Below, in pieces: positions 1-64,000 of a stretch of DNA of 64,000 nucleotides. A model generated the notes under the pieces. The model worked only from the letters and a program-made list of their open reading frames with translations. It made no database searches and was not told where the DNA came from. The position numbers and the translations under genes were made by a program. This DNA comes from Fulvimarina pelagi HTCC2506 (lineage in GTDB: Bacteria > Pseudomonadota > Alphaproteobacteria > Rhizobiales > Rhizobiaceae): contig NZ_DS022272.1 in NCBI RefSeq assembly GCF_000153705.1, positions 2,988,798 through 3,052,797 of the forward strand, written 5' to 3'. Every line of letters starts with the position of its first letter. Position 1 is the stretch's first letter.

Positions 1-1
1 C

Positions 2-55
2 AACGTCAATTTCTCCTTCGGCCGCATGTCACCGACGTCAGCCGATCAGGTCTGA
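2..55 (+). CDS. possible 3' end of a truncated gene
   Basis: An open frame enters from the left edge and reads NVNFSFGRMSPTSADQV before a TGA at 53-55. Codon third positions are mostly G or C, like the real genes of this window. Only 17 residues are visible, so no family can be named, and the stretch may be chance. No terminator is visible after it. Confidence 0.25.
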   Translation, partial: NVNFSFGRMSPTSADQV

Positions 56-304
56 GCGCTATACGCTTTTGATCGATTTGGTACCCGCCGAATGTCTAAA
101 AGGCCGGGGTCTACGCATATCCTGACTGTTATGGGCCGCAGTCCCGCATCTGAGTGGCTTCACGTGGAATTGCAATCCTGACCCGAATGACGGTGATAAA
201 CTTCGCACCGAGCTTATCAGCTCTCGAGACCCTTCGTCCTTTTGCGCAATTTCGGACGAACCGCCTGACTTCTCCTCGGAATTGCACTCGAAAGAAGGTC
301 CATT

Positions 305-439
305 ATGGCCAAAGGACAGATGCGCGGGAACAAGGAAATCCGCAAACCTAAAGCCGACAAGAAAGCTGTGAAACCCGAGCCGGCTGCGGTCGCAACGCCG
401 GCAAAGTTCGCAAAGAGCCAGGACGGGAAGAAGAAGTAG
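305..439 (+). CDS. small basic protein, conserved hypothetical (44 aa)
   Basis: A 44-residue frame beginning MAKGQMRGNKEIRKPKADKK and ending in a lysine cluster. About a third of its residues are Lys or Arg and there is no membrane segment. Short proteins starting MAKGQMR.NKE.RKPK are, to my knowledge, common unannotated ORFs in rhizobial genomes, which supports reality. A GAAAGAAGG stretch precedes the ATG by a few bases as a plausible ribosome site. Function is unknown; the composition would suit nucleic-acid or ribosome contact, which is inference. The gene is convergent with the glutamate dehydrogenase gene. Confidence 0.6.
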   Translation: MAKGQMRGNKEIRKPKADKKAVKPEPAAVATPAKFAKSQDGKKK

Positions 440-626
440 GCACCCTCGCTGGGGGTCACTGGCGGTCGAAGCTCACACGCCATCATGGTTCGATCGCGCG
501 GTGATCCACGAAGGCAACGCTCGTGGTCAACGACTTCCGCGGCGTTTCCCATCACGGTCGCTCGAACCATCGGACGCTCAAGGGGCATCGCATGGTCTTG
601 CGGTGCCCCTCTTTCGCGATTGCCGC

Positions 627-3600
627 TCAGCCGGCGAGATCGGCGAGGAGGCCTGCGGCTACCGTTAGGCGTGGGACGGAAGCCTCGCCGCTGCCCGTCA
701 GCGTGCGGATCTGGTTGCCGATCCGTTTTGCATGGTCCCCCTGATCTTCGCTCCACGCCGTGACGGGATTGTCCGCATCGCCATAGCTCTTGAGCGCAGT
801 CTCAGTCAGTTTTCGACGTGCCTCCGCAATCTGACTGCCCGACCGGTCGAGTGCCAGAATTTCGTAGTAGTCCGCCGCTTCGATTCCGAAGATTGCCGAC
901 TCCAGTCGTCCGATCTCGAAACGCTCGGTCATGCCGAAATAAGTCGCCATCACCGCTTCCGGCGGCTTCGATGTTTCACGTGAAACAGAGGCGATGTCCG
1001 GCACCAGTGCAACGAGCGGCAGGGCCGCCAGATCCTCGGACAGATCCTGCGGTACGCCGTTCGCGGCCCAGGCTTCGGCGCTCGCCTTCGTATCGGCGCG
1101 GGAGGCGTCCGAGGCGAGATCGAGCAATTTCGGCTTCAGCTGCTCCAGTGCATTGCGGCATTCGACCACGACACCGGTCAGACCACTGGAGAAGGTCTCG
1201 TTGCGCACGAACCAACGGGTTGACCGGCGCAGGAACGCCGCAACGGCCTCGTAGAGATCGTTCTGCAGCTCGCCGTCGATCTTCGTATCGAGCGCATCGA
1301 TCCTGTCGGTGAGCGCTGCGACATTGAGCCCGTCATGGGAGGCGACGAAGCTGCGGACGATCCGCGATGGCGAGGCCCCCGTCGCCTCGCGGATCACAGT
1401 GAGGAATGTCGGCCCGCAGCGATTGGCAAGCTCGTTCGACAGGATCGTCGCGACGATTTCACGCTTCAGCCGGTGGCTCTCGATATCCCGCGCGAAATCG
1501 CGACGCATCGGGCCGGGGAAGTAGTCGTGCAGCCGATCCTCCAGATAGGGATCGTCCGGCAGGTCGCTGTCGACCAGCTGGTCGAACAGCGTCAGCTTGG
1601 AATAGGCGAGCAGCACCGCAACTTCGGGCCGGGCCAAACCGCCGCCGGTCGCCTTCAGATCGGCGATTGCCCCATCCGCAGGCAGCACTTCGACCGCTCT
1701 GTCGAGATCGCCGGTCTCTTCGAGCGCGGCCATGAAGCGCGACTGCAACGGCAGGATCGCATTGCCTTTCCGCGCATCGAGCGAGATCGCCAGCGTCTGC
1801 TCGTAATTGTTGACGAGGACGAGCCGGGAGACGTTCTCCGTCATCGACGCGAGAAGCGTGTTGCGGGCGTCCCGATCGAGCCGCCCCTCCTCCATTGCCG
1901 ATTTCAGCGCGATCTTGATGTTCACCTCGACGTCGGATGTGTTGACGCCGGCAGAGTTGTCGATCGCGTCAGAATTGATCCGTCCGCCGCTCCGGGCGAA
2001 CTCGATCCGCCCGCGTTGGGTGACGCCAAGATTGGCACCCTCGCCCACAACCTTCGCCCGAACCTCCGGCGCGGTAACGCGTACGGCATCGTTCGCACGG
2101 TCGCCGACGTCCGAATTGGATTCGGTGGCTGCTCGGATATAGGTCCCGATGCCACCGAACCAGAGAAGATCGGCCGGGCTCTTGAGGATGGCGGAGATGA
2201 TCTCCGGTGGCGTGCCGCTCTCCTTGTCAAAACCGATCGCTTCGCGTGCTTCCTGCGAGAGCGTTATCCGCTTATTCTTCCGCGAGAAAACGCCGCCGCC
2301 TTTCGAGATCTTTCCTTCGTCGTAATCGGCCCACGAGGAGCGGGCCATCCCGAACAGCCGCTTGCGCTCGGCAAAGCTCGTCGCAGGATCTGGGTCAGGA
2401 TCGATGAAGATGTCACGATGGTCGAAGGCAGCGATCAGCTTCGTCTGCTGCGACAGAAGCATGCCGTTGCCAAAGACGTCGCCCGACATGTCGCCGCAGC
2501 CGACCGCCGTGAACGGGTCGGTTTGGATGTCGTGGTTCATCTCACGGAAATGTCGCTTCACGGCTTCCCACGCGCCGCGCGCGGTAATGCCCATCGCCTT
2601 GTGGTCGTAGCCGACCGAACCGCCAGACGCAAAGGCGTCGTCAAGCCAAAAGTCCACCGACTGAGCGATGGCGTTCGCAGTATCAGAGAAGGTCGCCGTG
2701 CCCTTGTCGGCGGCGACGACGAAATAGGGATCGTCCCCATCGATACGCTTCACCTTCTGCGGCGCGACGATGTCGGCGCCGGCGATATTGTCGGTGATCG
2801 ACAGCAGCGACGCGATGAAGACGACGTAGGCCGACTTGCCGGCATTGAACCAGGCTTCGCGATCGGCGGCCGGGTCCGGCAGGCGTTTCGGATAAAACCC
2901 GCCCTTGGCGCCGACGGGCACGATGACCGCGTTCTTCACCTGCTGTGCTTTGACCAGCCCCAGCACCTCGGTGCGGTAATCCTGCGCCCGGTCAGACCAG
3001 CGCAGGCCGCCACGCGCGACCTTGCCGAAGCGCAGGTGGACGCCCTCGACACGGGCGTCGAAGACGAAGATCTCGCGGAACGGGACCGGCTGCGGCAGAC
3101 CTTCCACCGCCGCACTGTCGAACTTGAAGGCGAGCGCGGGTTCGACGTCGCCAGGCTTGTTGTCGAGATCGGCGCATGTGCCGTCGATCGCGAAATAATT
3201 GGTGCGGAGAGTTGCAAGGATCGCGCTCGCATAATGCCGAAGGATGCGGTCGTCGTCGATCGAATCGACCGCCTCCAACCGCTCGATGAGATCGGTGAAG
3301 CGATCGGCGACCCCACGGTCGGCCGCTCGCGCGATCAGGGCGGCATCGACGCCGGGGATGCCCTTGGCAGCCCCCTCCGCATCGACTTCGGACGCCTTGC
3401 CGTCTGACGAGGCCGGATCAAGGGCTTCTTCGAAAAGCGTGAAAAGAGACTTGGCGAAGTCGGCGCGCCGGGTCAGAGCGTCGGCCAGGAAGTCGGCTGA
3501 ATAGGTGAGACCCCCCTGGCGCAGATAGCGGCCATAGGCCCGCAGCACGTTCGCCTGGCGATGGTCGAGGCCGGCTTCGAGCACCAGCGCATTGAAGCCG

Positions 3601-5540
3601 TCATTCTCGATCCGCTGGCCCCAGACCGCCGAGAAGGTCTGTTCCAGCGCCTTGCCGTTATCGCCGAGATGGATCTCCCCGCCGGCCCGGCGCTGCAGAT
3701 CCATGTCGTGCAGGTGCACGTGTTCGCCATCCGGCCGGCGAATCTCGAAGGTACGCTCCGAGACGACCGAAAAGCCCATATTCTCGAGGATCGGAACGCG
3801 GGTCGAGAGCGCCACCGCATCGCCGAGATGGAAGATTTTCAGGCGGGCGACCGTCGCAGCGTCACCCGGCCGGCGATAGAAGTCCATGAAGAGCGGCGCA
3901 TCAGCGGTCAGGTCCGCCATCACGCCGGCATCGGACACTGCCTCTTCCGGCGCGATGACGTCGCGATAACTTTCGGGCAGGCCGGCCGCGAAATCGGCAA
4001 GCTCGGCGAAGCGACCGCGACGCGCAAGGACCGTCTGGAAGGTATCGGCCCAATTGCGTGAGAGCAGGCGAATCTCTTCCTCGATCGCCTCGACATCAAC
4101 CTCCGGTAGCTCATCCGAGCGCCGGCCAATGATGATGTGGACGCGTGCGAGCGGGCCTTCCGGGAAAGCGGGATAATAAGCCGAGACCCGACCCTCGTAG
4201 GCATCGGCGAGCATGGCACCGATCCGTTCGCGAAGACGAGAATCGTAGCGGTCGCGCGGTACGTAGACCATGATCGAAACGAAGCGGTCGAACCGATCCG
4301 GCCGCGGCATGACCTTGATCCTCGGGCGCTCATTGAGGCCGACCGCCGTTGTCGCAAACTCCTCCAGGGTCTCCGGGTCGATCTGGAAAATTTCGTCGCG
4401 CGGGTAGGACTCGAGCACATTTAGAAGCGCCTTGCCCGAATGGGAATCGGCGCGGAAGCCCGAATGCGCAATCACCGTCTCGGCCTTCAGACGCAGATAC
4501 GGAATCGACAGGATCGAGCGGGTATACGCCGATGAGGTGAAGAGCCCAACGAAGCGGACCTCTCCGCGCAGTCCGCCATTCTGATCGTACTGCTTGACCC
4601 CGACGTAATCCATGTAAGCGCGGCGGTGGATTTTCGTCTGCGCGTTCGCTTTGGTGACGATCATCGGCTGCTTGGCTTCGAGAAAAGCGCGAATTTCCGG
4701 TGTCGTCGTTGTCGGTTGGCCCTGCCGGCCAAGGATCGAGACCGACGGGTCCGACAGGATGCCGAGGCTGTCGTCCTCGCGGCGCGCGAGGAGGTCGCCG
4801 GCGTCCTCGTGGCTTACACCGTAGACGCGGCTGCCCAGGAAGATGAAGTTGTCGTTGCGCAGCCATTGCAACAGTTCGGCCGATTCCGCGATCAGGGTCT
4901 TCTCGTCGCCCTCGACCCGCTCGGCCTGCTGGCGCAGATCCGCGATCACGCCATCAGCTCGTGCGCGCATCGCCCCGAAGTCCCTGTTGGCGAGGCGGAC
5001 GTGATTGAGGATCCGCTCTAGGCTCTCGCGCAGCTTCCGTCCACCTTCGGGATCGGCAAAACGGTCGAGCGCGAACTGGATGACGCTGATGCGTTCGCTC
5101 CGTGCCCCATCGACGTTGAGATGCGAGGCCGTCGCGAAGCTTGAAATTGTCCCCTCCGGCTCCCGCATAACGTCGAGGATCGGATGCGAGATGTAATGGA
5201 TAGCCGACGACCGGGCGGCGATCTCGCCGGCAAGGGAATCGAACAGGAATGGCATGTCCCGATTGACGATCGTCACCAGTTGGAGACGATCACCATCCCG
5301 CTCGAAATCGTCCGGCTCGTCGACACGAACGACCGGTCCCTCACCCTTGTGGCTTAGGAGGCAATCCGTCGCCGCGCGTACTGAAATGGCGAGAGAGTTT
5401 ACCTCGAATGCCCTCAGATCCTCGACAGGCGGTCTTGCGAAGAGGAGCGGAGCCAAACTCGCGGCTGCATCGCCTTCGGGAAATTGCCCGATGACGGCCT
5501 CGAGCAGTTCCAGTTTCGTCGATCCGACCGGTTTATGCAT
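627..5540 (-). CDS. NAD-specific glutamate dehydrogenase, large (180 kDa) class
   Basis: Catabolic glutamate dehydrogenase, L-glutamate + NAD to 2-oxoglutarate + ammonium, cytosolic. At 1637 residues it has the length of the large bacterial class (Pseudomonas GdhB, Caulobacter GdhZ). The N-terminal third is the regulatory ACT-like part; the catalytic core begins near residue 800 with ARGGLRWSDR and the lysine motif PVGAKGGF, followed by GCGDMSGDVFGNG and the GVNTSDVEVNIK segment. I start at MHKPVGSTKL because a good Shine-Dalgarno (GGGAGAG) lies just upstream; an in-frame start 60 bases further out (5600) has none. A perfect parS site lies in the coding sequence at 972-987, encoding VSRET. 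The gene stands alone. Confidence 0.95.
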   Translation of the reverse strand: MHKPVGSTKLELLEAVIGQFPEGDAAASLAPLLFARPPVEDLRAFEVNSLAISVRAATDCLLSHKGEGPVVRVDEPDDFERDGDRLQLVTIVNRDMPFLFDSLAGEIAARSSAIHYISHPILDVMREPEGTISSFATASHLNVDGARSERISVIQFALDRFADPEGGRKLRESLERILNHVRLANRDFGAMRARADGVIADLRQQAERVEGDEKTLIAESAELLQWLRNDNFIFLGSRVYGVSHEDAGDLLARREDDSLGILSDPSVSILGRQGQPTTTTPEIRAFLEAKQPMIVTKANAQTKIHRRAYMDYVGVKQYDQNGGLRGEVRFVGLFTSSAYTRSILSIPYLRLKAETVIAHSGFRADSHSGKALLNVLESYPRDEIFQIDPETLEEFATTAVGLNERPRIKVMPRPDRFDRFVSIMVYVPRDRYDSRLRERIGAMLADAYEGRVSAYYPAFPEGPLARVHIIIGRRSDELPEVDVEAIEEEIRLLSRNWADTFQTVLARRGRFAELADFAAGLPESYRDVIAPEEAVSDAGVMADLTADAPLFMDFYRRPGDAATVARLKIFHLGDAVALSTRVPILENMGFSVVSERTFEIRRPDGEHVHLHDMDLQRRAGGEIHLGDNGKALEQTFSAVWGQRIENDGFNALVLEAGLDHRQANVLRAYGRYLRQGGLTYSADFLADALTRRADFAKSLFTLFEEALDPASSDGKASEVDAEGAAKGIPGVDAALIARAADRGVADRFTDLIERLEAVDSIDDDRILRHYASAILATLRTNYFAIDGTCADLDNKPGDVEPALAFKFDSAAVEGLPQPVPFREIFVFDARVEGVHLRFGKVARGGLRWSDRAQDYRTEVLGLVKAQQVKNAVIVPVGAKGGFYPKRLPDPAADREAWFNAGKSAYVVFIASLLSITDNIAGADIVAPQKVKRIDGDDPYFVVAADKGTATFSDTANAIAQSVDFWLDDAFASGGSVGYDHKAMGITARGAWEAVKRHFREMNHDIQTDPFTAVGCGDMSGDVFGNGMLLSQQTKLIAAFDHRDIFIDPDPDPATSFAERKRLFGMARSSWADYDEGKISKGGGVFSRKNKRITLSQEAREAIGFDKESGTPPEIISAILKSPADLLWFGGIGTYIRAATESNSDVGDRANDAVRVTAPEVRAKVVGEGANLGVTQRGRIEFARSGGRINSDAIDNSAGVNTSDVEVNIKIALKSAMEEGRLDRDARNTLLASMTENVSRLVLVNNYEQTLAISLDARKGNAILPLQSRFMAALEETGDLDRAVEVLPADGAIADLKATGGGLARPEVAVLLAYSKLTLFDQLVDSDLPDDPYLEDRLHDYFPGPMRRDFARDIESHRLKREIVATILSNELANRCGPTFLTVIREATGASPSRIVRSFVASHDGLNVAALTDRIDALDTKIDGELQNDLYEAVAAFLRRSTRWFVRNETFSSGLTGVVVECRNALEQLKPKLLDLASDASRADTKASAEAWAANGVPQDLSEDLAALPLVALVPDIASVSRETSKPPEAVMATYFGMTERFEIGRLESAIFGIEAADYYEILALDRSGSQIAEARRKLTETALKSYGDADNPVTAWSEDQGDHAKRIGNQIRTLTGSGEASVPRLTVAAGLLADLAG
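972..987. other. parS: parS site 1 (exact consensus)
   Basis: TGTTTCACGTGAAACA, a perfect 16-base palindrome identical to the bacterial parS consensus bound by ParB/Spo0J. It lies inside the 3' part of the glutamate dehydrogenase gene. parB is encoded in this window at 27148. Confidence 0.9.
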
Positions 5541-5788
5541 GACGCTCTCCCGCTTCTTACCGATTGCGATGCGCCATGATCGCGTCATCGCATTCTGCAC
5601 CGGTCAGCTTACCCTCTGTCCAACCGCACGGACAACGAAGGATCGGACGCCGAACGGTTCGGTCGGGTATCTGGGCCTCGACAGGGCGATTTCAGCGCCC
5701 GAAACCGTAATACTGATGAATTCCACCGCTCGAAGGAGGGGTTACAAACGCTTTCCAGGACGGCCCGCAACCGATAAGGACGGATCTC

Positions 5789-6046
5789 ATGGGTACACGC
5801 GAAGACGAAGACGAAGCCCGCAGCCGCGAGGCAAACCGCATCCTCAAAGCGATTCGCGAGGAGACGGATCCCCAGACCGGGACGCATGTCCAAAACTGGC
5901 TGTTGCGGCCGAAAGAATTCTTCGCCGCCGACGATGCCGACCCGGACGATCGGATCGAGAAGATCGGCCTCCGGATCGGGCGGGTCGCGAGCGTCGTCGG
6001 CTTCGTGGTCTTCGCGATTATCCTCTATTTCCAGTTCGTATCATGA
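5789..6046 (+). CDS. small single-pass membrane protein, hypothetical (85 aa)
   Basis: An 85-residue protein with a charged, acidic N-terminal region (residues 1-55, rich in Asp, Glu and Arg) and one hydrophobic segment near residues 65-83 (VASVVGFVVFAIILYF), so probably a tail-anchored inner-membrane protein with the N-terminus in the cytosol. An AAGGAC ribosome site precedes the ATG. Its stop overlaps the start of the pyridoxal kinase gene as ATGA, so the two are translationally coupled. I do not recognise the family. The upstream gap (5541-5788) is divergent from glutamate dehydrogenase and must hold both promoters. Confidence 0.7.
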   Translation: MGTREDEDEARSREANRILKAIREETDPQTGTHVQNWLLRPKEFFAADDADPDDRIEKIGLRIGRVASVVGFVVFAIILYFQFVS

Positions 6047-6939
6047 GCCATACGAAAGGCGACGGACGGAATACGGACGATCCCGACAAGGCGGTGATGC
6101 TCGCCATCTCCAGCCATGTCGTGCGCGGGGCCGTTGGGAATCGCGGGGGCGTCTTCGCGCTTGAAAGCCTTGGACACCGCGTTTGGTCGGTGCCGACCAT
6201 CGCTCTGCCCTGGCATCCGGGGCATGGTCCGGGAACCCGGATCATTCCCGATGACGCACAATTTCGAACGCTTTGCTCGGAGATCGCAGCGTCTCCCTTC
6301 GCTTCGGAAATCGGAGCGGTGACGACCGGCTATTTCGCGACCGGCGGTCAGGTTCACGCGGCAGCGGACCTCATCGAAGCGTTACGCCGATCAAATCCTG
6401 GCCTTATCTACTGCCTTGATCCAGTACTTGGCGACGAGGGCAGGCTCTACCGCCCGCCCGAAGTGCTTGCCGCCATCTCCGAACGTCTCCTGCCAATCGC
6501 TGATATTGCGACACCGAATCGGTTCGAGCTCGAATTTCTCACCGATCTCAGCTTGAACGAGAACGGCCATCTCGTCGAGGCCGCGCGCACACTCGGGCCA
6601 GGCATGGTTTTGGTGACCTCGGCATTCGGCATGCTCTCCGGCAGCATCGCAAATCTCCTTGTAACCGAGAAAGCGGTGGATCTCGCCGAACATCGTTTGA
6701 TCGAGAACGGGCCGAATGGCGGCGGTGACCTGACGGCCGCGCTGTTCCTCGCCCGGCTGGTCGAAGGCCAGAAACCGGAAAACGCCCTAAGACTGGCGAC
6801 GGCCTCGGTCTTCGAGATCCTTGCGCGCACCGCAAAACGCGGCCTCAACGAGCTGTCGCTCCAGACCGATGCGAGCTCTCTCGCAACGCCGTTCGCCATG
6901 GTCCAGATGCGCAAGCTCGCCGGCCCGAAAAAGAGATGA
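6043..6939 (+). CDS. pdxY: pyridoxal kinase, PdxY/PdxK type
   Basis: ATP-dependent kinase of the vitamin B6 salvage pathway, phosphorylating pyridoxal and related vitamers. The 298-residue product is the usual length. The N-terminal segment ISSHVVRGAVGNRGGVFALE matches the family signature (SHVVYGHVGN); YCLDPVLGDEG is the central substrate and metal segment; NGGGDLTAALFLARL near the C-terminus is the ribokinase-fold anion hole (GxGD, here GGGD) with the catalytic Asp. The start codon overlaps the preceding small membrane protein gene by four bases. PdxY and PdxK cannot be separated by eye. Confidence 0.85.
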   Translation: MSHTKGDGRNTDDPDKAVMLAISSHVVRGAVGNRGGVFALESLGHRVWSVPTIALPWHPGHGPGTRIIPDDAQFRTLCSEIAASPFASEIGAVTTGYFATGGQVHAAADLIEALRRSNPGLIYCLDPVLGDEGRLYRPPEVLAAISERLLPIADIATPNRFELEFLTDLSLNENGHLVEAARTLGPGMVLVTSAFGMLSGSIANLLVTEKAVDLAEHRLIENGPNGGGDLTAALFLARLVEGQKPENALRLATASVFEILARTAKRGLNELSLQTDASSLATPFAMVQMRKLAGPKKR

Positions 6940-7058
6940 CAATCGAGCCGGTCGCCAATCGGGCCGAGCTTTCCTTGCCATCCGGGTCGCAAAAAACCGT
7001 CCGATCTTCTCGAATTGTGGATGGAGGCGCAGCGATCGGAGCCCTATAATCTCGATCT

Positions 7059-7712
7059 ATGAGCGAACATCTGCCCGATCACCTCGTCACCGGTTACAAG
7101 ACCTTTCTGGAAAAGCGCCTTCCCGGAGAACGGGATCGCTTCCGTCAGTTGGCCGAAGCCGGCCAGAAGCCGCCGACCATGGTGATCGCCTGCTGCGATT
7201 CTCGAACGGCGCCCGAAACGATCTTCAGTTCGTCCCCGGGCGAGATCTTCGTCGTTCGAAACGTCGCTAATCTAGTCCCACCCTATGAGCCCGGCGGTGA
7301 CAATCACTCCGTCTCTGCAGCGCTTGAATTCGCTGTGCAGGCGTTGAAGGTGAAGCACATCGTGATCCTCGGCCATAGCCATTGCGGCGGCATAAAAGCC
7401 GCCCTCTCGCCGGAAAGAGAGCCGTTGTCGCCTGGCGATTTCATCGGCAAGTGGGTGGGCCTGCTCGATCCCGTCGCCAAAGGCATGCATGACGACGATC
7501 GCATGACCCCGGAGGAGCGCCAAACCGCGACGGAGCGAACCGCCATCCGCCATTCGGTCGGCAATCTTCGAACATTCCCGATGATCGAGGAACTGGAAGC
7601 AGCAAACGAGCTTACCCTGCACGGCGCCTGGGTCGATATCGCCACAGGCGATCTTTGGACCATGGACCCGCAGACCGGCGAATTCGGTCGTATGGATTCC
7701 GTACTGGAATAG
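7059..7712 (+). CDS. beta-class carbonic anhydrase
   Basis: Zinc enzyme for CO2/bicarbonate interconversion, cytosolic. The 217-residue sequence shows the beta-class zinc site: Cys45 and the Asp47-Arg49 dyad in ACCDSR, then His106 and Cys109 in GHSHCGG. The mid region VVRNVANLVPPYE is the typical substrate segment. A single ATG fits, with the gene 119 bases after pdxY on the same strand. It may support carboxylases or urease-linked bicarbonate balance, but nothing in the neighbourhood proves that. Confidence 0.93.
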   Translation: MSEHLPDHLVTGYKTFLEKRLPGERDRFRQLAEAGQKPPTMVIACCDSRTAPETIFSSSPGEIFVVRNVANLVPPYEPGGDNHSVSAALEFAVQALKVKHIVILGHSHCGGIKAALSPEREPLSPGDFIGKWVGLLDPVAKGMHDDDRMTPEERQTATERTAIRHSVGNLRTFPMIEELEAANELTLHGAWVDIATGDLWTMDPQTGEFGRMDSVLE

Positions 7713-8134
7713 GACGGTTTCTGCGAACAAAGATTGGCGTAGTGCCCCATCCCTAGGGGCTTGTTAAGGCGGCGTTCGATCCCGGAGAGCCGTCTTCAGA
7801 CTGCGTTAGAAACTACGCACTGCCGTAAAACCCCCGAAAAGCTGCAGTTTTTCCCCATTTCAGCCGCGTTTGGATTCTTAGACCCAAGGCCTGTGCGTAG
7901 ATCGGAGCCAACACCGCGACGGCTTGCATGAACGTCTGCATTCGACGCCGTGAGGGCGAGGTCGGACTGTTGCAAATGCGTTTCAGCGTTGCAGATTGGC
8001 ACAATTTTGGGGCCCACAGACTTGCATGACGACCCGAGCATCCCTCTAGTGGATACAGAGCGCGTCATCAGGGCTTTGGCCCTTCCGAACCGAACCTGCC
8101 GCGTCGGCGCATGATGAGGGGAAGCATTCGACCG
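7713..8134. other. intergenic region without a supported gene
   Basis: About 420 bases between carbonic anhydrase and the lipoprotein. Short frames on the minus strand have no ribosome site or recognisable sequence. A weak hairpin GCCCC..GGGGC (7744-7760) lies 32 bases after the carbonic anhydrase stop but lacks a T-run. The right end must carry the lipoprotein promoter. Confidence 0.4.
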
Positions 8135-8719
8135 ATGAAACTATCTTTCTTGAAAGCGGGAGCGGCTATTGCCGCAATGCTGACAGCGGCTGGATGTTCG
8201 CCGTCGATCCCAAGCTTCAGTAGCAACGATCGCGGACCGGCGCCGCTGACGGCATCACCGACACCTCAGGTCTCGCAGAACCAACTGCCGCCACCGCCGC
8301 CACCGCCACCGCCGAACCAGGACATGGCGAACAACGCGACGAACGGCGATCAAAACGGCGAGAACGGCGACACTCAGGTTGCCGCGCTCGATCCGAATGC
8401 CGGTTCCAACGCCTCCTCGTCCTCGTCGGGTGGAGGCGGGAGCCTTTCGCGCAACAAGGTTCTCGGCGCCTACAAGGTGACGACGGCTGGCGGTAACTGC
8501 CAGATCATCCTCTCCCTCACCAAATGGAGCGGCGGCTACCGCGCCGCTTCGCGCGGCTGCCCTGGCGCCGTTGCCGACGTTTCCGCCTGGGACGTTTCAG
8601 GCAGCAATGTTGTCCTGAGAAACTCCGGCGGATCGCAGGTTGCGAGCCTCTCCTCCACGGGCGACTCGCGCTATGACGGCCAGACTCAGGGCGGACAGGC
8701 AATCAGTCTCTATCGCTGA
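8135..8719 (+). CDS. lipoprotein with AprI/Inh-type metalloprotease inhibitor domain
   Basis: Predicted outer-membrane or periplasmic lipoprotein of 194 residues. The N-terminus MKLSFLKAG..AAGC is a signal peptide with a lipobox cysteine near residue 21. A low-complexity linker with nine consecutive prolines and Asn/Gly-rich and Ser/Gly-rich runs follows (about residues 30-105). The last ~85 residues (GAYKVTTAGGNCQIILSL, a second Cys in SRGCPGAV, WDVSGSNVVL) resemble the beta-barrel AprI/Inh protease inhibitor domain with its two cysteines. Earlier in-frame ATGs at 8111 and 8114 would spoil the signal peptide, so I start at 8135. A strong terminator follows. Confidence 0.8.
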   Translation: MKLSFLKAGAAIAAMLTAAGCSPSIPSFSSNDRGPAPLTASPTPQVSQNQLPPPPPPPPPNQDMANNATNGDQNGENGDTQVAALDPNAGSNASSSSSGGGGSLSRNKVLGAYKVTTAGGNCQIILSLTKWSGGYRAASRGCPGAVADVSAWDVSGSNVVLRNSGGSQVASLSSTGDSRYDGQTQGGQAISLYR

Positions 8720-8747
8720 GACTCGCCGCATCACATGGAATGACGAG

Positions 8748-8774
8748 CCCCGGTCCAAGCGGCCGGGGTTTTTT
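8748..8774 (+). terminator. intrinsic terminator of the lipoprotein gene
   Basis: Stem CCCCGG / CCGGGG (8748-8753 and 8763-8768), nine-base loop, then TTTTTTG. It ends 29 bases after the lipoprotein stop and lies just before the convergent phosphomutase gene. Confidence 0.85.
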
Positions 8775-8809
8775 GTTTCGAATGCGTTCGAAGAAAAGCG
8801 TTTCGCGGA

Positions 8810-10243
8810 TCAGCCGAGTTCTCGGCGTGCCGTTTCAAGGCCCCAGGCAAGCCGATCTCTCGCGACCGGCTCGCTCGCCGCTTCGATATAACAGCGCAGT
8901 TCCGGCGCGTTGCCCGATGCGCGGAAATGAATGACCTCGCCATTTTCGAGGATCGTTCTTATCCCATCCGTGTCGTCGATTGACACGACAACCCCAATAG
9001 GCTCGAAGAGATGCGCCGTATAATCGTGGTCGTTCACGAGGCGGGCAAGGAAGGGCGCGCTCTTCTCCGCCGGTACCTCCTTCAGCCGATCGGCGGCGGT
9101 GAAGCCGGCTTTCATCTCCGTCACGATCTCAGAAAGTGGCTTGCCGGCGCCGGCCGCTTCGGCGAGCGAACACAGGATCGGCAGCACTGCATCGCGAGTA
9201 GGAAGCGCCTCGAGCATCCGGCCTCCCCGTTCGATATCGGAGCCCAGCAGCACGCCCCCATTCGCCTCGAAGCCGATGATGGCCGAGCCACCTTTCCGCG
9301 CCGTCTCTGCCATTCCGGCGATGACGAAGGGCGAACCGACCCGCGTTCGAAGGACCTCGCCCGCAAAGTCCGAAGCTTCGATCGCCGAGGATGAGGTGAC
9401 GGGCGTCACGATGCTCGAAAGACCGAGATGCTTGGCCGTGATCATACCGAGGACATCGCCACGCAGGATGGTTCCGGTCTCGTCCGCGACCAGAGGCCGG
9501 TCGGCATCGCCATCGGTCGAGACGATGGCATCAAAGCCGTATTCCTCAGCCCATTTGGCGACGAGCGCGACATCCTCCGGCCGGTGCGCTTCCGTATCGA
9601 CGGGAATGAAGCTGTCGGCACGGCGAAGCCCCACCGTTTCGGCACCGAGCGCGTTGAGGATCGTCGTCAGGATGTCGCGCGCGACCGAACTCTGCTCGTA
9701 GATGCCGATCCGCCTGCCCTTCAGCGCATCCGAGCCGAAGAAGGTCGAATAGCGATGCATGTAGGCTTCGATCGCCGCCTCTGCACCGCCCTCAAGATCG
9801 GCCAGAGAGAGGCTGTGAGCGGCTTCGCGAACCTCCGGCACCAGATCGTCATGGGCAAGCCGAATACCGCCCTCGTCTGCCTTGTCGATCTCTCCGGAGG
9901 GCGAATAGAATTTGAGCCCGTTGCGATCTTCCGGAATGTGGCTGCCGGTGACCATCAAGGCTGCGGCATCACGCTTCAGCGCGGCGAAGGCCAGAGCCGG
10001 CGTCGGCAGCGCGCCACAGTTCACCGCCGTCCAGCCGGCATCCGAGACGGCCGCCGCCGCCCGCGCCGCGATCGAGGGGCTCGAGGCGCGCAGATCCTGA
10101 CCGATAAGCACCGTCTTTGAGCCGGTCTGATCGGACCGCTCCAGATGGCCGACAAAGCCCCGCGTCCATGCATAGGCCGGCGGCCCGTCGAGATCGCTGA
10201 CAAGGCCGCGCAGGCCGCTGGTGCCGAACTTGAGTGATGACAT
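8810..10243 (-). CDS. phosphomannomutase / phosphoglucomutase family
   Basis: Alpha-D-phosphohexomutase, interconverting hexose 6-phosphate and 1-phosphate for cell-surface polysaccharide precursors. The start at 10243 gives MSSLKFGTSGLRGLVSDL, the usual family N-terminus; a longer frame from 10276 adds eleven unlikely residues. Signature segments are VTGSHIPEDRNG (the phosphoserine loop, with Ser in TGSHIP rather than TASHNP), the metal loop DGDADRPL, FEANGGVLLG (sugar recognition) and RASGNAPELR (phosphate binding). At 477 residues it is normal length. Mannose versus glucose preference cannot be read by eye. Confidence 0.88.
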   Translation of the reverse strand: MSSLKFGTSGLRGLVSDLDGPPAYAWTRGFVGHLERSDQTGSKTVLIGQDLRASSPSIAARAAAAVSDAGWTAVNCGALPTPALAFAALKRDAAALMVTGSHIPEDRNGLKFYSPSGEIDKADEGGIRLAHDDLVPEVREAAHSLSLADLEGGAEAAIEAYMHRYSTFFGSDALKGRRIGIYEQSSVARDILTTILNALGAETVGLRRADSFIPVDTEAHRPEDVALVAKWAEEYGFDAIVSTDGDADRPLVADETGTILRGDVLGMITAKHLGLSSIVTPVTSSSAIEASDFAGEVLRTRVGSPFVIAGMAETARKGGSAIIGFEANGGVLLGSDIERGGRMLEALPTRDAVLPILCSLAEAAGAGKPLSEIVTEMKAGFTAADRLKEVPAEKSAPFLARLVNDHDYTAHLFEPIGVVVSIDDTDGIRTILENGEVIHFRASGNAPELRCYIEAASEPVARDRLAWGLETARRELG

Positions 10244-10341
10244 GGGGACGCTACCGTCTCGATGACTGTTGGCCAAACCCTATACGGGAAGGCGGCAGCC
10301 GACAAAGGAGCAAAGGAGGCCGTGTGAAAAGTGCGGCATCT

Positions 10342-10538
10342 TCAAAATTTGGCTGTGACGCCCGCAGATCGAAGAATTCCGTTCGCGGTGTGGCGACTTT
10401 TAAGATTTCGAGGAACGAGCACCATGTGCCCGTCGACTCCCGGCGCCATTTCTCGTGCGACCCTTTCGCGTTCGAGACATGGACATAACCTGCCTGTTTC
10501 AGGAGCTTGGATATCTCCTTGTAGAACCCTTCCGACAT
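10342..10538 (-). pseudogene. hicA: hicA toxin gene, frameshifted
   Basis: The first frame gives a HicA N-terminus (MSEGFYKEISKLLKQAGY, then the GSHEKW motif with the catalytic His), but after RRESTGTW it runs into unrelated sequence. The correct C-terminus, VLVPRNLKSRHTANGILRSA, is found in another frame overlapping the same DNA and ending at 10342. One base missing near 10424-10430 explains both. The break falls after the catalytic His, so the toxin would lose its second half. The intact partner lies four bases upstream. A true mutation or a sequencing error would look the same here. Confidence 0.8.
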
Positions 10539-10542
10539 GCAA

Positions 10543-10794
10543 TCAGGCTGCGTGGCGAACGTCGCCCGGGCGTTGCCAGACGATCGCGGGAATCAAGTCC
10601 TTGAGGGGCTTAGTCGCCAGGTCGTCGGCCGAAACATGGTTCGCGACGATCAGTTCGACGGCGGTCTCGTACAGGAGGTCCTCGAAGGCATCAAGCGTCT
10701 CCGCCTCGATGTGAAGTCCATCGATGTCGCTTTCGCAGACGAAGACCTTGGCTTCGTCGTCCCATACGGCCTTGACCGTGAAAGATCGCTGCAT
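10543..10794 (-). CDS. DUF1902 protein, HicB-like antitoxin candidate
   Basis: An 83-residue protein beginning MQRSFTVKAVWDDEAKVFVC, with DIDGLHIEAETLDAF and an ending around ELIVANHV. This is the DUF1902 pattern, a HicB-like partial RNase-H fold often encoded beside HicA toxins. It sits four bases upstream of the broken hicA on the same strand, so the pair formed a type II toxin-antitoxin operon with the antitoxin first. Without a working toxin its present role is unclear; DNA binding and autoregulation are possible. No separate DNA-binding domain is visible. Confidence 0.75.
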   Translation of the reverse strand: MQRSFTVKAVWDDEAKVFVCESDIDGLHIEAETLDAFEDLLYETAVELIVANHVSADDLATKPLKDLIPAIVWQRPGDVRHAA

Positions 10795-10893
10795 GGTCTG
10801 AAAGTCCTGCCCGAAAAGTATTCCGGAGTAACCTTACACCGTCCTGGTTTTTCAGGCGACTCCTCAGCGCTTGGGTTTGGCTTCGGCCTTCAC

Positions 10894-11418
10894 TCAGAAC
10901 GGCTTGACGATCACCAGCACGACGATCACCGCCAGGAGCACGGCCGGAACTTCATTGGCAATACGCCAGAACTTCGAGGAACGGGTGTGCTGATCGTTCG
11001 CGAACCGGCGCAACGAGGCGGCAAGGAACATGTGCATGGCGGTGAGGACAACAACGAGAACGATCTTGGCGTGAAGCCAGGCACCCTGGAACTCGAAGAC
11101 TTTCGCGGCGAGCCAGAGGCCCACGGCCCAGGTGACGATCATCGACGGCGTGCCGATGCCACGCAGGAGCCTGCGCTCCATGACCTTGAAGGTCTCCGAC
11201 TGTGGCGTCTTCGGCCCGGCTTCCGTGTGATAAACGTAGAGCCGCGGCAGGTAGAGCAGAACGGCCATCCAGGAGATGACGAAGAAGACGTGGATCGACT
11301 TCATCCACAGCTGGGCCTCGACGGGGATCACCCCAAGGACGGCTACCAATGCGACGAGCCCCACGACCGGGATGATCATCTTCTGAGGCGAGGGCTTGGA
11401 TTTTGGGGTGTCGCTCAC
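10894..11418 (-). CDS. hemJ: HemJ, protoporphyrinogen IX oxidase (membrane)
   Basis: Inner-membrane enzyme for the penultimate haem step, protoporphyrinogen IX to protoporphyrin IX. The 174-residue protein has four to five hydrophobic helices and the HemJ hallmark KSIHVFFVISWMAVLLYLPR, whose His and Arg are conserved, with a second conserved region at HAKIVLVVVLTAMHMFLAA. It follows hemE on the same strand with a gap of 133 bases, as in many alphaproteobacteria. In that group rho normally comes next; here a toxin-antitoxin remnant follows instead. Confidence 0.9.
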   Translation of the reverse strand: MSDTPKSKPSPQKMIIPVVGLVALVAVLGVIPVEAQLWMKSIHVFFVISWMAVLLYLPRLYVYHTEAGPKTPQSETFKVMERRLLRGIGTPSMIVTWAVGLWLAAKVFEFQGAWLHAKIVLVVVLTAMHMFLAASLRRFANDQHTRSSKFWRIANEVPAVLLAVIVVLVIVKPF

Positions 11419-11551
11419 GTCGCGGCCTTCATCGTTCGTCGTTCAATTCACCGGCAGTCCAGCGTCTTATCAGGCATTGGCTATCGTCCGCTTTGAAGGA
11501 CCGCACCGGCCCGGAGTCAATCGGTTACGCTTTACCAACCCTATCCGAAAC

Positions 11552-12571
11552 TCAGCCTCGGATGCGCTTCAACAGCCGTTCCACATGCTCGATCGGCGCA
11601 TCCGGCGTGATGCCGTGGCCGAGATTGAAGATGAAAGGTCCGTCCGACAAAGCTTCGAGGATCAGATCGACGCCCTCGTCGAGCGCCCTTCCCCCAGCGA
11701 TCAGCCGCAACGGGTCGAGATTGCCCTGCACGGCGCCGTCCGCCTGAAGCTCCTTGGCGAAGGCGAGGGGCACCTGCCAGTCCATGCCGAGCGCGTCGAC
11801 GCCCGTCTCCTGCCGATAAGTCTTGAGGCGATAGCCGGCGCCCTTGGCAAACCCGATGATCTTGGCGTCGGGGATCGCCGCCCTCACCCGGTCGACGATC
11901 AGCTTCACCGGCGCGACGGCATAGTCGGCAAAACTCTGCTCGTCGAGCACGCCGGCCCATGAGTCGAATATCTGGACACAGTCGGCACCCGCGCGCAGCT
12001 GGCGGATCAGATAATCGGCGCTCATTTCGGCGAGCAGCGTCAGAAGCTGCGCCATCGCTTCCGGGTTATGGTAGCCGAACATCCGGGCCGGCGCCTGATC
12101 AGGCGTCCCATGTCCGGCGATCATATAGGTCGCCACGGTCCAGGGAGCCCCGCAGAAGCCGATCAAGGTGGTTTCCTCAGGGAGTTCCTCGCGAAGCCGC
12201 GCGACCGTCGCTATGACCGGCGCCAGATGCGTCTCGGCAAGGCTCGGATCAAGCCGATCGATCTCGTCCGGCCGGATCGGGTTCATCATCGGGCCTTCGC
12301 CCTTTACGAACTTCACGCCGCGCTGAAGCGCATCCGGGATCACGAGGATATCGGAGAAGAGGATCGAAGCATCAAAGCCGAAACGCCGGATCGGCTGGAG
12401 CGTCACCTCGGTCGCAAAGTCCGGATTGTAGCAGAGATCGAGAAAGCCGCCGGCCTGGGCGCGGGTCTCGCGATATTCCGGCAGATAGCGCCCCGCCTGG
12501 CGCATCAGCCAGATCGGCGGTGGGCCGACGGTCTCCCCTTCCAGCACCTTCACGAGTTTGCGCTCCGCCAT
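11552..12571 (-). CDS. hemE: uroporphyrinogen decarboxylase
   Basis: Cytosolic enzyme decarboxylating uroporphyrinogen III to coproporphyrinogen III in haem synthesis. The 339-residue length is standard. [17 protein letters not shown] is the N-terminal signature with the substrate-binding Arg residues; [13 protein letters not shown] and FDSWAGVL are also family hallmarks. The start at 12571 is supported by a strong ribosome site (GGGGAGGGGGC), while a longer frame from 12697 adds unrelated residues across the AT-rich element. In rhizobia and Caulobacter the chromosomal origin lies just upstream of hemE, which matches the region described next. Confidence 0.96.
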
Positions 12572-13059
12572 CTGCGGCCCCCTCCCCTTAAAGAATCCTT
12601 TCTTAAAAGGATTTATGATTCTTCTTTGACTCGGTGGATTGTGGGAATCCACATCCATGGTCCTGCAGGCGTTTGATCGGCCGGCAATTCGCATCACTCG
12701 TAGCCATGATGAGGCAGGCTGTCGAGGAGAGCGGGGACGGACCAGGAAAAGGTCCAGTTCGAAAGGATCTTAGGCCCTGAACCAAGACCGGTTTACAGTG
12801 TGAAGAACCTGTCGAAACAGGAGGAACGGCGCACAGCTTTCAACAGATTAACGCAACCTGTTTCGACTCCCTTCGAAGAGCCGGGCGATGGGGAAAACTC
12901 GATCCCTATCGACAGAAGCTTCCCGATACCTCTTTACTGTCCCGTCCTCTCCCAATTCGTAAACAAGAGGTTAAAGAATCACGGGAGTGATCGCTCGCGG
13001 ATATTGCATTTGTGTGACGAATCGAGTCCGCTGGAGTTCGGTCGATTGCAAAGAATGTT
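12572..13059. other. oriC: candidate chromosomal replication origin (oriC)
   Basis: A 488-base gap upstream of hemE. Bases 12588-12627 are about three quarters A+T in a GC-rich chromosome, a possible unwinding element, and contain the perfect inverted repeat AATCCTTT-CTTA-AAAGGATT (12594-12613). Eight GANTC sites occur (12593, 12617, 12628, 12645, 12865, 12976, 13019, 13024), where about two are expected. An 11-base inverted repeat GTCGAAACAGG / CCTGTTTCGAC sits at 12811-12821 and 12857-12867. The best DnaA-box-like word is GAATCCACA (12645-12653), only 7 of 9 to the consensus, so DnaA evidence is weak. A parS site abuts the right edge. The position beside hemE matches experimentally mapped alphaproteobacterial origins. 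Confidence 0.5.
12594..12613. repeat. inverted repeat in the AT-rich element upstream of hemE
   Basis: AATCCTTT, spacer CTTA, AAAGGATT: perfect 8-base arms 23 bases upstream of the hemE ATG. It could be an operator of hemE or part of the origin; the T-poor flanks do not suggest a terminator. Confidence 0.6.
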
Positions 13060-13071
13060 TCACGTGAAACG
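13056..13071. other. parS: parS site 2 (15 of 16)
   Basis: TGTTTCACGTGAAACG, one mismatch to the parS consensus at the last base. It overlaps the stop codon (13060-13062) of the 8-oxoguanine deaminase gene and borders the candidate origin. Confidence 0.85.
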
Positions 13072-14397
13072 CTTTGCAGCCTCGCCATGCTCGAAGCGCA
13101 GCCGGGCGATATCCATACCGATCGGTTGACCGTCCCTGACCCGCCACTCACCCTTCACCATCACCCGGTCGGCGGAATGCGCACCGCAGAGAACGAGCGC
13201 CGCGATCGGATCGTGCGCACCGGAAAATCGTAGTTCGTCGAGAGTGAAGAGGGCGAAATCTGCCTGGCGACCGACCGCGATGCGTCCGATATCGCTGCGG
13301 CCGAGACAGGCGGCTGAGCCCTCCGTCGCGAGTTGAAATGCATCGCGGGCGGTCACAGCACTCGCCGAGCGATAGTTGAGCCGGCCGATCATCACCGCGT
13401 GACGAACCTGCTCCATCAGGTTCGAGGCGTCATTCGAGGCCGAGCCGTCGACACCGAGCCCCACCGGCGCTCCGGCGGCCTTCAGCTCGTTGATCGGGCA
13501 GAAGCCCGAGGCAAGCACCGCGTTGAAGGCCGGACAATGGCAGACGCCGACCTTGTGCCTTCCGAGCTTCGTGCATTCCTCCGTTGTGAAGTGGATGCCG
13601 TGGGCGAGCCATGTGCGGGGGCCGAGCCAGCCGACTTCTTCGAGATACTCCACCGGCCGGCAGCCGAAGAGTTCGCGGCAATAGGCGTTCTCGTCCTCGG
13701 TCTCGCCGAGATGGGTGTGGAGGCGGCAGTCGTGCTTCTCGGCGAGCGCCGCGCTCTCCGTCATAAGCGCCTTGGTCACCGAAAAAGGTGAACAGGGCGC
13801 GAGCGCGATCTGCGTCATCGCGCCCTCGGACCCATCGTGATAGCGGCCGATCAGCCGCTCTGCATCGGCGAGGATCGTCTCCTTGTCCTGCACCACGAGA
13901 TCGGGCGGCAGACCGCCGTCCTTCTCCGACAGATCCATCGAGCCGCGCGTCAGCATCACCCGCATTCCGAGGGCTTGCGCCTCCTCTGCCTCGATGTCGA
14001 TGGCGTCGTCGAGCCCGTCCGGGAACAAATAGTGGTGGTCGGCCGCCGTCGTGCAGCCGGACATCAGAAGCTCGGTCAGAGCGAGGCGCACCGAAAGGCG
14101 AAAACTCTCCGGATCGAGCCGCGCCCAGATCGGATAGAGGCTCTTCAGCCAGGGGAAGAGCTCCTTGTCGATCGCGTCCGGATGGGCGCGGGTGAGCGTC
14201 TGGTAGAAGTGGTGATGGGTGTTGATCAGCCCCGGCAGGACAACGTGGTTCGAGGCGTCGAAGGTCTCGTCCACGGGTGCGGCTGGTGCGCCGCCGGACG
14301 GCACCAGTTCGGCGATCCGGCCGTCTTCGACGACAAGACCGCCTCCCGCATTATTCGCGAGGATCGCGAGCGGCGCCTTGACGTAGAGCCTTGTCAC
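13060..14397 (-). CDS. 8-oxoguanine deaminase-like amidohydrolase
   Basis: Metal-dependent deaminase of the cytosine/guanine deaminase branch of the amidohydrolase superfamily; the overall sequence best fits the 8-oxoguanine deaminases (8-oxoguanine to urate + ammonia). Metal and catalytic motifs are visible: NTHHHFYQT near residue 58, [10 protein letters not shown] near 225, LAHGIHFT near 263 and [11 protein letters not shown] near 315. Its 445-residue length is typical. The ATG overlaps the ureG stop as ATGA, so it is the last gene of the ureE-F-G operon, linking purine breakdown with urease. Its stop codon lies inside a parS site. Substrate could also be another guanine or triazine derivative. 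Confidence 0.8.
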
Positions 14398-15026
14398 GCG
14401 GCGTCTTCGATGGCGGGCAGGCCGCCGGCCGCGCTGAGAAAGGCGAGGATATCCCCGATTCCCTTGGCGCGGGAGAGATCGGTGCAGACCGTCGGGAGTT
14501 TTCCCCTCCCCTTCGCCGCATCCTGCTCCATTCGTGTGAGATCGGCACCGACATGCGGAGCGAGATCGGTCTTGTTGATGACCAGAAGATCGGAGCGGGT
14601 GATGGCCGGCCCGCCCTTACGCGGAATGTCGTCGCCCTGACAAACTGAGATCACGTAGATCGAGAGATCGACTAGATCGGGCGAGAATGTCGCCGCGAGG
14701 TTGTCGCCGCCCGACTCCACGACGACGAGGTCGAGGTCCGGATGGCGCTTCGTCAGATAGCGGATCGCGCGCATGTTGATCGAGGCGTCCTCGCGGATCG
14801 CCGTGTGCGGGCAGCCGCCGGTCTCGACCCCGATGATGCGGTCGGAGGTCAGCGCCTGGGCGCGCACCAGCGCCTCGGCGTCTTCGCTGGTATAGATGTC
14901 ATTCGTGACGACGCCGATCGACCAGTTCTCCCGCGCCGCCTTGCAGAGCTTTTCGACGAGGGTCGTCTTGCCCGAACCGACGGGGCCGCCGATGCCGACG
15001 CGCAAGGGTCCGTTCTGATGCTTCAT
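14394..15026 (-). CDS. ureG: urease accessory GTPase UreG
   Basis: GTPase that drives nickel delivery into apo-urease together with UreE, UreF and UreD. The 210-residue protein has the P-loop [11 protein letters not shown] near residue 13, [12 protein letters not shown], the metal-binding Cys-Pro-His in [24 protein letters not shown] and the guanine-recognition motif [10 protein letters not shown]. It overlaps ureF by four bases upstream and the deaminase gene by four bases downstream, so translation is coupled through the operon. Confidence 0.96.
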
Positions 15027-15733
15027 GAGGAAAACAGCCTTGGAGAGAGAGTTTCGTGCCGCATGGAATGGATGTCGGACAGGAGCGCCGCCGAGCCGAG
15101 ATCGTCCAGCGAGCTGCTTGCGGCTAGGCTCGCGGTCTCGACTATTGATGGCCCGAGGGCATGGGTGATTTTGACCGCATCGCTCTGACCAAGCGGGATG
15201 AGCCGGATTGCGGCCTGGACGAGCATATTCGAGAAGCCGTGCAGGAAGGCGGTGAGCACCTCCGTGCGGGGTAGTTTCAGCGAAGCCGAGAGCGCCCCCG
15301 CCGCAACCGGATAAGCGACGGGGCTATTGGCGATCGCGATCGCGTCGGCGCTCTGCCATGGCCGCGAGGCCTCGCGAAACGCCTCGCCGAAATGCTCCGT
15401 TTCAGTGCGCCGCTCGGCGGAAAAGCCGAGTGCGAGTGCTAGTTCGTTGGCGGCATCGAGCCTGGATTGGTCGTGATCCGATGCTGCGTCGTAGCTCTCG
15501 GTGAAAAGGACCGCGTCGTTCCAGCCGCTGCCTGATCTCAGGAGAAAGGCAATCCAATCGCGCGTCTCGTCGGCATTGGTCACGAGACCGCCGCGGACCG
15601 TACTTTCCAACCCATGCGACCAGGCAAAACTACCGATCGGGAAGCTCTGCGAAAAAAGAGTGATGAGAGAAACGAAGCCGGTATGAGTTGGCGCTTCCCT
15701 GATCGCCTCTTCGCTATCCGGCCCGCGGTTCAA
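15023..15733 (-). CDS. ureF: urease accessory protein UreF
   Basis: Helical accessory protein that controls UreG GTPase activity during urease maturation. The 236-residue sequence shows the family start [20 protein letters not shown], then an alpha-helical body including [13 protein letters not shown] and the C-terminal [18 protein letters not shown] segment. An N-terminal extension of about 18 residues precedes the conserved region. It overlaps ureE and ureG by four bases each. The usual partner UreD is not encoded in this window. Confidence 0.94.
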
Positions 15734-16212
15734 AGTGCTTCCGCTTCGACCGGGTCAGCGTGATGGTGGTGGTGAACCGAATGCGCATTGCCATAGGCCC
15801 CACCTTCGGGATCGAAGCCGCTCTCGATGCGCCGTAATTCCGCGCCGAGACCTTCCAGCATCGTCGCGATCACCGGATCGTCGCGGATGAGGACGCGCTC
15901 GGCGTGGATTTCGGCTGCAAGATGCCGGTTGCCGATCTGCCAGGCGAGCGCGAGGAGATGGCGGGCATTGCGTCCCCTCACCTCCAAAAGGTTTTCGGGT
16001 TTGGCCTGAACCTCGATCAGGCGCCCGTCGTCGAGCTGGATCGCATCGCCGGATTTCAGAAGCCGCGCCTCTGGAAGATCGAGCAGGAAGGCGATACCGC
16101 CGTCGCTCACCATCGCCATCCGGCGGCGGTGTCGCGCTTGTTCGTCAAGGGTGATCGTATCGGCAGCCTCCTGCCATGCGCCTCGGGTAACGATCGAAGT
16201 TCCCACGATCAT
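15730..16212 (-). CDS. ureE: urease accessory nickel metallochaperone UreE
   Basis: Nickel chaperone of urease maturation. The 160-residue sequence has the N-terminal beta domain (LDEQARHRRRMAMVSDGG), the ferredoxin-like metal-binding domain with WQIGNRHLAAEI carrying the conserved His, and a histidine-rich tail (HSVHHHHHADP) for nickel storage. First gene of the coupled group ureE-ureF-ureG-deaminase; it is separated from ureC by 1.4 kb holding two other genes, so it must have its own promoter in 16213-16335, shared divergently with the next gene. Confidence 0.95.
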   Translation of the reverse strand: MIVGTSIVTRGAWQEAADTITLDEQARHRRRMAMVSDGGIAFLLDLPEARLLKSGDAIQLDDGRLIEVQAKPENLLEVRGRNARHLLALAWQIGNRHLAAEIHAERVLIRDDPVIATMLEGLGAELRRIESGFDPEGGAYGNAHSVHHHHHADPVEAEAL

Positions 16213-16335
16213 GGACGCCCTCGCTTCTTGCGCGTCTTTGCATCATGCCAAGATATTGGCGTGCGAGCGGTTTTGCCAGCGGTCAATCACCGAGGATCGG
16301 TATTTCTCCGGAGGCTGACAGAAAGGAGGAGGAGT

Positions 16336-16962
16336 ATGCCGCTTAAGAACCGGGTGCTTCCGACAGGAGAGATCGTTTCACATCCTTCGAAGGCCGGCCT
16401 CTTCATGGGCAATCGCGGCATCCTTCATGGCGAGGATCGCACGCTCGGCAGTAGCCGCTGGAAGCAAAAGAACTGGATCATCTGCGCGCTCGATTTTAGT
16501 GGACGCAAGCGCGAGCTCATGTCCAAGGGCTGTTACACCGAACTTTTCTTTCTCGATGAGGCGGTTGCGCTTGCGGCTGGTCATCGTCCTTGCGCGGAGT
16601 GCAGAAGGGCAGTTTTTCTCGCCTACAGATCGGCCTTTGCACGGGTGAATGGCGCCGAGGCGCGGGCCGGGGAGATCGACAAAGCGCTGCATGCAGTCAG
16701 GGTGGATTCGAGAAGGCGCCTGCAGATCCGGCTCGAAGTGAACACAAGCGAGATCCCGGACGGTGCCATGGTTCATTTTGAGGGCGAAGCCTGGCTGCTT
16801 AGGAACGGTCGGCTCCTCCACTACACCCCCGATGGTTACGATACTGCTATGGGCCTTGCAGCGGGGACTGTTACCGTGCTCACGCCGAAACCTAGTGTAA
16901 TAGCCCTCCAGAACGGCTTTGTCCCCGTCGTCCATCCGAGTGCGGATGCCTTTTCCGCCTAG
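16336..16962 (+). CDS. conserved hypothetical protein with HRPCAECRR motif
   Basis: A 208-residue soluble protein beginning MPLKNRVLPTGEIVSHPSKA, with GNRGILH, YTELFFLDEAVALAAGHRPC and the motif HRPCAECRR near residue 90. Proteins of this pattern are, as far as I know, widespread conserved hypotheticals in alphaproteobacteria and actinobacteria; no enzymatic role is established that I can cite. The His-Pro-Cys-x2-Cys could bind a metal, but a second Cys pair is absent. An exceptionally strong ribosome site (AGGAGGAGGAG) precedes the ATG. Divergent from ureE; the last four bases overlap the convergent MliC-like gene. Confidence 0.75.
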   Translation: MPLKNRVLPTGEIVSHPSKAGLFMGNRGILHGEDRTLGSSRWKQKNWIICALDFSGRKRELMSKGCYTELFFLDEAVALAAGHRPCAECRRAVFLAYRSAFARVNGAEARAGEIDKALHAVRVDSRRRLQIRLEVNTSEIPDGAMVHFEGEAWLLRNGRLLHYTPDGYDTAMGLAAGTVTVLTPKPSVIALQNGFVPVVHPSADAFSA

Positions 16963-17354
16963 TCCTTCACTACCCTGCAGACATAGGCTTCCTCCACACC
17001 GCCGCGCAGTTCGTCGTAAAGATCGCCGCGATTGCCGCGCGTCCACCAAACGAGGGACTTCGAGACATATTTCGAGCCGGAGTTGGCGAGGGTTAAGGCA
17101 AATACGGTCGGTCGGCCAGCCACAGGCACGATGGCGAGATTGCCGTTCGGCAGGTTGATGTAGTCGACAGTGATGCGTGCCGGTGTCTCCATCTGGTCGT
17201 CCTGGCACGCATAGGTGATCTCCTGCCGATCGACCGGCCCAGTGACCTGAATGGTGATCTCCTCTGCCGTTTGAGCCGCCGCGCTCCCTGAAAGCACCAA
17301 CGTCAATAAGGCGGCCAGGCCGCCGATAGTCTTCATCTCCGTGGCGATCCGCAT
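16959..17354 (-). CDS. secreted MliC-like lysozyme inhibitor domain protein
   Basis: A 131-residue exported protein: signal peptide (residues 1-27, ending SGSAAAQ) followed by one small domain. The pattern EITYACQDDQ, LPNGNLAIVPV, LTLANSGSKYVSKSLVWWTRG and a C-terminal Cys (EEAYVCRVV) fits the MliC/PliC fold, which blocks c-type lysozymes through the SGxxY and the Lys/Arg-rich loops and holds one disulfide. An alternative ATG at 17336 would give MKTIGGLAAL; the first ATG has the better ribosome site (GGGAAGAG). It lies between ureC and ureE, reading in their direction. Confidence 0.65.
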   Translation of the reverse strand: MRIATEMKTIGGLAALLTLVLSGSAAAQTAEEITIQVTGPVDRQEITYACQDDQMETPARITVDYINLPNGNLAIVPVAGRPTVFALTLANSGSKYVSKSLVWWTRGNRGDLYDELRGGVEEAYVCRVVKD

Positions 17355-17477
17355 CGGTCTCTTCCCTTTGTCTTCAGTCTCTTTACGCGCCCGAAGCGAG
17401 GAGCCACGTCGCGTCGAGAATTACAAGGGCGATGCGGCGGTCGAAGCGTAATGCGTCTATGAGAGGGAGAGAGCTAA

Positions 17478-17648
17478 ATGCCATTCACGAAAACTGCGGG
17501 TAAGCGACCAGATGCTCCGGGGAACTGTCCGCAGGGAACGCGCAATGGGGTCCTGATCGCCAATTGCACAATCTGTCCCGGCTGTCTCGATTTGGAGTTT
17601 GCAGCCAAAGATCCTCGCGCGCACCCGGGCCTTCAGAACATGAAGTAG
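17478..17648 (+). CDS. possible small cysteine-rich protein (56 aa)
   Basis: A short frame begins [20 protein letters not shown] and contains [10 protein letters not shown], giving one Cys followed by a CxxCxxC cluster that could bind zinc or an iron-sulfur centre. GAGAGGGAGAGAGC provides a plausible ribosome site before the ATG. Its last 16 bases overlap the convergent end of ureC. Family unknown; it could be an unused frame, though the cysteine spacing and ribosome site argue for a real small gene. Confidence 0.4.
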
Positions 17649-19345
17649 CGCTGGGCCATGGCGAGTTCCTTTGCGGGCTCGCAGGTGAGGAGTTCGCCAT
17701 TGGCGCGCACCTCGTAGGTTTCCGGGTTCACCTCGACCTCAGGCGTCATGTCGTTGAGGATCATCGATGCCTTGGAGATGCCGCCGCGGGTGTTCTCGAC
17801 GGCGAGGAACGTCTTCTCGCATCCGAGCTGGTCTTTCAGGCCGGCGTCAAGCGCAGCCTTTGAAACGAAGGTCGCACCTGTCGCGCCGATCGCCTTGCCG
17901 AAGGCGCCGAACATCGGACGGTAATGGACCGGCTGGGGAGTCGGAATCGAGGCGTTCGGATCGCCCATGGGCGCTGCCGCGATCATCCCGCCGATCAGCA
18001 CCATCATCGGCTTGACGCCGAAAAAGGCGGGATCCCAGAGCACGAGATCGGCCCGCTTGCCGACTTCGATCGAGCCGATCTCCTTCGACATGCCCTGAGC
18101 AATCGCCGGATTGATCGTGTATTTCGCGACATAACGCCGGGCCCGCAGATTGTCGTTGTCGCCGGTCTCGTCCGGCAGACGGCCGCGCTGGCGTTTCATC
18201 TTGTCCGCCGTCTGCCATGTGCGGATGATCACCTCGCCGACGCGCCCCATGGCCTGTGAGTCCGACGCGATGATCGAGAAGGCGCCCATGTCGTGGAGGA
18301 TGTCCTCCGCCGCGATCGTCTCCTTGCGGATGCGGCTTTCGGCGAATGCGATATCCTCGGGGATCGAGGCGTCGAGGTGGTGGCACACCATGAGCATGTC
18401 GAGATGCTCCTCGAGCGTGTTCACCGTGTAGGGCCGCGTCGGATTGGTGGAGGAGGGGAGAACGTTCGGCAGCCCGCAGACCTTGATGATGTCCGGCGCA
18501 TGACCGCCGCCCGCGCCTTCCGTGTGGAAGGCGTGGATCGTGCGGCCTTTGAAAGCGTCCACCGTGTTCTCGACGAAGCCGGATTCGTTGAGCGTGTCCG
18601 TATGGATCAGAACCTGAACGTCGTAGTCGTCGGCGACGGTAAGGCAGCAGTCGATCGCGGCCGGCGTCGTACCCCAGTCCTCGTGCAGTTTCAGCGCGCA
18701 GGCGCCGCCTTCGACCATCTCCTCGAGCGCAGTTGGCAGGGACGCGTTGCCCTTGCCGGAAAAGCCGAGATTCATCGGGAAAACATCGGTAGCCTGCAGC
18801 ATCTTGCCAAGATGCCAGGGACCTGGTGTGCAAGTGGTCGCGAGCGTGCCGTGGGCAGGGCCCGTTCCACCGCCAAGCATTGTGGTGACGCCTGAAAAGA
18901 GCGCCTCCTCGATCTGCTGCGGACAGATGAAGTGGATGTGGCTGTCGAAACCGCCGGCCGTGACGATCTTACCTTCCGCCGCGATTGCCTCGGTGCCAGG
19001 TCCGATGACGATATCGACATTCGGCTGGGTGTCGGGATTGCCAGCCTTGCCGATCTTGGCGATGCGCCCGTCCTTGAGTCCGATATCGGCCTTGTAGATG
19101 CCGGTGTGGTCGAGGATCAACGCGTTGGTTATCACCGTGTCGACAGCGCCGTCGGCCCGCGAATGCTGGGACTGGCCCATACCGTCGCGGATCACCTTGC
19201 CGCCGCCGAACTTCACCTCCTCGCCATAGGTGGTGAGGTCCTTTTCCACCTCAATGAAGAGTTCTGTATCGGCAAGCCGCACCCTGTCGCCCGTGGTGGG
19301 GCCGAACATTGCGGCATAGGACGAGCGGGCGATCGTAGTGGGCAT
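17633..19345 (-). CDS. ureC: urease subunit alpha (catalytic)
   Basis: Catalytic nickel subunit of urease, urea + water to ammonia and carbamate. At 570 residues it is full length. Metal motifs are intact: [14 protein letters not shown] near residue 131, the carbamylated lysine in [36 protein letters not shown] and the flap-side [20 protein letters not shown]. The start [17 protein letters not shown] has ribosome site ACGAGG. The structural partners ureA and ureB and the accessory ureD, normally upstream, are not in this window: the 309 bases upstream hold no urease-like frame and the next gene reads the other way. Confidence 0.97.
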
Positions 19346-19654
19346 GGCATGGACCTCGTTGTGAGGAGCGGATCGCTGCCGGTTCCGAGCAATTCTTCAA
19401 GATAACAATGCCAGTCGGACAGCAGGATCGGTGAAACGGCGTGAAGGAAGCAGACTCCCTGTGTACGCAGGTTAGCGCCATTCACCGCTGTGACGAAAGA
19501 GTACGCGTGATGCGGGCTGCTCAACGGCGAGGCAGTTCGGTTCGAAATGCGCTTGATCAAAGCCCTGCATGGTATCTGTACCGCCGCAAAGGTTTCGACC
19601 CGCTTGCGCGCCGAGAGATAGGAGCTATGTTAAGCACCTGACCGGCCTAACAAA
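19346..19654. other. intergenic region upstream of ureC, no gene seen
   Basis: About 309 bases between ureC and the divergent secreted protein. I checked it for the expected ureB or a remnant of it on the minus strand and found no UreB-like sequence. It must contain the ureC promoter and that of the divergent gene. Confidence 0.5.
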
Positions 19655-20143
19655 ATGCGCTGTGTTCCGATGATCCGTCCGCTCGTTCCTGCCGGCGTGA
19701 GCCGCTTCATATTCTTACTGACCTTCAGCGCTTTTTCGTTTTCCGCCCTTGCCCAGCCCTATGGTCCGGGTCCGGCCGGCACACTGCCGGGCACGTCGAT
19801 GGCAGATATCCCGATTGTCGGAGCGCCTGTTCGGAGGCCGGGCATAGCTGGTGCGGAGATCTTCGGCGACACGAATGCCGAGAGGCAATTCGGCAAACCT
19901 TATGACGACAGCTATCTGAAGCCGAAGGTCCCGCGACTGGAGGGCGGTAATTCGGCCGCGAAGCGTGCGGTGGAGGGCCGTTCTGATTTGAATAGCGTTT
20001 CGGCCGGTATCTTCGCGCGCGAAGGACCAGCCGCGATTGGTCGTAGCAGCGTAACGCGTGGGCAAAGTCGGGGGCGTCCGCAGGTTATACCGCGACCGAA
20101 CAACCATCCGGCGCGCGGCGGCCGAGCGATCATCCGCCGTTAA
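19655..20143 (+). CDS. secreted basic protein, hypothetical (162 aa)
   Basis: Exported protein: a hydrophobic N-terminus (FIFLLTFSAFSFSALA) ends in a clear signal-peptidase site before QPYGPGP. The mature part is short, rich in Gly, Pro and Arg, contains AEIFGDTNAERQFGKPYDD and ends in a strongly basic tail (PNNHPARGGRAIIRR). No family recognised. The ATG at 19670 is an alternative start that keeps the signal peptide. Neither start has a clear ribosome site. It may form a unit with the Ser/Gly-rich secreted protein 130 bases downstream. Confidence 0.55.
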   Translation: MRCVPMIRPLVPAGVSRFIFLLTFSAFSFSALAQPYGPGPAGTLPGTSMADIPIVGAPVRRPGIAGAEIFGDTNAERQFGKPYDDSYLKPKVPRLEGGNSAAKRAVEGRSDLNSVSAGIFAREGPAAIGRSSVTRGQSRGRPQVIPRPNNHPARGGRAIIRR

Positions 20144-20272
20144 GCGTCTTCCTTGCGAAGGGGTTAAGGACATGCCGCGACCTAACGATTGGAAATGGTT
20201 GACGCTGCTTGATTCCTGCGTGGCGTTGCGCAAATCTAGCGCTCTGTCTCAACTGATCGTCGGATAATCGTC

Positions 20273-20893
20273 ATGAGCTTTGTGCCCAGTCGCTCGCTTC
20301 TCGCTCTGATGCTCGCTGGCTCGCTCGCGGGCATGCCAGCAGCGGCTCAGACGACGACTGGCGGTTCGTCTTCTGGTTCTGGCTCCTCCGTAGGCTCGGG
20401 GTCGACCACCGGCTCATTCGACAGCGGGACCTCCTCGGGCTCGGCCGGCTCCGACGGCGACAGTTCACTCGAGAACAGCGGCGCGGCGGGTGGCCTCGAC
20501 TCGTTGACGGCACCTGACAGCAGTCCCGGTACCAGCTCGCTTTCGGACGGCTCGAGTTCGACGACAGGGTCCTCCAGTTCTGGAATTGAGTCCGAGACAT
20601 CGCCGAGCGACGCGACGACGCTTCGGGCGACCGAAGGCTCCTCCGCCATCGGCGAAGTCAATGCGGGCGCCTTTGCGCGCTCCGGTGAGGCCGGCACCTC
20701 AGGCGCGACCAGTCTCGGTGGGGAAGGGGGCTCGACGGCCTCGTCCATTAGCAGCGGCGAGTCCTATACGCCCGGCGCCGGTTCGGCAGCGGACTATCGT
20801 ATTCCATCGCCGCCCGTTGGCATCGATCTCGGATCGATCCGCGCGGGCCTGCGCAATGCGCCGAGCGCGACGCCTAAGGCGAACGGCGATTAA
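20273..20893 (+). CDS. secreted Ser/Gly/Thr-rich low-complexity protein
   Basis: A 206-residue exported protein. The signal peptide ends at about residue 26 (LAGMPAAAQ). Residues 27-115 are almost entirely Ser, Gly, Thr, Asp and Glu, without a strict repeat unit; a more ordered C-terminal part includes EVNAGAFARSG and YRIPSPPVGIDLGSIRAGL. The acidic disordered composition is like extracellular or periplasmic linker proteins. Note that NSVSAGIFAREG in the preceding gene product and GEVNAGAFARSG here look alike, suggesting that the two adjacent genes share a short motif. Function unknown. Confidence 0.6.
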   Translation: MSFVPSRSLLALMLAGSLAGMPAAAQTTTGGSSSGSGSSVGSGSTTGSFDSGTSSGSAGSDGDSSLENSGAAGGLDSLTAPDSSPGTSSLSDGSSSTTGSSSSGIESETSPSDATTLRATEGSSAIGEVNAGAFARSGEAGTSGATSLGGEGGSTASSISSGESYTPGAGSAADYRIPSPPVGIDLGSIRAGLRNAPSATPKANGD

Positions 20894-20951
20894 GCGATCA
20901 TGCGCCGAAGGACGGCGATCGTGATCCTTTTGTGACCGACGCGGTCCTGCC

Positions 20952-20967
20952 TTTCGCAGCTGCGAAA
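20952..20967. promoter_or_regulatory. 16-base perfect palindrome upstream of typA
   Basis: TTTCGCAGCTGCGAAA is fully self-complementary and followed closely by ATGCTGTATAGG, a possible -10 region. It lies 116 bases before typA and 59 after the stop of the preceding gene. It may be an operator; the protein is unknown. Confidence 0.45.
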
Positions 20968-21009
20968 TATGCTGTATAGGCGCACTTAAACGACAATCGA
21001 GCGGCATCC

Positions 21010-21043
21010 GGCCGGGGCGAAATTCTCGCCGTCCGGCCTTTTT
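21010..21043 (+). terminator. intrinsic terminator or attenuator before typA
   Basis: Outer stem GGCCGG / CCGGCC (21010-21015, 21033-21038), inner stem GGCGA / TCGCC, loop AATTC, then TTTTT. It ends 40 bases before the typA ATG. It may end the upstream transcript or act as an attenuator in the typA leader if the promoter is at the palindrome upstream. Confidence 0.75.
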
Positions 21044-21082
21044 GCTCGCTGATACCTTCTTCGATCCTGATCCGGTGACATC

Positions 21083-22909
21083 ATGAAGCTTCGCAATATC
21101 GCGATCATCGCGCACGTCGACCACGGCAAGACGACCCTAGTCGACAAGCTCCTCGCCCAGTCGGGCACCTTCCGCGAAAACCAGCGCACGGAAGAGCGCG
21201 CGATGGACTCCAATGATCTGGAGCGCGAGCGCGGCATCACGATCCTCGCCAAGGCGACCTCGGTCGAATGGAAGGACACCCGGATCAACATCGTTGACAC
21301 GCCCGGCCACGCCGATTTCGGCGGCGAGGTGGAGCGTATCCTCAACATGGTGGACGGCGCGGTGATCCTCGTCGATGCCGCCGAAGGCCCGATGCCTCAG
21401 ACGAAGTTCGTTCTCGGCAAGGCGTTGAAAGTGGGCCTAAAGCCGATCGTCGCGATCAACAAGATTGACCGCTCTGACGAGCGTCACAAGGAAGTTCTCG
21501 ACGAGATCTTCGACCTCTTCGTCGCCCTCGACGCGGCTGAAGAGCAGCTCGATTTCCCGGTCCTTTATGGTTCGGGTCGCGCCGGCTGGCTGGCTTCGGA
21601 GCCTGACGGTCCGCAGGACCAGGGCCTGACGCCGCTTTTCGATCTCATTCTCGATCATGTGCCGGAGCCGGATACGGCGAGCCGCAACGAGCCGTTCCGC
21701 ATGATCGGAACGATCCTTGAGGCGAACCCGTTTCTTGGCCGTCTGATCACGGGCCGCATCCAGTCCGGCACGATCAAGCCGAACCAGTCGGTGAAGGTGC
21801 TGTCGCGCGACGGCAAGCAGATTGAGGCTGGTCGCATTTCAAAGATCCTCGCCTTCCGCGGCCTCGACCGCGTCCCGCTGGAATCGGCGCAGTCCGGCGA
21901 CATCGTCGCGATCGCGGGGCTCTCGAAGGGCACCGTCGCCGATACCTTCTGCGATCCGTCGGTGACAGAGCCCTTGGAGGCGCAACCGATCGATCCGCCC
22001 ACGGTGACCATGAGCTTCATCGTCAACGACTCTCCTCTGGCTGGCACCGAGGGCGACAAGGTGACGAGCCGCGTCATCCGCGACCGCCTGCTGAAGGAAG
22101 CCGAAGGCAATGTCGCGCTGGAGATCGCCGAAGCTCCGGACAAGGACTCGTTCTACGTTTCGGGCCGTGGTGAGCTGCAGCTCGCCGTGCTTATCGAAAC
22201 GATGCGCCGCGAGGGCTTCGAGCTCGGTATTTCGCGCCCGCGTGTCGTCATGAAGGAGGGCGAGAACGGCCAGATGCTGGAGCCGGTCGAGGAGGTCGTC
22301 ATCGACGTCGACGAGGAGCATTCCGGTGTCGTCGTCCAAAAGATGAGCGAGCGCAAGGCCGAGATGATCGAGCTTCGCCCCTCGGGCGGCGATCGCCAGC
22401 GACTGGTCTTCCACGCCCCGACGCGCGGCCTCATCGGCTATCAGTCGGAGCTTCTGACGGATACGCGCGGCACGGCGATCATGAACCGCCTGTTCCACTC
22501 ATACCAGCCGTACAAAGGGGAGCTGGCGGGCCGGAACAACGGCGTCCTGATCTCCTCGGAAGACGGTGAGAGCGTCGCCTATGCGATGTTCAACCTCGAA
22601 GATCGCGGTCCGATGGTGATCGATGCGGGCGTGAAGGTCTACGCCGGCATGATCATCGGCATCCACACCCGCGAGAACGATCTCGAAGTGAACGTTCTGA
22701 AGGGCAAGAAGCTGACCAACATGCGTGCATCTGGCAAGGATGAGGCCGTGAAGCTGACCCCGCCGATCCGCATGACTCTCGACCGGGCGCTCTCCTGGAT
22801 CGAGGACGACGAACTGGTCGAGGTGACGCCGAAGAATATCCGGCTGCGCAAGCTCTATCTCGACACTCACGAGCGCAAGCGCTTCGAGAAGGCTAAAAAA
22901 GCGGCCTGA
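21083..22909 (+). CDS. typA: ribosome-associated GTPase TypA/BipA
   Basis: Translational GTPase that assists 50S assembly and stress-dependent translation. The 608-residue protein has the EF-G-like G domain at the N-terminus ([41 protein letters not shown]), domain II, EF-G-like domains III and V ([17 protein letters not shown]) and the TypA-specific C-terminal domain ending in a lysine-rich tail. Start codon clear. Monocistronic: a terminator-like hairpin precedes and another follows it. Confidence 0.97.
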
Positions 22910-22925
22910 TTTGATTGACACGAGG

Positions 22926-22955
22926 TGACCGGTGGCGAGAGCTGCCGGTCATTTA
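22926..22955 (+). terminator. probable terminator of typA
   Basis: An 11-pair stem (two G-U pairs) TGACCGGTGGC / GCTGCCGGTCA closed by a GAGA tetraloop, followed by TTTAT, beginning 17 bases after the typA stop. The T-run is short. Confidence 0.55.
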
Positions 22956-22961
22956 TGCCGA

Positions 22962-22977
22962 TGTTACACGTGAAACA
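22962..22977. other. parS: parS site 3 (15 of 16)
   Basis: TGTTACACGTGAAACA differs from the parS consensus at one inner base. It overlaps the last codons and stop of the truncated Uma2 gene. Confidence 0.75.
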
Positions 22978-23365
22978 TCGGCTCTCGGGCAGAGCGAAGA
23001 ACCACAGGTTTTTGGAAATTCTGAGGCTCGACACCAGCACAGATTTCAGACAGCGGAAGCTCGATCCCGGCGCCCGCAATGGCGAGGTTTAGGAGTTCGC
23101 AGTCGATCCCGGCATCGGGTCGACGGATCTGGCCAGGATAGGTTTCCACCGCACCGTCAGCGGAGAACGGGCTGCACGGCTTGTCACGCAAACGATTGCG
23201 CAGTTCCCCGATGATGTTGATGACGATGGCATCGTGCCGGTTCGAAGCTCCAGTCATCATCTTCAGCGGAAAGCCATCGACGAGTTCGTAGCGCTCCTCC
23301 TGATCTTGCTGCCAGGCGAAGAACTGCTCTTTCGTCCAAGGATCATGTTCGCGAAGACGGCTCAT
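22964..23365 (-). pseudogene. Uma2-family endonuclease with internal deletion
   Basis: The N-terminal half is a normal Uma2 (DUF820, PD-(D/E)xK) start: MSRLREHDPWTKEQFFAW, YELVDGFPLKMMTGASNRH and the metal Asp in IRRPDAGIDCELL. It then joins directly to LAIAGAGIELPLSEICAGVE, which looks like the extreme C-terminus of the same family. Roughly 60-90 residues with the remaining catalytic residues are missing in frame, so the product should be inactive. The final MFHV codons come from the parS site. The start at 23365 is the family-like one. Confidence 0.65.
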
Positions 23366-23477
23366 CGGGCTCTCGACCTGCGACGCTCCATTGTGACAGC
23401 CGCATGCAGCGATTATAGAGACCAAAACGCTGAAATTGAAGCTGACGGAACACTCGGGAAATCCTGAGGAATATGCC

Positions 23478-25373
23478 ATGACCAACCCGCACGCCAATCG
23501 AGGTTTTCCGGACAGCGCCGATGTTGTCGTCATCGGCGGCGGTCATGCCGGATGCGAAGCGGCAAGCGCCTCGGCGCGATTTGGAGCCACGACGGTCCTC
23601 GTTACCCATCGCTTCGATACGATTGGCGCGATGAGCTGCAATCCGGCGATCGGCGGCATCGGCAAGGGCCATCTCGTGCGAGAGATCGATGCGCTCGGCG
23701 GGCTGATGGGTGAGGTGGCGGATGCCGCCGGCATACAGTTTCGCATGCTGAACCGATCCAAGGGCCCAGCGGTGCACGGCCCGCGCACCCAGGCCGACCG
23801 CAAGCTCTATGGCGAAGCCATGCAGGCAAAGATCGCCGCACATGCGAACCTGTCGGTCGTCGAAGGCGATGTCTTCGACCTCGATTTGACACCGGAAGGC
23901 GAGGTTCAGGGCGTGATCTTCGCAGACGGGCGGCGGCTCGCCTGTGGCGCGGTGGTGCTTACGACGGGGACCTTCCTCTCCGGCCTCATCCATATCGGTA
24001 CGCAGCGAATTCCGGCGGGTCGGATGGGTGAGGACCCCTCCGTCGGCCTTTCGGGAACGCTGAAGCGCCTCGGTCTTTCGCTTGGGCGGCTGAAGACTGG
24101 CACGCCGGCCCGGCTAGACGGTCGCACTATTGATTGGGCATCCATCGAAAGCCAGGCGGCGGACGACGAGCCGGTGCCGTTCTCCTATCTGACCGACCGG
24201 ATCACGAACCGCCAGATCGAGTGCGGTGTGACCCGCACGACGCCCGATACCCATCGGATCATTCGGGATAATATCCGCAAGTCAGCGCTCTATTCCGGGC
24301 AGATCGAGGGGGTTGGCCCGCGCTATTGCCCGTCGATCGAGGACAAGATTGTCAAGTTCGGCGATCGCGACGGCCATCAGGTGTTTCTGGAGCCGGAAGG
24401 TCTCGACGATCACACGGTCTATCCGAACGGTCTCTCGACATCGATGCCGGAAGATGTGCAACTCGAATTCCTACGGTCGATCCCCGGGCTTGAGAATGTC
24501 GAGATTCTGAGGGCGGGCTATGCGATTGAATATGATCATATCGACCCACGTGAACTCGATCGGCATCTCGCCGTTCGAAAGGCGAGGGGGCTTTACCTCG
24601 CGGGCCAGATCAACGGTACGACGGGCTATGAGGAAGCAGCCGCACAGGGCTTATTAGCCGGCTTGAATGCAGCCTGCTTAGCCGGCAAAGCGGCGCCCGT
24701 CGCCGTTGGCCGGGCCGATGCTTATCTTGGCGTGATGGTGGACGATCTGACCCGGACCGGCGTCACTGAACCCTATCGCATGTTCACCTCCCGGGCCGAG
24801 TTCCGCCTGTCGCTACGCGCCGACAACGCGGACCGCCGCCTGACGCCGCTCGCCGTCGAACTAGGGATCGCGGGTGCTGAGCGGACCGAGCGCTTCCTGA
24901 AAAGCGAGGAAGGTCTTGCCAAAGGCCGCGCTTTGCTTGAAGAGCGAACCTTGACGCCGAACGAGGCTGCCAAGCATGGGCTATCGCTAAACAAGGATGG
25001 CCGGCGGCGTTCGGCCTGGCAACTTCTCTCTCAGGCGGGGATCGATCTCGGTCGGCTGTCGGCGATCTGGCCGGAACTTGGCAAGATCGCCGGGAAGACG
25101 CGCGAGCGGACCGAAATCGAGGCCGCCTACGACGTCTATTTGGATCGCCAGAGGAAGGACCAGGACCGTCTTCGCCGTGACGAGAACCGCGTAATTCCGA
25201 CGGAGCTCGATCTGAAAAGCCTGCCCGGTCTCTCGAACGAACTCCGCCAAAAGCTCGCGAGCCGGCGCCCGCAGACACTTGCCGAGGCCGAGCGGATAGA
25301 CGGCATGACGCCGGCGGCGCTCGCGCTCATCCTCGTTGCGATCCGGCGCAACGAAGTGAAACATGCGGCCTGA
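23478..25373 (+). CDS. mnmG: tRNA uridine-5-carboxymethylaminomethyl modification enzyme MnmG
   Basis: FAD protein that with MnmE makes the cmnm5U34 modification in tRNA anticodons. The 631-residue protein has the dinucleotide fold [13 protein letters not shown] near residue 15, the MnmG signature [23 protein letters not shown] in part, the catalytic-loop segment [13 protein letters not shown], and a C-terminal helical domain ending in [14 protein letters not shown]. The ATG at 23478 has the GAGGA ribosome site; a longer frame from 23436 does not. mnmE, usually directly upstream, is absent here. It overlaps rsmG by 11 bases. Confidence 0.96.
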
Positions 25374-26109
25374 TCGCTCGCGCCGAAACAGCGAGAGCCG
25401 GACGCCGTCCAGCCGCAGTCAGCTATCTGCGCTGTCCGAGACACGTCCGCCGAAATCGCTGGGTATTGAGCCCGCAGAACTCGCGCGTCTTCAAGCGGAA
25501 GACCGTGAGCGCTTTACAGCCCGCTTCGATGTTTCACGTGAAACACTGACGGCGCTCGATCGCTATGTCGCGATGCTCACCGACTGGCAGACGCGGATGA
25601 ACCTCGTCGCGCCCTCGACGCTCGCGACGGTCTGGGAACGGCATATCGCAGACTCCCTGCAGCTCGAAGCGTTTCTGCCGCCGTTTGAGACTGGCGCCGA
25701 TCTTGGTTCCGGCGGCGGTTTGCCTGGGATCGTTATCGCGATCATGCGTCCGGAAGCGAAGGTGCACCTGGTCGAGAGCGTCGGCAAGAAGGCGACCTTT
25801 CTGCGCGCGGTGGCGGACGAGCTCGGCCTCAATACTCATGTGCACGCCCGGCGGATCGAGGCGTCGGGGCATGCTCTGAGGCAGTCCGAAGTGGTGACGG
25901 CCCGCGCTGTTGCGTCTCTGGACAGGCTCCTTGGGCTCGTCTCGCCGCATATTTCGGCCGAGACTCGCTGCTTTTTCGCAAAGGGAGCAAGCCATGAAGT
26001 GGAGATTGCGGCGGCGCGGGAGCGGTGGTCGTTCGAATTGAAGACGCACGGTTCGCAATTGGTGGAGGGCTCGGTGATCCTCGAACTGAGCGCGGTTCGA
26101 CCGCTCTGA
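25363..26109 (+). CDS. rsmG: 16S rRNA (guanine527-N7)-methyltransferase RsmG
   Basis: SAM-dependent methyltransferase of 16S rRNA. The SAM motif [16 protein letters not shown] and the following [15 protein letters not shown] are typical. The N-terminus carries an Arg/Ser-rich extension of about 40 residues before the conserved region ([19 protein letters not shown]); a start further in is possible but no alternative ATG is well placed. It overlaps the mnmG stop. A perfect parS is embedded in its coding sequence (codons for DVSRETL), a known arrangement in rhizobia. Confidence 0.94.
25530..25545. other. parS: parS site 4 (exact consensus)
   Basis: TGTTTCACGTGAAACA, identical to consensus, inside rsmG and 0.8 kb upstream of parA. 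Confidence 0.92.
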
Positions 26110-26365
26110 CCGGGATTCACGGCCGAAATGAAGGGCTCACCGAGGCGTTGAGCGGTGGATGATGCGTGGCTTGGGATTCCGTTGCCGTAGGATGCTGGCT
26201 ATGGTCTTCGATCAAGACCGGTAAAACGAAGCGTGGCATGGCATCGATGAGTCCGATGCTGTAAAGCCGCGTTGCGAATAAGATCGAGGCTGCCGCGCCT
26301 ATTAGAACAGCTTGCGGCGAGGATATGAAGCCTCTGGTTAGACCGATGAGGACGATGAAAACGCC

Positions 26366-27151
26366 ATGCGCGTCATCACGATAGCCAATCAGAAGGGCGG
26401 GGTAGGAAAGACCACAACCGCCATCAATCTGGCCACGGCTCTCGCTGCGGTCGGCAAGCGCGTGCTGCTCGTCGATCTCGATCCGCAGGGCAATGCCTCG
26501 ACGGGGCTTGGGATCGAGAAGGACGACCGGGAGGTCTCGTCCTACGACCTGCTCACCGAGCGGGCTTCGGTCGAGGAGGCTGCGATCCCGACGGCGGTGC
26601 CGGAACTCTCCCTCATTCCATCGACACTTGATCTGCTCGGTCTCGAAATGGAGATCTCGAGTGCCGATCGCCGGGCCTACCGGTTGCGTGATGCGCTGCG
26701 TGAGCACGAAAAGCGGGAGGCTCGGTTCGACTTCGTGCTGATGGACTGCCCGCCGTCGCTGAATCTTTTGACGATCAACGCAATGGCCGCAGCCGATTCG
26801 GTGCTCGTGCCGTTGCAATGCGAGTTCTTCGCCCTGGAGGGCCTCAGCCAACTGCTTCAGACAGTCGAAGAGGTGCGCGACAGCCTGAACCCCGAACTCG
26901 ACCTGCACGGCATCGTGCTGACCATGTTCGACGGGCGCAACAACCTTGCGGCACAGGTCGTGCGGGATGTGCGGGCCTACATGGGCGAGAGCGTCTACCA
27001 GACGGTGATCCCGCGCAATGTGCGCGTTTCAGAAGCGCCGTCTTTCGGCAAGCCGGCGATCCTCTACGACATGAAATGCCCCGGCAGCCAGGCCTATATC
27101 GCGCTCGCATCCGAAGTCATTCAGCGAGAGAAAAGGCTTGCGGCGGCATGA
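26366..27151 (+). CDS. parA: chromosome partitioning ATPase ParA
   Basis: Walker-type ATPase that moves ParB-parS complexes to segregate new origins. The 261-residue sequence starts directly with the deviant Walker A motif ANQKGGVGKTTTAINLA, then LVDLDPQGNASTGLG (A') and FVLMDCPPSLNLLTINA (Walker B). This short form lacks the N-terminal HTH of plasmid type Ia proteins, as in chromosomal ParA/Soj. The 256-base gap after rsmG holds no gene and probably the parAB promoter. parB overlaps its stop as ATGA. Confidence 0.97.
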   Translation: MRVITIANQKGGVGKTTTAINLATALAAVGKRVLLVDLDPQGNASTGLGIEKDDREVSSYDLLTERASVEEAAIPTAVPELSLIPSTLDLLGLEMEISSADRRAYRLRDALREHEKREARFDFVLMDCPPSLNLLTINAMAAADSVLVPLQCEFFALEGLSQLLQTVEEVRDSLNPELDLHGIVLTMFDGRNNLAAQVVRDVRAYMGESVYQTVIPRNVRVSEAPSFGKPAILYDMKCPGSQAYIALASEVIQREKRLAAA

Positions 27152-28131
27152 CGAAGAGACCTGAGCAGGCAGCCCGCAAAGACGACGGAACGACAGGGAT
27201 GAGCGAAGATCGATCACGCCAGCGGTTGGGGCGGGGCCTCGCGGCCCTCATCGGCGGCGGGGAGACCCATGGCGGCTTCCAGCCGAGGCAGCGCGATCGT
27301 GAGGAAGCTGTGCGGCCCGATCGGCAGGTACCGCTCGAAGCGGTCCTCGCCAATCCGAACAATCCGCGCCGCACTTTCAGCGAAGCGGACATCGCCGATC
27401 TCGCACAGTCGGTGAAAAAGCACGGCATTGTGCAGCCGTTGCTCGTACGGCCCAATCCCGACAGGCCCGAGACCTTCGAAATTGTCGCCGGTGAGCGACG
27501 CTTCCGGGCGGCAAAGGCTGCTGGTCTTGAAAAGATTCCTGTCGTCGTGCGTGACATCGACGATCGCCAGTCCATCGAGATCGCGCTGATCGAGAACGTC
27601 CAACGCACCGACCTCAATGCCATCGAGGAGGCGCTCGCATACGAACGCCTGATCGACGAGCACGGCTACACCCAGGCCGACCTTGCCGAGGCGCTGGCTA
27701 AGAGCCGTAGCCATGTGGCGAACATGCTGCGGCTGTTGAACCTGCCCGACGTCGTGCGCAAGATGGTGGTCGACGGCGACCTCTCCGCCGGCGCGGCGCG
27801 AACGCTGATCGGCTCGGACGATCCGGAAACGGTCGCGCGGCTGATCGTCAAGGACGGACTAAGCGTGCGTGAGGCAGAGGAACTTGCTCGTTCCACAGGC
27901 GCCGCAAATTCGGGCGAGGGGGTGAACGATCTTGGTGAGGGATCGGGAACTTCGGCCGCGAGGAAGCGGACGCCATCCGCGGAGATGGCGGAGATCGAGC
28001 AACGGCTCGCCGATCATCTGGCGATGAACGTCGCTCTCAAGGGCAAGCCCTCGAAGGGCAGCCTGAAGATCGATTACAGGTCGGCCGAAGAACTGAGTCA
28101 CATTCTGCAGCGTCTGGGGCTGGCAGGATAG
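27148..28131 (+). CDS. parB: chromosome partitioning protein ParB
   Basis: CTP-dependent clamp that loads at parS and spreads. After the N-terminal ParA-interacting segment (RQRLGRGLAALIG) comes the CTP-binding ParB/Srx domain (PNNPRRTFSEADIADLAQSV, GERRFRAAKAAGL, ENVQRTDLNAIEEA), the HTH (YTQADLAEALAKSRSHVANM) and a C-terminal dimer domain (GSLKIDYRSAEELSHIL). I use the ATG overlapping parA; MSEDRSRQRL 51 bases further in is an alternative. Four parS sites in this window are its targets. holA, often next in rhizobia, is not present. Confidence 0.97.
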   Translation: MTKRPEQAARKDDGTTGMSEDRSRQRLGRGLAALIGGGETHGGFQPRQRDREEAVRPDRQVPLEAVLANPNNPRRTFSEADIADLAQSVKKHGIVQPLLVRPNPDRPETFEIVAGERRFRAAKAAGLEKIPVVVRDIDDRQSIEIALIENVQRTDLNAIEEALAYERLIDEHGYTQADLAEALAKSRSHVANMLRLLNLPDVVRKMVVDGDLSAGAARTLIGSDDPETVARLIVKDGLSVREAEELARSTGAANSGEGVNDLGEGSGTSAARKRTPSAEMAEIEQRLADHLAMNVALKGKPSKGSLKIDYRSAEELSHILQRLGLAG

Positions 28132-28264
28132 GGGACGACTGGGACGCAGCCGGAGCTATCGTCGGTGTGTCTGACCGCAGCCAAGAAGTCGTCTTACCTC
28201 GGACCTGTTTGACGTGAGCGCTGGCTCATTAGGCGTCTTTCGGGCTGATCGACTTTGAATCCGA

Positions 28265-29089
28265 TCATGCGCAGTCGAGGTGCTTCTCAAGCGCGGTCAG
28301 CACCCGGTCGGGTGCTTCGAGTTGCGGCAGATGACCGGCTTCGGGAAGCACCTCGAAAACGGCCTGCGGCATCGCCTCGTGTAGCGCGCGGCCCCGGTCG
28401 ATCGGAATCCAGGGATCCTGTTCGCCCCATAGGATCGCGACTGGGCATCGGACCTCGCCAAAATGCGGCTCTGCCTCGGCGGTGTAGCGCTCGTCGGCTT
28501 GCGCGAACTGACGATAGAAGCTCACTTGGCCGGCCTCGGAAAGCCAAGGCGCGACCAGCGCCTCGACATCGTCCTCGCTGATTGCAGTCGCGATGGCGCT
28601 CCTCACATAGGCCCGGACGATGGCCTCATGAATATGCGGCGGCAGACCGGTGAAGGCTTTGATATGGCGTTTCACGTGCTCGAAAAAGGCCGAGCCCCAA
28701 GGGCGCATGGCGACGACATTCATCAGGACGTATCCGGCATAGTCGCGCCCGCCGAGGAGATGGGCACGCAGGGTGACGGCGCCGCCGAAGTCATGGGCGA
28801 CGACCAGCGGGCTCGCAAGGCCCCAGTGATCGAGCATTTCGCCGAAGATCTCGCCCTGGACAGCGATCGATGACGGCCGCGCGTCGCTCATCTGGGACTG
28901 CCCTTAATCCGGCATGTCGTACCAGTGGACCCGGTAGCGCTCCGCGAGCGCCGGAATGATCCGATGCCAGCTAACGGAGGACCATGGCCAGCCATGTGCG
29001 AGTATGAGGTCCTGTCCGGATCCCGCGCGACCCCAGGCGACGGTGCCGGCCGAGGTGGCGGTGGTTTCGGTGAGCGAATGCGCCGCCAT
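28265..29089 (-). pseudogene. alpha/beta hydrolase split by an in-frame ochre stop
   Basis: Two consecutive frames form one alpha/beta hydrolase. The first (28904-29089) has the oxyanion segment LILAHGWPWSSVSWHRI and ends YDMPD-stop; four codons later in the same frame MSDARPSS continues the protein with the nucleophile elbow region VVAHDFGGAVTLRAH (Asp nucleophile in the position usual for haloalkane dehalogenase or epoxide hydrolase relatives), LWGEQDPWIPI and the catalytic His in EAGHLPQLEAP. The only damage is TAA at 28904-28906, expected to be a Tyr codon in a YDMPxYGxS motif. The downstream part could start at MSD but would lack the oxyanion loop. Confidence 0.75.
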
Positions 29090-29116
29090 CGACCGGTTTC
29101 CGGTTTCGCAATCAGC

Positions 29117-29710
29117 CTATTCGAAGCAGCGGATTTCGGCTTCCGCCTGAGCTCGCCGGAGATTGCCGACCGATTCCTTGGCTTGGGCGCTCGACTTGAA
29201 GAGAACGCCTTTCTCGCCCGTCACCTGTCCCATGGAGAGAAAGGTCGAGGCGTCGACATAGTCCCGGTAGGAGATCAGCGAGGCGACGACGTCGAACGAG
29301 CATGAGCACTGTTCCAGCGCCGTACGGGTCTGACCGTTTGTCGCCATGCAACCGAAGACGTAATCGGCAGAAACGATCGTCGGATAGTCCGCAGTCGAGG
29401 CGCTCGGCGTCTGGCCCGGCAGGACTGGGCTCGCCGAACCGCCGGAACCGACGACAGGCGAGCGCGGGGCGGGCATGGTGCCGGATTGGGAAAGCGTTCC
29501 CGGCTGGCCGGCCTCGCCCGTGGTGGCGCCTGGCTGCATCGTATGTCCGCCGATGTCCGTCGCAGCTTGCCCTTCGCTCTGAGTGCCGGGCTGCGAGGTC
29601 GGCGCGGTACTTTGCGCGTATCCCGTAACTGGAAGCGCGAGAATCATCGCGGAGGCGCCTAGGGCTGCGAGCGCGAAACGGGCGGTCGAAAGCGTGTTCG
29701 TTTGGGTCAT
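29117..29710 (-). CDS. secreted Cys-containing protein of a methanol-oxidation-type operon
   Basis: A 197-residue exported protein: signal peptide to about residue 32 (ALPVTGYAQ), a low-complexity Gly/Ser/Pro/Thr linker, then a conserved C-terminal domain of about 90 residues with VFGCMATNGQTRTALEQCSC, SYRDYVDASTFLSMGQVTGE and LRRAQAEAEIRCF. Four cysteines suggest disulfides in the periplasm. To my knowledge, such domains occur beside PQQ/lanthanide methanol dehydrogenase genes in methylotrophs, but no biochemical role is known to me. It overlaps the beta-propeller gene as ATGA. Confidence 0.7.
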   Translation of the reverse strand: MTQTNTLSTARFALAALGASAMILALPVTGYAQSTAPTSQPGTQSEGQAATDIGGHTMQPGATTGEAGQPGTLSQSGTMPAPRSPVVGSGGSASPVLPGQTPSASTADYPTIVSADYVFGCMATNGQTRTALEQCSCSFDVVASLISYRDYVDASTFLSMGQVTGEKGVLFKSSAQAKESVGNLRRAQAEAEIRCFE

Positions 29711-30693
29711 TCGTTCACATCCTTATCGGTCGCCTTGCCGGCGATGAAATTACCGAAGGCACGCGGTCCGCTTCCCACCTCGATGGTTGCAGTCACTTCG
29801 AGCGTTTCGGTATCGACCTTGGCAAGGGTATTATCGAACCAGTTGGCGACGTAGACGAAGCGGCCGTCCGCGCTTGCCTCGATGCCTTCCGGATATTCCC
29901 CGACGACGATCTCGTCGACCGGTTCGAATGTGGCGGCGTCGAAGACGGAGAGCGTCCCGCCGTACTGATCAGTGACGAAGACGCGTCCGTTCGCTTCTGC
30001 CGCGGCATATGGGTGGGATCCGACGGACACGGTCGCCAATGTCTTGTGCGAGGCCATGTCGAGGACGGTGACGTCGTTGCTGCCGACATTGACGGCGTAG
30101 ACACGGCTCTGATCAGGAGAGATCGTCACGCCGAAGGGTCGCTCGCCGACCGTGACACGGGCATCGGCCTCGCCTGTCGTGGTGTCGATGAAGGAGACTT
30201 GGTTGGAGTCCCGGTCGGCCGTTACGACGGTTCCGCCATCAGCCGAGATCGCGACGCCCGAAGGCGACTCTCCGGTCTCGAATTTCTGTGTGACCTCTCG
30301 GGTCTGCGGATCGACTACGAGCAGCGAATGGGAGAACCAGTCGGCAACGTAAATGGGGCTCCCAGAGGGATGGACTGCGATGCCGAGCGGTCCGCCGCCG
30401 ACATCGATCTCGGGCAGGGTATTGCCGGTCTTGAGATCGATCACGCCGATCGCCTTTGCCTCGGGACGCGAGACATAGGCGTAGCGATCAGTCACGGCGA
30501 TACCGGCAGGCTTGCCCGACATTTCGATCAAGCCGGTCACGTCCATCGTCTCGAGATCAACGATCGAAACGGTCTCGCCGTCCTGGTTGGTCACGAAGGC
30601 GCGTTCCGCTGCGAATGCAGGGCCGGCCGCCGTCAGCACGGCCGCGAGCGTGAGAGATCCCAGCGCTCGCGCCGCGGTGTCGTATGCGATCAC
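29707..30693 (-). CDS. periplasmic YVTN/NHL-type beta-propeller protein
   Basis: A 328-residue exported protein with a signal peptide (ending AGPAFAAERAF) and about seven repeats of roughly 42 residues, each with patterns such as VSIVDLETM, IGVIDLKTGN, LLVVDPQTRE, VTVLDMASHK and LSVFDAATFE. This is the YVTN/SMP-30-like beta-propeller found as a PQQ-dependent catabolism-associated protein. It is the middle gene of a three-gene coupled operon (four-base overlaps at both ends). Probably a periplasmic scaffold or sensor; no catalytic residues can be assigned. Confidence 0.8.
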   Translation of the reverse strand: MIAYDTAARALGSLTLAAVLTAAGPAFAAERAFVTNQDGETVSIVDLETMDVTGLIEMSGKPAGIAVTDRYAYVSRPEAKAIGVIDLKTGNTLPEIDVGGGPLGIAVHPSGSPIYVADWFSHSLLVVDPQTREVTQKFETGESPSGVAISADGGTVVTADRDSNQVSFIDTTTGEADARVTVGERPFGVTISPDQSRVYAVNVGSNDVTVLDMASHKTLATVSVGSHPYAAAEANGRVFVTDQYGGTLSVFDAATFEPVDEIVVGEYPEGIEASADGRFVYVANWFDNTLAKVDTETLEVTATIEVGSGPRAFGNFIAGKATDKDVNE

Positions 30694-31226
30694 GACCCGG
30701 CTTCGACGGCCTGCTTCAGGCCTTCGAGACCTTCGGTAATGTAAGCGCCAATGCCTTCTACGGCTGCCTCGTCGTTGAGCTCGGCCGGCGGATCGTTATT
30801 GGGATAGCCGCGGTAGAAAGCAGCGCTCCAGGTGACTTCCGAGGTGCCCTCGCTTTCACCCGCCTCGACCATGACGTTGGACGAGTAGTTCGTCGCCGGG
30901 ATTACCTCGATATTCGTCTGGCCGATAAAGGTCCCGAAACGCATCCGGTCGGCGTCGAAGCGCGACAGCTCCTCCTCCATGGTCTCGCCCGAGCTGTAGG
31001 TGATCGTGCGTATGGAACCCTTGTTGTTGCCGTCGCTCGCCTCGACCGATTCGACGCGCGGGTGCCATGACATGTCGGCGAAATCACCTAGAACTGCCCA
31101 GACCTGTTCTGGCGCGGCGTTGATCTCGATGCTTTCGCTCGTCTTCTGCCGTGTAGGGCCATGGGCGAAGGCAAGCGACGGAATGACCACGCAAGCGGCC
31201 GCAATACTCAACAAACGTCTGGACAC
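30690..31226 (-). CDS. MxaD-like SRPBCC-fold periplasmic protein
   Basis: A 178-residue protein with a signal peptide (LLSIAAACVVIPSLAFA) and a START/SRPBCC domain: ESIEINAAPEQVWAVLGDFADMSWHPRVESVE is the hallmark helix-grip start. MxaD, which aids electron transfer from methanol dehydrogenase to cytochrome cL, has the same architecture. I start at GTG (31226), which has a near-perfect ribosome site (GGAGG, five bases away) and gives a proper signal peptide; an upstream frame from 31274 does not. First gene of the operon. Confidence 0.8.
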   Translation of the reverse strand: MSRRLLSIAAACVVIPSLAFAHGPTRQKTSESIEINAAPEQVWAVLGDFADMSWHPRVESVEASDGNNKGSIRTITYSSGETMEEELSRFDADRMRFGTFIGQTNIEVIPATNYSSNVMVEAGESEGTSEVTWSAAFYRGYPNNDPPAELNDEAAVEGIGAYITEGLEGLKQAVEAGS

Positions 31227-31457
31227 AAAATCCTCCTCTTTGGAACGGCGGCGCCCGACCGGACTCTCTCCCATGGCCGGGGCGCCTGTGCTGCGGCGGA
31301 CAATATCGACAAACAGGCGGCGAAGAAAAGGCGAGGTGTGCGATCCTCACGGGATCGGGAAGATATCCGCCGAGGGCGGGCGTCTTGACGCGGCTGACCG
31401 GCGATAAACCTACCTCTCCTCCGATTTGTCGTCGGACTGCCTTTGAAAGGTCCACCG

Positions 31458-33239
31458 ATGCGTCTTCGTCGATCCATCCATCTCACTGTCTTCGCCCTCT
31501 TTGTTGCTGGCGCCTCTCCGTCGATCGCGCAGGATCAGGCGAGCGATGCGGTCCAGCCCGAACGGGGCGGTTCCACAGCAAAGGTGGTCGAAGAGGTACG
31601 GGGTGCCGTTCGAGCGGCGCGGCATATGGTGGCGTCGGCCCATCCGCTCGCTGCCGAGGCGGGTCTCGCGATGCTGCGCGCCGGCGGCAACGCCATCGAT
31701 GCGATGGTCGCGACCCAGTTCGTGCTTGGCCTCGTTGAACCGCAATCCTCCGGTGTCGGGGGCGGTGCGTTTCTGGTCTATTTCGACGGCGAAGCGGAGC
31801 GGCTGACGACGTTCGACGGCCGCGAGACAGCGCCGGCTTTGGCGACGCCCAGACTCTTCCTCGACGATGACGGAAAGCCGCTCGAATTCTTCGATGCTGT
31901 GGTGGGCGGCCGCTCTGTCGGGACGCCCGGCACGGTGATGCTGATGGCCGAAACCCACGAGCGCTACGGGAAGCTGCCGTGGCGGACCGTGCTCCAGCCG
32001 GCGATCGCGGTGGCTCTCGAAGGCTTTCCGGTCTCGCCGCGCCTCGCCGATGCGATCGCAGAGGACAAAGAACGGCTGTCGCGCTATCCAGGTACCCGTG
32101 GTTACTTCTTTCATGCCGACGGAAGGCCTTTAGCGGCCGGCGAGACACTGACCAACGTTCCCTATGCGGCGACACTGCAGGTGATTGCCGAGGAGGGGCC
32201 GAGCGCCTTCTATCGCGGGCCGCTCGCCGACAAGATTGTGGAAGCAGTACGGGATGCCGAGGGCAATCCGGGTGTTCTTTCCCGCGTCGATCTGGAAAAC
32301 TACCGCGTGGTCGAACGAGAGCCTGTCTGCGTCACCTATCGGGCGCACGATGTCTGCGGCATGGGCCCCCCATCCTCCGGCGCGCTCACCATCGGGCAGA
32401 TCCTGAAGATGGTCGAGCCGTTCGATCTCGCCGGCCTCGGCTTCATGAATGTCGAGAGCTGGCGGCTGATCGGCGAAGCCTCGCGCCTCGCCTTCGCGGA
32501 CAGGGGCCGATACATGGCCGATACCGATCATGTTGCGGTCCCGGTCGATGGCCTGATCGACGAGGATTATCTCGCCGACCGCTCTGCGCTGATTGCCGAG
32601 GAACGGGTTCTCGCGGCTGGGGAGGTCCAGCCCGGCACACCGCCGTGGGATCATGCGAAAATACTGGGGGACGATAAGTCCATAGAGCTGCCGTCGACCA
32701 GCCATGTCTCGATCGCCGACGAAACCGGTAATGTCGTTTCATTAACGACGACGATCGAAAATGGCTTCGGCTCGCGGCTGATGGTGGGAGGGTTCCTCCT
32801 CAACAACGAACTGACCGACTTTTCCTTCGAAACGCACGAGAATGGCCTGCCGATCGCCAATGCGGTCGCGCCGGGCAAGCGGCCGCGCTCCTCGATGGCG
32901 CCAACTATCGTCTTGAAGGACGGTGAACCCCTTTATGTGCTTGGTTCGCCGGGCGGCAGTCGCATCATCGGCTATGTGGCGCAAGCGTTGATCAGCCTGA
33001 TCGACTGGGAACTCGATCCCCAGGAAGCAGCGAGCCTGCCTCATCTCGTCAATCGGTTCGGTGAATACGATGTCGAGGAGGAAACGGCTGCGGCCGATCT
33101 TGCCGCTTCGCTGGTCGGCATTGGCTACCAGGTGAACGTGCGCGATCTCAATTCCGGACTGCACATCCTTGAAATGACCCTCGACGGGCTGCTTGGCGGC
33201 GCCGATCCGCGCCGCGAAGGCGTTGCCGTCGGAGACTGA
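31458..33239 (+). CDS. ggt: gamma-glutamyltransferase (glutathione hydrolase)
   Basis: Periplasmic N-terminal-nucleophile enzyme that cleaves gamma-glutamyl bonds, chiefly glutathione. The 593-residue precursor has a signal peptide (TVFALFVAGASPSIAQ), MVASAHPLAAEAGLAMLRAGGN at the large subunit start, and the self-processing site with the catalytic Thr in PSTSHVSIADETGN near residue 415. The glycine-rich GSPGGSRIIGYV lies in the small subunit. Start at 31458 has an AAAGG ribosome site; a TTG five codons upstream is less likely. Divergent from the MxaD-like gene. Confidence 0.94.
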   Translation: MRLRRSIHLTVFALFVAGASPSIAQDQASDAVQPERGGSTAKVVEEVRGAVRAARHMVASAHPLAAEAGLAMLRAGGNAIDAMVATQFVLGLVEPQSSGVGGGAFLVYFDGEAERLTTFDGRETAPALATPRLFLDDDGKPLEFFDAVVGGRSVGTPGTVMLMAETHERYGKLPWRTVLQPAIAVALEGFPVSPRLADAIAEDKERLSRYPGTRGYFFHADGRPLAAGETLTNVPYAATLQVIAEEGPSAFYRGPLADKIVEAVRDAEGNPGVLSRVDLENYRVVEREPVCVTYRAHDVCGMGPPSSGALTIGQILKMVEPFDLAGLGFMNVESWRLIGEASRLAFADRGRYMADTDHVAVPVDGLIDEDYLADRSALIAEERVLAAGEVQPGTPPWDHAKILGDDKSIELPSTSHVSIADETGNVVSLTTTIENGFGSRLMVGGFLLNNELTDFSFETHENGLPIANAVAPGKRPRSSMAPTIVLKDGEPLYVLGSPGGSRIIGYVAQALISLIDWELDPQEAASLPHLVNRFGEYDVEEETAAADLAASLVGIGYQVNVRDLNSGLHILEMTLDGLLGGADPRREGVAVGD

Positions 33240-33251
33240 CAACCGCTCGCC

Positions 33252-33740
33252 TCAGGCTTCGTTCGCGGCCCTGAACTTCGTACGGGAACGGCTCGGCGTG
33301 CCGTCGGAGCCCGGCTCGCATAGATTGTCGGCGAAGGTCTTCAGCATTTCCAGGAAGCTTGCCTGTCGCTCGGCGTCGAAACCGTGAAGGGCTGTATTCA
33401 GGACGCTTTGGGTACGCTTCTCGATATCCTCGCGCAGAATGCGCGAGTGACGCGTCAGGTATAACTTGCGAAGCCGGCGGTCTCGCTGCTCCGTGCGCCG
33501 CTCGACGAAACCGAGGTCGACAAGACGATCGATCTGACGCGAAATCGTCATCGGATCCATTTCCAGTTGGGCTCCGATCTCGGACTGGGCTATCCCTTCC
33601 TGCACATAAAGCCGCCCCATGATGCGAATCTGCGGCCAAGTGATCTTCATGTCGCGGTGTGCGTGTTCGAAAGCCTCGCGCAGGAGCCGCGCGGCGTCGA
33701 AGAGGCCCAGAGCGATCTGTTGGTTGACCAGAAGAGTCAT
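33252..33740 (-). CDS. MarR family transcriptional regulator
   Basis: A 162-residue winged-helix regulator. Helices before the HTH read LGLFDAARLLREAFEHAH; the recognition region is AQSEIGAQLEMDPMTISRQIDRLVDLGFVERR, and the wing with RRTEQRDRRLRKLYLT is typical of MarR. It is convergent with ggt. The palindrome GGTCAATTTTGACC 68 bases upstream is a candidate operator for autoregulation. Ligand and regulon unknown. Confidence 0.88.
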   Translation of the reverse strand: MTLLVNQQIALGLFDAARLLREAFEHAHRDMKITWPQIRIMGRLYVQEGIAQSEIGAQLEMDPMTISRQIDRLVDLGFVERRTEQRDRRLRKLYLTRHSRILREDIEKRTQSVLNTALHGFDAERQASFLEMLKTFADNLCEPGSDGTPSRSRTKFRAANEA

Positions 33741-33807
33741 CGTGCCGCCATGCCGCTCATTCCGATAGGAAATGCTTTAGCGAGACCAACTTCCACTACG
33801 TCGCATG

Positions 33808-33821
33808 GGTCAATTTTGACC
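33808..33821. promoter_or_regulatory. palindrome, candidate MarR operator
   Basis: GGTCAA-TT-TTGACC, perfect six-base arms, in the gap between the MarR gene and the histone-deacetylase-family gene. The link to the regulator is by position only. Confidence 0.4.
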
Positions 33822-33854
33822 GGAGTTTCCGATGGACGGTCGTCGACCCCTGCA

Positions 33855-34757
33855 TCAAGTGAACTCTCTCGCGACACGGTGAACGATCGAATGTCGGCGC
33901 GCAAGGGTTTCGATGTCGCGTGAATAGCCGCCGCCGATGACGCAGGCGACCGGGATCTGGCGGTCGCGAAGGAAGCCGATCACCCGCCGGTCGCGTTCGG
34001 CAAGGCCTTCATCGCTGAGAGAGAGGCGGCCGAGGCGGTCATCCGTGTGAGGATCGACGCCTGCGTTGAAGAAGGCGAAATCGGGTTTCGCCTGCTCGAA
34101 GGCTTGATCGAGAGCAGGTATCAGAGCTTCGAGATAGGCCGTGTCACCGGTGCGGTCGGGTAGCGAAAGGTCGAGGTCGGAATTGGCTTTGACCGCCGGA
34201 TAATTCTTTTCGCCGTGGACGGAGAAAGTGAAGACGCGGCTGTCGCCTTCAAAGATCCGGGCTGTGCCGTCGCCCTGATGGACGTCGCAGTCGACGATAA
34301 GAATTCGATCGACGTCGCCGTCGGCGAGCAGCACCTTCGCGGCGACGGCGACGTCGTTGAAAACTGAAAATCCGGCACCACCAGTGGCGCTCGCATGGTG
34401 GCTCCCACCCGCCGTATTACAGGCAAGGCCCTCGCCGAGGGCAAGCCGGGCCGTCAGCACCGTTCCGCCGGTCGCCGTTCGCGAACGCAGCGCAACGGCT
34501 GGATCGACCACGAAACCGATTGCCTTCTCCGTCGCGGGCGGCACGTTGGCGCCAAGGACCTGATCGACATATCGGGCATCGTGCGCAAGCTGTAGCCAGC
34601 CGGGAAGGGCGGGAGCCGGAACGTAGAAACCGTTCGGGCCGTCGAGGCCGTCTTCCTTAAGAATTTTTGCAAGACGTGAAAACTTCGACATTGGAAAACG
34701 ATGGGCTTCGTCGAAGCGGGCGTCGAATGCGGGATGATGAACGATCGGCAGGCACAT
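33855..34757 (-). CDS. histone deacetylase family (acetylpolyamine/acetoin-type) hydrolase
   Basis: Zinc deacetylase of the arginase/HDAC superfamily, 300 residues. Motifs: IVHHPAFDARFDEAHRFPMSK at the start in part, the His pair in TAGGSHHASATGG, metal ligands in IVDCDVHQGDGTA, and FFNAGVDPHTDDRLGRL with GGGYSRDI near the end, where human HDACs have the catalytic Tyr in GGGY. In bacteria members act on acetylated polyamines, acetoin-related substrates or acetyl-lysine; which applies here is not visible. Start at 34757 begins the conserved part; the frame is open to 34835. Confidence 0.88.
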   Translation of the reverse strand: MCLPIVHHPAFDARFDEAHRFPMSKFSRLAKILKEDGLDGPNGFYVPAPALPGWLQLAHDARYVDQVLGANVPPATEKAIGFVVDPAVALRSRTATGGTVLTARLALGEGLACNTAGGSHHASATGGAGFSVFNDVAVAAKVLLADGDVDRILIVDCDVHQGDGTARIFEGDSRVFTFSVHGEKNYPAVKANSDLDLSLPDRTGDTAYLEALIPALDQAFEQAKPDFAFFNAGVDPHTDDRLGRLSLSDEGLAERDRRVIGFLRDRQIPVACVIGGGYSRDIETLARRHSIVHRVAREFT

Positions 34758-34902
34758 TCCGCCGCATATGGGATCAGGCGTCGGCAACGGGAGTATTCGG
34801 GGATGCGACAACGCCGGATTGCGGCGAGACGCCACGCGGAAAGCCCTGTGTTATGAGCGTGAGATGCGCTCAAAGAGCGGCAGAGCGCGGTAGGGACTAT
34901 CG

Positions 34903-36273
34903 ATGAGCGAAGCCGGGATCGAGGATGTACGCGGGGCGGAGCCGGGACGCCGGAAACGCCCGTTCGACGTGACCAACCGCATGATCTGGGCGATCACCAT
35001 CCCGATGACCTTCGCCTTCCTGACGACACCGCTGATCGGACTGACCGATGTCGCGGTTGTCGGACGCGTCGGCGACGCAGTGGCGCTGGGTGGCCTGACG
35101 GTAGGAGCGCTCATTTTCGACTTCGCCTTCGCCACCTGCAATTTCATCCGCTCGGGAACAACTGGCCTCACGGCTCAGGCTCTAGGCGCGGAAGATGGCC
35201 GGGAAGGGCAGGCCGTGTTCTGGCGCGCGGCGATCCTCGCCTTCGGCATCGGTCTGTTTCTCATCTTTGCCGAACCGCTGATCGTCTGGCTGGGGCTTCT
35301 CGCCGTATCGCCGGGAGAGGGCGTTGCCGAGACTGTGCGCGAATATGTCTTCGTCCGAATGTTTTCGGCGCCCTTTGCGCTGCTGAACTACGCCATCCTC
35401 GGCTATGTACTTGGTCTCGGGCGGGGCAATCTGGGGCTGGCGCTGCAGATCGTCGTCAATGGCGTGAACATCGTGCTGTCGATCCTGTTCGGCCTCGTCC
35501 TCGGCTGGGGCATCTTCGGGGTGGCGCTCGGCACCGTGTGCGGCGAGGCGGCGGGCGCTCTGGTCGGCTTGATCGTCGTCCTGCGCGGCTTCGACCCGAA
35601 CGAGAAGCCCTCAAGGCGGCGTATTATGGATCGGACTGGTTTCACGCGCATGATTGCAGTCAACCGGGACATCATGATCCGCTCGTTCTGCCTCCTGTCT
35701 GCGTTCACCCTGTTCGCCCGTTTCGGGGCGGGCTTCGGTGCCGTGACCCTGGCGGCGAACGGCATTTTGATGAACTTTTTCATGGTCGGCGGTTATTTTC
35801 TCGACGGCATGGCGACGGCCTCGGAACAACTGGCTGGCCGCTCGATTGGCGCCAATTGGCAACCGGCCTTCGAGCGGGCTCTGAGGCTCACGATCTTGTG
35901 GGGTTTTCTGCTTGCCGGCGTTCTCTCGGCGATCTTTCTCATCGGCGGCGAAGCGCTGATCGCTTTCCTGGCAACCGATTCAGAAGTTCGGGCAGAGGCG
36001 GGAGCGTACCTCGTCTTCGCCGCGCTGACGCCGCTGGCTGGGTCGCTCGCTTTCATCATGGACGGCATCTTCATCGGCGCGACCTGGTCGCGGACGATGC
36101 GCAACATGATGATCGCCTCGCTGGCAGTGTTCATCATCTGCGCCAACGCCCTGGTACCGGTGTTCGGCAATACCGGATTGTGGATCGCCATGCTGGTTTT
36201 TCTCGGCGCACGAGGTTTTTTGCTGCTCGCCTTCACGCCTTATAATCGCGACCGCGCCTTTGCCAGCGTTTGA
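34903..36273 (+). CDS. MATE family efflux transporter (DinF-like)
   Basis: Inner-membrane multidrug/cation antiporter, 456 residues with twelve predicted helices. The first helix region ITIPMTFAFLTTPLIGLTDVAVVGRVGDA and SGTTGLTAQALGAEDGREG match the DinF branch; the second half repeats the fold (LAANGILMNFFMVGGYFLDGMATASEQLAG). Divergent from the deacetylase gene. Substrate unknown. Confidence 0.9.
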   Translation: MSEAGIEDVRGAEPGRRKRPFDVTNRMIWAITIPMTFAFLTTPLIGLTDVAVVGRVGDAVALGGLTVGALIFDFAFATCNFIRSGTTGLTAQALGAEDGREGQAVFWRAAILAFGIGLFLIFAEPLIVWLGLLAVSPGEGVAETVREYVFVRMFSAPFALLNYAILGYVLGLGRGNLGLALQIVVNGVNIVLSILFGLVLGWGIFGVALGTVCGEAAGALVGLIVVLRGFDPNEKPSRRRIMDRTGFTRMIAVNRDIMIRSFCLLSAFTLFARFGAGFGAVTLAANGILMNFFMVGGYFLDGMATASEQLAGRSIGANWQPAFERALRLTILWGFLLAGVLSAIFLIGGEALIAFLATDSEVRAEAGAYLVFAALTPLAGSLAFIMDGIFIGATWSRTMRNMMIASLAVFIICANALVPVFGNTGLWIAMLVFLGARGFLLLAFTPYNRDRAFASV

Positions 36274-36315
36274 GGTGACGAAAGGCTGTGGCTCTGCCGC
36301 AAGGCGTCGCACGGC

Positions 36316-36340
36316 GGAACGATCCGACGTGCTCACGCTT
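36316..36340 (+). promoter_or_regulatory. possible EcfG/RpoE2-type promoter of the DUF427 gene
   Basis: GGAAC, 18 bases, TT: fits the rhizobial RpoE2 consensus GGAAC-N18/19-TT and lies 46 bases before the ATG. Such matches arise by chance several times in a window of this size. Confidence 0.3.
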
Positions 36341-36385
36341 GTGAACGAAGACGTTATTCGACTGCACTCTCAGGGAGACATCGCA

Positions 36386-36736
36386 ATGGAAACGCACGAC
36401 CGGATTACGATCGAGAAGGCCGAAGGCCCCGTCAACATCACATTCAACGGTGCGGTCCTGGCAAGCACGAAGGATGCGCTGATCCTGCGGGAAAAGGGTT
36501 ACGACCCGGTCTACTATTTTCCGAAGGATCACGTCGCCATGGCTTTCCTGAAAGAAAGCGAGACGAAGACGAGTTGTCCCCATAAGGGCGATGCGCGCTA
36601 CTGGAACATCTCCGCTGAAGGTCAGGCGGCCATGGACGCCGTCTGGGCCTATGACGAGCCTCACGCCGGCGTAAAGGAAATCGCGGGTAGGGTGGCCTTC
36701 GACCGTTCGAAGGTCACCATCGACGACGGCGCCTGA
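36386..36736 (+). CDS. DUF427 domain protein
   Basis: A 116-residue cytosolic protein of the DUF427 family: ITFNGAVLASTKDALILREKG, PVYYFPKDHVAMAFL and the family motif SCPHKGDARYW, with VWAYDEPHAGVKEIAGRVAFD near the end. The fold is a small beta barrel of unknown activity. The ATG at 36386 has GGGAGAC as ribosome site; longer frames include an unrelated upstream sequence. Convergent with the SelW-like gene. Confidence 0.9.
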   Translation: METHDRITIEKAEGPVNITFNGAVLASTKDALILREKGYDPVYYFPKDHVAMAFLKESETKTSCPHKGDARYWNISAEGQAAMDAVWAYDEPHAGVKEIAGRVAFDRSKVTIDDGA

Positions 36737-36758
36737 TATCACTCCTGCTGCCGACCGG

Positions 36759-37067
36759 TTAGTTTTGCTGCGTCGGTCGGTCGCTGTGGCCGAGATCGCG
36801 CGTCGGATCGAGACGGTCGCGCACACGCTGCTTCAGCACCTTGGCCTCCGGAAAGCCGCCGTCCGCCTTGCGCTCCCAGATCGTCTCGCCGTCGTACATG
36901 ATCTCGAAGCGGCCGCCGGTAGCCGGCCGTAGCGTGACGCTTTGGAGATCGGTGCCGAACGTCGAGAGCAACTCCTGCGCCATCCAGGCAGCGCGCAGCA
37001 GCCACTGGCACTGGGTGCAGTAGAAGATTTCTATTGTTGGCCGCTTCGGGTGGTCATCGGGCATCAA
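36759..37067 (-). CDS. SelT/SelW/SelH (Rdx) family protein
   Basis: A 102-residue thioredoxin-like protein. The redox motif CTQC (Cys17, Cys20) stands at the end of the first strand (TIEIFYCTQCQWLLRAAWMA in part), where eukaryotic members have CxxU. The second half LRPATGGRFEIMYDGETIW and GFPEAKVLKQRVRD is the rest of the fold. Role in redox signalling is inferred from the family; the partner is unknown. Confidence 0.9.
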   Translation of the reverse strand: MMPDDHPKRPTIEIFYCTQCQWLLRAAWMAQELLSTFGTDLQSVTLRPATGGRFEIMYDGETIWERKADGGFPEAKVLKQRVRDRLDPTRDLGHSDRPTQQN

Positions 37068-37188
37068 CAGCGTATCTCCCCACTAGCTTTGTAAACCTCT
37101 CTGCGTCCACGCCTACGCAGGTATCGGTGGCACAATGCAAATGCCCAATACGCCAGAAGCGCTGTAAGAAGCGCAAGAAAGCGGTTGA

Positions 37189-38121
37189 ATGACGAAATCC
37201 AAGACAGCCGAGAAAGGTGCGAGCGACCAAAATCAGGTCGAAAACGACTCGCTTCAGGCCGGTGATGAGGAGCAATGCGCGGACGGGACCGGCCGAGAAA
37301 AACAAGACGAAGCGGAGGAAGACAACGGCGAACCGGTGCGCGAAACCCGGCGCACGGCCTTTGGGCGCGCACGCCTGCGGCTTCGGAAACTCTATCACGG
37401 TCAGAGTCCTGCGGCCGTACGCTTCCAGGCAGTCATCCTCTGTGTCGACCTTGCGATCATCGCCCTCTTCGTGGTTTCACCGATCATCCGCGGGACGGAA
37501 TATTTCCTTCCCATCGACTATGCGGTCGCGGTGATCCTTGCCGCCGATCTCGGCGCACGTGCCGTCGCGACGCGCAATCTGAAGCGCTGGGCGCGCCAGC
37601 CCTTCGTTCTGCTCGATGTCCTGATTCTCATCACGCTCGTCTTTCCCGAGACCTTCATCAATTTCGGGTTCTTGCGGATCGTCCGCCTTTGGTCTCTCTC
37701 ACGCAGTGGCATGCTCTGGCGGCCCTTGCGGCGCTCGAGCTATTCCGAATACGAGCTCGCGCTGAAAGCGATCGTCAACCTCGTCACCTTTCTATTTCTG
37801 GCGACCGGATTCATCTACACCTTCTTCTTTCGCCAGACGTCCGGCCTCGAGGGCTATCTCGACGCGCTTTACTTCACCGTGGCTTCGGTGACGACGACCG
37901 GCTACGGCGACATCACGCTGGATGGTCCAGGCGGCAAGCTGACCTCGATCATCATTATGATCATCGGGATCTCGCTGTTCTTCAACCTCGCCCAAGCCGT
38001 CTTCAAGCCTCCCAAGGTGCAGCATCAGTGTCCTAATTGCGGGCTGCAGCGGCACGATCCGGATGCGGTGCACTGCAAGGCCTGCGGCGAACAGCTCAAC
38101 ATTCCGAACCCGGAAGGCTGA
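37189..38121 (+). CDS. potassium-type ion channel with C-terminal zinc ribbon
   Basis: A 310-residue membrane protein. Residues 1-70 are charged and probably disordered. Four hydrophobic segments form a voltage-sensor-like unit (FQAVILCVDLAIIALFVVSP, DYAVAVILAADLGARAVA, PFVLLDVLILITLVF and an Arg-containing RIVRLWSLSRSG), then a two-helix pore domain with selectivity filter TTTGYGDI. After the last helix (SIIIMIIGISLFFNLAQAVF) comes a cytosolic zinc ribbon CPNCGLQRH...CKACG. GYG predicts K+ selectivity. The zinc ribbon on a channel is unusual and suggests a zinc or redox gate, which is inference. Confidence 0.85.
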   Translation: MTKSKTAEKGASDQNQVENDSLQAGDEEQCADGTGREKQDEAEEDNGEPVRETRRTAFGRARLRLRKLYHGQSPAAVRFQAVILCVDLAIIALFVVSPIIRGTEYFLPIDYAVAVILAADLGARAVATRNLKRWARQPFVLLDVLILITLVFPETFINFGFLRIVRLWSLSRSGMLWRPLRRSSYSEYELALKAIVNLVTFLFLATGFIYTFFFRQTSGLEGYLDALYFTVASVTTTGYGDITLDGPGGKLTSIIIMIIGISLFFNLAQAVFKPPKVQHQCPNCGLQRHDPDAVHCKACGEQLNIPNPEG

Positions 38122-38136
38122 CCCGCGAAGCGACTC

Positions 38137-38166
38137 TTGAAATTGTTCTTATTGCAATCCTACAAT
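38137..38166 (+). promoter_or_regulatory. promoter of the ars operon
   Basis: TTGAAA (38137-38142), 18-base spacer, TACAAT (38161-38166): a sigma70-type promoter. Transcription would start about 14 bases before the arsR ATG, so the message is almost leaderless, and no Shine-Dalgarno is seen. Confidence 0.7.
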
Positions 38167-38184
38167 TATGTTTGTAGCATTGCA
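38153..38184. promoter_or_regulatory. ArsR operator
   Basis: Arms TGCAATCCTACAA (38153-38165) and TTGTAGCATTGCA (38172-38184) pair with one mismatch around a six-base spacer. The dyad covers the -10 element and ends two bases before the arsR ATG, the expected layout for an ArsR/SmtB autorepressor. Confidence 0.8.
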
Positions 38185-38186
38185 CT

Positions 38187-38549
38187 ATGAGACTGAAACA
38201 CGTCGTCGAACAGCTCGCTGCACTTGCCCACGCCGACAGGCTCGCGGCCTACCGCCTGCTTGTTCAGGCCGGTCCGAACGGCATGCCGTCGGGCGAAATC
38301 GCCGAGAACCTCGCGGTTCAACCAACACGGATGAGCTTTCACCTCTCCACTCTGGAGCGGGCCAATCTTCTCCGGTCATGGCGGGACGGGCGGCGGATTC
38401 GCTACGCTGCGAGTTTTGATGAAATGCGCCGACTGCTGGGTTTCCTGTCGGAGGATTGCTGCGGTGGCCGCCTGGAAATCTGCGGCCATCTCGCCGAGTC
38501 TCTGGAAGCTGCCTCGTCCTGCGACGAACGAGAGGCCCCGGCGCAATGA
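38187..38549 (+). CDS. arsR: ArsR family arsenite-responsive repressor
   Basis: Winged-helix metalloregulator, 120 residues. The HTH is MPSGEIAENLAVQPTRMSFHLSTLERANLL and the wing is RDGRRIRYAA. Cysteines cluster at the C-terminus (EDCCGGRLEICGHL), a sensor-site arrangement different from the classic ELCVCDL in helix 3, as in the C-terminal As(III)-site ArsR proteins. First gene of a five-gene operon; the next gene overlaps it as ATGA. It probably represses its own promoter through the dyad just upstream. Confidence 0.92.
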   Translation: MRLKHVVEQLAALAHADRLAAYRLLVQAGPNGMPSGEIAENLAVQPTRMSFHLSTLERANLLRSWRDGRRIRYAASFDEMRRLLGFLSEDCCGGRLEICGHLAESLEAASSCDEREAPAQ

Positions 38550-39067
38550 GGAACGTTCTTTTTCTTTGCACGCACAATTCGGCACGTTCGGTGCTGGCTG
38601 AGGCCGTCATGAACGCCGAATGCGAGGATCGCTTCGACGCGTTTTCGGCAGGGAGTAGCCCGAGCGGCGCGGTTCACCCGCTGGCGCTCGAGACGCTGAG
38701 AGAGGCCGGCTATTCGACGACCGGGCTGCAACCGAAGTCGTGGGTTACGTTCGCCGAGCGCGATGCCCCCGACATGCATTTCGTGATCACCGTCTGCGAC
38801 AACGCAGCTGGCGAGAGCTGTCCCGTCTGGCCAGGCACACCGGCGCGAGGCCATTGGGGGATCGCCGATCCCTCGCGCGTCGAGGGGACCGAGGAGGAGC
38901 AGCGGGCGGCCTTCCGCGCCGCACTCTCCCATATCGAGGCGCGCATTCTCGCCTTCCGGTCCCTGCCCGTGGAGAACATGACAAAGAGCGCCCTCAAACA
39001 CGCGATGGAAACGATCGGCACGATGGAGGGCGCGAGCCCGATTGCCGCAAATCCCGACTGGGATTGA
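38546..39067 (+). CDS. arsC: ArsC-like protein of the low-molecular-weight phosphatase fold
   Basis: A 173-residue protein of the LMW protein-tyrosine-phosphatase/arsenate reductase fold. The P-loop FLCTHNSARSVLAE near residue 8 has the CX5R motif, and FVITVCDNAAGESCPVWPG carries the further cysteines used by thioredoxin-coupled arsenate reductases. The C-terminal extension (about 40 residues) is longer than in small ArsC proteins. Coupled to arsR by a four-base overlap. It reduces arsenate to arsenite, presumably with thioredoxin; a phosphatase role is less likely given the operon. Confidence 0.88.
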   Translation: MRNVLFLCTHNSARSVLAEAVMNAECEDRFDAFSAGSSPSGAVHPLALETLREAGYSTTGLQPKSWVTFAERDAPDMHFVITVCDNAAGESCPVWPGTPARGHWGIADPSRVEGTEEEQRAAFRAALSHIEARILAFRSLPVENMTKSALKHAMETIGTMEGASPIAANPDWD

Positions 39068-39091
39068 TCGGAAGAGGATGGCTGGACTGGC

Positions 39092-39808
39092 ATGAGCGAC
39101 ACGCCGACATTCGATCTGCCACGCCGGCTGACCGCCGAGGCGCTCGGCACCGGCGTCCTCGTTGCGGCCGTCGTCGGCTCGGGCATCATGGGCGAGCGTC
39201 TGACCGATGATGTCGCGCTCGCGCTGCTCGCCAACACGATCGCCACCGGGGCGATCCTCATCGTGCTCATCACAGTCTTCGGGCCGATCTCAGGCGCTCA
39301 CTTCAACCCGGCGGTGACACTTGCGATGCGGCTTCGCGGCGCGATCGCCGGGCGCGCGGCGCTCGCCTATGTGACCGTACAGATCGCCGGCGGTATCGCA
39401 GGTGCAGTCGCGGCGCACGTGATGTTCGAGCTGCCACCGCTGATGCTGTCGGGCCATGTGCGCACAGGGCTTTCCCAATGGTGGGCTGAGATCGTGGCGA
39501 GTTTCGGCCTCGTCGGCTTCATCCTCGGCGGGCTGCGCTTTGCGCCGCATGCGATCCCGTGGCTTGTTGGGCTTTTCATCACCGCCGCCTACTGGTTCAC
39601 GGCCTCGACGAGCTTCGCCAATCCGGCCGTCGCGATTGCGCGGGCCTTCACCGACACCTTCTCCGGCATCCGCCCGCTCGACGTGCCGGGCTTCATCCTC
39701 GCCCAGTGCGTAGGCGCGGTGCTCGCCGTCATCCTCTTCGAATGGCTCCTCAATCCCGGCCAGAAGCTGACCATTCGGTTCTCGATGGCAGCGGATGAGC
39801 GGGACTGA
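39092..39808 (+). CDS. aqpS: aquaglyceroporin for arsenite efflux (AqpS-like)
   Basis: MIP-family channel, 238 residues, six helices. The first NPA box lies in GAHFNPAVTLAMRLRG and the second in TSFANPAVAIARAFTDTFSG. In Sinorhizobium the ars operon uses AqpS in place of an ArsB pump: arsenite made by ArsC leaves down its gradient. The same substitution is seen here, as no ArsB or Acr3 is present. Lies 24 bases after the phosphatase-type arsC. Confidence 0.9.
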   Translation: MSDTPTFDLPRRLTAEALGTGVLVAAVVGSGIMGERLTDDVALALLANTIATGAILIVLITVFGPISGAHFNPAVTLAMRLRGAIAGRAALAYVTVQIAGGIAGAVAAHVMFELPPLMLSGHVRTGLSQWWAEIVASFGLVGFILGGLRFAPHAIPWLVGLFITAAYWFTASTSFANPAVAIARAFTDTFSGIRPLDVPGFILAQCVGAVLAVILFEWLLNPGQKLTIRFSMAADERD

Positions 39809-39841
39809 GAGTGTCAGCCACAAGCTGGAAAGCGCAGACTC

Positions 39842-40258
39842 ATGACTGTCACGATCTACCACAACCCGAAATGCGGCACCTCCCGCAACGTCCTCGCGAT
39901 GATCCGCGAGGCCGGCGAGGAACCGGAGGTGATCGAATATCTCAAGACCCCGCCGAGCCGGGAACGCCTCGTCGAACTCATCGGCGAGATGAACATGACG
40001 CCCCGCGCGCTTTTGCGCCGGAAGGGCACGCCCTATGACGAGCTCGGCCTCGACGACGAGAGCCTCACCGACGATCAGCTGATCGACGCGATGATGGCGC
40101 ATCCGATCCTCATCAACCGGCCGATCGTGGTTTCGGAGCGGGGCACGAAGCTGTGCCGGCCGTCCGAGACGGTGCTGGAGCTTCTCCCGGAAGGCGCAGT
40201 CCAGAGTTTCACCAAGGAGGACGGTGAAATCGTTGTCGCAAGTGGAGCCAAGGCGTGA
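39842..40258 (+). CDS. arsC: glutaredoxin-type arsenate reductase
   Basis: ArsC of the glutathione/glutaredoxin class, 138 residues, thioredoxin-like fold. The catalytic Cys is in [34 protein letters not shown] carries the conserved anion-binding Arg residues. A second, unrelated arsenate reductase in the same operon, so two reductant systems are available. Its stop overlaps the arsH GTG start. Confidence 0.94.
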
Positions 40259-40986
40259 AGTTCGACAATATCGCGCTCGCCGACCTGCCGAATATCGATC
40301 CCGCCCAGCTGACACCGATCGATCCTGCGCTTTACGCCTCTGCGGATGATCCAAGGCATCCGCCGCGCATCCTTCTGCTGCACGGTTCGACGCGCGAGCG
40401 CTCCTATTCGCGGCTCCTGAAGGAAGAGGCGGGACGCCTGCTCGCCTGGTATGGCTGCGAGGTCAGGAGCTTCGATCCCGCTGGCTTGCCGCTGCCCGAC
40501 GACGCGCCGACCGATCACCCGAAGGTCGCCGAACTGCGCGAGCTCGCCCAGTGGGCCGAGGGCATGGGCTGGTTCAGCCCGGAGCGCCACGGCGCGATGA
40601 GCGGTATCATGAAGGCGCAAATCGACTGGATCCCGCTTTCATTGGGCGCCGTGCGGCCGACCCAGGGCAAGACGCTCGCCGTCTTCCAGGTCTGCGGCGG
40701 TTCGCAAAGCTTCAACGCGGTCAACCAGATGCGCATTCTCGGGCGCTGGATGCGGATGGTGACGATCCCCAACCAGTCCTCGGTTGCCAAAGCCTTCAAC
40801 GAGTTCGACGAGGCCGGTCGCATGCTGCCCTCTGCCTACTACCAACGGGTCGTCGACGTCTGCGAGGAACTCGTGAAATTCACCTATCTAACCCGAGGCC
40901 GCTCGTCGGCCCTGACGGATCGGTATTCCGAGCGCGTGGAAAGTGCTGCGGAGCTGTCGAAGCGGGTGAACCAGAAGAGAATCTGA
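40255..40986 (+). CDS. arsH: ArsH, NADPH-dependent FMN organoarsenical oxidase
   Basis: Flavodoxin-like FMN reductase, 243 residues, which oxidises trivalent methylated or aromatic arsenicals to the less toxic pentavalent forms. [20 protein letters not shown] binds the FMN phosphate; [20 protein letters not shown] and [22 protein letters not shown] are ArsH hallmarks. It begins with GTG overlapping the arsC TGA (GTGA), and an AAGGAGG sits further upstream. Last gene of the operon. Confidence 0.94.
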
Positions 40987-41021
40987 GGTGGATGAGGCGC
41001 AGTGGGCGATTGAGGAACGAA

Positions 41022-41051
41022 GAAAGCCGGACCCTTTCGGGCCCGGCTTTC
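41022..41051. terminator. bidirectional terminator between arsH and rpoH
   Basis: Stem GAAAGCCGG / CCGGCTTTC with inner CCC/GGG and loop TTTC; A-rich to the left and T-containing to the right, so it can serve both the plus-strand ars operon and the minus-strand rpoH gene. Confidence 0.7.
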
Positions 41052-41093
41052 GTATGCGTCGCAAACAGTCGACTAATTACGTCGAAGCCTTGC

Positions 41094-41957
41094 TCAGACG
41101 TAGGCCGAACGATCCTTGTTGGTCTCCAACAGGGCCGAGCGTAGCTTTTCGAGGGCGCGCGTTTCGATCTGACGGACGCGTTCCTTGGAGATGCCGAGCT
41201 TCGTGCCGAGAGCTTCGAGGGTTGCCCCGTCGTCCTGCAGTCGGCGCTCACGGATGATCTTCAGTTCGCGCTCGGAGAGAACGTCGAGCGCGCTGGTCAA
41301 CCAGGTGACGCGGCGCTCGTCGTCGATCGAGACCGAAACCGTCTCGTCCGGGAGGGGATCGTCTGCCACGAGGAAGTCTTGGCGGTCGGCGCTGCCTGAC
41401 TCATCATCGAGAAGCGGGGCGTTGAGCGACGAGTCAGGGCCAGAGAGCCGCGAATCCATCAAAGCAACGTCGCTCTCCGAAACCTTCAGTGCGCCGGCGA
41501 TCTCGCGATACATGGCGTTGCCGCTGATCGGCTCGGCACCCTGGCTGAGGCGGGCGCGCAGACGGCGAAGATTGAAGAAGAGCGCTTTCTGGGCCGAGGA
41601 GGTACCGCCGCGGACGATCGACCAGTTGCGCAGGATATAGTCCTGAATAGAGGCGCGGATCCACCAAGTGGCATAGGTGGAGAAGCGGACTTCGCGCTCG
41701 GGCTCGAAGCGGGCGGCCGCCTCCAAGAGACCCACATGGCCCTCTTGGATGAGGTCGTTCATGGCGAGACCGAAATGGCGAAACTTCGAAGCCATCGAGA
41801 TGACGAGGCGCATATGCGCGGAGGTGATCTTGTGTAGGGCTTCCTGGTCCCGGTTTTCTTTCCACCGGACGGCGAGTTCGTATTCCTCCTCGCGCTCGAG
41901 ATAGGGGGCCGCCATGGCGGCGCGGATCATCGTGCGACGAGCGGACTGAGACTTCAT
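41094..41957 (-). CDS. rpoH2: RNA polymerase sigma-32 factor, RpoH2 type
   Basis: Alternative sigma factor of the heat-shock family, 287 residues. Region 2 reads FGLAMNDLIQEGHVGLLEAAARFEP and RFSTYATWWIRASIQDYILRNWS; the RpoH box follows (SSAQKALFFNLRRLRARL); region 4 HTH is TLEALGTKLGISKERVRQIETRALEKL. The residues place it with rhizobial RpoH2 (oxidative/general stress) rather than RpoH1. Start at 41957 has GGAGGG as ribosome site. A GGAAC-N19-TT promoter upstream suggests EcfG/RpoE2 control. Confidence 0.9.
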   Translation of the reverse strand: MKSQSARRTMIRAAMAAPYLEREEEYELAVRWKENRDQEALHKITSAHMRLVISMASKFRHFGLAMNDLIQEGHVGLLEAAARFEPEREVRFSTYATWWIRASIQDYILRNWSIVRGGTSSAQKALFFNLRRLRARLSQGAEPISGNAMYREIAGALKVSESDVALMDSRLSGPDSSLNAPLLDDESGSADRQDFLVADDPLPDETVSVSIDDERRVTWLTSALDVLSERELKIIRERRLQDDGATLEALGTKLGISKERVRQIETRALEKLRSALLETNKDRSAYV

Positions 41958-42034
41958 GTATCCCTCCGGTAAGACGTTCCAGGCTTCTTCGGCCAATGCG
42001 CTGCGCCGTTCACGCAACGCTCCGGTGATGGCGT

Positions 42035-42060
42035 AATGCGGCCAACCTAAGAAACGTTCC
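42035..42060 (-). promoter_or_regulatory. EcfG/RpoE2-type promoter of rpoH2
   Basis: On the minus strand GGAAC (42060-42056), 19 bases, TT (42036-42035), the rhizobial RpoE2 pattern GGAAC-N18/19-TT. rpoH2 is an RpoE2 target in Sinorhizobium meliloti, which supports the call. It lies about 80 bases before the start codon. Confidence 0.6.
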
Positions 42061-42420
42061 CAAAGGTGGAAACTTTTTTACGAGATGTAGAGAGGTTTGT
42101 GTATCGGACAAGGAGACCGGCGGAATACGTCGCGCATGTCCGAATTCACGACAGATTTCGGCTCGTCGCGAACAGGCGGAGAACCGAACTTTCATCGTCG
42201 CCGTCGCCGCGCAACGCCCGTTCAGAGCCGTTGGTGCGCGGTCGATCCGGGCGGACAATGCCGGAAACCTTAACACCAATCAACCCCGCCGGCACAGGAA
42301 CGGCAGTGCGGAGTCGCCGCGTCAACGGAGTCAGCCCCGTCGATGGGACGATCGGGAAGCCCGATAAGCAGTTGGACTTGCGGCGGTTTTCACGTTCGGT
42401 TCGAGGTGCGCAATCGGCAC
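42061..42420. other. intergenic region, no gene seen
   Basis: About 360 bases between the rpoH2 promoter and the carD terminator. Open frames exist on both strands but have no ribosome site, family resemblance or stable reading frame shared with neighbours. I see nothing else in it. Confidence 0.4.
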
Positions 42421-42451
42421 GAAAAAAGCCGGCCCCGGTGATGGGCCGGCT
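42421..42451 (-). terminator. intrinsic terminator of carD
   Basis: On the minus strand AGCCGGCCC, short loop, GGGCCGGCT, then TTTTTT. It lies 50 bases after the carD stop. Confidence 0.85.
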
Positions 42452-42501
42452 CGATCATTTCGCCGCGATCAGGCATTGCGGCCGTTCGATGCGCGCCAAT
42501 A

Positions 42502-43116
42502 TCAGGCAGCTTCATCCTTTTCAGCTTCGTCGTTGTCGGCTGCCGTTTCGTCGCCGGCCTCGTCGTCACTGTCGTCCGCATCGGCTTTCGGTCCGCGCTT
42601 GGGACCCTTATTGAGGTTTTCCTCGATCAGCCGGACGGCCTCGGTCTCCGAGACCTCGTTCACTGCGGCGAGTTCACGGGCCATCCGGCCGAGAGCGGCT
42701 TCATAAAGCTGACGCTCGGAATAGCTTTGCTCTGGCTGGGTGTCGGCGCGGTAGAGGTCGCGAACGACCTCCGCGATCTGGATCAGATCGCCGGAATTGA
42801 TTTTGGCGTCGTATTCCTGGGCTCGCCGGCTCCACATAGTCTTCTTCACGCGGGCGCGGCCCTGAACGACCTTGAGGGCGCGATCCACGAAATCGGTCTC
42901 CGAAAGCTTGCGCATGCCGACCGACTTGGCCTTGGCCACCGGTACCTTGAGGCGCATCTTGTCCTTTTCGAAATCGACGACGAAGAGTTCGAGCTTCATC
43001 CCCGCGACTTCCTGTTCTTCGATCGCGACGATCTTGCCGACACCATGTGCCGGATAAACGATGCTCTCGCCGGTCTTGAAGCCCTTGCTCGCGGACGCCT
43101 TCTTGGGGCTACTCAT
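42502..43116 (-). CDS. carD: CarD family transcriptional regulator
   Basis: RNA polymerase-binding protein that stabilises open complexes, notably on rRNA promoters. The 204-residue protein has the N-terminal RNAP-interaction Tudor domain (GFKTGESIVYPAHGVGKIVAIEEQ, LELFVVDFEKDKMRLKVPV) and a helical DNA-binding domain (MWSRRAQEYDAKINSGDLIQIAEVVRDLY). The final 35 residues are a highly acidic tail (ADADDSDDEAGDE). Ends with a strong terminator; transcribed alone. Confidence 0.93.
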   Translation of the reverse strand: MSSPKKASASKGFKTGESIVYPAHGVGKIVAIEEQEVAGMKLELFVVDFEKDKMRLKVPVAKAKSVGMRKLSETDFVDRALKVVQGRARVKKTMWSRRAQEYDAKINSGDLIQIAEVVRDLYRADTQPEQSYSERQLYEAALGRMARELAAVNEVSETEAVRLIEENLNKGPKRGPKADADDSDDEAGDETAADNDEAEKDEAA

Positions 43117-43585
43117 ACGCTTTCAAACTCCTTCTTGTGTCGGGCCGCTACAGCCGCTAGACACGTCACGGCGAACATGCCGCCGGTTTGATTCAAATCC
43201 GCCCTCATGGCGGATCGACTATGGTTGTGCTGGACGAAGCATGCCACACACCGACGATGGCTCTTGAATGGAGCTCAAATCGCCGTTGTTTTTTTAGATG
43301 GTGATGCCGGCGCCCCTTTCGCGCACGATGCGGTGCAAAACAAAAGTGCCCGCTCGTTGAGATACCATACCCCAAAAAGGCGGAAATCTCAACATTAAAG
43401 TGATTCTCACCAGGAAATCCCGGTGTGGACACCAGCACTTGCACAAAAACCGGAGGGAAACGTGCGCTGCAGCATAGTAATTGTGCGACTGCGCGCCGTT
43501 GTTCTTCCCATACGTCATCGAACTGTCAAAAAGCCGGACCCGACGGCGAATTGACCGACTGTCCAACTGTCGCTACCTGCAAGTC
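43117..43585. other. divergent intergenic region carD / def, no gene seen
   Basis: About 470 bases, lower in GC than the flanks. It separates the divergent carD and def genes, so both promoters lie here. Only short unsupported frames; no tRNA, strong hairpin or repeat noted. Confidence 0.4.
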
Positions 43586-44107
43586 ATGACGATCAAGCCG
43601 CTCATCATTCTGCCCGATCCGGTTCTCCGGAAGACGTCCGAGCCCGTGGCGCGGGTCGACGACGCCTTGAAGCGCTTCGCCGACGACATGCTGGAGACGA
43701 TGTATGAGGCACCCGGCATCGGGCTCGCAGCGATTCAGGTCGGTGAACCCTTGCGGATGCTGACCATCGACATCTCTAAGGAAGAGGAGGCGAAAGAGCC
43801 GCGGGTCTTTCTCAATCCGGAGATCGTTTCGCGCTCGGAAGATTTCAGCGTCTACGAGGAAGGCTGCCTCTCGATCCCCGAATATTTCGCAGAGGTGGAG
43901 CGACCGGCGCGCGTGTCGGTGCGCTATCTGGGGCTCGACGGGGAGATGCACGAGGAGGAGGCCGAGGGCCTTCTCGCCACCTGTCTGCAGCACGAGATCG
44001 ACCACCTGAACGGCGTGCTGTTTATAGACTACCTGTCCAAGTTGAAGCGCGACATGGTGATCAAGAAATTCACCAAAGCGGCGAGGACGAAGCGGGTGAC
44101 GGCTTAG
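43586..44107 (+). CDS. def: peptide deformylase
   Basis: Metalloenzyme removing N-formyl from new proteins. The 173-residue sequence has the three motifs: [10 protein letters not shown] near residue 45, EGCLSIP near 93 with the metal Cys, and [12 protein letters not shown] near 135 with the two His ligands and catalytic Glu. ATG at 43586 begins the usual [16 protein letters not shown]; a longer frame from 43481 adds unrelated residues. fmt, its frequent neighbour, is not adjacent. Confidence 0.96.
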
Positions 44108-44730
44108 CCGATCCCACAGATCCGGAACGCGTCGTCCTCGGTCCAATCTTCGAAAGGTGTTCGCGTAGCCTTAAAGCCGACCGGCTCACCGTTCAGCTCG
44201 CCCGTGCCGGCGAACAGATTGAGGTCGCAGCTGAGCGGATCCTCCTCCTGTAGCTTGTCGTAAGCTTCGTAGGTGAACCCGGCCACGCGGAACCGGCCAT
44301 CGCGATATGCAAGCGTGACTTTCTGCTGCCAGGCGTTGCGGCCGATGCCGGTGTTTTCCGTTTCGATGCGCAGCGAACCGTTCTCTAGCGCGGTGAGTTG
44401 CGGCACCTGTCCAGCCATCAGCGGACCTGCGCCCCACGCCGCCGCCTTGCGATGAAGGGCAAGGGCGAGCTTGCCCGGCGGCGTATCTTCGCCCGCGCCT
44501 TCGAGAAAGACGTAGAGATCGGAATCGGTCGCATCCTCGTCCAATGGCAAGACGATCATCGCCGCATCCATAGTGCCGTTGCCGTCGAAGTCTCCGGTCG
44601 CGACCGCGACGATGTCTTCGGGCGCGAAGGCGCCCGCCGCTGAACCCTGCGCGACGGCAGGGAAAGGTAGCGAGCTAATAGCTGCATATGCGGATGCGAT
44701 CCATAAGAGGCGCGCAAACGGGAACAACAT
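44104..44730 (-). CDS. secreted protein with FG-GAP/EF-hand-like DxDGNG motif
   Basis: A 208-residue exported protein. The signal peptide ([20 protein letters not shown]) precedes a domain with [21 protein letters not shown], a calcium-binding-like loop as in FG-GAP repeats and dockerin motifs. Two cysteines near the end (LSCDLN and RICGIG) may form a disulfide. The start at 44730 follows GGAGG; the longer frame from 44793 has no signal peptide at its end. Convergent with def by a four-base overlap. Function unknown. Confidence 0.65.
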
Positions 44731-44973
44731 GCGTTTCGATCCTCCACGGAGAGCGCCTTGCGCAAACAAATATGCGCTGAAACCAGCCTGCATCTTTCAG
44801 AGGAAAACGTGAAAGTGAAAGCCATCCCTTGCTCATAGCGCAGTTCGACGCGTAAAAGCCGCAGAAATAATCTGAACGGGCGCTGTCCTGGCCTGCCTAC
44901 CGTTCGCTCATCCATAAGCATGATACGACCGCTCTTCGCGTTTCGGCCGATCGCCGCCACGCAGAGCATAGCC

Positions 44974-46233
44974 ATGGGACAGACCAGCCCGATGACGACG
45001 CCTTCGACCGCCAGCGCCGGCTCCGAAACCCGGCTTGCCACCATTCTCGCGATTTCCGCCGGGTGCCTGATCGCGCTGCTCACCTTCGGCCCACGTTCCG
45101 CGATCGGCTTCTTCCAGCTGCCGATGATCACCGATCGCAGCTGGACCCGCGAGGACTTCGCGCTCGCCATCGCGATCCAGAACCTTTTCTGGGGCGCGGG
45201 CCAGCCGATCTTCGGCGCGATAGCCGACAAGTTCGGCACGGCGAAGGTGCTCGTTCTCTCCGGCCTCCTCTATGCCTCAGGGCTTGCCGTGACGGCGATT
45301 GGCGAAGCACCGATCTGGCTCCTCATCGGGCAGGGGCTGCTGGTCGGCCTCGGCGTCGCGGCCGGTTCCTTCGGTATCGTGCTCGCGGCCTTTGCCCGGC
45401 GGGTGACGCCCGAGCAGCGCTCCTTCGTCTTCGGCCTCGGTACGGCGGCGGGTTCGGCCGGGATGTTCATCTTCGCGCCCTTCACGCGTGGCCTGATCGA
45501 CGCCTTCGGCTGGGTCGACGCCCTCTTCATCATGGCCGGAACCATGCTGATCATTCCGTTTCTCGCCGTTGCGTTGAAGGGCGCGCCTAAGGTGGGGTCG
45601 GCGCTCTCGACCAACCAGATCGAGCAGACCATGGGCGAGGCCCTGCGCGAGGCTTTCGCGACGCGCAGCTATGTATTGTTGACGAGCGGTTTCTTCGTCT
45701 GCGGTTTCCAGGTAGCCTTCATCACCGCACATTACCCCGCCTTTCTCGCCGATCGGGGCATCGATCCCTATTGGGCGGTGGTCGGCATGGCCCTGATCGG
45801 CTTTTTCAACATCATCGGCTCGCTCGGCTCCGGCGTCATCGGGCAGAAAAGTCCCAAGCCGATCCTCCTCGCCCTTATCTATATCGGCCGTTCGATCGCG
45901 GTGGCGGCATTTCTCCTGATGCCGATCACGCCGGCGAGCGTCGTCATTTTCTCGGCCGTCATGGGCGTTCTCTGGCTCTCCACCGTGCCGCCGACAAACG
46001 CCCTCGTCGCGATCATGTTCGGCACGAAATATCTCGGGCTGCTGGGTGGTACGGTATTCTTCTCCCACCAGGTCGGCTCGTTCCTCGGGGTCTGGCTGGG
46101 CGGCTATCTGCGCGAGACCACCGGGAGCTACGACCCCGTCTGGTGGCTAGGCGTCGCACTCGGCGTCTTCGCCGCTATCGTTCACTGGCCGATCGAGGAG
46201 AAGGCCGCGCCGAGGCTCAACCCTGCGACGTGA
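44974..46233 (+). CDS. MFS transporter, monocarboxylate/oxalate-antiporter-like
   Basis: Inner-membrane major facilitator of about 419 residues and twelve helices. GCLIALLTFGPRSAIGFFQL starts helix 1, GAIADKFGTAKVLVLSGLL is the MFS loop 2-3 signature and RSFVFGLGTAAGSAGMFIF lies in helix 5. The pattern resembles the MCT/oxalate-formate antiporter branch. Start is uncertain: 44920, 44974 and 44992 are in frame; 44974 has a weak ribosome site. Followed after 15 bases by a DMT transporter gene. Confidence 0.85.
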   Translation: MGQTSPMTTPSTASAGSETRLATILAISAGCLIALLTFGPRSAIGFFQLPMITDRSWTREDFALAIAIQNLFWGAGQPIFGAIADKFGTAKVLVLSGLLYASGLAVTAIGEAPIWLLIGQGLLVGLGVAAGSFGIVLAAFARRVTPEQRSFVFGLGTAAGSAGMFIFAPFTRGLIDAFGWVDALFIMAGTMLIIPFLAVALKGAPKVGSALSTNQIEQTMGEALREAFATRSYVLLTSGFFVCGFQVAFITAHYPAFLADRGIDPYWAVVGMALIGFFNIIGSLGSGVIGQKSPKPILLALIYIGRSIAVAAFLLMPITPASVVIFSAVMGVLWLSTVPPTNALVAIMFGTKYLGLLGGTVFFSHQVGSFLGVWLGGYLRETTGSYDPVWWLGVALGVFAAIVHWPIEEKAAPRLNPAT

Positions 46234-46248
46234 GCTTCACGCACAACA

Positions 46249-47172
46249 ATGGCTGATCTGAAGGGCGATGCGGGTCGCCGCACCGCGCTGATCGCCAGCC
46301 TGATCGTCGTTGGGACGGGCGCGCTCTGGGGGTTCTACTGGTACCCTGTCCGCCGTCTCGACGCACTCGGGCTTTCGGGCGCGTGGGGTTCGCTTGCAAT
46401 CGTCGCCAGTGCCGCGGTCCTGCTTCTGCCGCTCGCCGTCATGCGACGCGAGCGGCTCGCGCGAGCGGGCTTCCCGGCATTGGCTTCGATCGCGATTGGC
46501 GGGGCGGCCTTCGCCTTCTATTCGGTCGGTTTCGTCTACGGCCGTGTCGCGATCATCATCCTGCTGTTCTTCCTGACCCCTGTCTGGTCGACGCTGATCG
46601 GCCGCTTCGTGATGGGCTGGCCCATCACCGGGCTGCGCATCGCGGCGATCGGGGTCGGCCTCGCCGGGCTCGGCGTCATGCTCGGGGCGGAGGGCGAGAT
46701 CCCAATCCCGCGCGGTACGGGGGAATGGCTGGCGCTCGTCTCCGGCATTCTCTGGTCGATCTCGACCACCGGCATGCGAGCGAATGCGCCGCTCGGCCCC
46801 GCGGAGTCCGCCTTTGTCTTCGCATTCGGCGCTTCTGTGGGCGCGCTCCTCCTCGCGCCCACGCTCGAACCGTTCCCGACCGGTATCGGTGGCGATAAAT
46901 TCGTCGTGGCTTTTGGATGGGCCGTTTTCGCCGGAGCGCTCTGGTGGGGCCTCTCCATGGCCGCTCTCATCTGGGCGGCATCGCGCCTGGAGCCTGCACG
47001 CGTCGGCATTCTCCTGATGGCCGAGGTGCTGATCGGCGCGCTTTCAGCCGCATGGTTGGCGGGCGAAGCGCTCGGCACGCTGGAACTCGCGGGTGGAGCG
47101 CTGGTGCTGATCGCCGGCATACTGGAAATCTGGCCGAGTAAAGAGGAGCCTCAGCCGTCATCGGTTCGATAG
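46249..47172 (+). CDS. DMT superfamily (EamA) transporter
   Basis: A 307-residue membrane protein with ten predicted helices arranged as two EamA repeats. The first includes TGALWGFYWYPVRRLDALGL and PALASIAIGGAAFAFYSVGF, the second ALVSGILWSISTTGMRANAP and LIAGILEIW. Metabolite or drug exporter of unknown substrate. Begins 15 bases after the MFS gene, so probably co-transcribed. Its last 22 bases overlap the convergent thioesterase gene. Confidence 0.87.
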   Translation: MADLKGDAGRRTALIASLIVVGTGALWGFYWYPVRRLDALGLSGAWGSLAIVASAAVLLLPLAVMRRERLARAGFPALASIAIGGAAFAFYSVGFVYGRVAIIILLFFLTPVWSTLIGRFVMGWPITGLRIAAIGVGLAGLGVMLGAEGEIPIPRGTGEWLALVSGILWSISTTGMRANAPLGPAESAFVFAFGASVGALLLAPTLEPFPTGIGGDKFVVAFGWAVFAGALWWGLSMAALIWAASRLEPARVGILLMAEVLIGALSAAWLAGEALGTLELAGGALVLIAGILEIWPSKEEPQPSSVR

Positions 47173-47597
47173 CGGTCCAGCTTTTCGCGAACCGCTCCGG
47201 GGATCGCGCAGGATCTGTGAGAGCGGGCTTCCACGAACACCTCGACCGTCCGATAGATTGCGTGGACTTCGCCGGTCCGATATGTGCCGAGCGTCAGCTC
47301 CAGCGTGACGCTCTTTCCGCCGATGCGGGCGATCTTGCCCTTGATCCACGTGCAGTCGCCGGCAAGCAGCTCCTGCTGGAACTCGGTCTCTGCCTTCAGC
47401 GTGACCGTGTGAACGCCGTGGGTCTCCGTCAACGCCCGCATCGAGAGACCGGCCTTTTCCCAAAAGAGGAACGAGGCGTCGTCGAAGACGGGCGCGTACC
47501 AGCGCACGTTCATGTGGCCGAACTGATCGAGATGCCAGGGATGGACGACCGATCCGCCGAGATCGACGGCTTTCCACGCATTTTCGTTTTCTGCCAT
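47151..47597 (-). CDS. hotdog-fold acyl-CoA thioesterase (4HBT family)
   Basis: A 148-residue hotdog protein. VVHPWHLDQFGHMNVRWYAPVFDDASFLFW is the 4HBT signature with the catalytic Asp in HLDQFGHMN; FQQELLAGDCTWIKGKIARIGGKSV is the second strand set. The ATG at 47597 has GGGAGGGG as ribosome site, upstream of which the frame is not conserved. Likely hydrolyses acyl-CoA thioesters or an aromatic-CoA; substrate unknown. Confidence 0.85.
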   Translation of the reverse strand: MAENENAWKAVDLGGSVVHPWHLDQFGHMNVRWYAPVFDDASFLFWEKAGLSMRALTETHGVHTVTLKAETEFQQELLAGDCTWIKGKIARIGGKSVTLELTLGTYRTGEVHAIYRTVEVFVEARSHRSCAIPGAVREKLDRYRTDDG

Positions 47598-47628
47598 CTG
47601 CCCCTCCCGATCGCCGCTACCGGCCAGT

Positions 47629-48354
47629 CTAGCCGGAAGCGCACGCGGCCGAAATAAAGCTGGTTCGTGAGTGGGGCTCGTCGAGGCCGCGCGGTTCGTA
47701 GACATGGCGGGAGAGGAAATAGCGGGTGAGGGTAAAGCCGGTCCTCAGGGTCTCGCCATCTGCCGCACGATCCGTGTCGGTGAGAAAAGCGGGGAGGGCG
47801 AGAAGCTTGTCGTGATAGGGCTCACCCGGCTCGCGGCTCACGGCCCGGCCGCTCTTCGGCGAGACGTAGACCAGGTCTTCCTTCGTCCCGCTCGCCGCGC
47901 ATCGGGCGAGATCGAGGCCGAAGCCCAGTTCTTCCAGAACGGCGAGCTCAAAGCGCAGCATGAGTTCGCCGGCCGTCAGGCGATCCGCATTCAGGTTTTC
48001 GATGAGGACGATGAGCCCGTCGTAAAGCCGCGGATGGGGATCGCGCTCGGCAAGAAGCCGCAGGTGGCTCGCGGCCAGCTGCACGCCATGGAGGCCGACG
48101 GTGCTTTCCATCAGCCCGCCGGCGCGCGAGGCGACAGGCTCCAGCGCGAAGGCTCCCATATGCTCGTCGAGCCGCGCCCGCCAATGGGCCATCACCGAAT
48201 TACCGGGCTGGAGAACGGGCCGCATCGCCTTCGATCGCCCGCCCCGCACGAGCCCCAGATGCCGACCGCGCGAGCGGGTCATCAGTTCGGCGATGACGCT
48301 GGTCTCGCCATGGCGGCGGACACCGAGAACGACGCCTTCCTCACGCCATTCCAT
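47629..48354 (-). CDS. recO: DNA repair protein RecO
   Basis: Recombination mediator of the RecFOR pathway, 241 residues. The N-terminal OB fold reads [39 protein letters not shown] in part, with basic DNA-binding residues; a helical region ([20 protein letters not shown]) and a Cys-containing C-terminal part follow. In many alphaproteobacteria it follows era; here the preceding gene on the strand is prfC, 12 bases upstream, so they are likely co-transcribed. Confidence 0.92.
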
Positions 48355-48366
48355 GGGCTGACGCCC

Positions 48367-49986
48367 CTATTGCTGAACGATCTCGCGGGTCGCATCGAAG
48401 GCGATGTCCTTGTTGCGCTCCATGATGTAGCGCAGATCCCAGTCGTCGCGGCAGAGATAGACCGGGCGGTCGTCCCGGTCGCGGACGATCTGGTTGGTGT
48501 TGTCCTTGATGAACTGCTTGAGCGTCTGCTCGTTGGCGCATCTGATCCAGCGCGCGACATTGTACTGTACCGGCTCGAAGGTGACGTCGGCCTTGTACTC
48601 GCCCGAGATGCGCGAGGCGAGAACGTCGAGCTGGAGCGGCCCGACGACGCCGACGATCCAGTCCGAGCCGATCGTCGGGCGGAACACCTGAACGAGGCCT
48701 TCCTGCGCAAGGTCTTCGAGACCCCGGCGCAGTTGCTTCATCTTCATCGTGTCTTCGAGACGTACCCGGCGCAGCACTTCCGGCGCGAAGGCAGGGAGGC
48801 CGGTGAACCGGAAAGTCTCGCCCTCGGTCAGCGTGTCGCCCACCTGCAGCGTGCCGTGGTTCGGAATGCCGATCACGTCCCCGGCATAGGCTTCTTCCGT
48901 GAGCGAGCGCTCTTGAGCCACGAAATAGATCGGGTTCGAGACCGCGATCGCCTTGCCCGAGCGCACATGGTCGAGCTTCATGCCGCGCTTGAAATGACCC
49001 GAGCAGAAGCGAACGAAGGCGACGCGATCCCTGTGCTTGGGGTCCATGTTCGCTTGCACCTTGAAGACGAAGCCGGAAACCTTCTCGCCGGAGGGATCGA
49101 TAGGGCCCTTGTCCGAGGGCTGCGGGCGCGGCTCGGGTGCATGAGCGGCAATGAGGTCCATCAACCGGTCGACAGCGAAGTTCTCGAGCGCCGAGCCGAA
49201 GAGGACCGGCGTCAGATGGCCGTCGCGATAGCTCTGGGCATCGAAACTGGCATAGCCCTCGCCGGCCAGTTCCGCCGCCTCGCGAAAGCCGGAATAGGTC
49301 TCGGCGCCGAGTGCCTTCTCCAGCGCCGGATCGTCGAGCCCGCCGTCGAAATGTTTCGTGCCATCGCCCTTCGCCGAGATGAAATCGTGCTCGGCAAGAT
49401 CGTAGACGCCCTTGAAGAGTCCGCCCTGACCCACCGGCCAGACCATGGGCGCGACGTCCATGGCGAGCTGCTCTTCGATCTCGTCGAGGAGTTCGAACGG
49501 ATCGCGGCCTTCGCGGTCGATCTTGTTCACGAAGGTGATGATCGGGATGTCGCGCAGGCGGCAGATCTCGAACAGCTTCCGGGTCTGACCTTCGATGCCT
49601 TTTGCCGCGTCGATCACCATGATCGCCGAGTCGACGGCGGTCAGCGTCCGATAGGTGTCTTCGGAAAAGTCGCTGTGGCCCGGCGTATCGAGAAGGTTGA
49701 AGTTGATGCCGTCCTTCTGGAAGGTCATCACCGACGAGGTGACAGAGATGCCGCGATCCTTCTCGATGCCCATCCAGTCGGATTTGGCGCGCGCCTTGTT
49801 GCCCTTGGCACGCACCGCACCCGCCATCTCGATCGCGCCGCCGGTGAGGAGGAGCTTCTCCGTCAGCGTCGTCTTACCGGCGTCCGGGTGCGAAATGATC
49901 GCGAAAGTGCGGCGGTTCGAAAAGGCGTTCTTCGCGGAAGGCGCCGATATTGGCTGGTCATCGGCCGCGAGGGCAAGGCTGCTCAT
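48367..49986 (-). CDS. prfC: peptide chain release factor 3
   Basis: Translational GTPase that recycles RF1/RF2. The 539-residue length fits RF3. G-domain motifs: ISHPDAGKTTLTEKLL near residue 30, KDRGISVTSSVM, DTPGHSDFSEDTY, VNKIDREGRDPF; domain III contains TIGSDWIVGVVGPLQLDVL. The start MSSLALAADD at 49986 is preferred; the longer frame from 50175 runs through the lexA promoter. Divergent from lexA. Confidence 0.95.
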   Translation of the reverse strand: MSSLALAADDQPISAPSAKNAFSNRRTFAIISHPDAGKTTLTEKLLLTGGAIEMAGAVRAKGNKARAKSDWMGIEKDRGISVTSSVMTFQKDGINFNLLDTPGHSDFSEDTYRTLTAVDSAIMVIDAAKGIEGQTRKLFEICRLRDIPIITFVNKIDREGRDPFELLDEIEEQLAMDVAPMVWPVGQGGLFKGVYDLAEHDFISAKGDGTKHFDGGLDDPALEKALGAETYSGFREAAELAGEGYASFDAQSYRDGHLTPVLFGSALENFAVDRLMDLIAAHAPEPRPQPSDKGPIDPSGEKVSGFVFKVQANMDPKHRDRVAFVRFCSGHFKRGMKLDHVRSGKAIAVSNPIYFVAQERSLTEEAYAGDVIGIPNHGTLQVGDTLTEGETFRFTGLPAFAPEVLRRVRLEDTMKMKQLRRGLEDLAQEGLVQVFRPTIGSDWIVGVVGPLQLDVLASRISGEYKADVTFEPVQYNVARWIRCANEQTLKQFIKDNTNQIVRDRDDRPVYLCRDDWDLRYIMERNKDIAFDATREIVQQ

Positions 49987-50169
49987 AACGGGTTTTCTCA
50001 ATTCTCTCAGGAGGTCGCGTGCTCTCTTCGCCGACAAAAGCGGCGTCTTCGTGAGGCGACCTTGCGGACAGATGTACGTTTCATCGCATGTCGCACAAGC
50101 CGTGACCTTGCGAAACTGCGCCGGTATCAATTTGATTGATTCCCGATTCGTTCCGATGCACCTCTTGCG

Positions 50170-50184
50170 GAACACAATAAGAAC
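50170..50184. promoter_or_regulatory. SOS box (LexA operator) of lexA
   Basis: GAACACAATAAGAAC = GAAC-N7-GAAC, the alphaproteobacterial LexA site (GTTC-N7-GTTC on the other strand), 42 bases before the lexA ATG. A second, degenerate copy GTTC-N7-GTTT follows at 50195-50209. Confidence 0.85.
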
Positions 50185-50225
50185 ATATAGGCTCGTTCAG
50201 GATTTGTTTGGAGGCGCCGAGACGT

Positions 50226-50942
50226 ATGCTTACGCGCAAGCAGCACGAACTTCTGAAATTCATCGACGCGCGGCTCAACGAGACCGGCGTCCCGCCATCC
50301 TTTGACGAGATGAAGGATGCGCTCGAACTGAAGTCGAAGTCTGGCATTCATCGGTTGATCACTGCGCTCGAGGAGCGCGGCTTTATCCGCCGCCTGCCGA
50401 ACCGGGCGCGGGCTCTTGAAGTCCTCAAGCTGCCGGATGCGATGCGGAGGCCCGAGCCGCAGCAACCGGCGCAGCGCGGCTTCAAGCCGAGCGTCATCGA
50501 AGGTTCCAAGGGTCAACCGCCCAAGCCGCGGGGCGCTTCGGACGAGGGCGCAGCAAATGAGAACGTTTCAATCCCCGTCATGGGCCGCATCGCGGCCGGC
50601 GTTCCGATCTCCGCGATCCAGCACAACACTCATTCGATTTCGATCCCACCCGACATGATCATGGGCGGCGAGCACTACGCCCTCGAAGTGAAGGGTGATT
50701 CGATGATCGAGGCGGGTATCCTAGACGGCGACACGGTGGTCATCAGGCGAAGCGAAACGGCCGTTCCGGGCGAGATCGTGGTGGCCCTTGTCGACGACGA
50801 GGAGGCGACGCTGAAGCGCTTCCGTAAGAAAGGCGATACCATCGCGCTGGAAGCGGCCAACCCAGCCTACGAGACTCGCATCTTCGGGGCGGACCGGGTG
50901 CGCGTCCAGGGCAAGCTGGTCGGGTTGATCCGGCGTTACTGA
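50226..50942 (+). CDS. lexA: LexA repressor
   Basis: SOS repressor and self-cleaving peptidase, 238 residues. N-terminal winged [42 protein letters not shown]. The cleavage site Ala-Gly is in [10 protein letters not shown], the catalytic Ser in [14 protein letters not shown] and the Lys in [13 protein letters not shown] long linker is usual in alphaproteobacteria. The ATG at 50226 is the conserved start. The upstream SOS boxes indicate autoregulation. Confidence 0.97.
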
Positions 50943-51091
50943 CGGCGATCGTCCCGGCGGTTGTCGCGGCGCGGCAAAACCGACGCCGCCTCTGCACCAA
51001 GTTGAATGCGAAGGCCGGATATCAACGCTCCCGAAGCAGGGTTTAGCCTAAGCGCCGTCCTCCGGATTTCCCCGGTTCTCCGGTCCCTGTT

Positions 51092-53497
51092 CTATTCGGT
51101 TGAGGCGAATGAAGATGGCGCGTGTCCGGGCTTTTCCGGATCGTTCGATGGCGAATTCTCCGATGAGGTTTTGCCGGGCGGCATTGTCGATGATGGCTTT
51201 TTCGGACTCGTCCCATCGTCGGCCTCAGGCTTGCGCCAGTATTCCGGCCAAGGCGCGTGGCGATGGCGGTTCCAGTCAGCCGGAGCGGCCAACACCGAGC
51301 GGCTGACGACGATCTCGCCCGATGACGGATCGCGCGCTATGGCGAGCGACCCGCTCCGGCGCAGGGTCCTGAGGGTGACGAGATGTGCGCCTGAACGGCA
51401 TCGGCGGGTTCGGGCAGCTCGGGCGACGAAGGCGATCTCGGCGCTATCGCAGGCTTCGCCGAGCAGACGGTAGTCGGTGGTGTAGGCGACAGTGATACCG
51501 GACGGAGTTGTGAAGCGGCAGATCTTAGACTCACAGTCTTTAAGCCCGGGGATGAGACCGCGCTCGGTCCCCTCGGCCCGATAGGCACGGTCCCATTGGT
51601 CGGAGACGAAGCTGTTGGGCCGGCCCTTGGAATAGGCGATTGTGCCGTTCTCGATAAGCGCGAAAGTCTTGCCGTCCTCGAAGATGAGAAACTCCGGGGT
51701 AGCGGCGCGGTCGATGGCCATGACGAGCCCCGTCGCGAGGAATGGCACCGCAAGCCATCGCAGCCGACCGACGGGGATACAGAAGATCAGAAGCGCAGCT
51801 GATAGGGTGATCAAGGCCGATGGGCGGACGAGGCCTGTGCTCTGGTCCGGCAGTTGCGAAGCGAGATCGAAGGCGATCGCGATCAACGCGTCGAGGCCCA
51901 TGCCGACAGCGGTCAACGGGATCGCATCGAGGCCGACCGGCATGAGGACGACGCCGAGCAGCGCCATCGGCATGATCAGCAGCGAGAAGAGTGGCATGAC
52001 CAGCAGATTGGCGACGAGGCCGAAGGGCGCAAAGCGCTGAAAATGGAAAATGGAATAGGGTGTCGTCGCAAGACCGGCGATCAGCGCCGTGGCGGCGGTT
52101 CCCACGAGAAAGAAGAAGACCGTGCGAAGCGCGCCTTCGGATATATCGCGAGAACGCCCGCCGCGATATCTACTGAAGGCTCCGTAGACGCCGACGAGAC
52201 CGATGGTGGCGGCGAAGCTCATCTGGAAACTAGCAGTCATCACCGCGTGCGGGCTAAGCGCTAGGATCGCGATCGCCGCGATCGACACATTGCGCATGGT
52301 GATTGCCGGCCGGTCGAAGAGAACGGCGAGCAGCATAACGAGAAGCATCAGATAGGCGCGTTCGGTGGCGACGCTCGACCCGGAGAGGACGAGGTAGAAG
52401 GTCGAGACACCGATCGCGCCCACCGCCGCGATTTTCTTGATCGGCCAGACCAGGGCGAGATGACCGACCAGAACGAGACTTCGGCGGATCGAAACCATGG
52501 CGAACCCGGCGACGAGCGCGACGTGGAGGCCGGAAATCGCAAGTATGTGCGCAAGTCCGGTTGCGCGGAGTGCCTCGCTGGTCTCTTCGTCGATACCGTT
52601 ACGTTGTCCGGTGACAAGAGCAGCGGCGACCGCGCCGGGTTGGCCTGGAATGATCGCGCGGATGCGATCGGTCACCATACCGCGCAGATCGGCCACCGCG
52701 ATGGCCACCTGTTCCGAAAGCGTTGGCGGTGGACCCTCCGTACTCAACTCGGACCGAGGCTTCGGGATACCGAGGGAGAATCCATATGCTCCAAGGCCTT
52801 CGAAGTAGGGTACGAAGGCGAAGTCGTAGCTGCCGGGAAAGGCCGGGCCAGCAGGCGGGCGCAGCCGCACGAGCCCCTCGAAGCGATCACCCGGCCGCAT
52901 GACATCGTGCTCACCTGCCACGACGATCCGAACGCGCTCCGGCGGACGGGAAAGAACCGGCCGTTCCGTCGAGTTGATGTCAACGAGATAGCGGGAACGC
53001 TGGCGATCATCGAGTTCGTGGCCTGCGACGCGTCCCTTGATGAAGACCGTCGCCTGACCGGAGAAGATCGTCGTTCCGGTGCGCCGAAGTTCGAAATGGG
53101 AAAAGCACAGTCCGGCCAAGAGACTGGCGAGGACAAGGATCAGCGTCGGGCTCGTTGCGCTTTTCGTAAAGCGGATCGACAGGACTGCGAGTGCGAGAAA
53201 GACGCCCAGCACGGCCATGACCGTCAAGCCCGCTCCCAGGCCGAAAACGGCTACGGCGCCCGCAGCCATCGAAACCGGGATCAGATGGAAGGTCGTGCGG
53301 TGCGCGCGTTCGTTTTCCCATTCGGCCGCCAGCCATTCGCCGAACTGCGGCAACCGGCTCGAAGCCGCCAATCGGGCCAGCGAGGCCAAACGATCGAGGA
53401 GCGCCTCAGGAACGGGCGTGAAGCGCGTGCCCCCGGTGCCTGCTAGATCCTGGTCTGCCGGTTCGCTCAACGCCCGCCGGTCCGTTCCTTGTTTCAT
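51092..53497 (-). CDS. ComEC/Rec2 family DNA-uptake channel protein
   Basis: Large inner-membrane protein (801 residues) of the ComEC/Rec2 family, which carries DNA across the inner membrane in natural transformation. An N-terminal membrane pair and the DUF4131 OB-like domain precede the competence core ALVTGQRNGIDEETSEALRATGLAHILAISGLHVALVAG, with about ten helices. The C-terminal metallo-beta-lactamase domain is degenerate or missing: I see no HxHxDH. The lexA-comEC-gltX-gltA order is conserved in rhizobia. Start at 53497 is the first ATG; a GTG six codons earlier is possible. Confidence 0.9.
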   Translation of the reverse strand: MKQGTDRRALSEPADQDLAGTGGTRFTPVPEALLDRLASLARLAASSRLPQFGEWLAAEWENERAHRTTFHLIPVSMAAGAVAVFGLGAGLTVMAVLGVFLALAVLSIRFTKSATSPTLILVLASLLAGLCFSHFELRRTGTTIFSGQATVFIKGRVAGHELDDRQRSRYLVDINSTERPVLSRPPERVRIVVAGEHDVMRPGDRFEGLVRLRPPAGPAFPGSYDFAFVPYFEGLGAYGFSLGIPKPRSELSTEGPPPTLSEQVAIAVADLRGMVTDRIRAIIPGQPGAVAAALVTGQRNGIDEETSEALRATGLAHILAISGLHVALVAGFAMVSIRRSLVLVGHLALVWPIKKIAAVGAIGVSTFYLVLSGSSVATERAYLMLLVMLLAVLFDRPAITMRNVSIAAIAILALSPHAVMTASFQMSFAATIGLVGVYGAFSRYRGGRSRDISEGALRTVFFFLVGTAATALIAGLATTPYSIFHFQRFAPFGLVANLLVMPLFSLLIMPMALLGVVLMPVGLDAIPLTAVGMGLDALIAIAFDLASQLPDQSTGLVRPSALITLSAALLIFCIPVGRLRWLAVPFLATGLVMAIDRAATPEFLIFEDGKTFALIENGTIAYSKGRPNSFVSDQWDRAYRAEGTERGLIPGLKDCESKICRFTTPSGITVAYTTDYRLLGEACDSAEIAFVARAARTRRCRSGAHLVTLRTLRRSGSLAIARDPSSGEIVVSRSVLAAPADWNRHRHAPWPEYWRKPEADDGTSPKKPSSTMPPGKTSSENSPSNDPEKPGHAPSSFASTE

Positions 53498-53578
53498 GGA
53501 TGAGCTATGGTACACACCCCGCGAAAAGACGCGACCGAAAAATCGAGCGTTTTGCTATCTGAAATGAATGGAAAAGAC

Positions 53579-55003
53579 ATGACGGACGGCGTCGTCACCC
53601 GTTTCGCGCCCTCGCCCACCGGATTTCTCCACATCGGTGGAGCGCGCACCGCGCTGTTCAACTGGCTCTATGCTCGGGCCAAGGGCGGCAGAATGCTGCT
53701 GCGCATAGAGGATACGGACCGGGAGCGCTCGACACCGGAGGCGGTCGACGCGATTATCGAGGGCCTGAAATGGATGGGCCTCGAGGCGGACGGCGAGCCG
53801 GTCTCGCAGTTCGCCAACGGCGACCGGCATCGTGCTGTGGTGGAGGAACTTCTCGCGAAGGGCCAGGCCTACAAGTGCTATGCCAGTCAGGAAGAGCTCG
53901 CCGAGATGCGCGAGAAGGCGAAAGCCGAGAAACGTGCGCCGCGCTACGACGGGCGCTGGCGCGACCGCGACCCGTCCGAGGCGCCGTCCGGCGTCGATCC
54001 TGTGATCCGGCTGAAGGCGCCGCTCGATGGCGAGACGATCGTCGACGACCAGGTGCAGGGCCGGGTGCGCTTCAACAACAAGGAGCTCGACGACTTCGTG
54101 CTCCTGCGTTCGGACGGATCGCCCACTTATATGCTCGCTGTCGTCGTCGACGATCACGACATGGGCGTCACCCACATCATCCGCGGCGACGATCACCTCA
54201 CCAACGGCGCGCGCCAGGCCCTGATCTACAAGGCGATGGGTTGGGACGTGCCGGTGATGGCGCATATCCCGCTCATCCATGGACCGGACGGCGCCAAGCT
54301 TTCCAAGCGGCACGGCGCGCTCGGCATCGAGGCCTATCGCGCGATGGGCTATCTGCCTGTCGCCTTGCGCAACTATCTGGTCCGGCTCGGCTGGGCCCAT
54401 GGCGACGACGAGATCATCTCGACCGAGGACATGATCGCCTGGTTCGACGTTTCCGAGATCAACAAGGGTGCGGCGCGGTTCGACTTCAAGAAGCTCGAAG
54501 CCCTGAACGGCTGGTGGATCCGCCAGTCCGGCGACGAAGCCCTGACGGATCAGCTGATGGCCGAACGTGACGCCTTGCCGAACGGCGATATCCTCAAGGG
54601 CGGCCCGGACGCAGAGGTGCGCGCCAGGCTTCTAGCGGCAATGCCTGGCCTAAAGGAGCGCGCCAAGACCCTCGTCGAGCTCGCCGACAGCGCGACCTAT
54701 CTCTTTGCCCAGCGTCCGCTTCCTTTAGAGGAGAAGGCGGAAACGATCCTCGCCGATGGTGGCCGCGACACAATCGCCGAACTGACGCCGCGCCTCGAAG
54801 CGGTTGCCGACTGGGCGGTCGAGCCTCTGGAAGCGGAGGTGCGTACCTTTGCCGAGGAAAAGGGTCTGAAGCTGGGCAAGGCGGCGCAGCCTCTGCGTGC
54901 GGCACTCACCGGGCGATCGACTTCGCCCGGCGTGTTCGATGTCCTGGCGGTTCTCGGCCGGGAGGAAGCTTTGGCCCGCCTGAGGGACCAGTTTCCCAGC
55001 TAA
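53579..55003 (+). CDS. gltX: glutamyl-tRNA synthetase
   Basis: Class I aminoacyl-tRNA synthetase, 474 residues. The HIGH-type motif is in [20 protein letters not shown] and the KMSKS-type motif is [30 protein letters not shown] is another family segment. GltX1 versus the non-discriminating form cannot be told by eye. ATG at 53579 follows GGAAAAGAC; MNGKDM at 53564 is an alternative. Divergent from comEC, upstream of gltA. Confidence 0.95.
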
Positions 55004-55161
55004 TCGAATCGCTTTCGCGATTCCGGATCGATGATCTATACCGCAGTGCAAGGTCTCAACTTGTTCCGTCCTCACGGATGAAGTAGGCAGAGCAGTGGAA
55101 ACCTTGTGCGCTGCAAAAACCATTTGATAACAAGAGCGGCTGCGACCGGAAGGGGAAAGAG

Positions 55162-56454
55162 ATGACGGATCAATCCGCGAAGTTCACGATGGACTCCGAA
55201 CAGGCCGAACTGCCGCGCCGCAGTGGAACCATTGGTCCCGAAGTCGTCGATGTGACCCAGCTTTATAAGGATACGGGTCTTTTCACCTTCGATCCTGGTT
55301 TCTCCTCGACTGCCTCCTGCGAGTCGAAGATCACGTATATCGACGGCGACAATGGAATCCTTCTCCATCGCGGCTATTCGATCGACGAACTTGCCGAGAA
55401 GGGCGACTATCTCGAAGCCTGCTATCTGCTGCTCTACGGTGAACTGCCAACGGCTCGAGAGAAGGAAGACTTCGTCTACCGGGTGACGCGCCATACCATG
55501 GTGCACGAGCAGATGAATCGGTTCTTCACCGGTTTCCGCCGTGACGCCCATCCGATGGCCGTGATGGTCGCTTGCGTCGGTGCGCTCTCTGCCTTCTATC
55601 ACGATTCGACCGACATCGCCGATCCGCATCAGCGCATGGTCGCATCGCTGCGGATGATTGCGAAGATGCCGACGATCGCGGCGATGGCCTATAAATATCA
55701 CATCGGCCAGCCCTTCGTTTACCCGCGAAACGACCTCGATTACGCGGAAAATTTCCTCCACATGTGCTTCGCGGTTCCATGCGAACCCTACGAGATCAAT
55801 CCGGTTCTCGCGCGTGCCATGGACCGTATCTTCACTCTGCATGCCGATCACGAGCAGAACGCCTCGACGTCGACCGTCCGTCTCGCAGGCTCGTCAGGCG
55901 CGAACCCGTTCGCCTGTATCGCGGCTGGTGTTGCATGTCTGTGGGGCCCGGCCCATGGCGGCGCCAACGAGGCTGCGCTCAACATGCTGATGGAGATCGG
56001 GACAGCAGACCGTATCCCGGAATTCATCGCGCGCGCGAAGGACAAGAACGATCCGTTCCGTCTGATGGGCTTTGGGCACCGGGTCTACAAGAACTACGAT
56101 CCGCGCGCGAAGATCATGCAGAAGACCTGCCATGAAGTGCTCGACGAACTCGGTGTGCGCGACGATCCGCTTCTTGAGGTCGCGATGGAACTGGAGCGCA
56201 TCGCGCTGACCGATCAGTATTTCATCGACAAGAAGCTTTATCCGAACGTCGACTTCTATTCTGGTATCACCTTGAAGGCGCTCGGCTTCCCGACCGCGAT
56301 GTTCACGGTGCTCTTCGCCGTGGCACGGACCGTCGGATGGATCGCCCAGTGGAAAGAGATGATCGAGGATCCGAAGCAGCGGATTGGTCGCCCGCGCCAG
56401 CTATATACCGGCGCCCCGCAACGCGACTACATGCCGGTCCAGGATCGCGGCTGA
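55162..56454 (+). CDS. gltA: citrate synthase, hexameric type
   Basis: First enzyme of the citric acid cycle, 430 residues. Catalytic residues are visible: His in [18 protein letters not shown], His in [15 protein letters not shown] / [17 protein letters not shown], and the Asp in [15 protein letters not shown]. The N-terminal beta domain ([19 protein letters not shown]) belongs to the type II enzymes of Gram-negative bacteria, typically inhibited by NADH. Ribosome site GGAAGGGG precedes the ATG. The 158-base gap after gltX holds its promoter. Confidence 0.97.
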
Positions 56455-56486
56455 GGCGCCGATCGCGACAGATGAAACGATGACGG

Positions 56487-56517
56487 ACGGGTCGGGACGG
56501 ATGTTCCGGCCCGTTCC
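56487..56517 (+). terminator. weak terminator-like hairpin after gltA
   Basis: ACGGGTCGGGA / TTCCGGCCCGT forms an 11-pair stem with two G-T pairs, followed by TCCTCGTTT, 33 bases after the gltA stop and before the convergent LuxR gene. Confidence 0.45.
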
Positions 56518-56535
56518 TCGTTTCCGCGACGGCGA

Positions 56536-57702
56536 TCAGAGCACAGGCGGCCTCAAATGCGCTGCCTTCAGTGCCAGGCTGCCACGGCCGTCGGCACCTG
56601 TTTTGCGGTAGATCGTGCGGATCTGTGTGCGTGCCGTATGGGGCGAGACACCGCGAACCTCTGCAATTGCGGGCAAAGTGTAGCCTTTGAGGATCAGGCC
56701 CATGACCGCTGTTTCAGCCGGCGACAGACCGTGAAGAGCAGCCAGATGCTGCGGATCGACAGTCGGCGGATCGTTCGGGTCGATGATTGTGACGAGCGCG
56801 CCCGCGAAGCCGCGATCCATTTCCCGAGCGCCATCTCGCATAGGCGAGACTTCGATCAGTAGCGGTTCGGTGAAGCCCGAGGAGGGGCTGAGCAGTATCT
56901 CATGAGCCGGACGGTTCAGCCGGTAGGCCGCGTCGCCAGCCGATTGGATCGCTTTCACAATGCGACGGGTCAACCTTTCGTCACGGGTTCGTAGATGACT
57001 ATTGCCGCAAAGGGTGATCCCGCCATGCCTGTCCATCGTGGATTTGGCGGCCTCATTAGCGAGAACGATTTCGCCAGACCCTTTTGCCAGCATGAGACCG
57101 ACGGAGATCCGATCGAGAACGCCGAGCACCGCTTGGTATTTCGCGATCAACCCGCTGATCAACCGCCGTAGACCGAGTGAGGCTGAAAGGTGGGGCGAAA
57201 GAAAATTAAGGACGGCATGGGCCGATCGATCGATTTTCTCGCCCTGGCCCGAACAGTGAACGAGTATTCCTGCCCGCCAACCATCCTGTGCGATCATCGG
57301 AGCGGCATATCGCGAGCGGGTGCCGAGGCGATTCAGCAGGAATAATTGGTCGTCACGACCGATCAGCTCTTCTTCCGACCATGTGCTGCGGTCGGTCCAG
57401 ATCTCGCCGGGTTTCAAACCAAGCAAGGTCCGTTCCGCCTGCTCCTCGTAGTGCCGGAACCGAGACAGCCAAGTCTCCGTCATATGAAAACGCTCGGCAA
57501 AAAAGCTGCAGACCCGGTCTGGTCGATAGATGTCGTCGAATCCAGAGATGCCGAATATGATCGCGCCGGTGCCGGTCTCGATGGACCCCGCGACACCGTC
57601 CAGCGTCTCCTGCCAGCCATCAGCAACAGACGTCATGTCGTAGAGCGCCGGGAGGGTGGCGTAGGTGAGATCTGGGATCGTATGCCGCTCGGTCACCATC
57701 AA
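56536..57702 (-). CDS. LuxR-type HTH regulator
   Basis: A 388-residue regulator. The C-terminal GerE/LuxR HTH is LSPAETAVMGLILKGYTLPAIAEVRGVSPHTARTQIRTIYRKTGA. The N-terminal 300 residues include a GAF- or PAS-like sensor region (DRISVGLMLAKGSGEIVLANEAA) rather than an acyl-homoserine-lactone domain. No response-regulator receiver is seen. Cysteine and aromatic content does not reveal a ligand. It lies between gltA and the PPOX gene and could belong to either side of the accessory region. Confidence 0.85.
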   Translation of the reverse strand: MMVTERHTIPDLTYATLPALYDMTSVADGWQETLDGVAGSIETGTGAIIFGISGFDDIYRPDRVCSFFAERFHMTETWLSRFRHYEEQAERTLLGLKPGEIWTDRSTWSEEELIGRDDQLFLLNRLGTRSRYAAPMIAQDGWRAGILVHCSGQGEKIDRSAHAVLNFLSPHLSASLGLRRLISGLIAKYQAVLGVLDRISVGLMLAKGSGEIVLANEAAKSTMDRHGGITLCGNSHLRTRDERLTRRIVKAIQSAGDAAYRLNRPAHEILLSPSSGFTEPLLIEVSPMRDGAREMDRGFAGALVTIIDPNDPPTVDPQHLAALHGLSPAETAVMGLILKGYTLPAIAEVRGVSPHTARTQIRTIYRKTGADGRGSLALKAAHLRPPVL

Positions 57703-57865
57703 GTCAAACCATCGGGCGCCTCAAGGACGAACGCCACCGCTTTGGGAATCAGAGAGTACATGGTGCACGCCTCGCGGAAAAAGCCAAGCGTTGGAAAGCA
57801 ACGAAGAATGGATGGTTCGTGATTCTGACTGAAAGGAGAGTGGAAGCGAGGGCGATGCGGCGATT

Positions 57866-58435
57866 TTACACGAAACGCATCTGCGGAATGCGGCTCTGGC
57901 AATTGCCGAAGGCCTGCTCGACCGTCACCACCACAACGGCCTGAGCGAGCGGCCAAACCTTCTTGATCTCGGCGCCGGCGCGCTCAATCTTTGCTATGCC
58001 GTTGACCCGGCAACGGCGCTGCGTTTCGAAGTCGATGAACAGCATGCCGACATGTGGATTGACGGCGATGTTCCCAAGGCTGTTGTAGAGCCCGTTGCCG
58101 GAGAAGTCCGGGAAGACGAGGTGGTTGGGGCCGATGACCCGGATGGCCGGCAACGGTCTCCCGGAGCTGTCGGTTTCGCAGCCACGAAAGCTTGCGTCGC
58201 AATGACCGTCGGAACTTGCCGTTGCGATGAAAAACATCGGCTGCGCTTCGATGAAGCGGGCAAGAGGTTCCGTGATCGCCGGACGCATCATCGCCCGAAG
58301 ATTGTTCTCATCCCAGCGATAGCGCGTCGGATACCGATCGCGCATCGCCAATTCACCGGCGTGGCCGAGAGCGTTGTCTGGCAACAGATCCGGCGCGAAG
58401 TCCCCCGTACTCCTCACGAGCCGAGCCCCCTGCAT
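57866..58435 (-). CDS. pyridoxamine 5'-phosphate oxidase-fold (PPOX) family protein
   Basis: A 189-residue flavin-binding split-barrel protein. FIEAQPMFFIATASSDGHCDASFRG is the first strand pair, VFPDFSGNGLYNSLGNIAVNPHVGMLFID the central segment, typical of PPOX proteins that bind FMN or F420. Not the PdxH enzyme proper. A palindrome GTGCAA-C-TTGCAC immediately upstream may regulate it. The role is unknown; a flavin reductase or oxidase is possible. Confidence 0.8.
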   Translation of the reverse strand: MQGARLVRSTGDFAPDLLPDNALGHAGELAMRDRYPTRYRWDENNLRAMMRPAITEPLARFIEAQPMFFIATASSDGHCDASFRGCETDSSGRPLPAIRVIGPNHLVFPDFSGNGLYNSLGNIAVNPHVGMLFIDFETQRRCRVNGIAKIERAGAEIKKVWPLAQAVVVVTVEQAFGNCQSRIPQMRFV

Positions 58436-58442
58436 TCTGAGC

Positions 58443-58482
58443 GTGCAACTTGCACCATAAGCTCCCGCTCAGCCAGGTGCAA
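58443..58482. promoter_or_regulatory. GTGCAA operator-like repeats upstream of the PPOX gene
   Basis: GTGCAA-C-TTGCAC (58443-58455) is a 13-base palindrome; a third half GGTGCAA follows at 58476-58482. All lie within 50 bases upstream of the PPOX start. Confidence 0.4.
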
Positions 58483-58600
58483 CCTTCAGATGCTGATTTG
58501 AATGCAGGCCGGGGCGCCACCGCAATCACGGTGGCTAGACAGATACGTGGAGATCGCTGGAAACGGCCTGCTAATTCGTGCCGCGTTCCAGTATCAGCCT

Positions 58601-59317
58601 CTATCGAACGCAGTTCTCGGCCGCTACACGGTCGGTCTGAGCGCACTGTGCGGTGAAGTGGTTTCTCTCAGCTTTGACCGCCCGCAGTGCCAGCGTCTTT
58701 TCCGCAACGCTTGCCCAGCGCCAGTCTCCCATGGTGGCGTCGAGCAGCCTGCGTGCCTCAGGATCCGGGAAATCCATCGCCAGACCGTCCGCCCGCTCGA
58801 GCAATGAGACCTTGACCGCCTGAACCGCCGCATCGCCCCGTTCGAGAACGAGGTAGAGCGTGGCACCCTCGACTGCGATGATGCATTCGCGGGCGAAACG
58901 TTCGGCAATATCGTCGTCGAGACCTTGCCTGAGACAATGAATGAAGAACGCGTGAATATCGTCGAAGAAGGCTTTGACTGCAGATCTCAGCTCATAGGGC
59001 ATGCCGCTATAGCTGTAGGCGAGTTGGAAGCCGATGCAGCGACGACCCTCGGTAAGCGTTTCCACGAGGCCTCCGAGGGCTCTCTCGAAATCGTAGCGCC
59101 AGTCGCCGGTGTTTTCCACGTCGGTGAAGATTTCGGCATAGGTGAGAGCGAGAACTTCGGATACGAGCTCTCCCTTGTTTTTGACGTGGGTGTAAAGACT
59201 TCCTTTCAGGAGGCCGACACGCTCGGCAACGTCCTGCATCGACGTGCCGGCATAGCCCTTTTCCCGGATCAGATCGCGTGACGCGATGATGATCTGTTCC
59301 CGCGACGACTTGACCAT
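58601..59317 (-). CDS. TetR/AcrR family repressor of the carrier-protein cluster
   Basis: A 238-residue TetR regulator. HTH: MQDVAERVGLLKGSLYTHVKNKGELV. The ligand domain is helical (AFFDDIHAFFIHCLRQGLDD). About 35 extra residues at the C-terminus are unusual. An excellent ribosome site (GGAGG) precedes the ATG. Its promoter region holds the palindrome AAACGA-N4-TCGTTT, and the same AAACGATCGTT word occurs between the ACP and P450 genes 4 kb away, so it probably represses itself and that divergent promoter. Confidence 0.9.
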   Translation of the reverse strand: MVKSSREQIIIASRDLIREKGYAGTSMQDVAERVGLLKGSLYTHVKNKGELVSEVLALTYAEIFTDVENTGDWRYDFERALGGLVETLTEGRRCIGFQLAYSYSGMPYELRSAVKAFFDDIHAFFIHCLRQGLDDDIAERFARECIIAVEGATLYLVLERGDAAVQAVKVSLLERADGLAMDFPDPEARRLLDATMGDWRWASVAEKTLALRAVKAERNHFTAQCAQTDRVAAENCVR

Positions 59318-59331
59318 GTTCTACCTCCAGT

Positions 59332-59347
59332 AAACGATCGTTCGTTT
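59332..59347. promoter_or_regulatory. TetR operator, copy 1
   Basis: AAACGA-TCGT-TCGTTT, perfect six-base arms, 15 bases upstream of the TetR start codon on the minus strand. Contains AAACGATCGTT, shared with copy 2 at 63582. Confidence 0.7.
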
Positions 59348-59531
59348 CTATGGGAGGCCGGCTGAGCGCGCAAGTGCTGCTGTACAATCGTGCTGCTGTG
59401 TATAAGGCTTTTTATGCGTTAGAATAGCATGATGCGCCATGGGGCTGCATAATCAAAAGGTTTGGGCAATTTGCGATGCATCGTCGTCGCAATCGTGCCA
59501 CAGCCGGCTTTCCTCCAAACTACCGATCTTC

Positions 59532-59852
59532 CTAGGTCTGCTCGCCTGGAACGGTGACGACGAGGCCGTCATGTTCAGGGCCGAGCCTGATTTGGCACGC
59601 GAGACGGGAGGTTTCGTCCGCCTCAAAGGCAAGTTCCAGCATGTCTTCCTCGAACTCGCTACGCGGCACGAGCCGCGCGCGCCAGCTTTCATCGACGTAG
59701 ACCATGCAGGTTGCGCAGGAACATGCACCGCCGCAGGATGCCTCGATCCCGTCGATGCCGTTGCGGACTGCCACTTCCATCAGGCTAAGGCCAGCCTCGC
59801 CGTGAAGGGTTCGCGCGTGGCCGTCCTGGTTGCGCATCGTAATCGTGATCAT
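59532..59852 (-). CDS. 2Fe-2S ferredoxin, adrenodoxin-like
   Basis: A 106-residue electron carrier. Cluster ligands: Cys in IEASCGGACSCATCMVYV (C-x5-C-x2-C) and a fourth Cys in RLACQIRL, the vertebrate/putidaredoxin-type pattern used to feed cytochromes P450 and related oxygenases. Lies between the TetR gene and the MBL hydrolase gene on the same strand, 107 bases from the latter. Because a P450 begins 4 kb away in the same cluster, it is the natural redox partner candidate; no ferredoxin reductase is in the window. Confidence 0.9.
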   Translation of the reverse strand: MITITMRNQDGHARTLHGEAGLSLMEVAVRNGIDGIEASCGGACSCATCMVYVDESWRARLVPRSEFEEDMLELAFEADETSRLACQIRLGPEHDGLVVTVPGEQT

Positions 59853-59959
59853 CGTTCGCTCCTCGCGAGGCTACGGTAGAATTGCGTGCGGCTGGCAGAG
59901 CCGCGGCAGAAATGTTCCGATTGGGGCAGGTTCGGTAAATTCGGTTGAATACAGGCGAT

Positions 59960-60829
59960 TTAACTTGCGCATCGAAGCGTTGAACCGTCCTCGACCGAGA
60001 CATGCCTGATCTCTCGTTCGGTTTTTCGGCAGAGCTTTTCAGGGTCATGGAGCGTCACCAGTTCCGGCGTCATATCCGGCACGCTGCCTATCGCGGGCGG
60101 GGCCTGTCGGGCCCGCGCTGGCCTCTTGCAGAAGCCGGCAAAGGCCTCGAGTTCCCGAAATTTCAGATAGACGTTACCGCGTTGGAGTGCGGCGAAGGTC
60201 CGCCCGATCGGCTGGCGGTAGCGGTGGCCCGGATAGATCCGACATTCGGCTGGCAAAGTCCGTCGGAGCGCGTCGAGAGACCGGAATAGGGCTCCGCTGT
60301 CGCCGCCACCGTTTCTTGGATCCGAGAGGCCGCAACCTTCGGAAAAGAGCGTGTCGCCGGAGAACAGACAGGCGCCGATGCGATAGGAAATCGAGCCCGC
60401 CGTATGGCCGGGCGTTTCTAGCGCCTCGATCCCGATCGAGCCGAAAGCGAGCGCCACGGGCGCCTCGAGCGGCCTCAACCCATTTGAAGCGAATCCGAAA
60501 TGGTCGGCGTCGAGCCGCGACATATGAACGGGGCATCCAGTTGCGCGCGCGATCGCCGGGGCTGCCATCCAATGGTCGCGATGGCCGTGTGTCAGGCAGA
60601 TGCCGGCGAGGCGCAGACGAAATGCGGCGAGGGAGCTGAGGAGAAACTCGGCCTCCCAGCCGGGATCGATCACCACGGCATCGCCTGTGCTGAAGTCCGC
60701 GACAATATAAGCGTAGTTGGCGAAGCCGGTTCGACCGGCTTTCATCGCGAACAGTGTCAGGCCGGGACCGGGCCCCGACTCGTTCGGGCTCGCCGCTTCG
60801 AAATCGCCGATCGCGGACGGGTCAAGCAT
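59960..60829 (-). CDS. glyoxalase-II-like metallo-beta-lactamase-fold hydrolase
   Basis: A 289-residue zinc hydrolase. Metal motifs: THGHRDHWMA (HxHxDH) near residue 81, TPGHTAGS, LFSGDTLFSEGCG and YPGHRY. Proteins of this branch hydrolyse thioesters such as glutathione or carrier-protein esters, which suits a role as releasing or editing thioesterase here. Start at 60829 overlaps the ligase stop by eight bases, so translation is coupled; a longer frame from 60871 lies within the ligase gene. The last 70 residues are unassigned. Confidence 0.85.
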   Translation of the reverse strand: MLDPSAIGDFEAASPNESGPGPGLTLFAMKAGRTGFANYAYIVADFSTGDAVVIDPGWEAEFLLSSLAAFRLRLAGICLTHGHRDHWMAAPAIARATGCPVHMSRLDADHFGFASNGLRPLEAPVALAFGSIGIEALETPGHTAGSISYRIGACLFSGDTLFSEGCGLSDPRNGGGDSGALFRSLDALRRTLPAECRIYPGHRYRQPIGRTFAALQRGNVYLKFRELEAFAGFCKRPARARQAPPAIGSVPDMTPELVTLHDPEKLCRKTEREIRHVSVEDGSTLRCAS

Positions 60830-62372
60830 GTTCGCAGCTCTTTTCGTCCGCCGTCTCGAGGCATGTCGCATATGTCTCGCGCAACGCCGCCTTCTGCACC
60901 TTCCCCATGGCGTTGCGCGGCATGGTGCCGACCGGGATGTAACGGACAGGCTGTTTGAAGGCGTCGAGTTTGGCGTCGACCGCGCTTTTCAGCCTTTCCG
61001 TATCGATTTGGGCGCCGGGATTGGCAACAAGAATTGCGACCGGCGCGGCGCTTCCGGAGGGCGTCGGCACGCTGATAACCGCGCTTTCGGCGACCGCCGC
61101 GTCCTCGTCTAGAATCTCCTCCACCTCCTTCGGCAGCACCGTCCCCTCGCTCGTGAACACCGCATCCTTCACGCGGCAGAGGACGCTGAGATAGCCGTCC
61201 GCGTCGTACCGACCGAAGTCGCCGGAAATGAAGAAGCCGTCTTCCGTATGATCCGCGGCGGTCTTCTCCGGCTTGTTCCAGTATTCCCGGAAGAGGTTCG
61301 GCCCCTTGATCTCGATCATCCCGAAATGCCCGTTCTCTACGGTCTCGCCGCTTTTCACGTCGGTGATCCTCACCGTGACGCCGGGCAACGGAAAGCCGAC
61401 CGTGTTGGGCTTGCGGGCCTCGTCATAAGGGTTCGAGGCGATCATGCTGCATTCGGTCATGCCGTAACGCTCGATGATCGTCTTGCCGGTCCGCTCGTGC
61501 CAGGCGCGGTGGGTCTGCGGCAGCATGGGGGCAGATCCCGAGATGAAGACGCGCATGTTCTTCGCCGCTTGTTCGAGTTCCCGCGTCTCCAGAAGCTGCA
61601 TGTAGAAGGGCGGGACTCCCATCAGCGCGGTCGAGACCGGCATCTCGTCTAAGACTGCTTTAGGCTCGAAACGCGGCAGGTAGCGGCAGGAACCGCCGCT
61701 TGCGAGGACGACATTGGTTGCGGTGAAGAGGCCGTGGAGATGGAAGATCGGCAGCGCGTGGATCAGAACGTCGTCGCGTGCAAACTTCCAGGAGGCGACC
61801 AGGGCTTCGGCATTCGACCAGAGCGAATGATGGGTGTGGACCGCGCCCTTAGGCTTGCCGGTCGTGCCGGAGGTGTAGAGGATCGCCGCGATATCAGCGG
61901 CCTCGCGCGGGACGGCTTGGAAGCCGGGCTCGACGGCGTTTCGCGCGTCGATCAGGGTGCCCGTCTCGTCGGCATCGAGCGTGAAGAGGTGCGCGCCGGA
62001 CCCTTCCGCCTCGCGCGCCATCGCTACGCGGTCCTTCTCGCCGCAGACGACGGCTTTCGGCTCCACATCGCTCAGGAAGTACGACATGTTGTCGATCGGC
62101 AGGCCTGGGTTGATCGACACGTAGACGAAGCCCGCGATGAGGCAGCCGAAGTAGAGTTCGAGCGACGTTGCCGACTTCGGCGCGTAGACGAGAACGCGGT
62201 CGCCTGCGGCAAGGCCCCTGTCGGAGAGTAGCCGCGCTATCCGTTCGCTGCCGGCGAAAAACTGCTTATAGGTGATGTGCCGGTCTAGGTCCGGAAGGAC
62301 GAGAAAAGCGGCGTCGCGGTTTTCCGCCGATCCCGCAGCGAGACGTGTGGCGAGATAGTTGGCGTCATACAT
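60822..62372 (-). CDS. AMP-dependent acyl-CoA ligase, malonyl-CoA synthetase (MatB)-like
   Basis: Adenylate-forming enzyme, 516 residues. LYTSGTTGKPKGAVHTHHSL is the A3 motif; ALPIFHLHGLFTATNVVL, LMGVPPFYMQLLETRELEQA and ERYGMTECSMIASNPYDEARK match MatB closely; SGDFGRYDADGYLSVLCRVKD is the hinge region and NAMGKVQKAALRE contains the catalytic Lys. In MatB the hinge is followed by ISGGFNVYPKEVE; here it reads FTSEGTVLPKEVE, so the substrate may differ. Its ATG overlaps the amino acid:carrier protein ligase stop (ATGTATGA), so they are coupled. Start at 62372; the open frame to 62474 lies in the preceding gene. Confidence 0.88.
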   Translation of the reverse strand: MYDANYLATRLAAGSAENRDAAFLVLPDLDRHITYKQFFAGSERIARLLSDRGLAAGDRVLVYAPKSATSLELYFGCLIAGFVYVSINPGLPIDNMSYFLSDVEPKAVVCGEKDRVAMAREAEGSGAHLFTLDADETGTLIDARNAVEPGFQAVPREAADIAAILYTSGTTGKPKGAVHTHHSLWSNAEALVASWKFARDDVLIHALPIFHLHGLFTATNVVLASGGSCRYLPRFEPKAVLDEMPVSTALMGVPPFYMQLLETRELEQAAKNMRVFISGSAPMLPQTHRAWHERTGKTIIERYGMTECSMIASNPYDEARKPNTVGFPLPGVTVRITDVKSGETVENGHFGMIEIKGPNLFREYWNKPEKTAADHTEDGFFISGDFGRYDADGYLSVLCRVKDAVFTSEGTVLPKEVEEILDEDAAVAESAVISVPTPSGSAAPVAILVANPGAQIDTERLKSAVDAKLDAFKQPVRYIPVGTMPRNAMGKVQKAALRETYATCLETADEKSCEHA

Positions 62373-63102
62373 AGCTCGGCTCCTTCGACGGTGCGACCGC
62401 CGCGGATGCAAGGGAAAGCTGATGGGCGAGCCGGTCGTAGCCAAGGCCGAAACAAGCTGAGTAAAGCGGTTCACCGGTTTCCGTCAGGATGTCGCAGGCC
62501 TTGGAAAAGGCCCTGAGATGTAGGTTGACCGATCCGACCGCAATTCCGCCGATGACGAACTCGGATTTGAGGTTCTGGTCTTCCTGGAACTTCTGCTTGT
62601 AGTCCTTCGCGTTGAAGAACGGGTCGGTCGCAGCTTCCACGGCGACGGACAGACCCATGCCGCGCAGGAGACCGGCGACTTCCTCCTTCACCCGCACTGT
62701 CCAGGCTGAGGCTTCGTCGGCAGTCGAGGCGAACAGGATGTATTCGCGCATCATGAAGGCGATCTGCCGGGTGCCCTCGCGATAGTGGTCCTCGCAGCGG
62801 AAGCAGAGATTCTTGTGGGTGATCAGCGTGCGCTTCGCCAGGCGGGCGCCGGTCTTGCCGTGGAAGACCGGGTAGCAGCAGGTGGGCGAGAGGAGATAGT
62901 TCTCCTCGGTCCGGACCGTGTTCGACAGGGAAAAGCCGTGTTGCGGGAATGACTTCAGGTAGTTGCCGGCGAGAACGAAGCTCTTCGGCAGGAGCGGCGC
63001 ATAGCGCTCGTCGACGCCGCCGGCGAAACAGGGAAGGCCTGCGAGTGCCGCGTCGAATTCCGCCTCGCGCTCCGCATCGATCGCCATCCGCGCCATACAC
63101 AT
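62365..63102 (-). CDS. amino acid:[carrier protein] ligase-like protein (class II aaRS-derived)
   Basis: A 245-residue homologue of the aminoacyl-tRNA-synthetase-like ligases of Bradyrhizobium and Agrobacterium, which load glycine or alanine on a stand-alone carrier protein. It has no tRNA-binding domain. Shared segments: AGNYLKSFPQ, LSPTCCYPVF, NLCFRCEDHYREGTRQIAFM, MREYILFAS, EAATDPFFNAKDYKQKFQ and SACFGLGYDRLAHQL (class II motif 3). The zinc-site residues Cys, Glu and Cys of the family appear in PTCCYP, MMREY and SACFG. It is shorter than the known enzymes (about 300-330 residues) at the N-terminus. The ATG at 63102 overlaps the ACP stop (TGATG). Confidence 0.78.
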   Translation of the reverse strand: MCMARMAIDAEREAEFDAALAGLPCFAGGVDERYAPLLPKSFVLAGNYLKSFPQHGFSLSNTVRTEENYLLSPTCCYPVFHGKTGARLAKRTLITHKNLCFRCEDHYREGTRQIAFMMREYILFASTADEASAWTVRVKEEVAGLLRGMGLSVAVEAATDPFFNAKDYKQKFQEDQNLKSEFVIGGIAVGSVNLHLRAFSKACDILTETGEPLYSACFGLGYDRLAHQLSLASAAVAPSKEPSYV

Positions 63103-63335
63103 CACGCGGTCTCCCGCGCCAGATACGCGTCCATGATCGCTGAAGGCGTCTTGATCTGATCGAGGTCTAGCTCTTCGAGCGAGACGGCACGGCCAGTCCT
63201 CTCCTCGATATAAGCTAAGAGTTCCGCGATGTTCATGCTGTCTATGATCCCGCTCTCGATGAGTTCGGTCTCCGGAGCGATGGCATCGGCCGGCTGATCG
63301 GAAAGCATCACAAGGGTCGCGATTAATTCATGCAT
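63102..63335 (-). CDS. free-standing acyl/peptidyl carrier protein
   Basis: A 77-residue carrier protein. IESGIIDSMNIAELLAYIEE contains the phosphopantetheine Ser in the DS motif, followed by the usual VSLEELDLDQIKTPSAI third helix. It is not FabD-linked acpP (sequence and setting differ). ATG at 63335 gives the standard length; the open frame to 63485 lies in the intergenic region. First gene of the coupled unit ACP - ligase - MatB-like - MBL. Likely substrate of the adjoining ligase. Confidence 0.9.
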   Translation of the reverse strand: MHELIATLVMLSDQPADAIAPETELIESGIIDSMNIAELLAYIEERTGRAVSLEELDLDQIKTPSAIMDAYLARETA

Positions 63336-63845
63336 TTCGAAGTCTTTCTGTAATTGAGTGAACTTCCCTGGTGGAAATGGACTTTCGAAAGCCCATCGCG
63401 TCTCGCTGTTGTCTTCAGATATCGAGACTTTCGGACGCTCAATCTCATCAGCTGTTTTGTATAGGCACTCGCACACGGGAGGCATTCCGAGCGTTGTCGA
63501 CCCGGCAGAGGCGAACTACTCCCGGTTGAAATCGCAGATGAGCGGCCGCGCCAATTTTCTCTTCCACGGAGTCTCTCTACAAAACGATCGTTTGGACGTC
63601 AACACCATAGATTGCAATAAGAGAGATAATTCTCGCGTAATAAGAGAAATAAATTGCTTTTAGAGTGCAGATTGTTCCGATATGAGACGCTTGCGGCTGG
63701 GTTTGGGCCATCGCCCTCCTCAGTTTGCGACACGACGACAATGCACCCATGAGTTGAAAATGACCATCGCTCTCCAAGCGTTTGGAGCCGAGCGAACGCT
63801 CACTCTTGTCTTGGATGAGGACCAGATTGACGGAAAGGAAATACT
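63336..63845. other. divergent regulatory region ACP operon / P450
   Basis: About 510 bases, AT-rich around 63600-63665, with the TetR-type palindrome at 63582-63593 and a second inverted repeat CTCCAA-GCGT-TTGGAG (63772-63787) just before the P450. No gene is supported. It should hold both promoters. Confidence 0.5.
63582..63593. promoter_or_regulatory. TetR operator, copy 2
   Basis: AAACGATCGTTT, perfect 12-base palindrome in the ACP/P450 intergenic region, sharing 11 bases with the site in front of the TetR gene. Confidence 0.65.
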
Positions 63846-64000
63846 ATGGCCGACCGCCGCGTTTCGATCTATGTTGAAGACCTCGCAGACGGTGTTGCAG
63901 TCTTAAGAGGCAATCAGTTTCGCACCGACCATCCCTTCCGCGCGACCCGGCAGCTATTCGGGCCGACTGTGCTCGACGTTGAAGGCAAGGACCACTCCAC
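63846..64000 (+). CDS. cytochrome P450, 5' end (runs off the window)
   Basis: Only 51 residues are seen: MADRRVSIYVEDLADGVAVL then GNQFRTDHPFRATRQLFG and PTVLDVEGKDHS at the edge. The pattern FGPTVLDVEGKDH followed presumably by SRxR is the conserved helix B'/C region of bacterial P450s. Haem-binding and I-helix motifs are outside the window, so this is a tentative call. Ribosome site AAAGGA precedes the ATG. Divergent from the ACP operon and presumably coregulated; the ferredoxin at 59532 would be its redox partner. Confidence 0.6.
   Translation, partial: MADRRVSIYVEDLADGVAVLRGNQFRTDHPFRATRQLFGPTVLDVEGKDHS

Follow-up and report, generated by a model that had tools for sequence, protein, structure and literature searches.

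The chromosomal origin of replication of Sinorhizobium meliloti, the subject of work by Sibley et al. in 2006 that PMC11476347 cites, is reportedly adjacent to hemE, with its DnaA sites mapped. The chromosomal oriC of this species (SMc04880) measures 477 bp, an intergenic length similar to that of the 488-bp gap described here. Origins on the hemE side have been determined experimentally in Caulobacter, as the earlier note on this DNA had mentioned, and by prediction in Rickettsia and Wolbachia (PMC1914354, excerpt). The Caulobacter crescentus origin, Cori, resembles the gap in its position beside hemE, its A+T-rich stretch and its low-affinity DnaA sites (excerpts of PMC1914354 and PMC4468827), as well as in its several GANTC sites (PMC3973325, excerpt), but it contains five CtrA sites (PMC1914354, excerpt), whereas a single CtrA-like site with one mismatch, no more than expected by chance, is present in the gap. 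The predicted Wolbachia origins, like the gap, stayed with hemE after the COG1806 side had been rearranged away; they differ from it in having a CBS-domain gene as the other neighbour and a much higher A+T content (PMC1914354, excerpt). Since a COG1806/PPSR neighbour is also lacking at these predicted origins, it does not appear to be obligatory.

The window, that is, the whole stretch of 64,000 nt that was analysed, corresponds to C4:2988798-3052797 on a 3,705,815-base contig of a 3.8-Mb genome. The closest named relatives by hemE were Jiella, Aurantimonas, Mangrovicella, Aureimonas and one Aurantimonadaceae MAG, and because their identities were 76-82%, the genome was placed in or near Aurantimonadaceae. 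The gap between hemE and the next gene is very probably the DnaA-dependent chromosomal oriC of this Aurantimonadaceae-like bacterium. We infer the role in replication from its position, its conservation, the local skew, the clustering of parS sites and the presence of a CcrM-like gene, all of which were observed. Because hemE-side origins and GANTC sites in Caulobacter origins have already been described, the gap belongs to a known kind of site. The location class is thus known, and the fresher part is a family-wide core with an embedded CcrM site.

Sequence features of the gap

The gap and its flanks contain the following features (window coordinates).

11552-12571, minus strand: hemE, uroporphyrinogen decarboxylase (TIGR01464, 398 bits)
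12572-13059 (488 bp), no strand: predicted oriC, from the hemE start to the 3' end of the 8-oxoguanine deaminase gene, with eight GANTC sites
12588-12627, no strand: A+T-rich stretch, 77.5% over 40 bp, likely unwinding element
12613-12656, minus strand: family-conserved core of about 40 bp, consisting of a degenerate DnaA-like dyad, the CcrM site GAGTC and an array with A at every third base
12622-12634, minus strand: match to CMGASTCWWAGAA, the sole one in the 3.8-Mb genome
12645-12653, plus strand: weak DnaA box, two mismatches, inside the core
12799-12807, minus strand: weak DnaA box, two mismatches
12802-12815 and 12909-12922: arms of an inverted repeat of 14 nt, 79%
12811-12821 and 12857-12867, no strand: arms of a perfect inverted repeat of 11 nt
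12889-12897, minus strand: weak DnaA box, two mismatches, aligned with stronger boxes of relatives
12906-12914, plus strand: weak DnaA box, two mismatches
13019-13028, no strand: two abutting GANTC sites, kept in nearly all of 15 aligned close relatives, window included
13056-13071, no strand: parS-like site at the gap edge, matching at 15 of 16 bases and extending into the 3' end of the deaminase gene
13060-14397, minus strand: 8-oxoguanine deaminase gene (NF006055), its 3' end facing the gap

As in hemE-linked alphaproteobacterial origins, the region is intergenic and directly beside hemE, which TIGR01464 confirmed as the neighbour named in the earlier note. The A+T-rich stretch of about 75%, the two inverted repeats and the flanking parS site reported there were also located, the parS site with one mismatch. 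The gap as a whole has a G+C content of 51%, and an A+T content of at least 77.5% was found in only a 2.6e-5 share of the genome's own 40-bp windows; by composition, the stretch is therefore of the kind expected for oriC unwinding. In most loci of the relatives, the A+T maximum was found at a similar place.

All eight GANTC sites claimed for the gap were counted (12593, 12617, 12628, 12645, 12865, 12976, 13019 and 13024; 8 of the window's 120). Their density was 16.4/kb versus about 1.9/kb in the genome, or about 8 times. Measured against 464 kb of the same genome (the window plus 20 stretches of 20 kb; mean 0.95 GANTC per 488 bp), the gap was the only place with at least 7 sites per 488 bp. 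Dinucleotide shuffles of the gap had a mean of 3.67 sites, an excess of only 2.2-fold, and 8 sites were reached in 47 of 2000 shuffles, which indicates that part of the excess comes from the composition of the gap itself. The excess reported earlier therefore stands, but the figure of about four times falls between the value against the genome and that against the gap's own dinucleotides. The relatives comprised 109 loci (L024-L132) with 106 distinct 300-bp upstream regions; in 104 of these 106, GANTC was above the local background within 500 bp upstream of hemE (mean 5.4 versus 1.1 per 500 bp). A CcrM-like gene with a RAMA domain was found at C4:359255, and among 14 control genomes, matches to the RAMA family were found in Caulobacter alone.

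The DnaA boxes of the gap were weak, as had been noted: none matched TTATCCACA with up to one mismatch, and four did so with two. A box with up to one mismatch was present within 500 bp upstream of hemE in 96 of the 106 distinct relatives; it was absent there in the four closest relatives (L024-L027), and the fifth (L028) has one. An absence of conserved DnaA sites in relatives, which the earlier note had regarded as speaking against an origin, was accordingly not found across the family, but it does describe the window and L024-L027 at this threshold. Since near kin share the weak boxes and the wider family has clear ones, the weakness is not peculiar to this genome. Exact matches to TTATCCACA in the whole genome numbered 4 (reversed control, 12) and were isolated and widely spaced, so a rival cluster of DnaA boxes elsewhere in the genome was rejected on the basis of exact matches.

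CtrA-like and IHF-like sites, with one mismatch allowed, numbered 1 and 2 in the gap, and 1 and 12 in the window versus chance means of 1.76 and 12.84. The window totals were not above chance, and the sites in the gap are too few to support a claim of control by CtrA or IHF.

Skew and segregation sites

The cumulative GC skew over 104 kb had its minimum at 13992, which is 0.9 kb from the gap, and the keto skew had its minimum at 13552; both positions are inside the deaminase gene. Of 20 sampled 20-kb stretches, 16 showed the sign of skew that would follow if replication began here and ended between 1.3 and 1.5 Mb; the position of the terminus was itself read off these 20 stretches, as their second sign switch. 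The sign was wrong in the other four (3.15, 3.5, 0.1 and 2.1 Mb), and the skew was nearly zero at 2.7 Mb. A skew minimum elsewhere, the other result that the earlier note had named as contrary to an origin, was thus looked for locally, and the 104-kb minima were within about 1 kb of the gap. As a separate observation, a strong AT skew (-0.31 to -0.18) extends over about 3 kb at 45001-48000.

Five parS-like sites with up to two mismatches were detected in the genome, all within 39 kb surrounding the gap (C4:2974994-3014342), and the reversed control gave 0. Besides the site at the gap edge, the window contains the following sites and segregation genes.

972-987 (C4:2989769-2989784), no strand: parS site, exact
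22962-22977 (C4:3011759-3011774), no strand: parS-like site, one mismatch
23436-28131, plus strand: gidA, gidB, parA and parB, origin-linked segregation genes, 10-15 kb from the gap
25530-25545 (C4:3014327-3014342), no strand: parS site, exact

The proximity of parS and parAB is consistent with an oriC. An octamer that we take to be KOPS-like was tallied in the sampled sequence, where forward copies outnumbered reverse copies 11 to 3 on the right arm, and the left arm had 5 reverse copies to 1 forward. Together, the skew, the parS cluster, the position of parAB and the DnaA boxes of the relatives support the origin interpretation of the earlier note.

A conserved core upstream of hemE

The core is placed between the DnaA boxes and the A+T-rich stretch. 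Exact CMGASTCWWAGAA gave 37 matches in 61 genomes. Of these, 28, all from family genomes, preceded hemE by 46-103 bp, and the other 9 were elsewhere. The pattern was thus beside hemE in 28 of 37 family genomes and missing there in 9, and in the 24 genomes of the same order outside the family, one of which had no hemE match, the exact pattern was never found beside hemE. The reversed control gave 40 matches in the same 61 genomes; since the pattern is no commoner than its control, only its placement is special. The pattern can serve as a short sequence test, which identified the origin on the hemE side for 28 of the 37 family genomes. Because the methylation site in the core is invariant, a change at this single site would make the action of CcrM at such origins testable. 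Named relatives with the core include species of Rhizobium, Agrobacterium, Ensifer, Mesorhizobium and Ochrobactrum/Brucella. L100, titled Bacillus subtilis SK6B4, has a rhizobial hemE with the core and is probably a mislabelled or contaminated assembly.

The columns of the core were counted in 110 loci, with L080 and L106 swapped for L138 and L139; L051 has no anchor. Identical 30-mers were merged, leaving 82 distinct cores. The GASTC anchor fixes columns 0-7 save for a few choices, and the columns from 8 onward are free. The results showed A at offsets 10, 12, 13, 16 and 19 past the anchor in 82 of 82 cores, and 10, 13, 16 and 19 form a three-base rhythm; where more than one anchor was available (6 loci), the anchor followed by the highest A+T was chosen, a choice that favours this reading. 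A separate column table used a stricter pattern with more columns fixed. In the sample of the genome itself, A occupied all four offsets in 4 of 808 strand readings of GASTC (sites read on both strands), the core included. By eye, the diverged, A+T-rich loci L033, L043, L051 and L074 keep the three-base rhythm with T replacing G, such as AATAATAAG in L051.

The offsets from the core of DnaA boxes with up to one mismatch were tallied in 20-bp bins at 104 of the 110 loci, namely those matching the stricter core pattern. The boxes favoured certain offsets: plus-strand boxes numbered 77 at -260 and 51 at -180, and minus-strand boxes 35 at -220. No clear boxes were found between the core and hemE in the relatives. 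Minus-strand matches at +120 to +139 fall inside hemE and may be explained by conserved hemE codons.

The core was compared with the BUS/DnaA-trio module of Bacillus subtilis and others, as defined in excerpts of PMC8287927 and PMC10721633. Both have A at every third base beside a box-like sequence. In the BUS, however, the 3' end of the trio strand meets the DnaA box, as deduced from the base numbering in these excerpts, whereas in the core the 5' end of the adenine strand is at the box-like sequence and there is no clear box opposite. Despite the rhythm in all 82 distinct cores, the canonical BUS reading was thus rejected, and the core was not classed as a BUS because its polarity is opposite and clear boxes are missing between it and hemE.

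Among the 109 relatives, Pseudaminobacter soli (L080) and Mesorhizobium ephedrae (L106) were the only ones in which the 500 bp upstream of hemE contained neither GANTC nor any stretch of more than 50% A+T. In both, the core is flanked on one side by the PPSR gene (PF03618) and on the other by a PF03653 gene, which we take to be hemJ, and hemE is absent there. The M. ephedrae core matched the pattern exactly, and the P. soli core was one base off and was recognised by eye. In P. soli and M. ephedrae, respectively, the hemE-less core gaps contained 6 and 4 GANTC sites and peaked at 65% and 70% A+T, below the maxima of most relatives; each gap also had two DnaA boxes with up to one mismatch. In both of these genomes, the core follows the place and not hemE.

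The window genome is the converse case, in which hemE stayed. An Ensifer relative (L076) has the same core beside hemE and PPSR as the other neighbour, the ancestral arrangement, whereas the gap has the deaminase gene on that side, weaker DnaA boxes, and no PF03618 match in the whole genome. The two maf-like genes lie over 480 kb from the gap, and in Aurantimonas marina maf is beside the corresponding gap. The region covering window positions 1-28131 and the adjoining L003 (C4:2968798-2988797) is rearranged, with gidAB-parAB on the right and leuS and holA on the left, and hemE is without its usual neighbours on both sides. A congener (G001, locus L141) has yet another right flank, with amidase and peptidase genes.

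In the literature searched, which was judged from listings and did not extend to the text of the S. meliloti origin-mapping work, no published account of a family-wide core with an invariant CcrM site was found, so the core may already be published.

Predicted origin function and alternative explanations

In the predicted origin, DnaA would bind several low-affinity boxes across about 12640-12915 and assemble from there in the direction of the core (12613-12656). Opening would follow in the A+T-rich stretch beside the hemE start (12588-12627), and the helicase would be loaded there. The eight GANTC sites would be methylated by CcrM, their hemi-methylated state once the origin has fired may contribute to the timing of re-initiation, and ParB on the neighbouring parS sites would segregate the new origins. 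DnaA binding, melting and a role for methylation are the predicted steps.

We tentatively extend this scheme to the origins of the Rhizobiaceae (broad sense), although the extension is itself improbable. These origins might share one compact opening module that consists of a degenerate DnaA site, a CcrM site that does not vary (GASTC) and an array of four A-centred triplets (WAG-AAW-YAG-AAR), the array directly adjoining the A+T-rich stretch. Since the CcrM site is exactly between the anchor and the melting array, DnaA loading at the unwinding step would be directly gated by the hemi-methylation that follows firing, a timing like that provided by SeqA but achieved without it. The array would be either a DnaA-trio with its polarity reversed or, if the opposite strand is considered, a T-rich strand like that of E. 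coli.

It is very unlikely that the core and the GANTC sites instead act as a promoter under cell-cycle control (GcrA/CcrM) for hemE or a hemE-hemJ operon, with the true origin elsewhere in the parS region. The core does precede hemE by 46-103 bp in those 28 family genomes where the pattern is exact, and GANTC is about twice as common in the intergenic DNA of Ensifer (PMC8725594, excerpt). A hemE promoter as the sole cause of conservation was nevertheless rejected, as the core persists where hemE has left (2 of 2 genomes). In both genomes it lies upstream of hemJ, and because hemE and hemJ may belong to one operon, a promoter of that operon would fit these two cases. Against a promoter of either kind, 96 of 106 distinct relatives have DnaA boxes alongside the core, the skew minimum and the parS cluster are located here, the window genome has the flanks of hemE rearranged, and the S. 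meliloti oriC intergenic region was used as a transcription-negative control (excerpt of PMC2245857, where the data are not shown).

An origin at least 1 kb away, such as at the skew minimum at 13.5-14 kb, with the gap merely a GANTC-rich neighbour, is slightly less probable still. Such a displacement would agree with the skew minima within the deaminase gene and with the lack of a strong DnaA box in the gap. However, cumulative skew curves do not resolve 1 kb; 7 GANTC sites per 488 bp were reached nowhere else in the 464 kb, and the core pattern, which occurs once in the genome, is conserved in the family at the gap. With the gap as oriC, the start of replication is narrowed to a few hundred bases in a genome where DnaA boxes are weak and the neighbours of the origin have been rearranged.

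A structured RNA in the gap was rejected, since no Rfam match up to E = 1 was found within 12300-13300. Elsewhere in the window, the plus strand at 18904-19190 matched the Rfam family 5_ureB_sRNA with 109 bits, antisense to the urease alpha gene at 17633-19345; this match may merely mirror conserved coding sequence.
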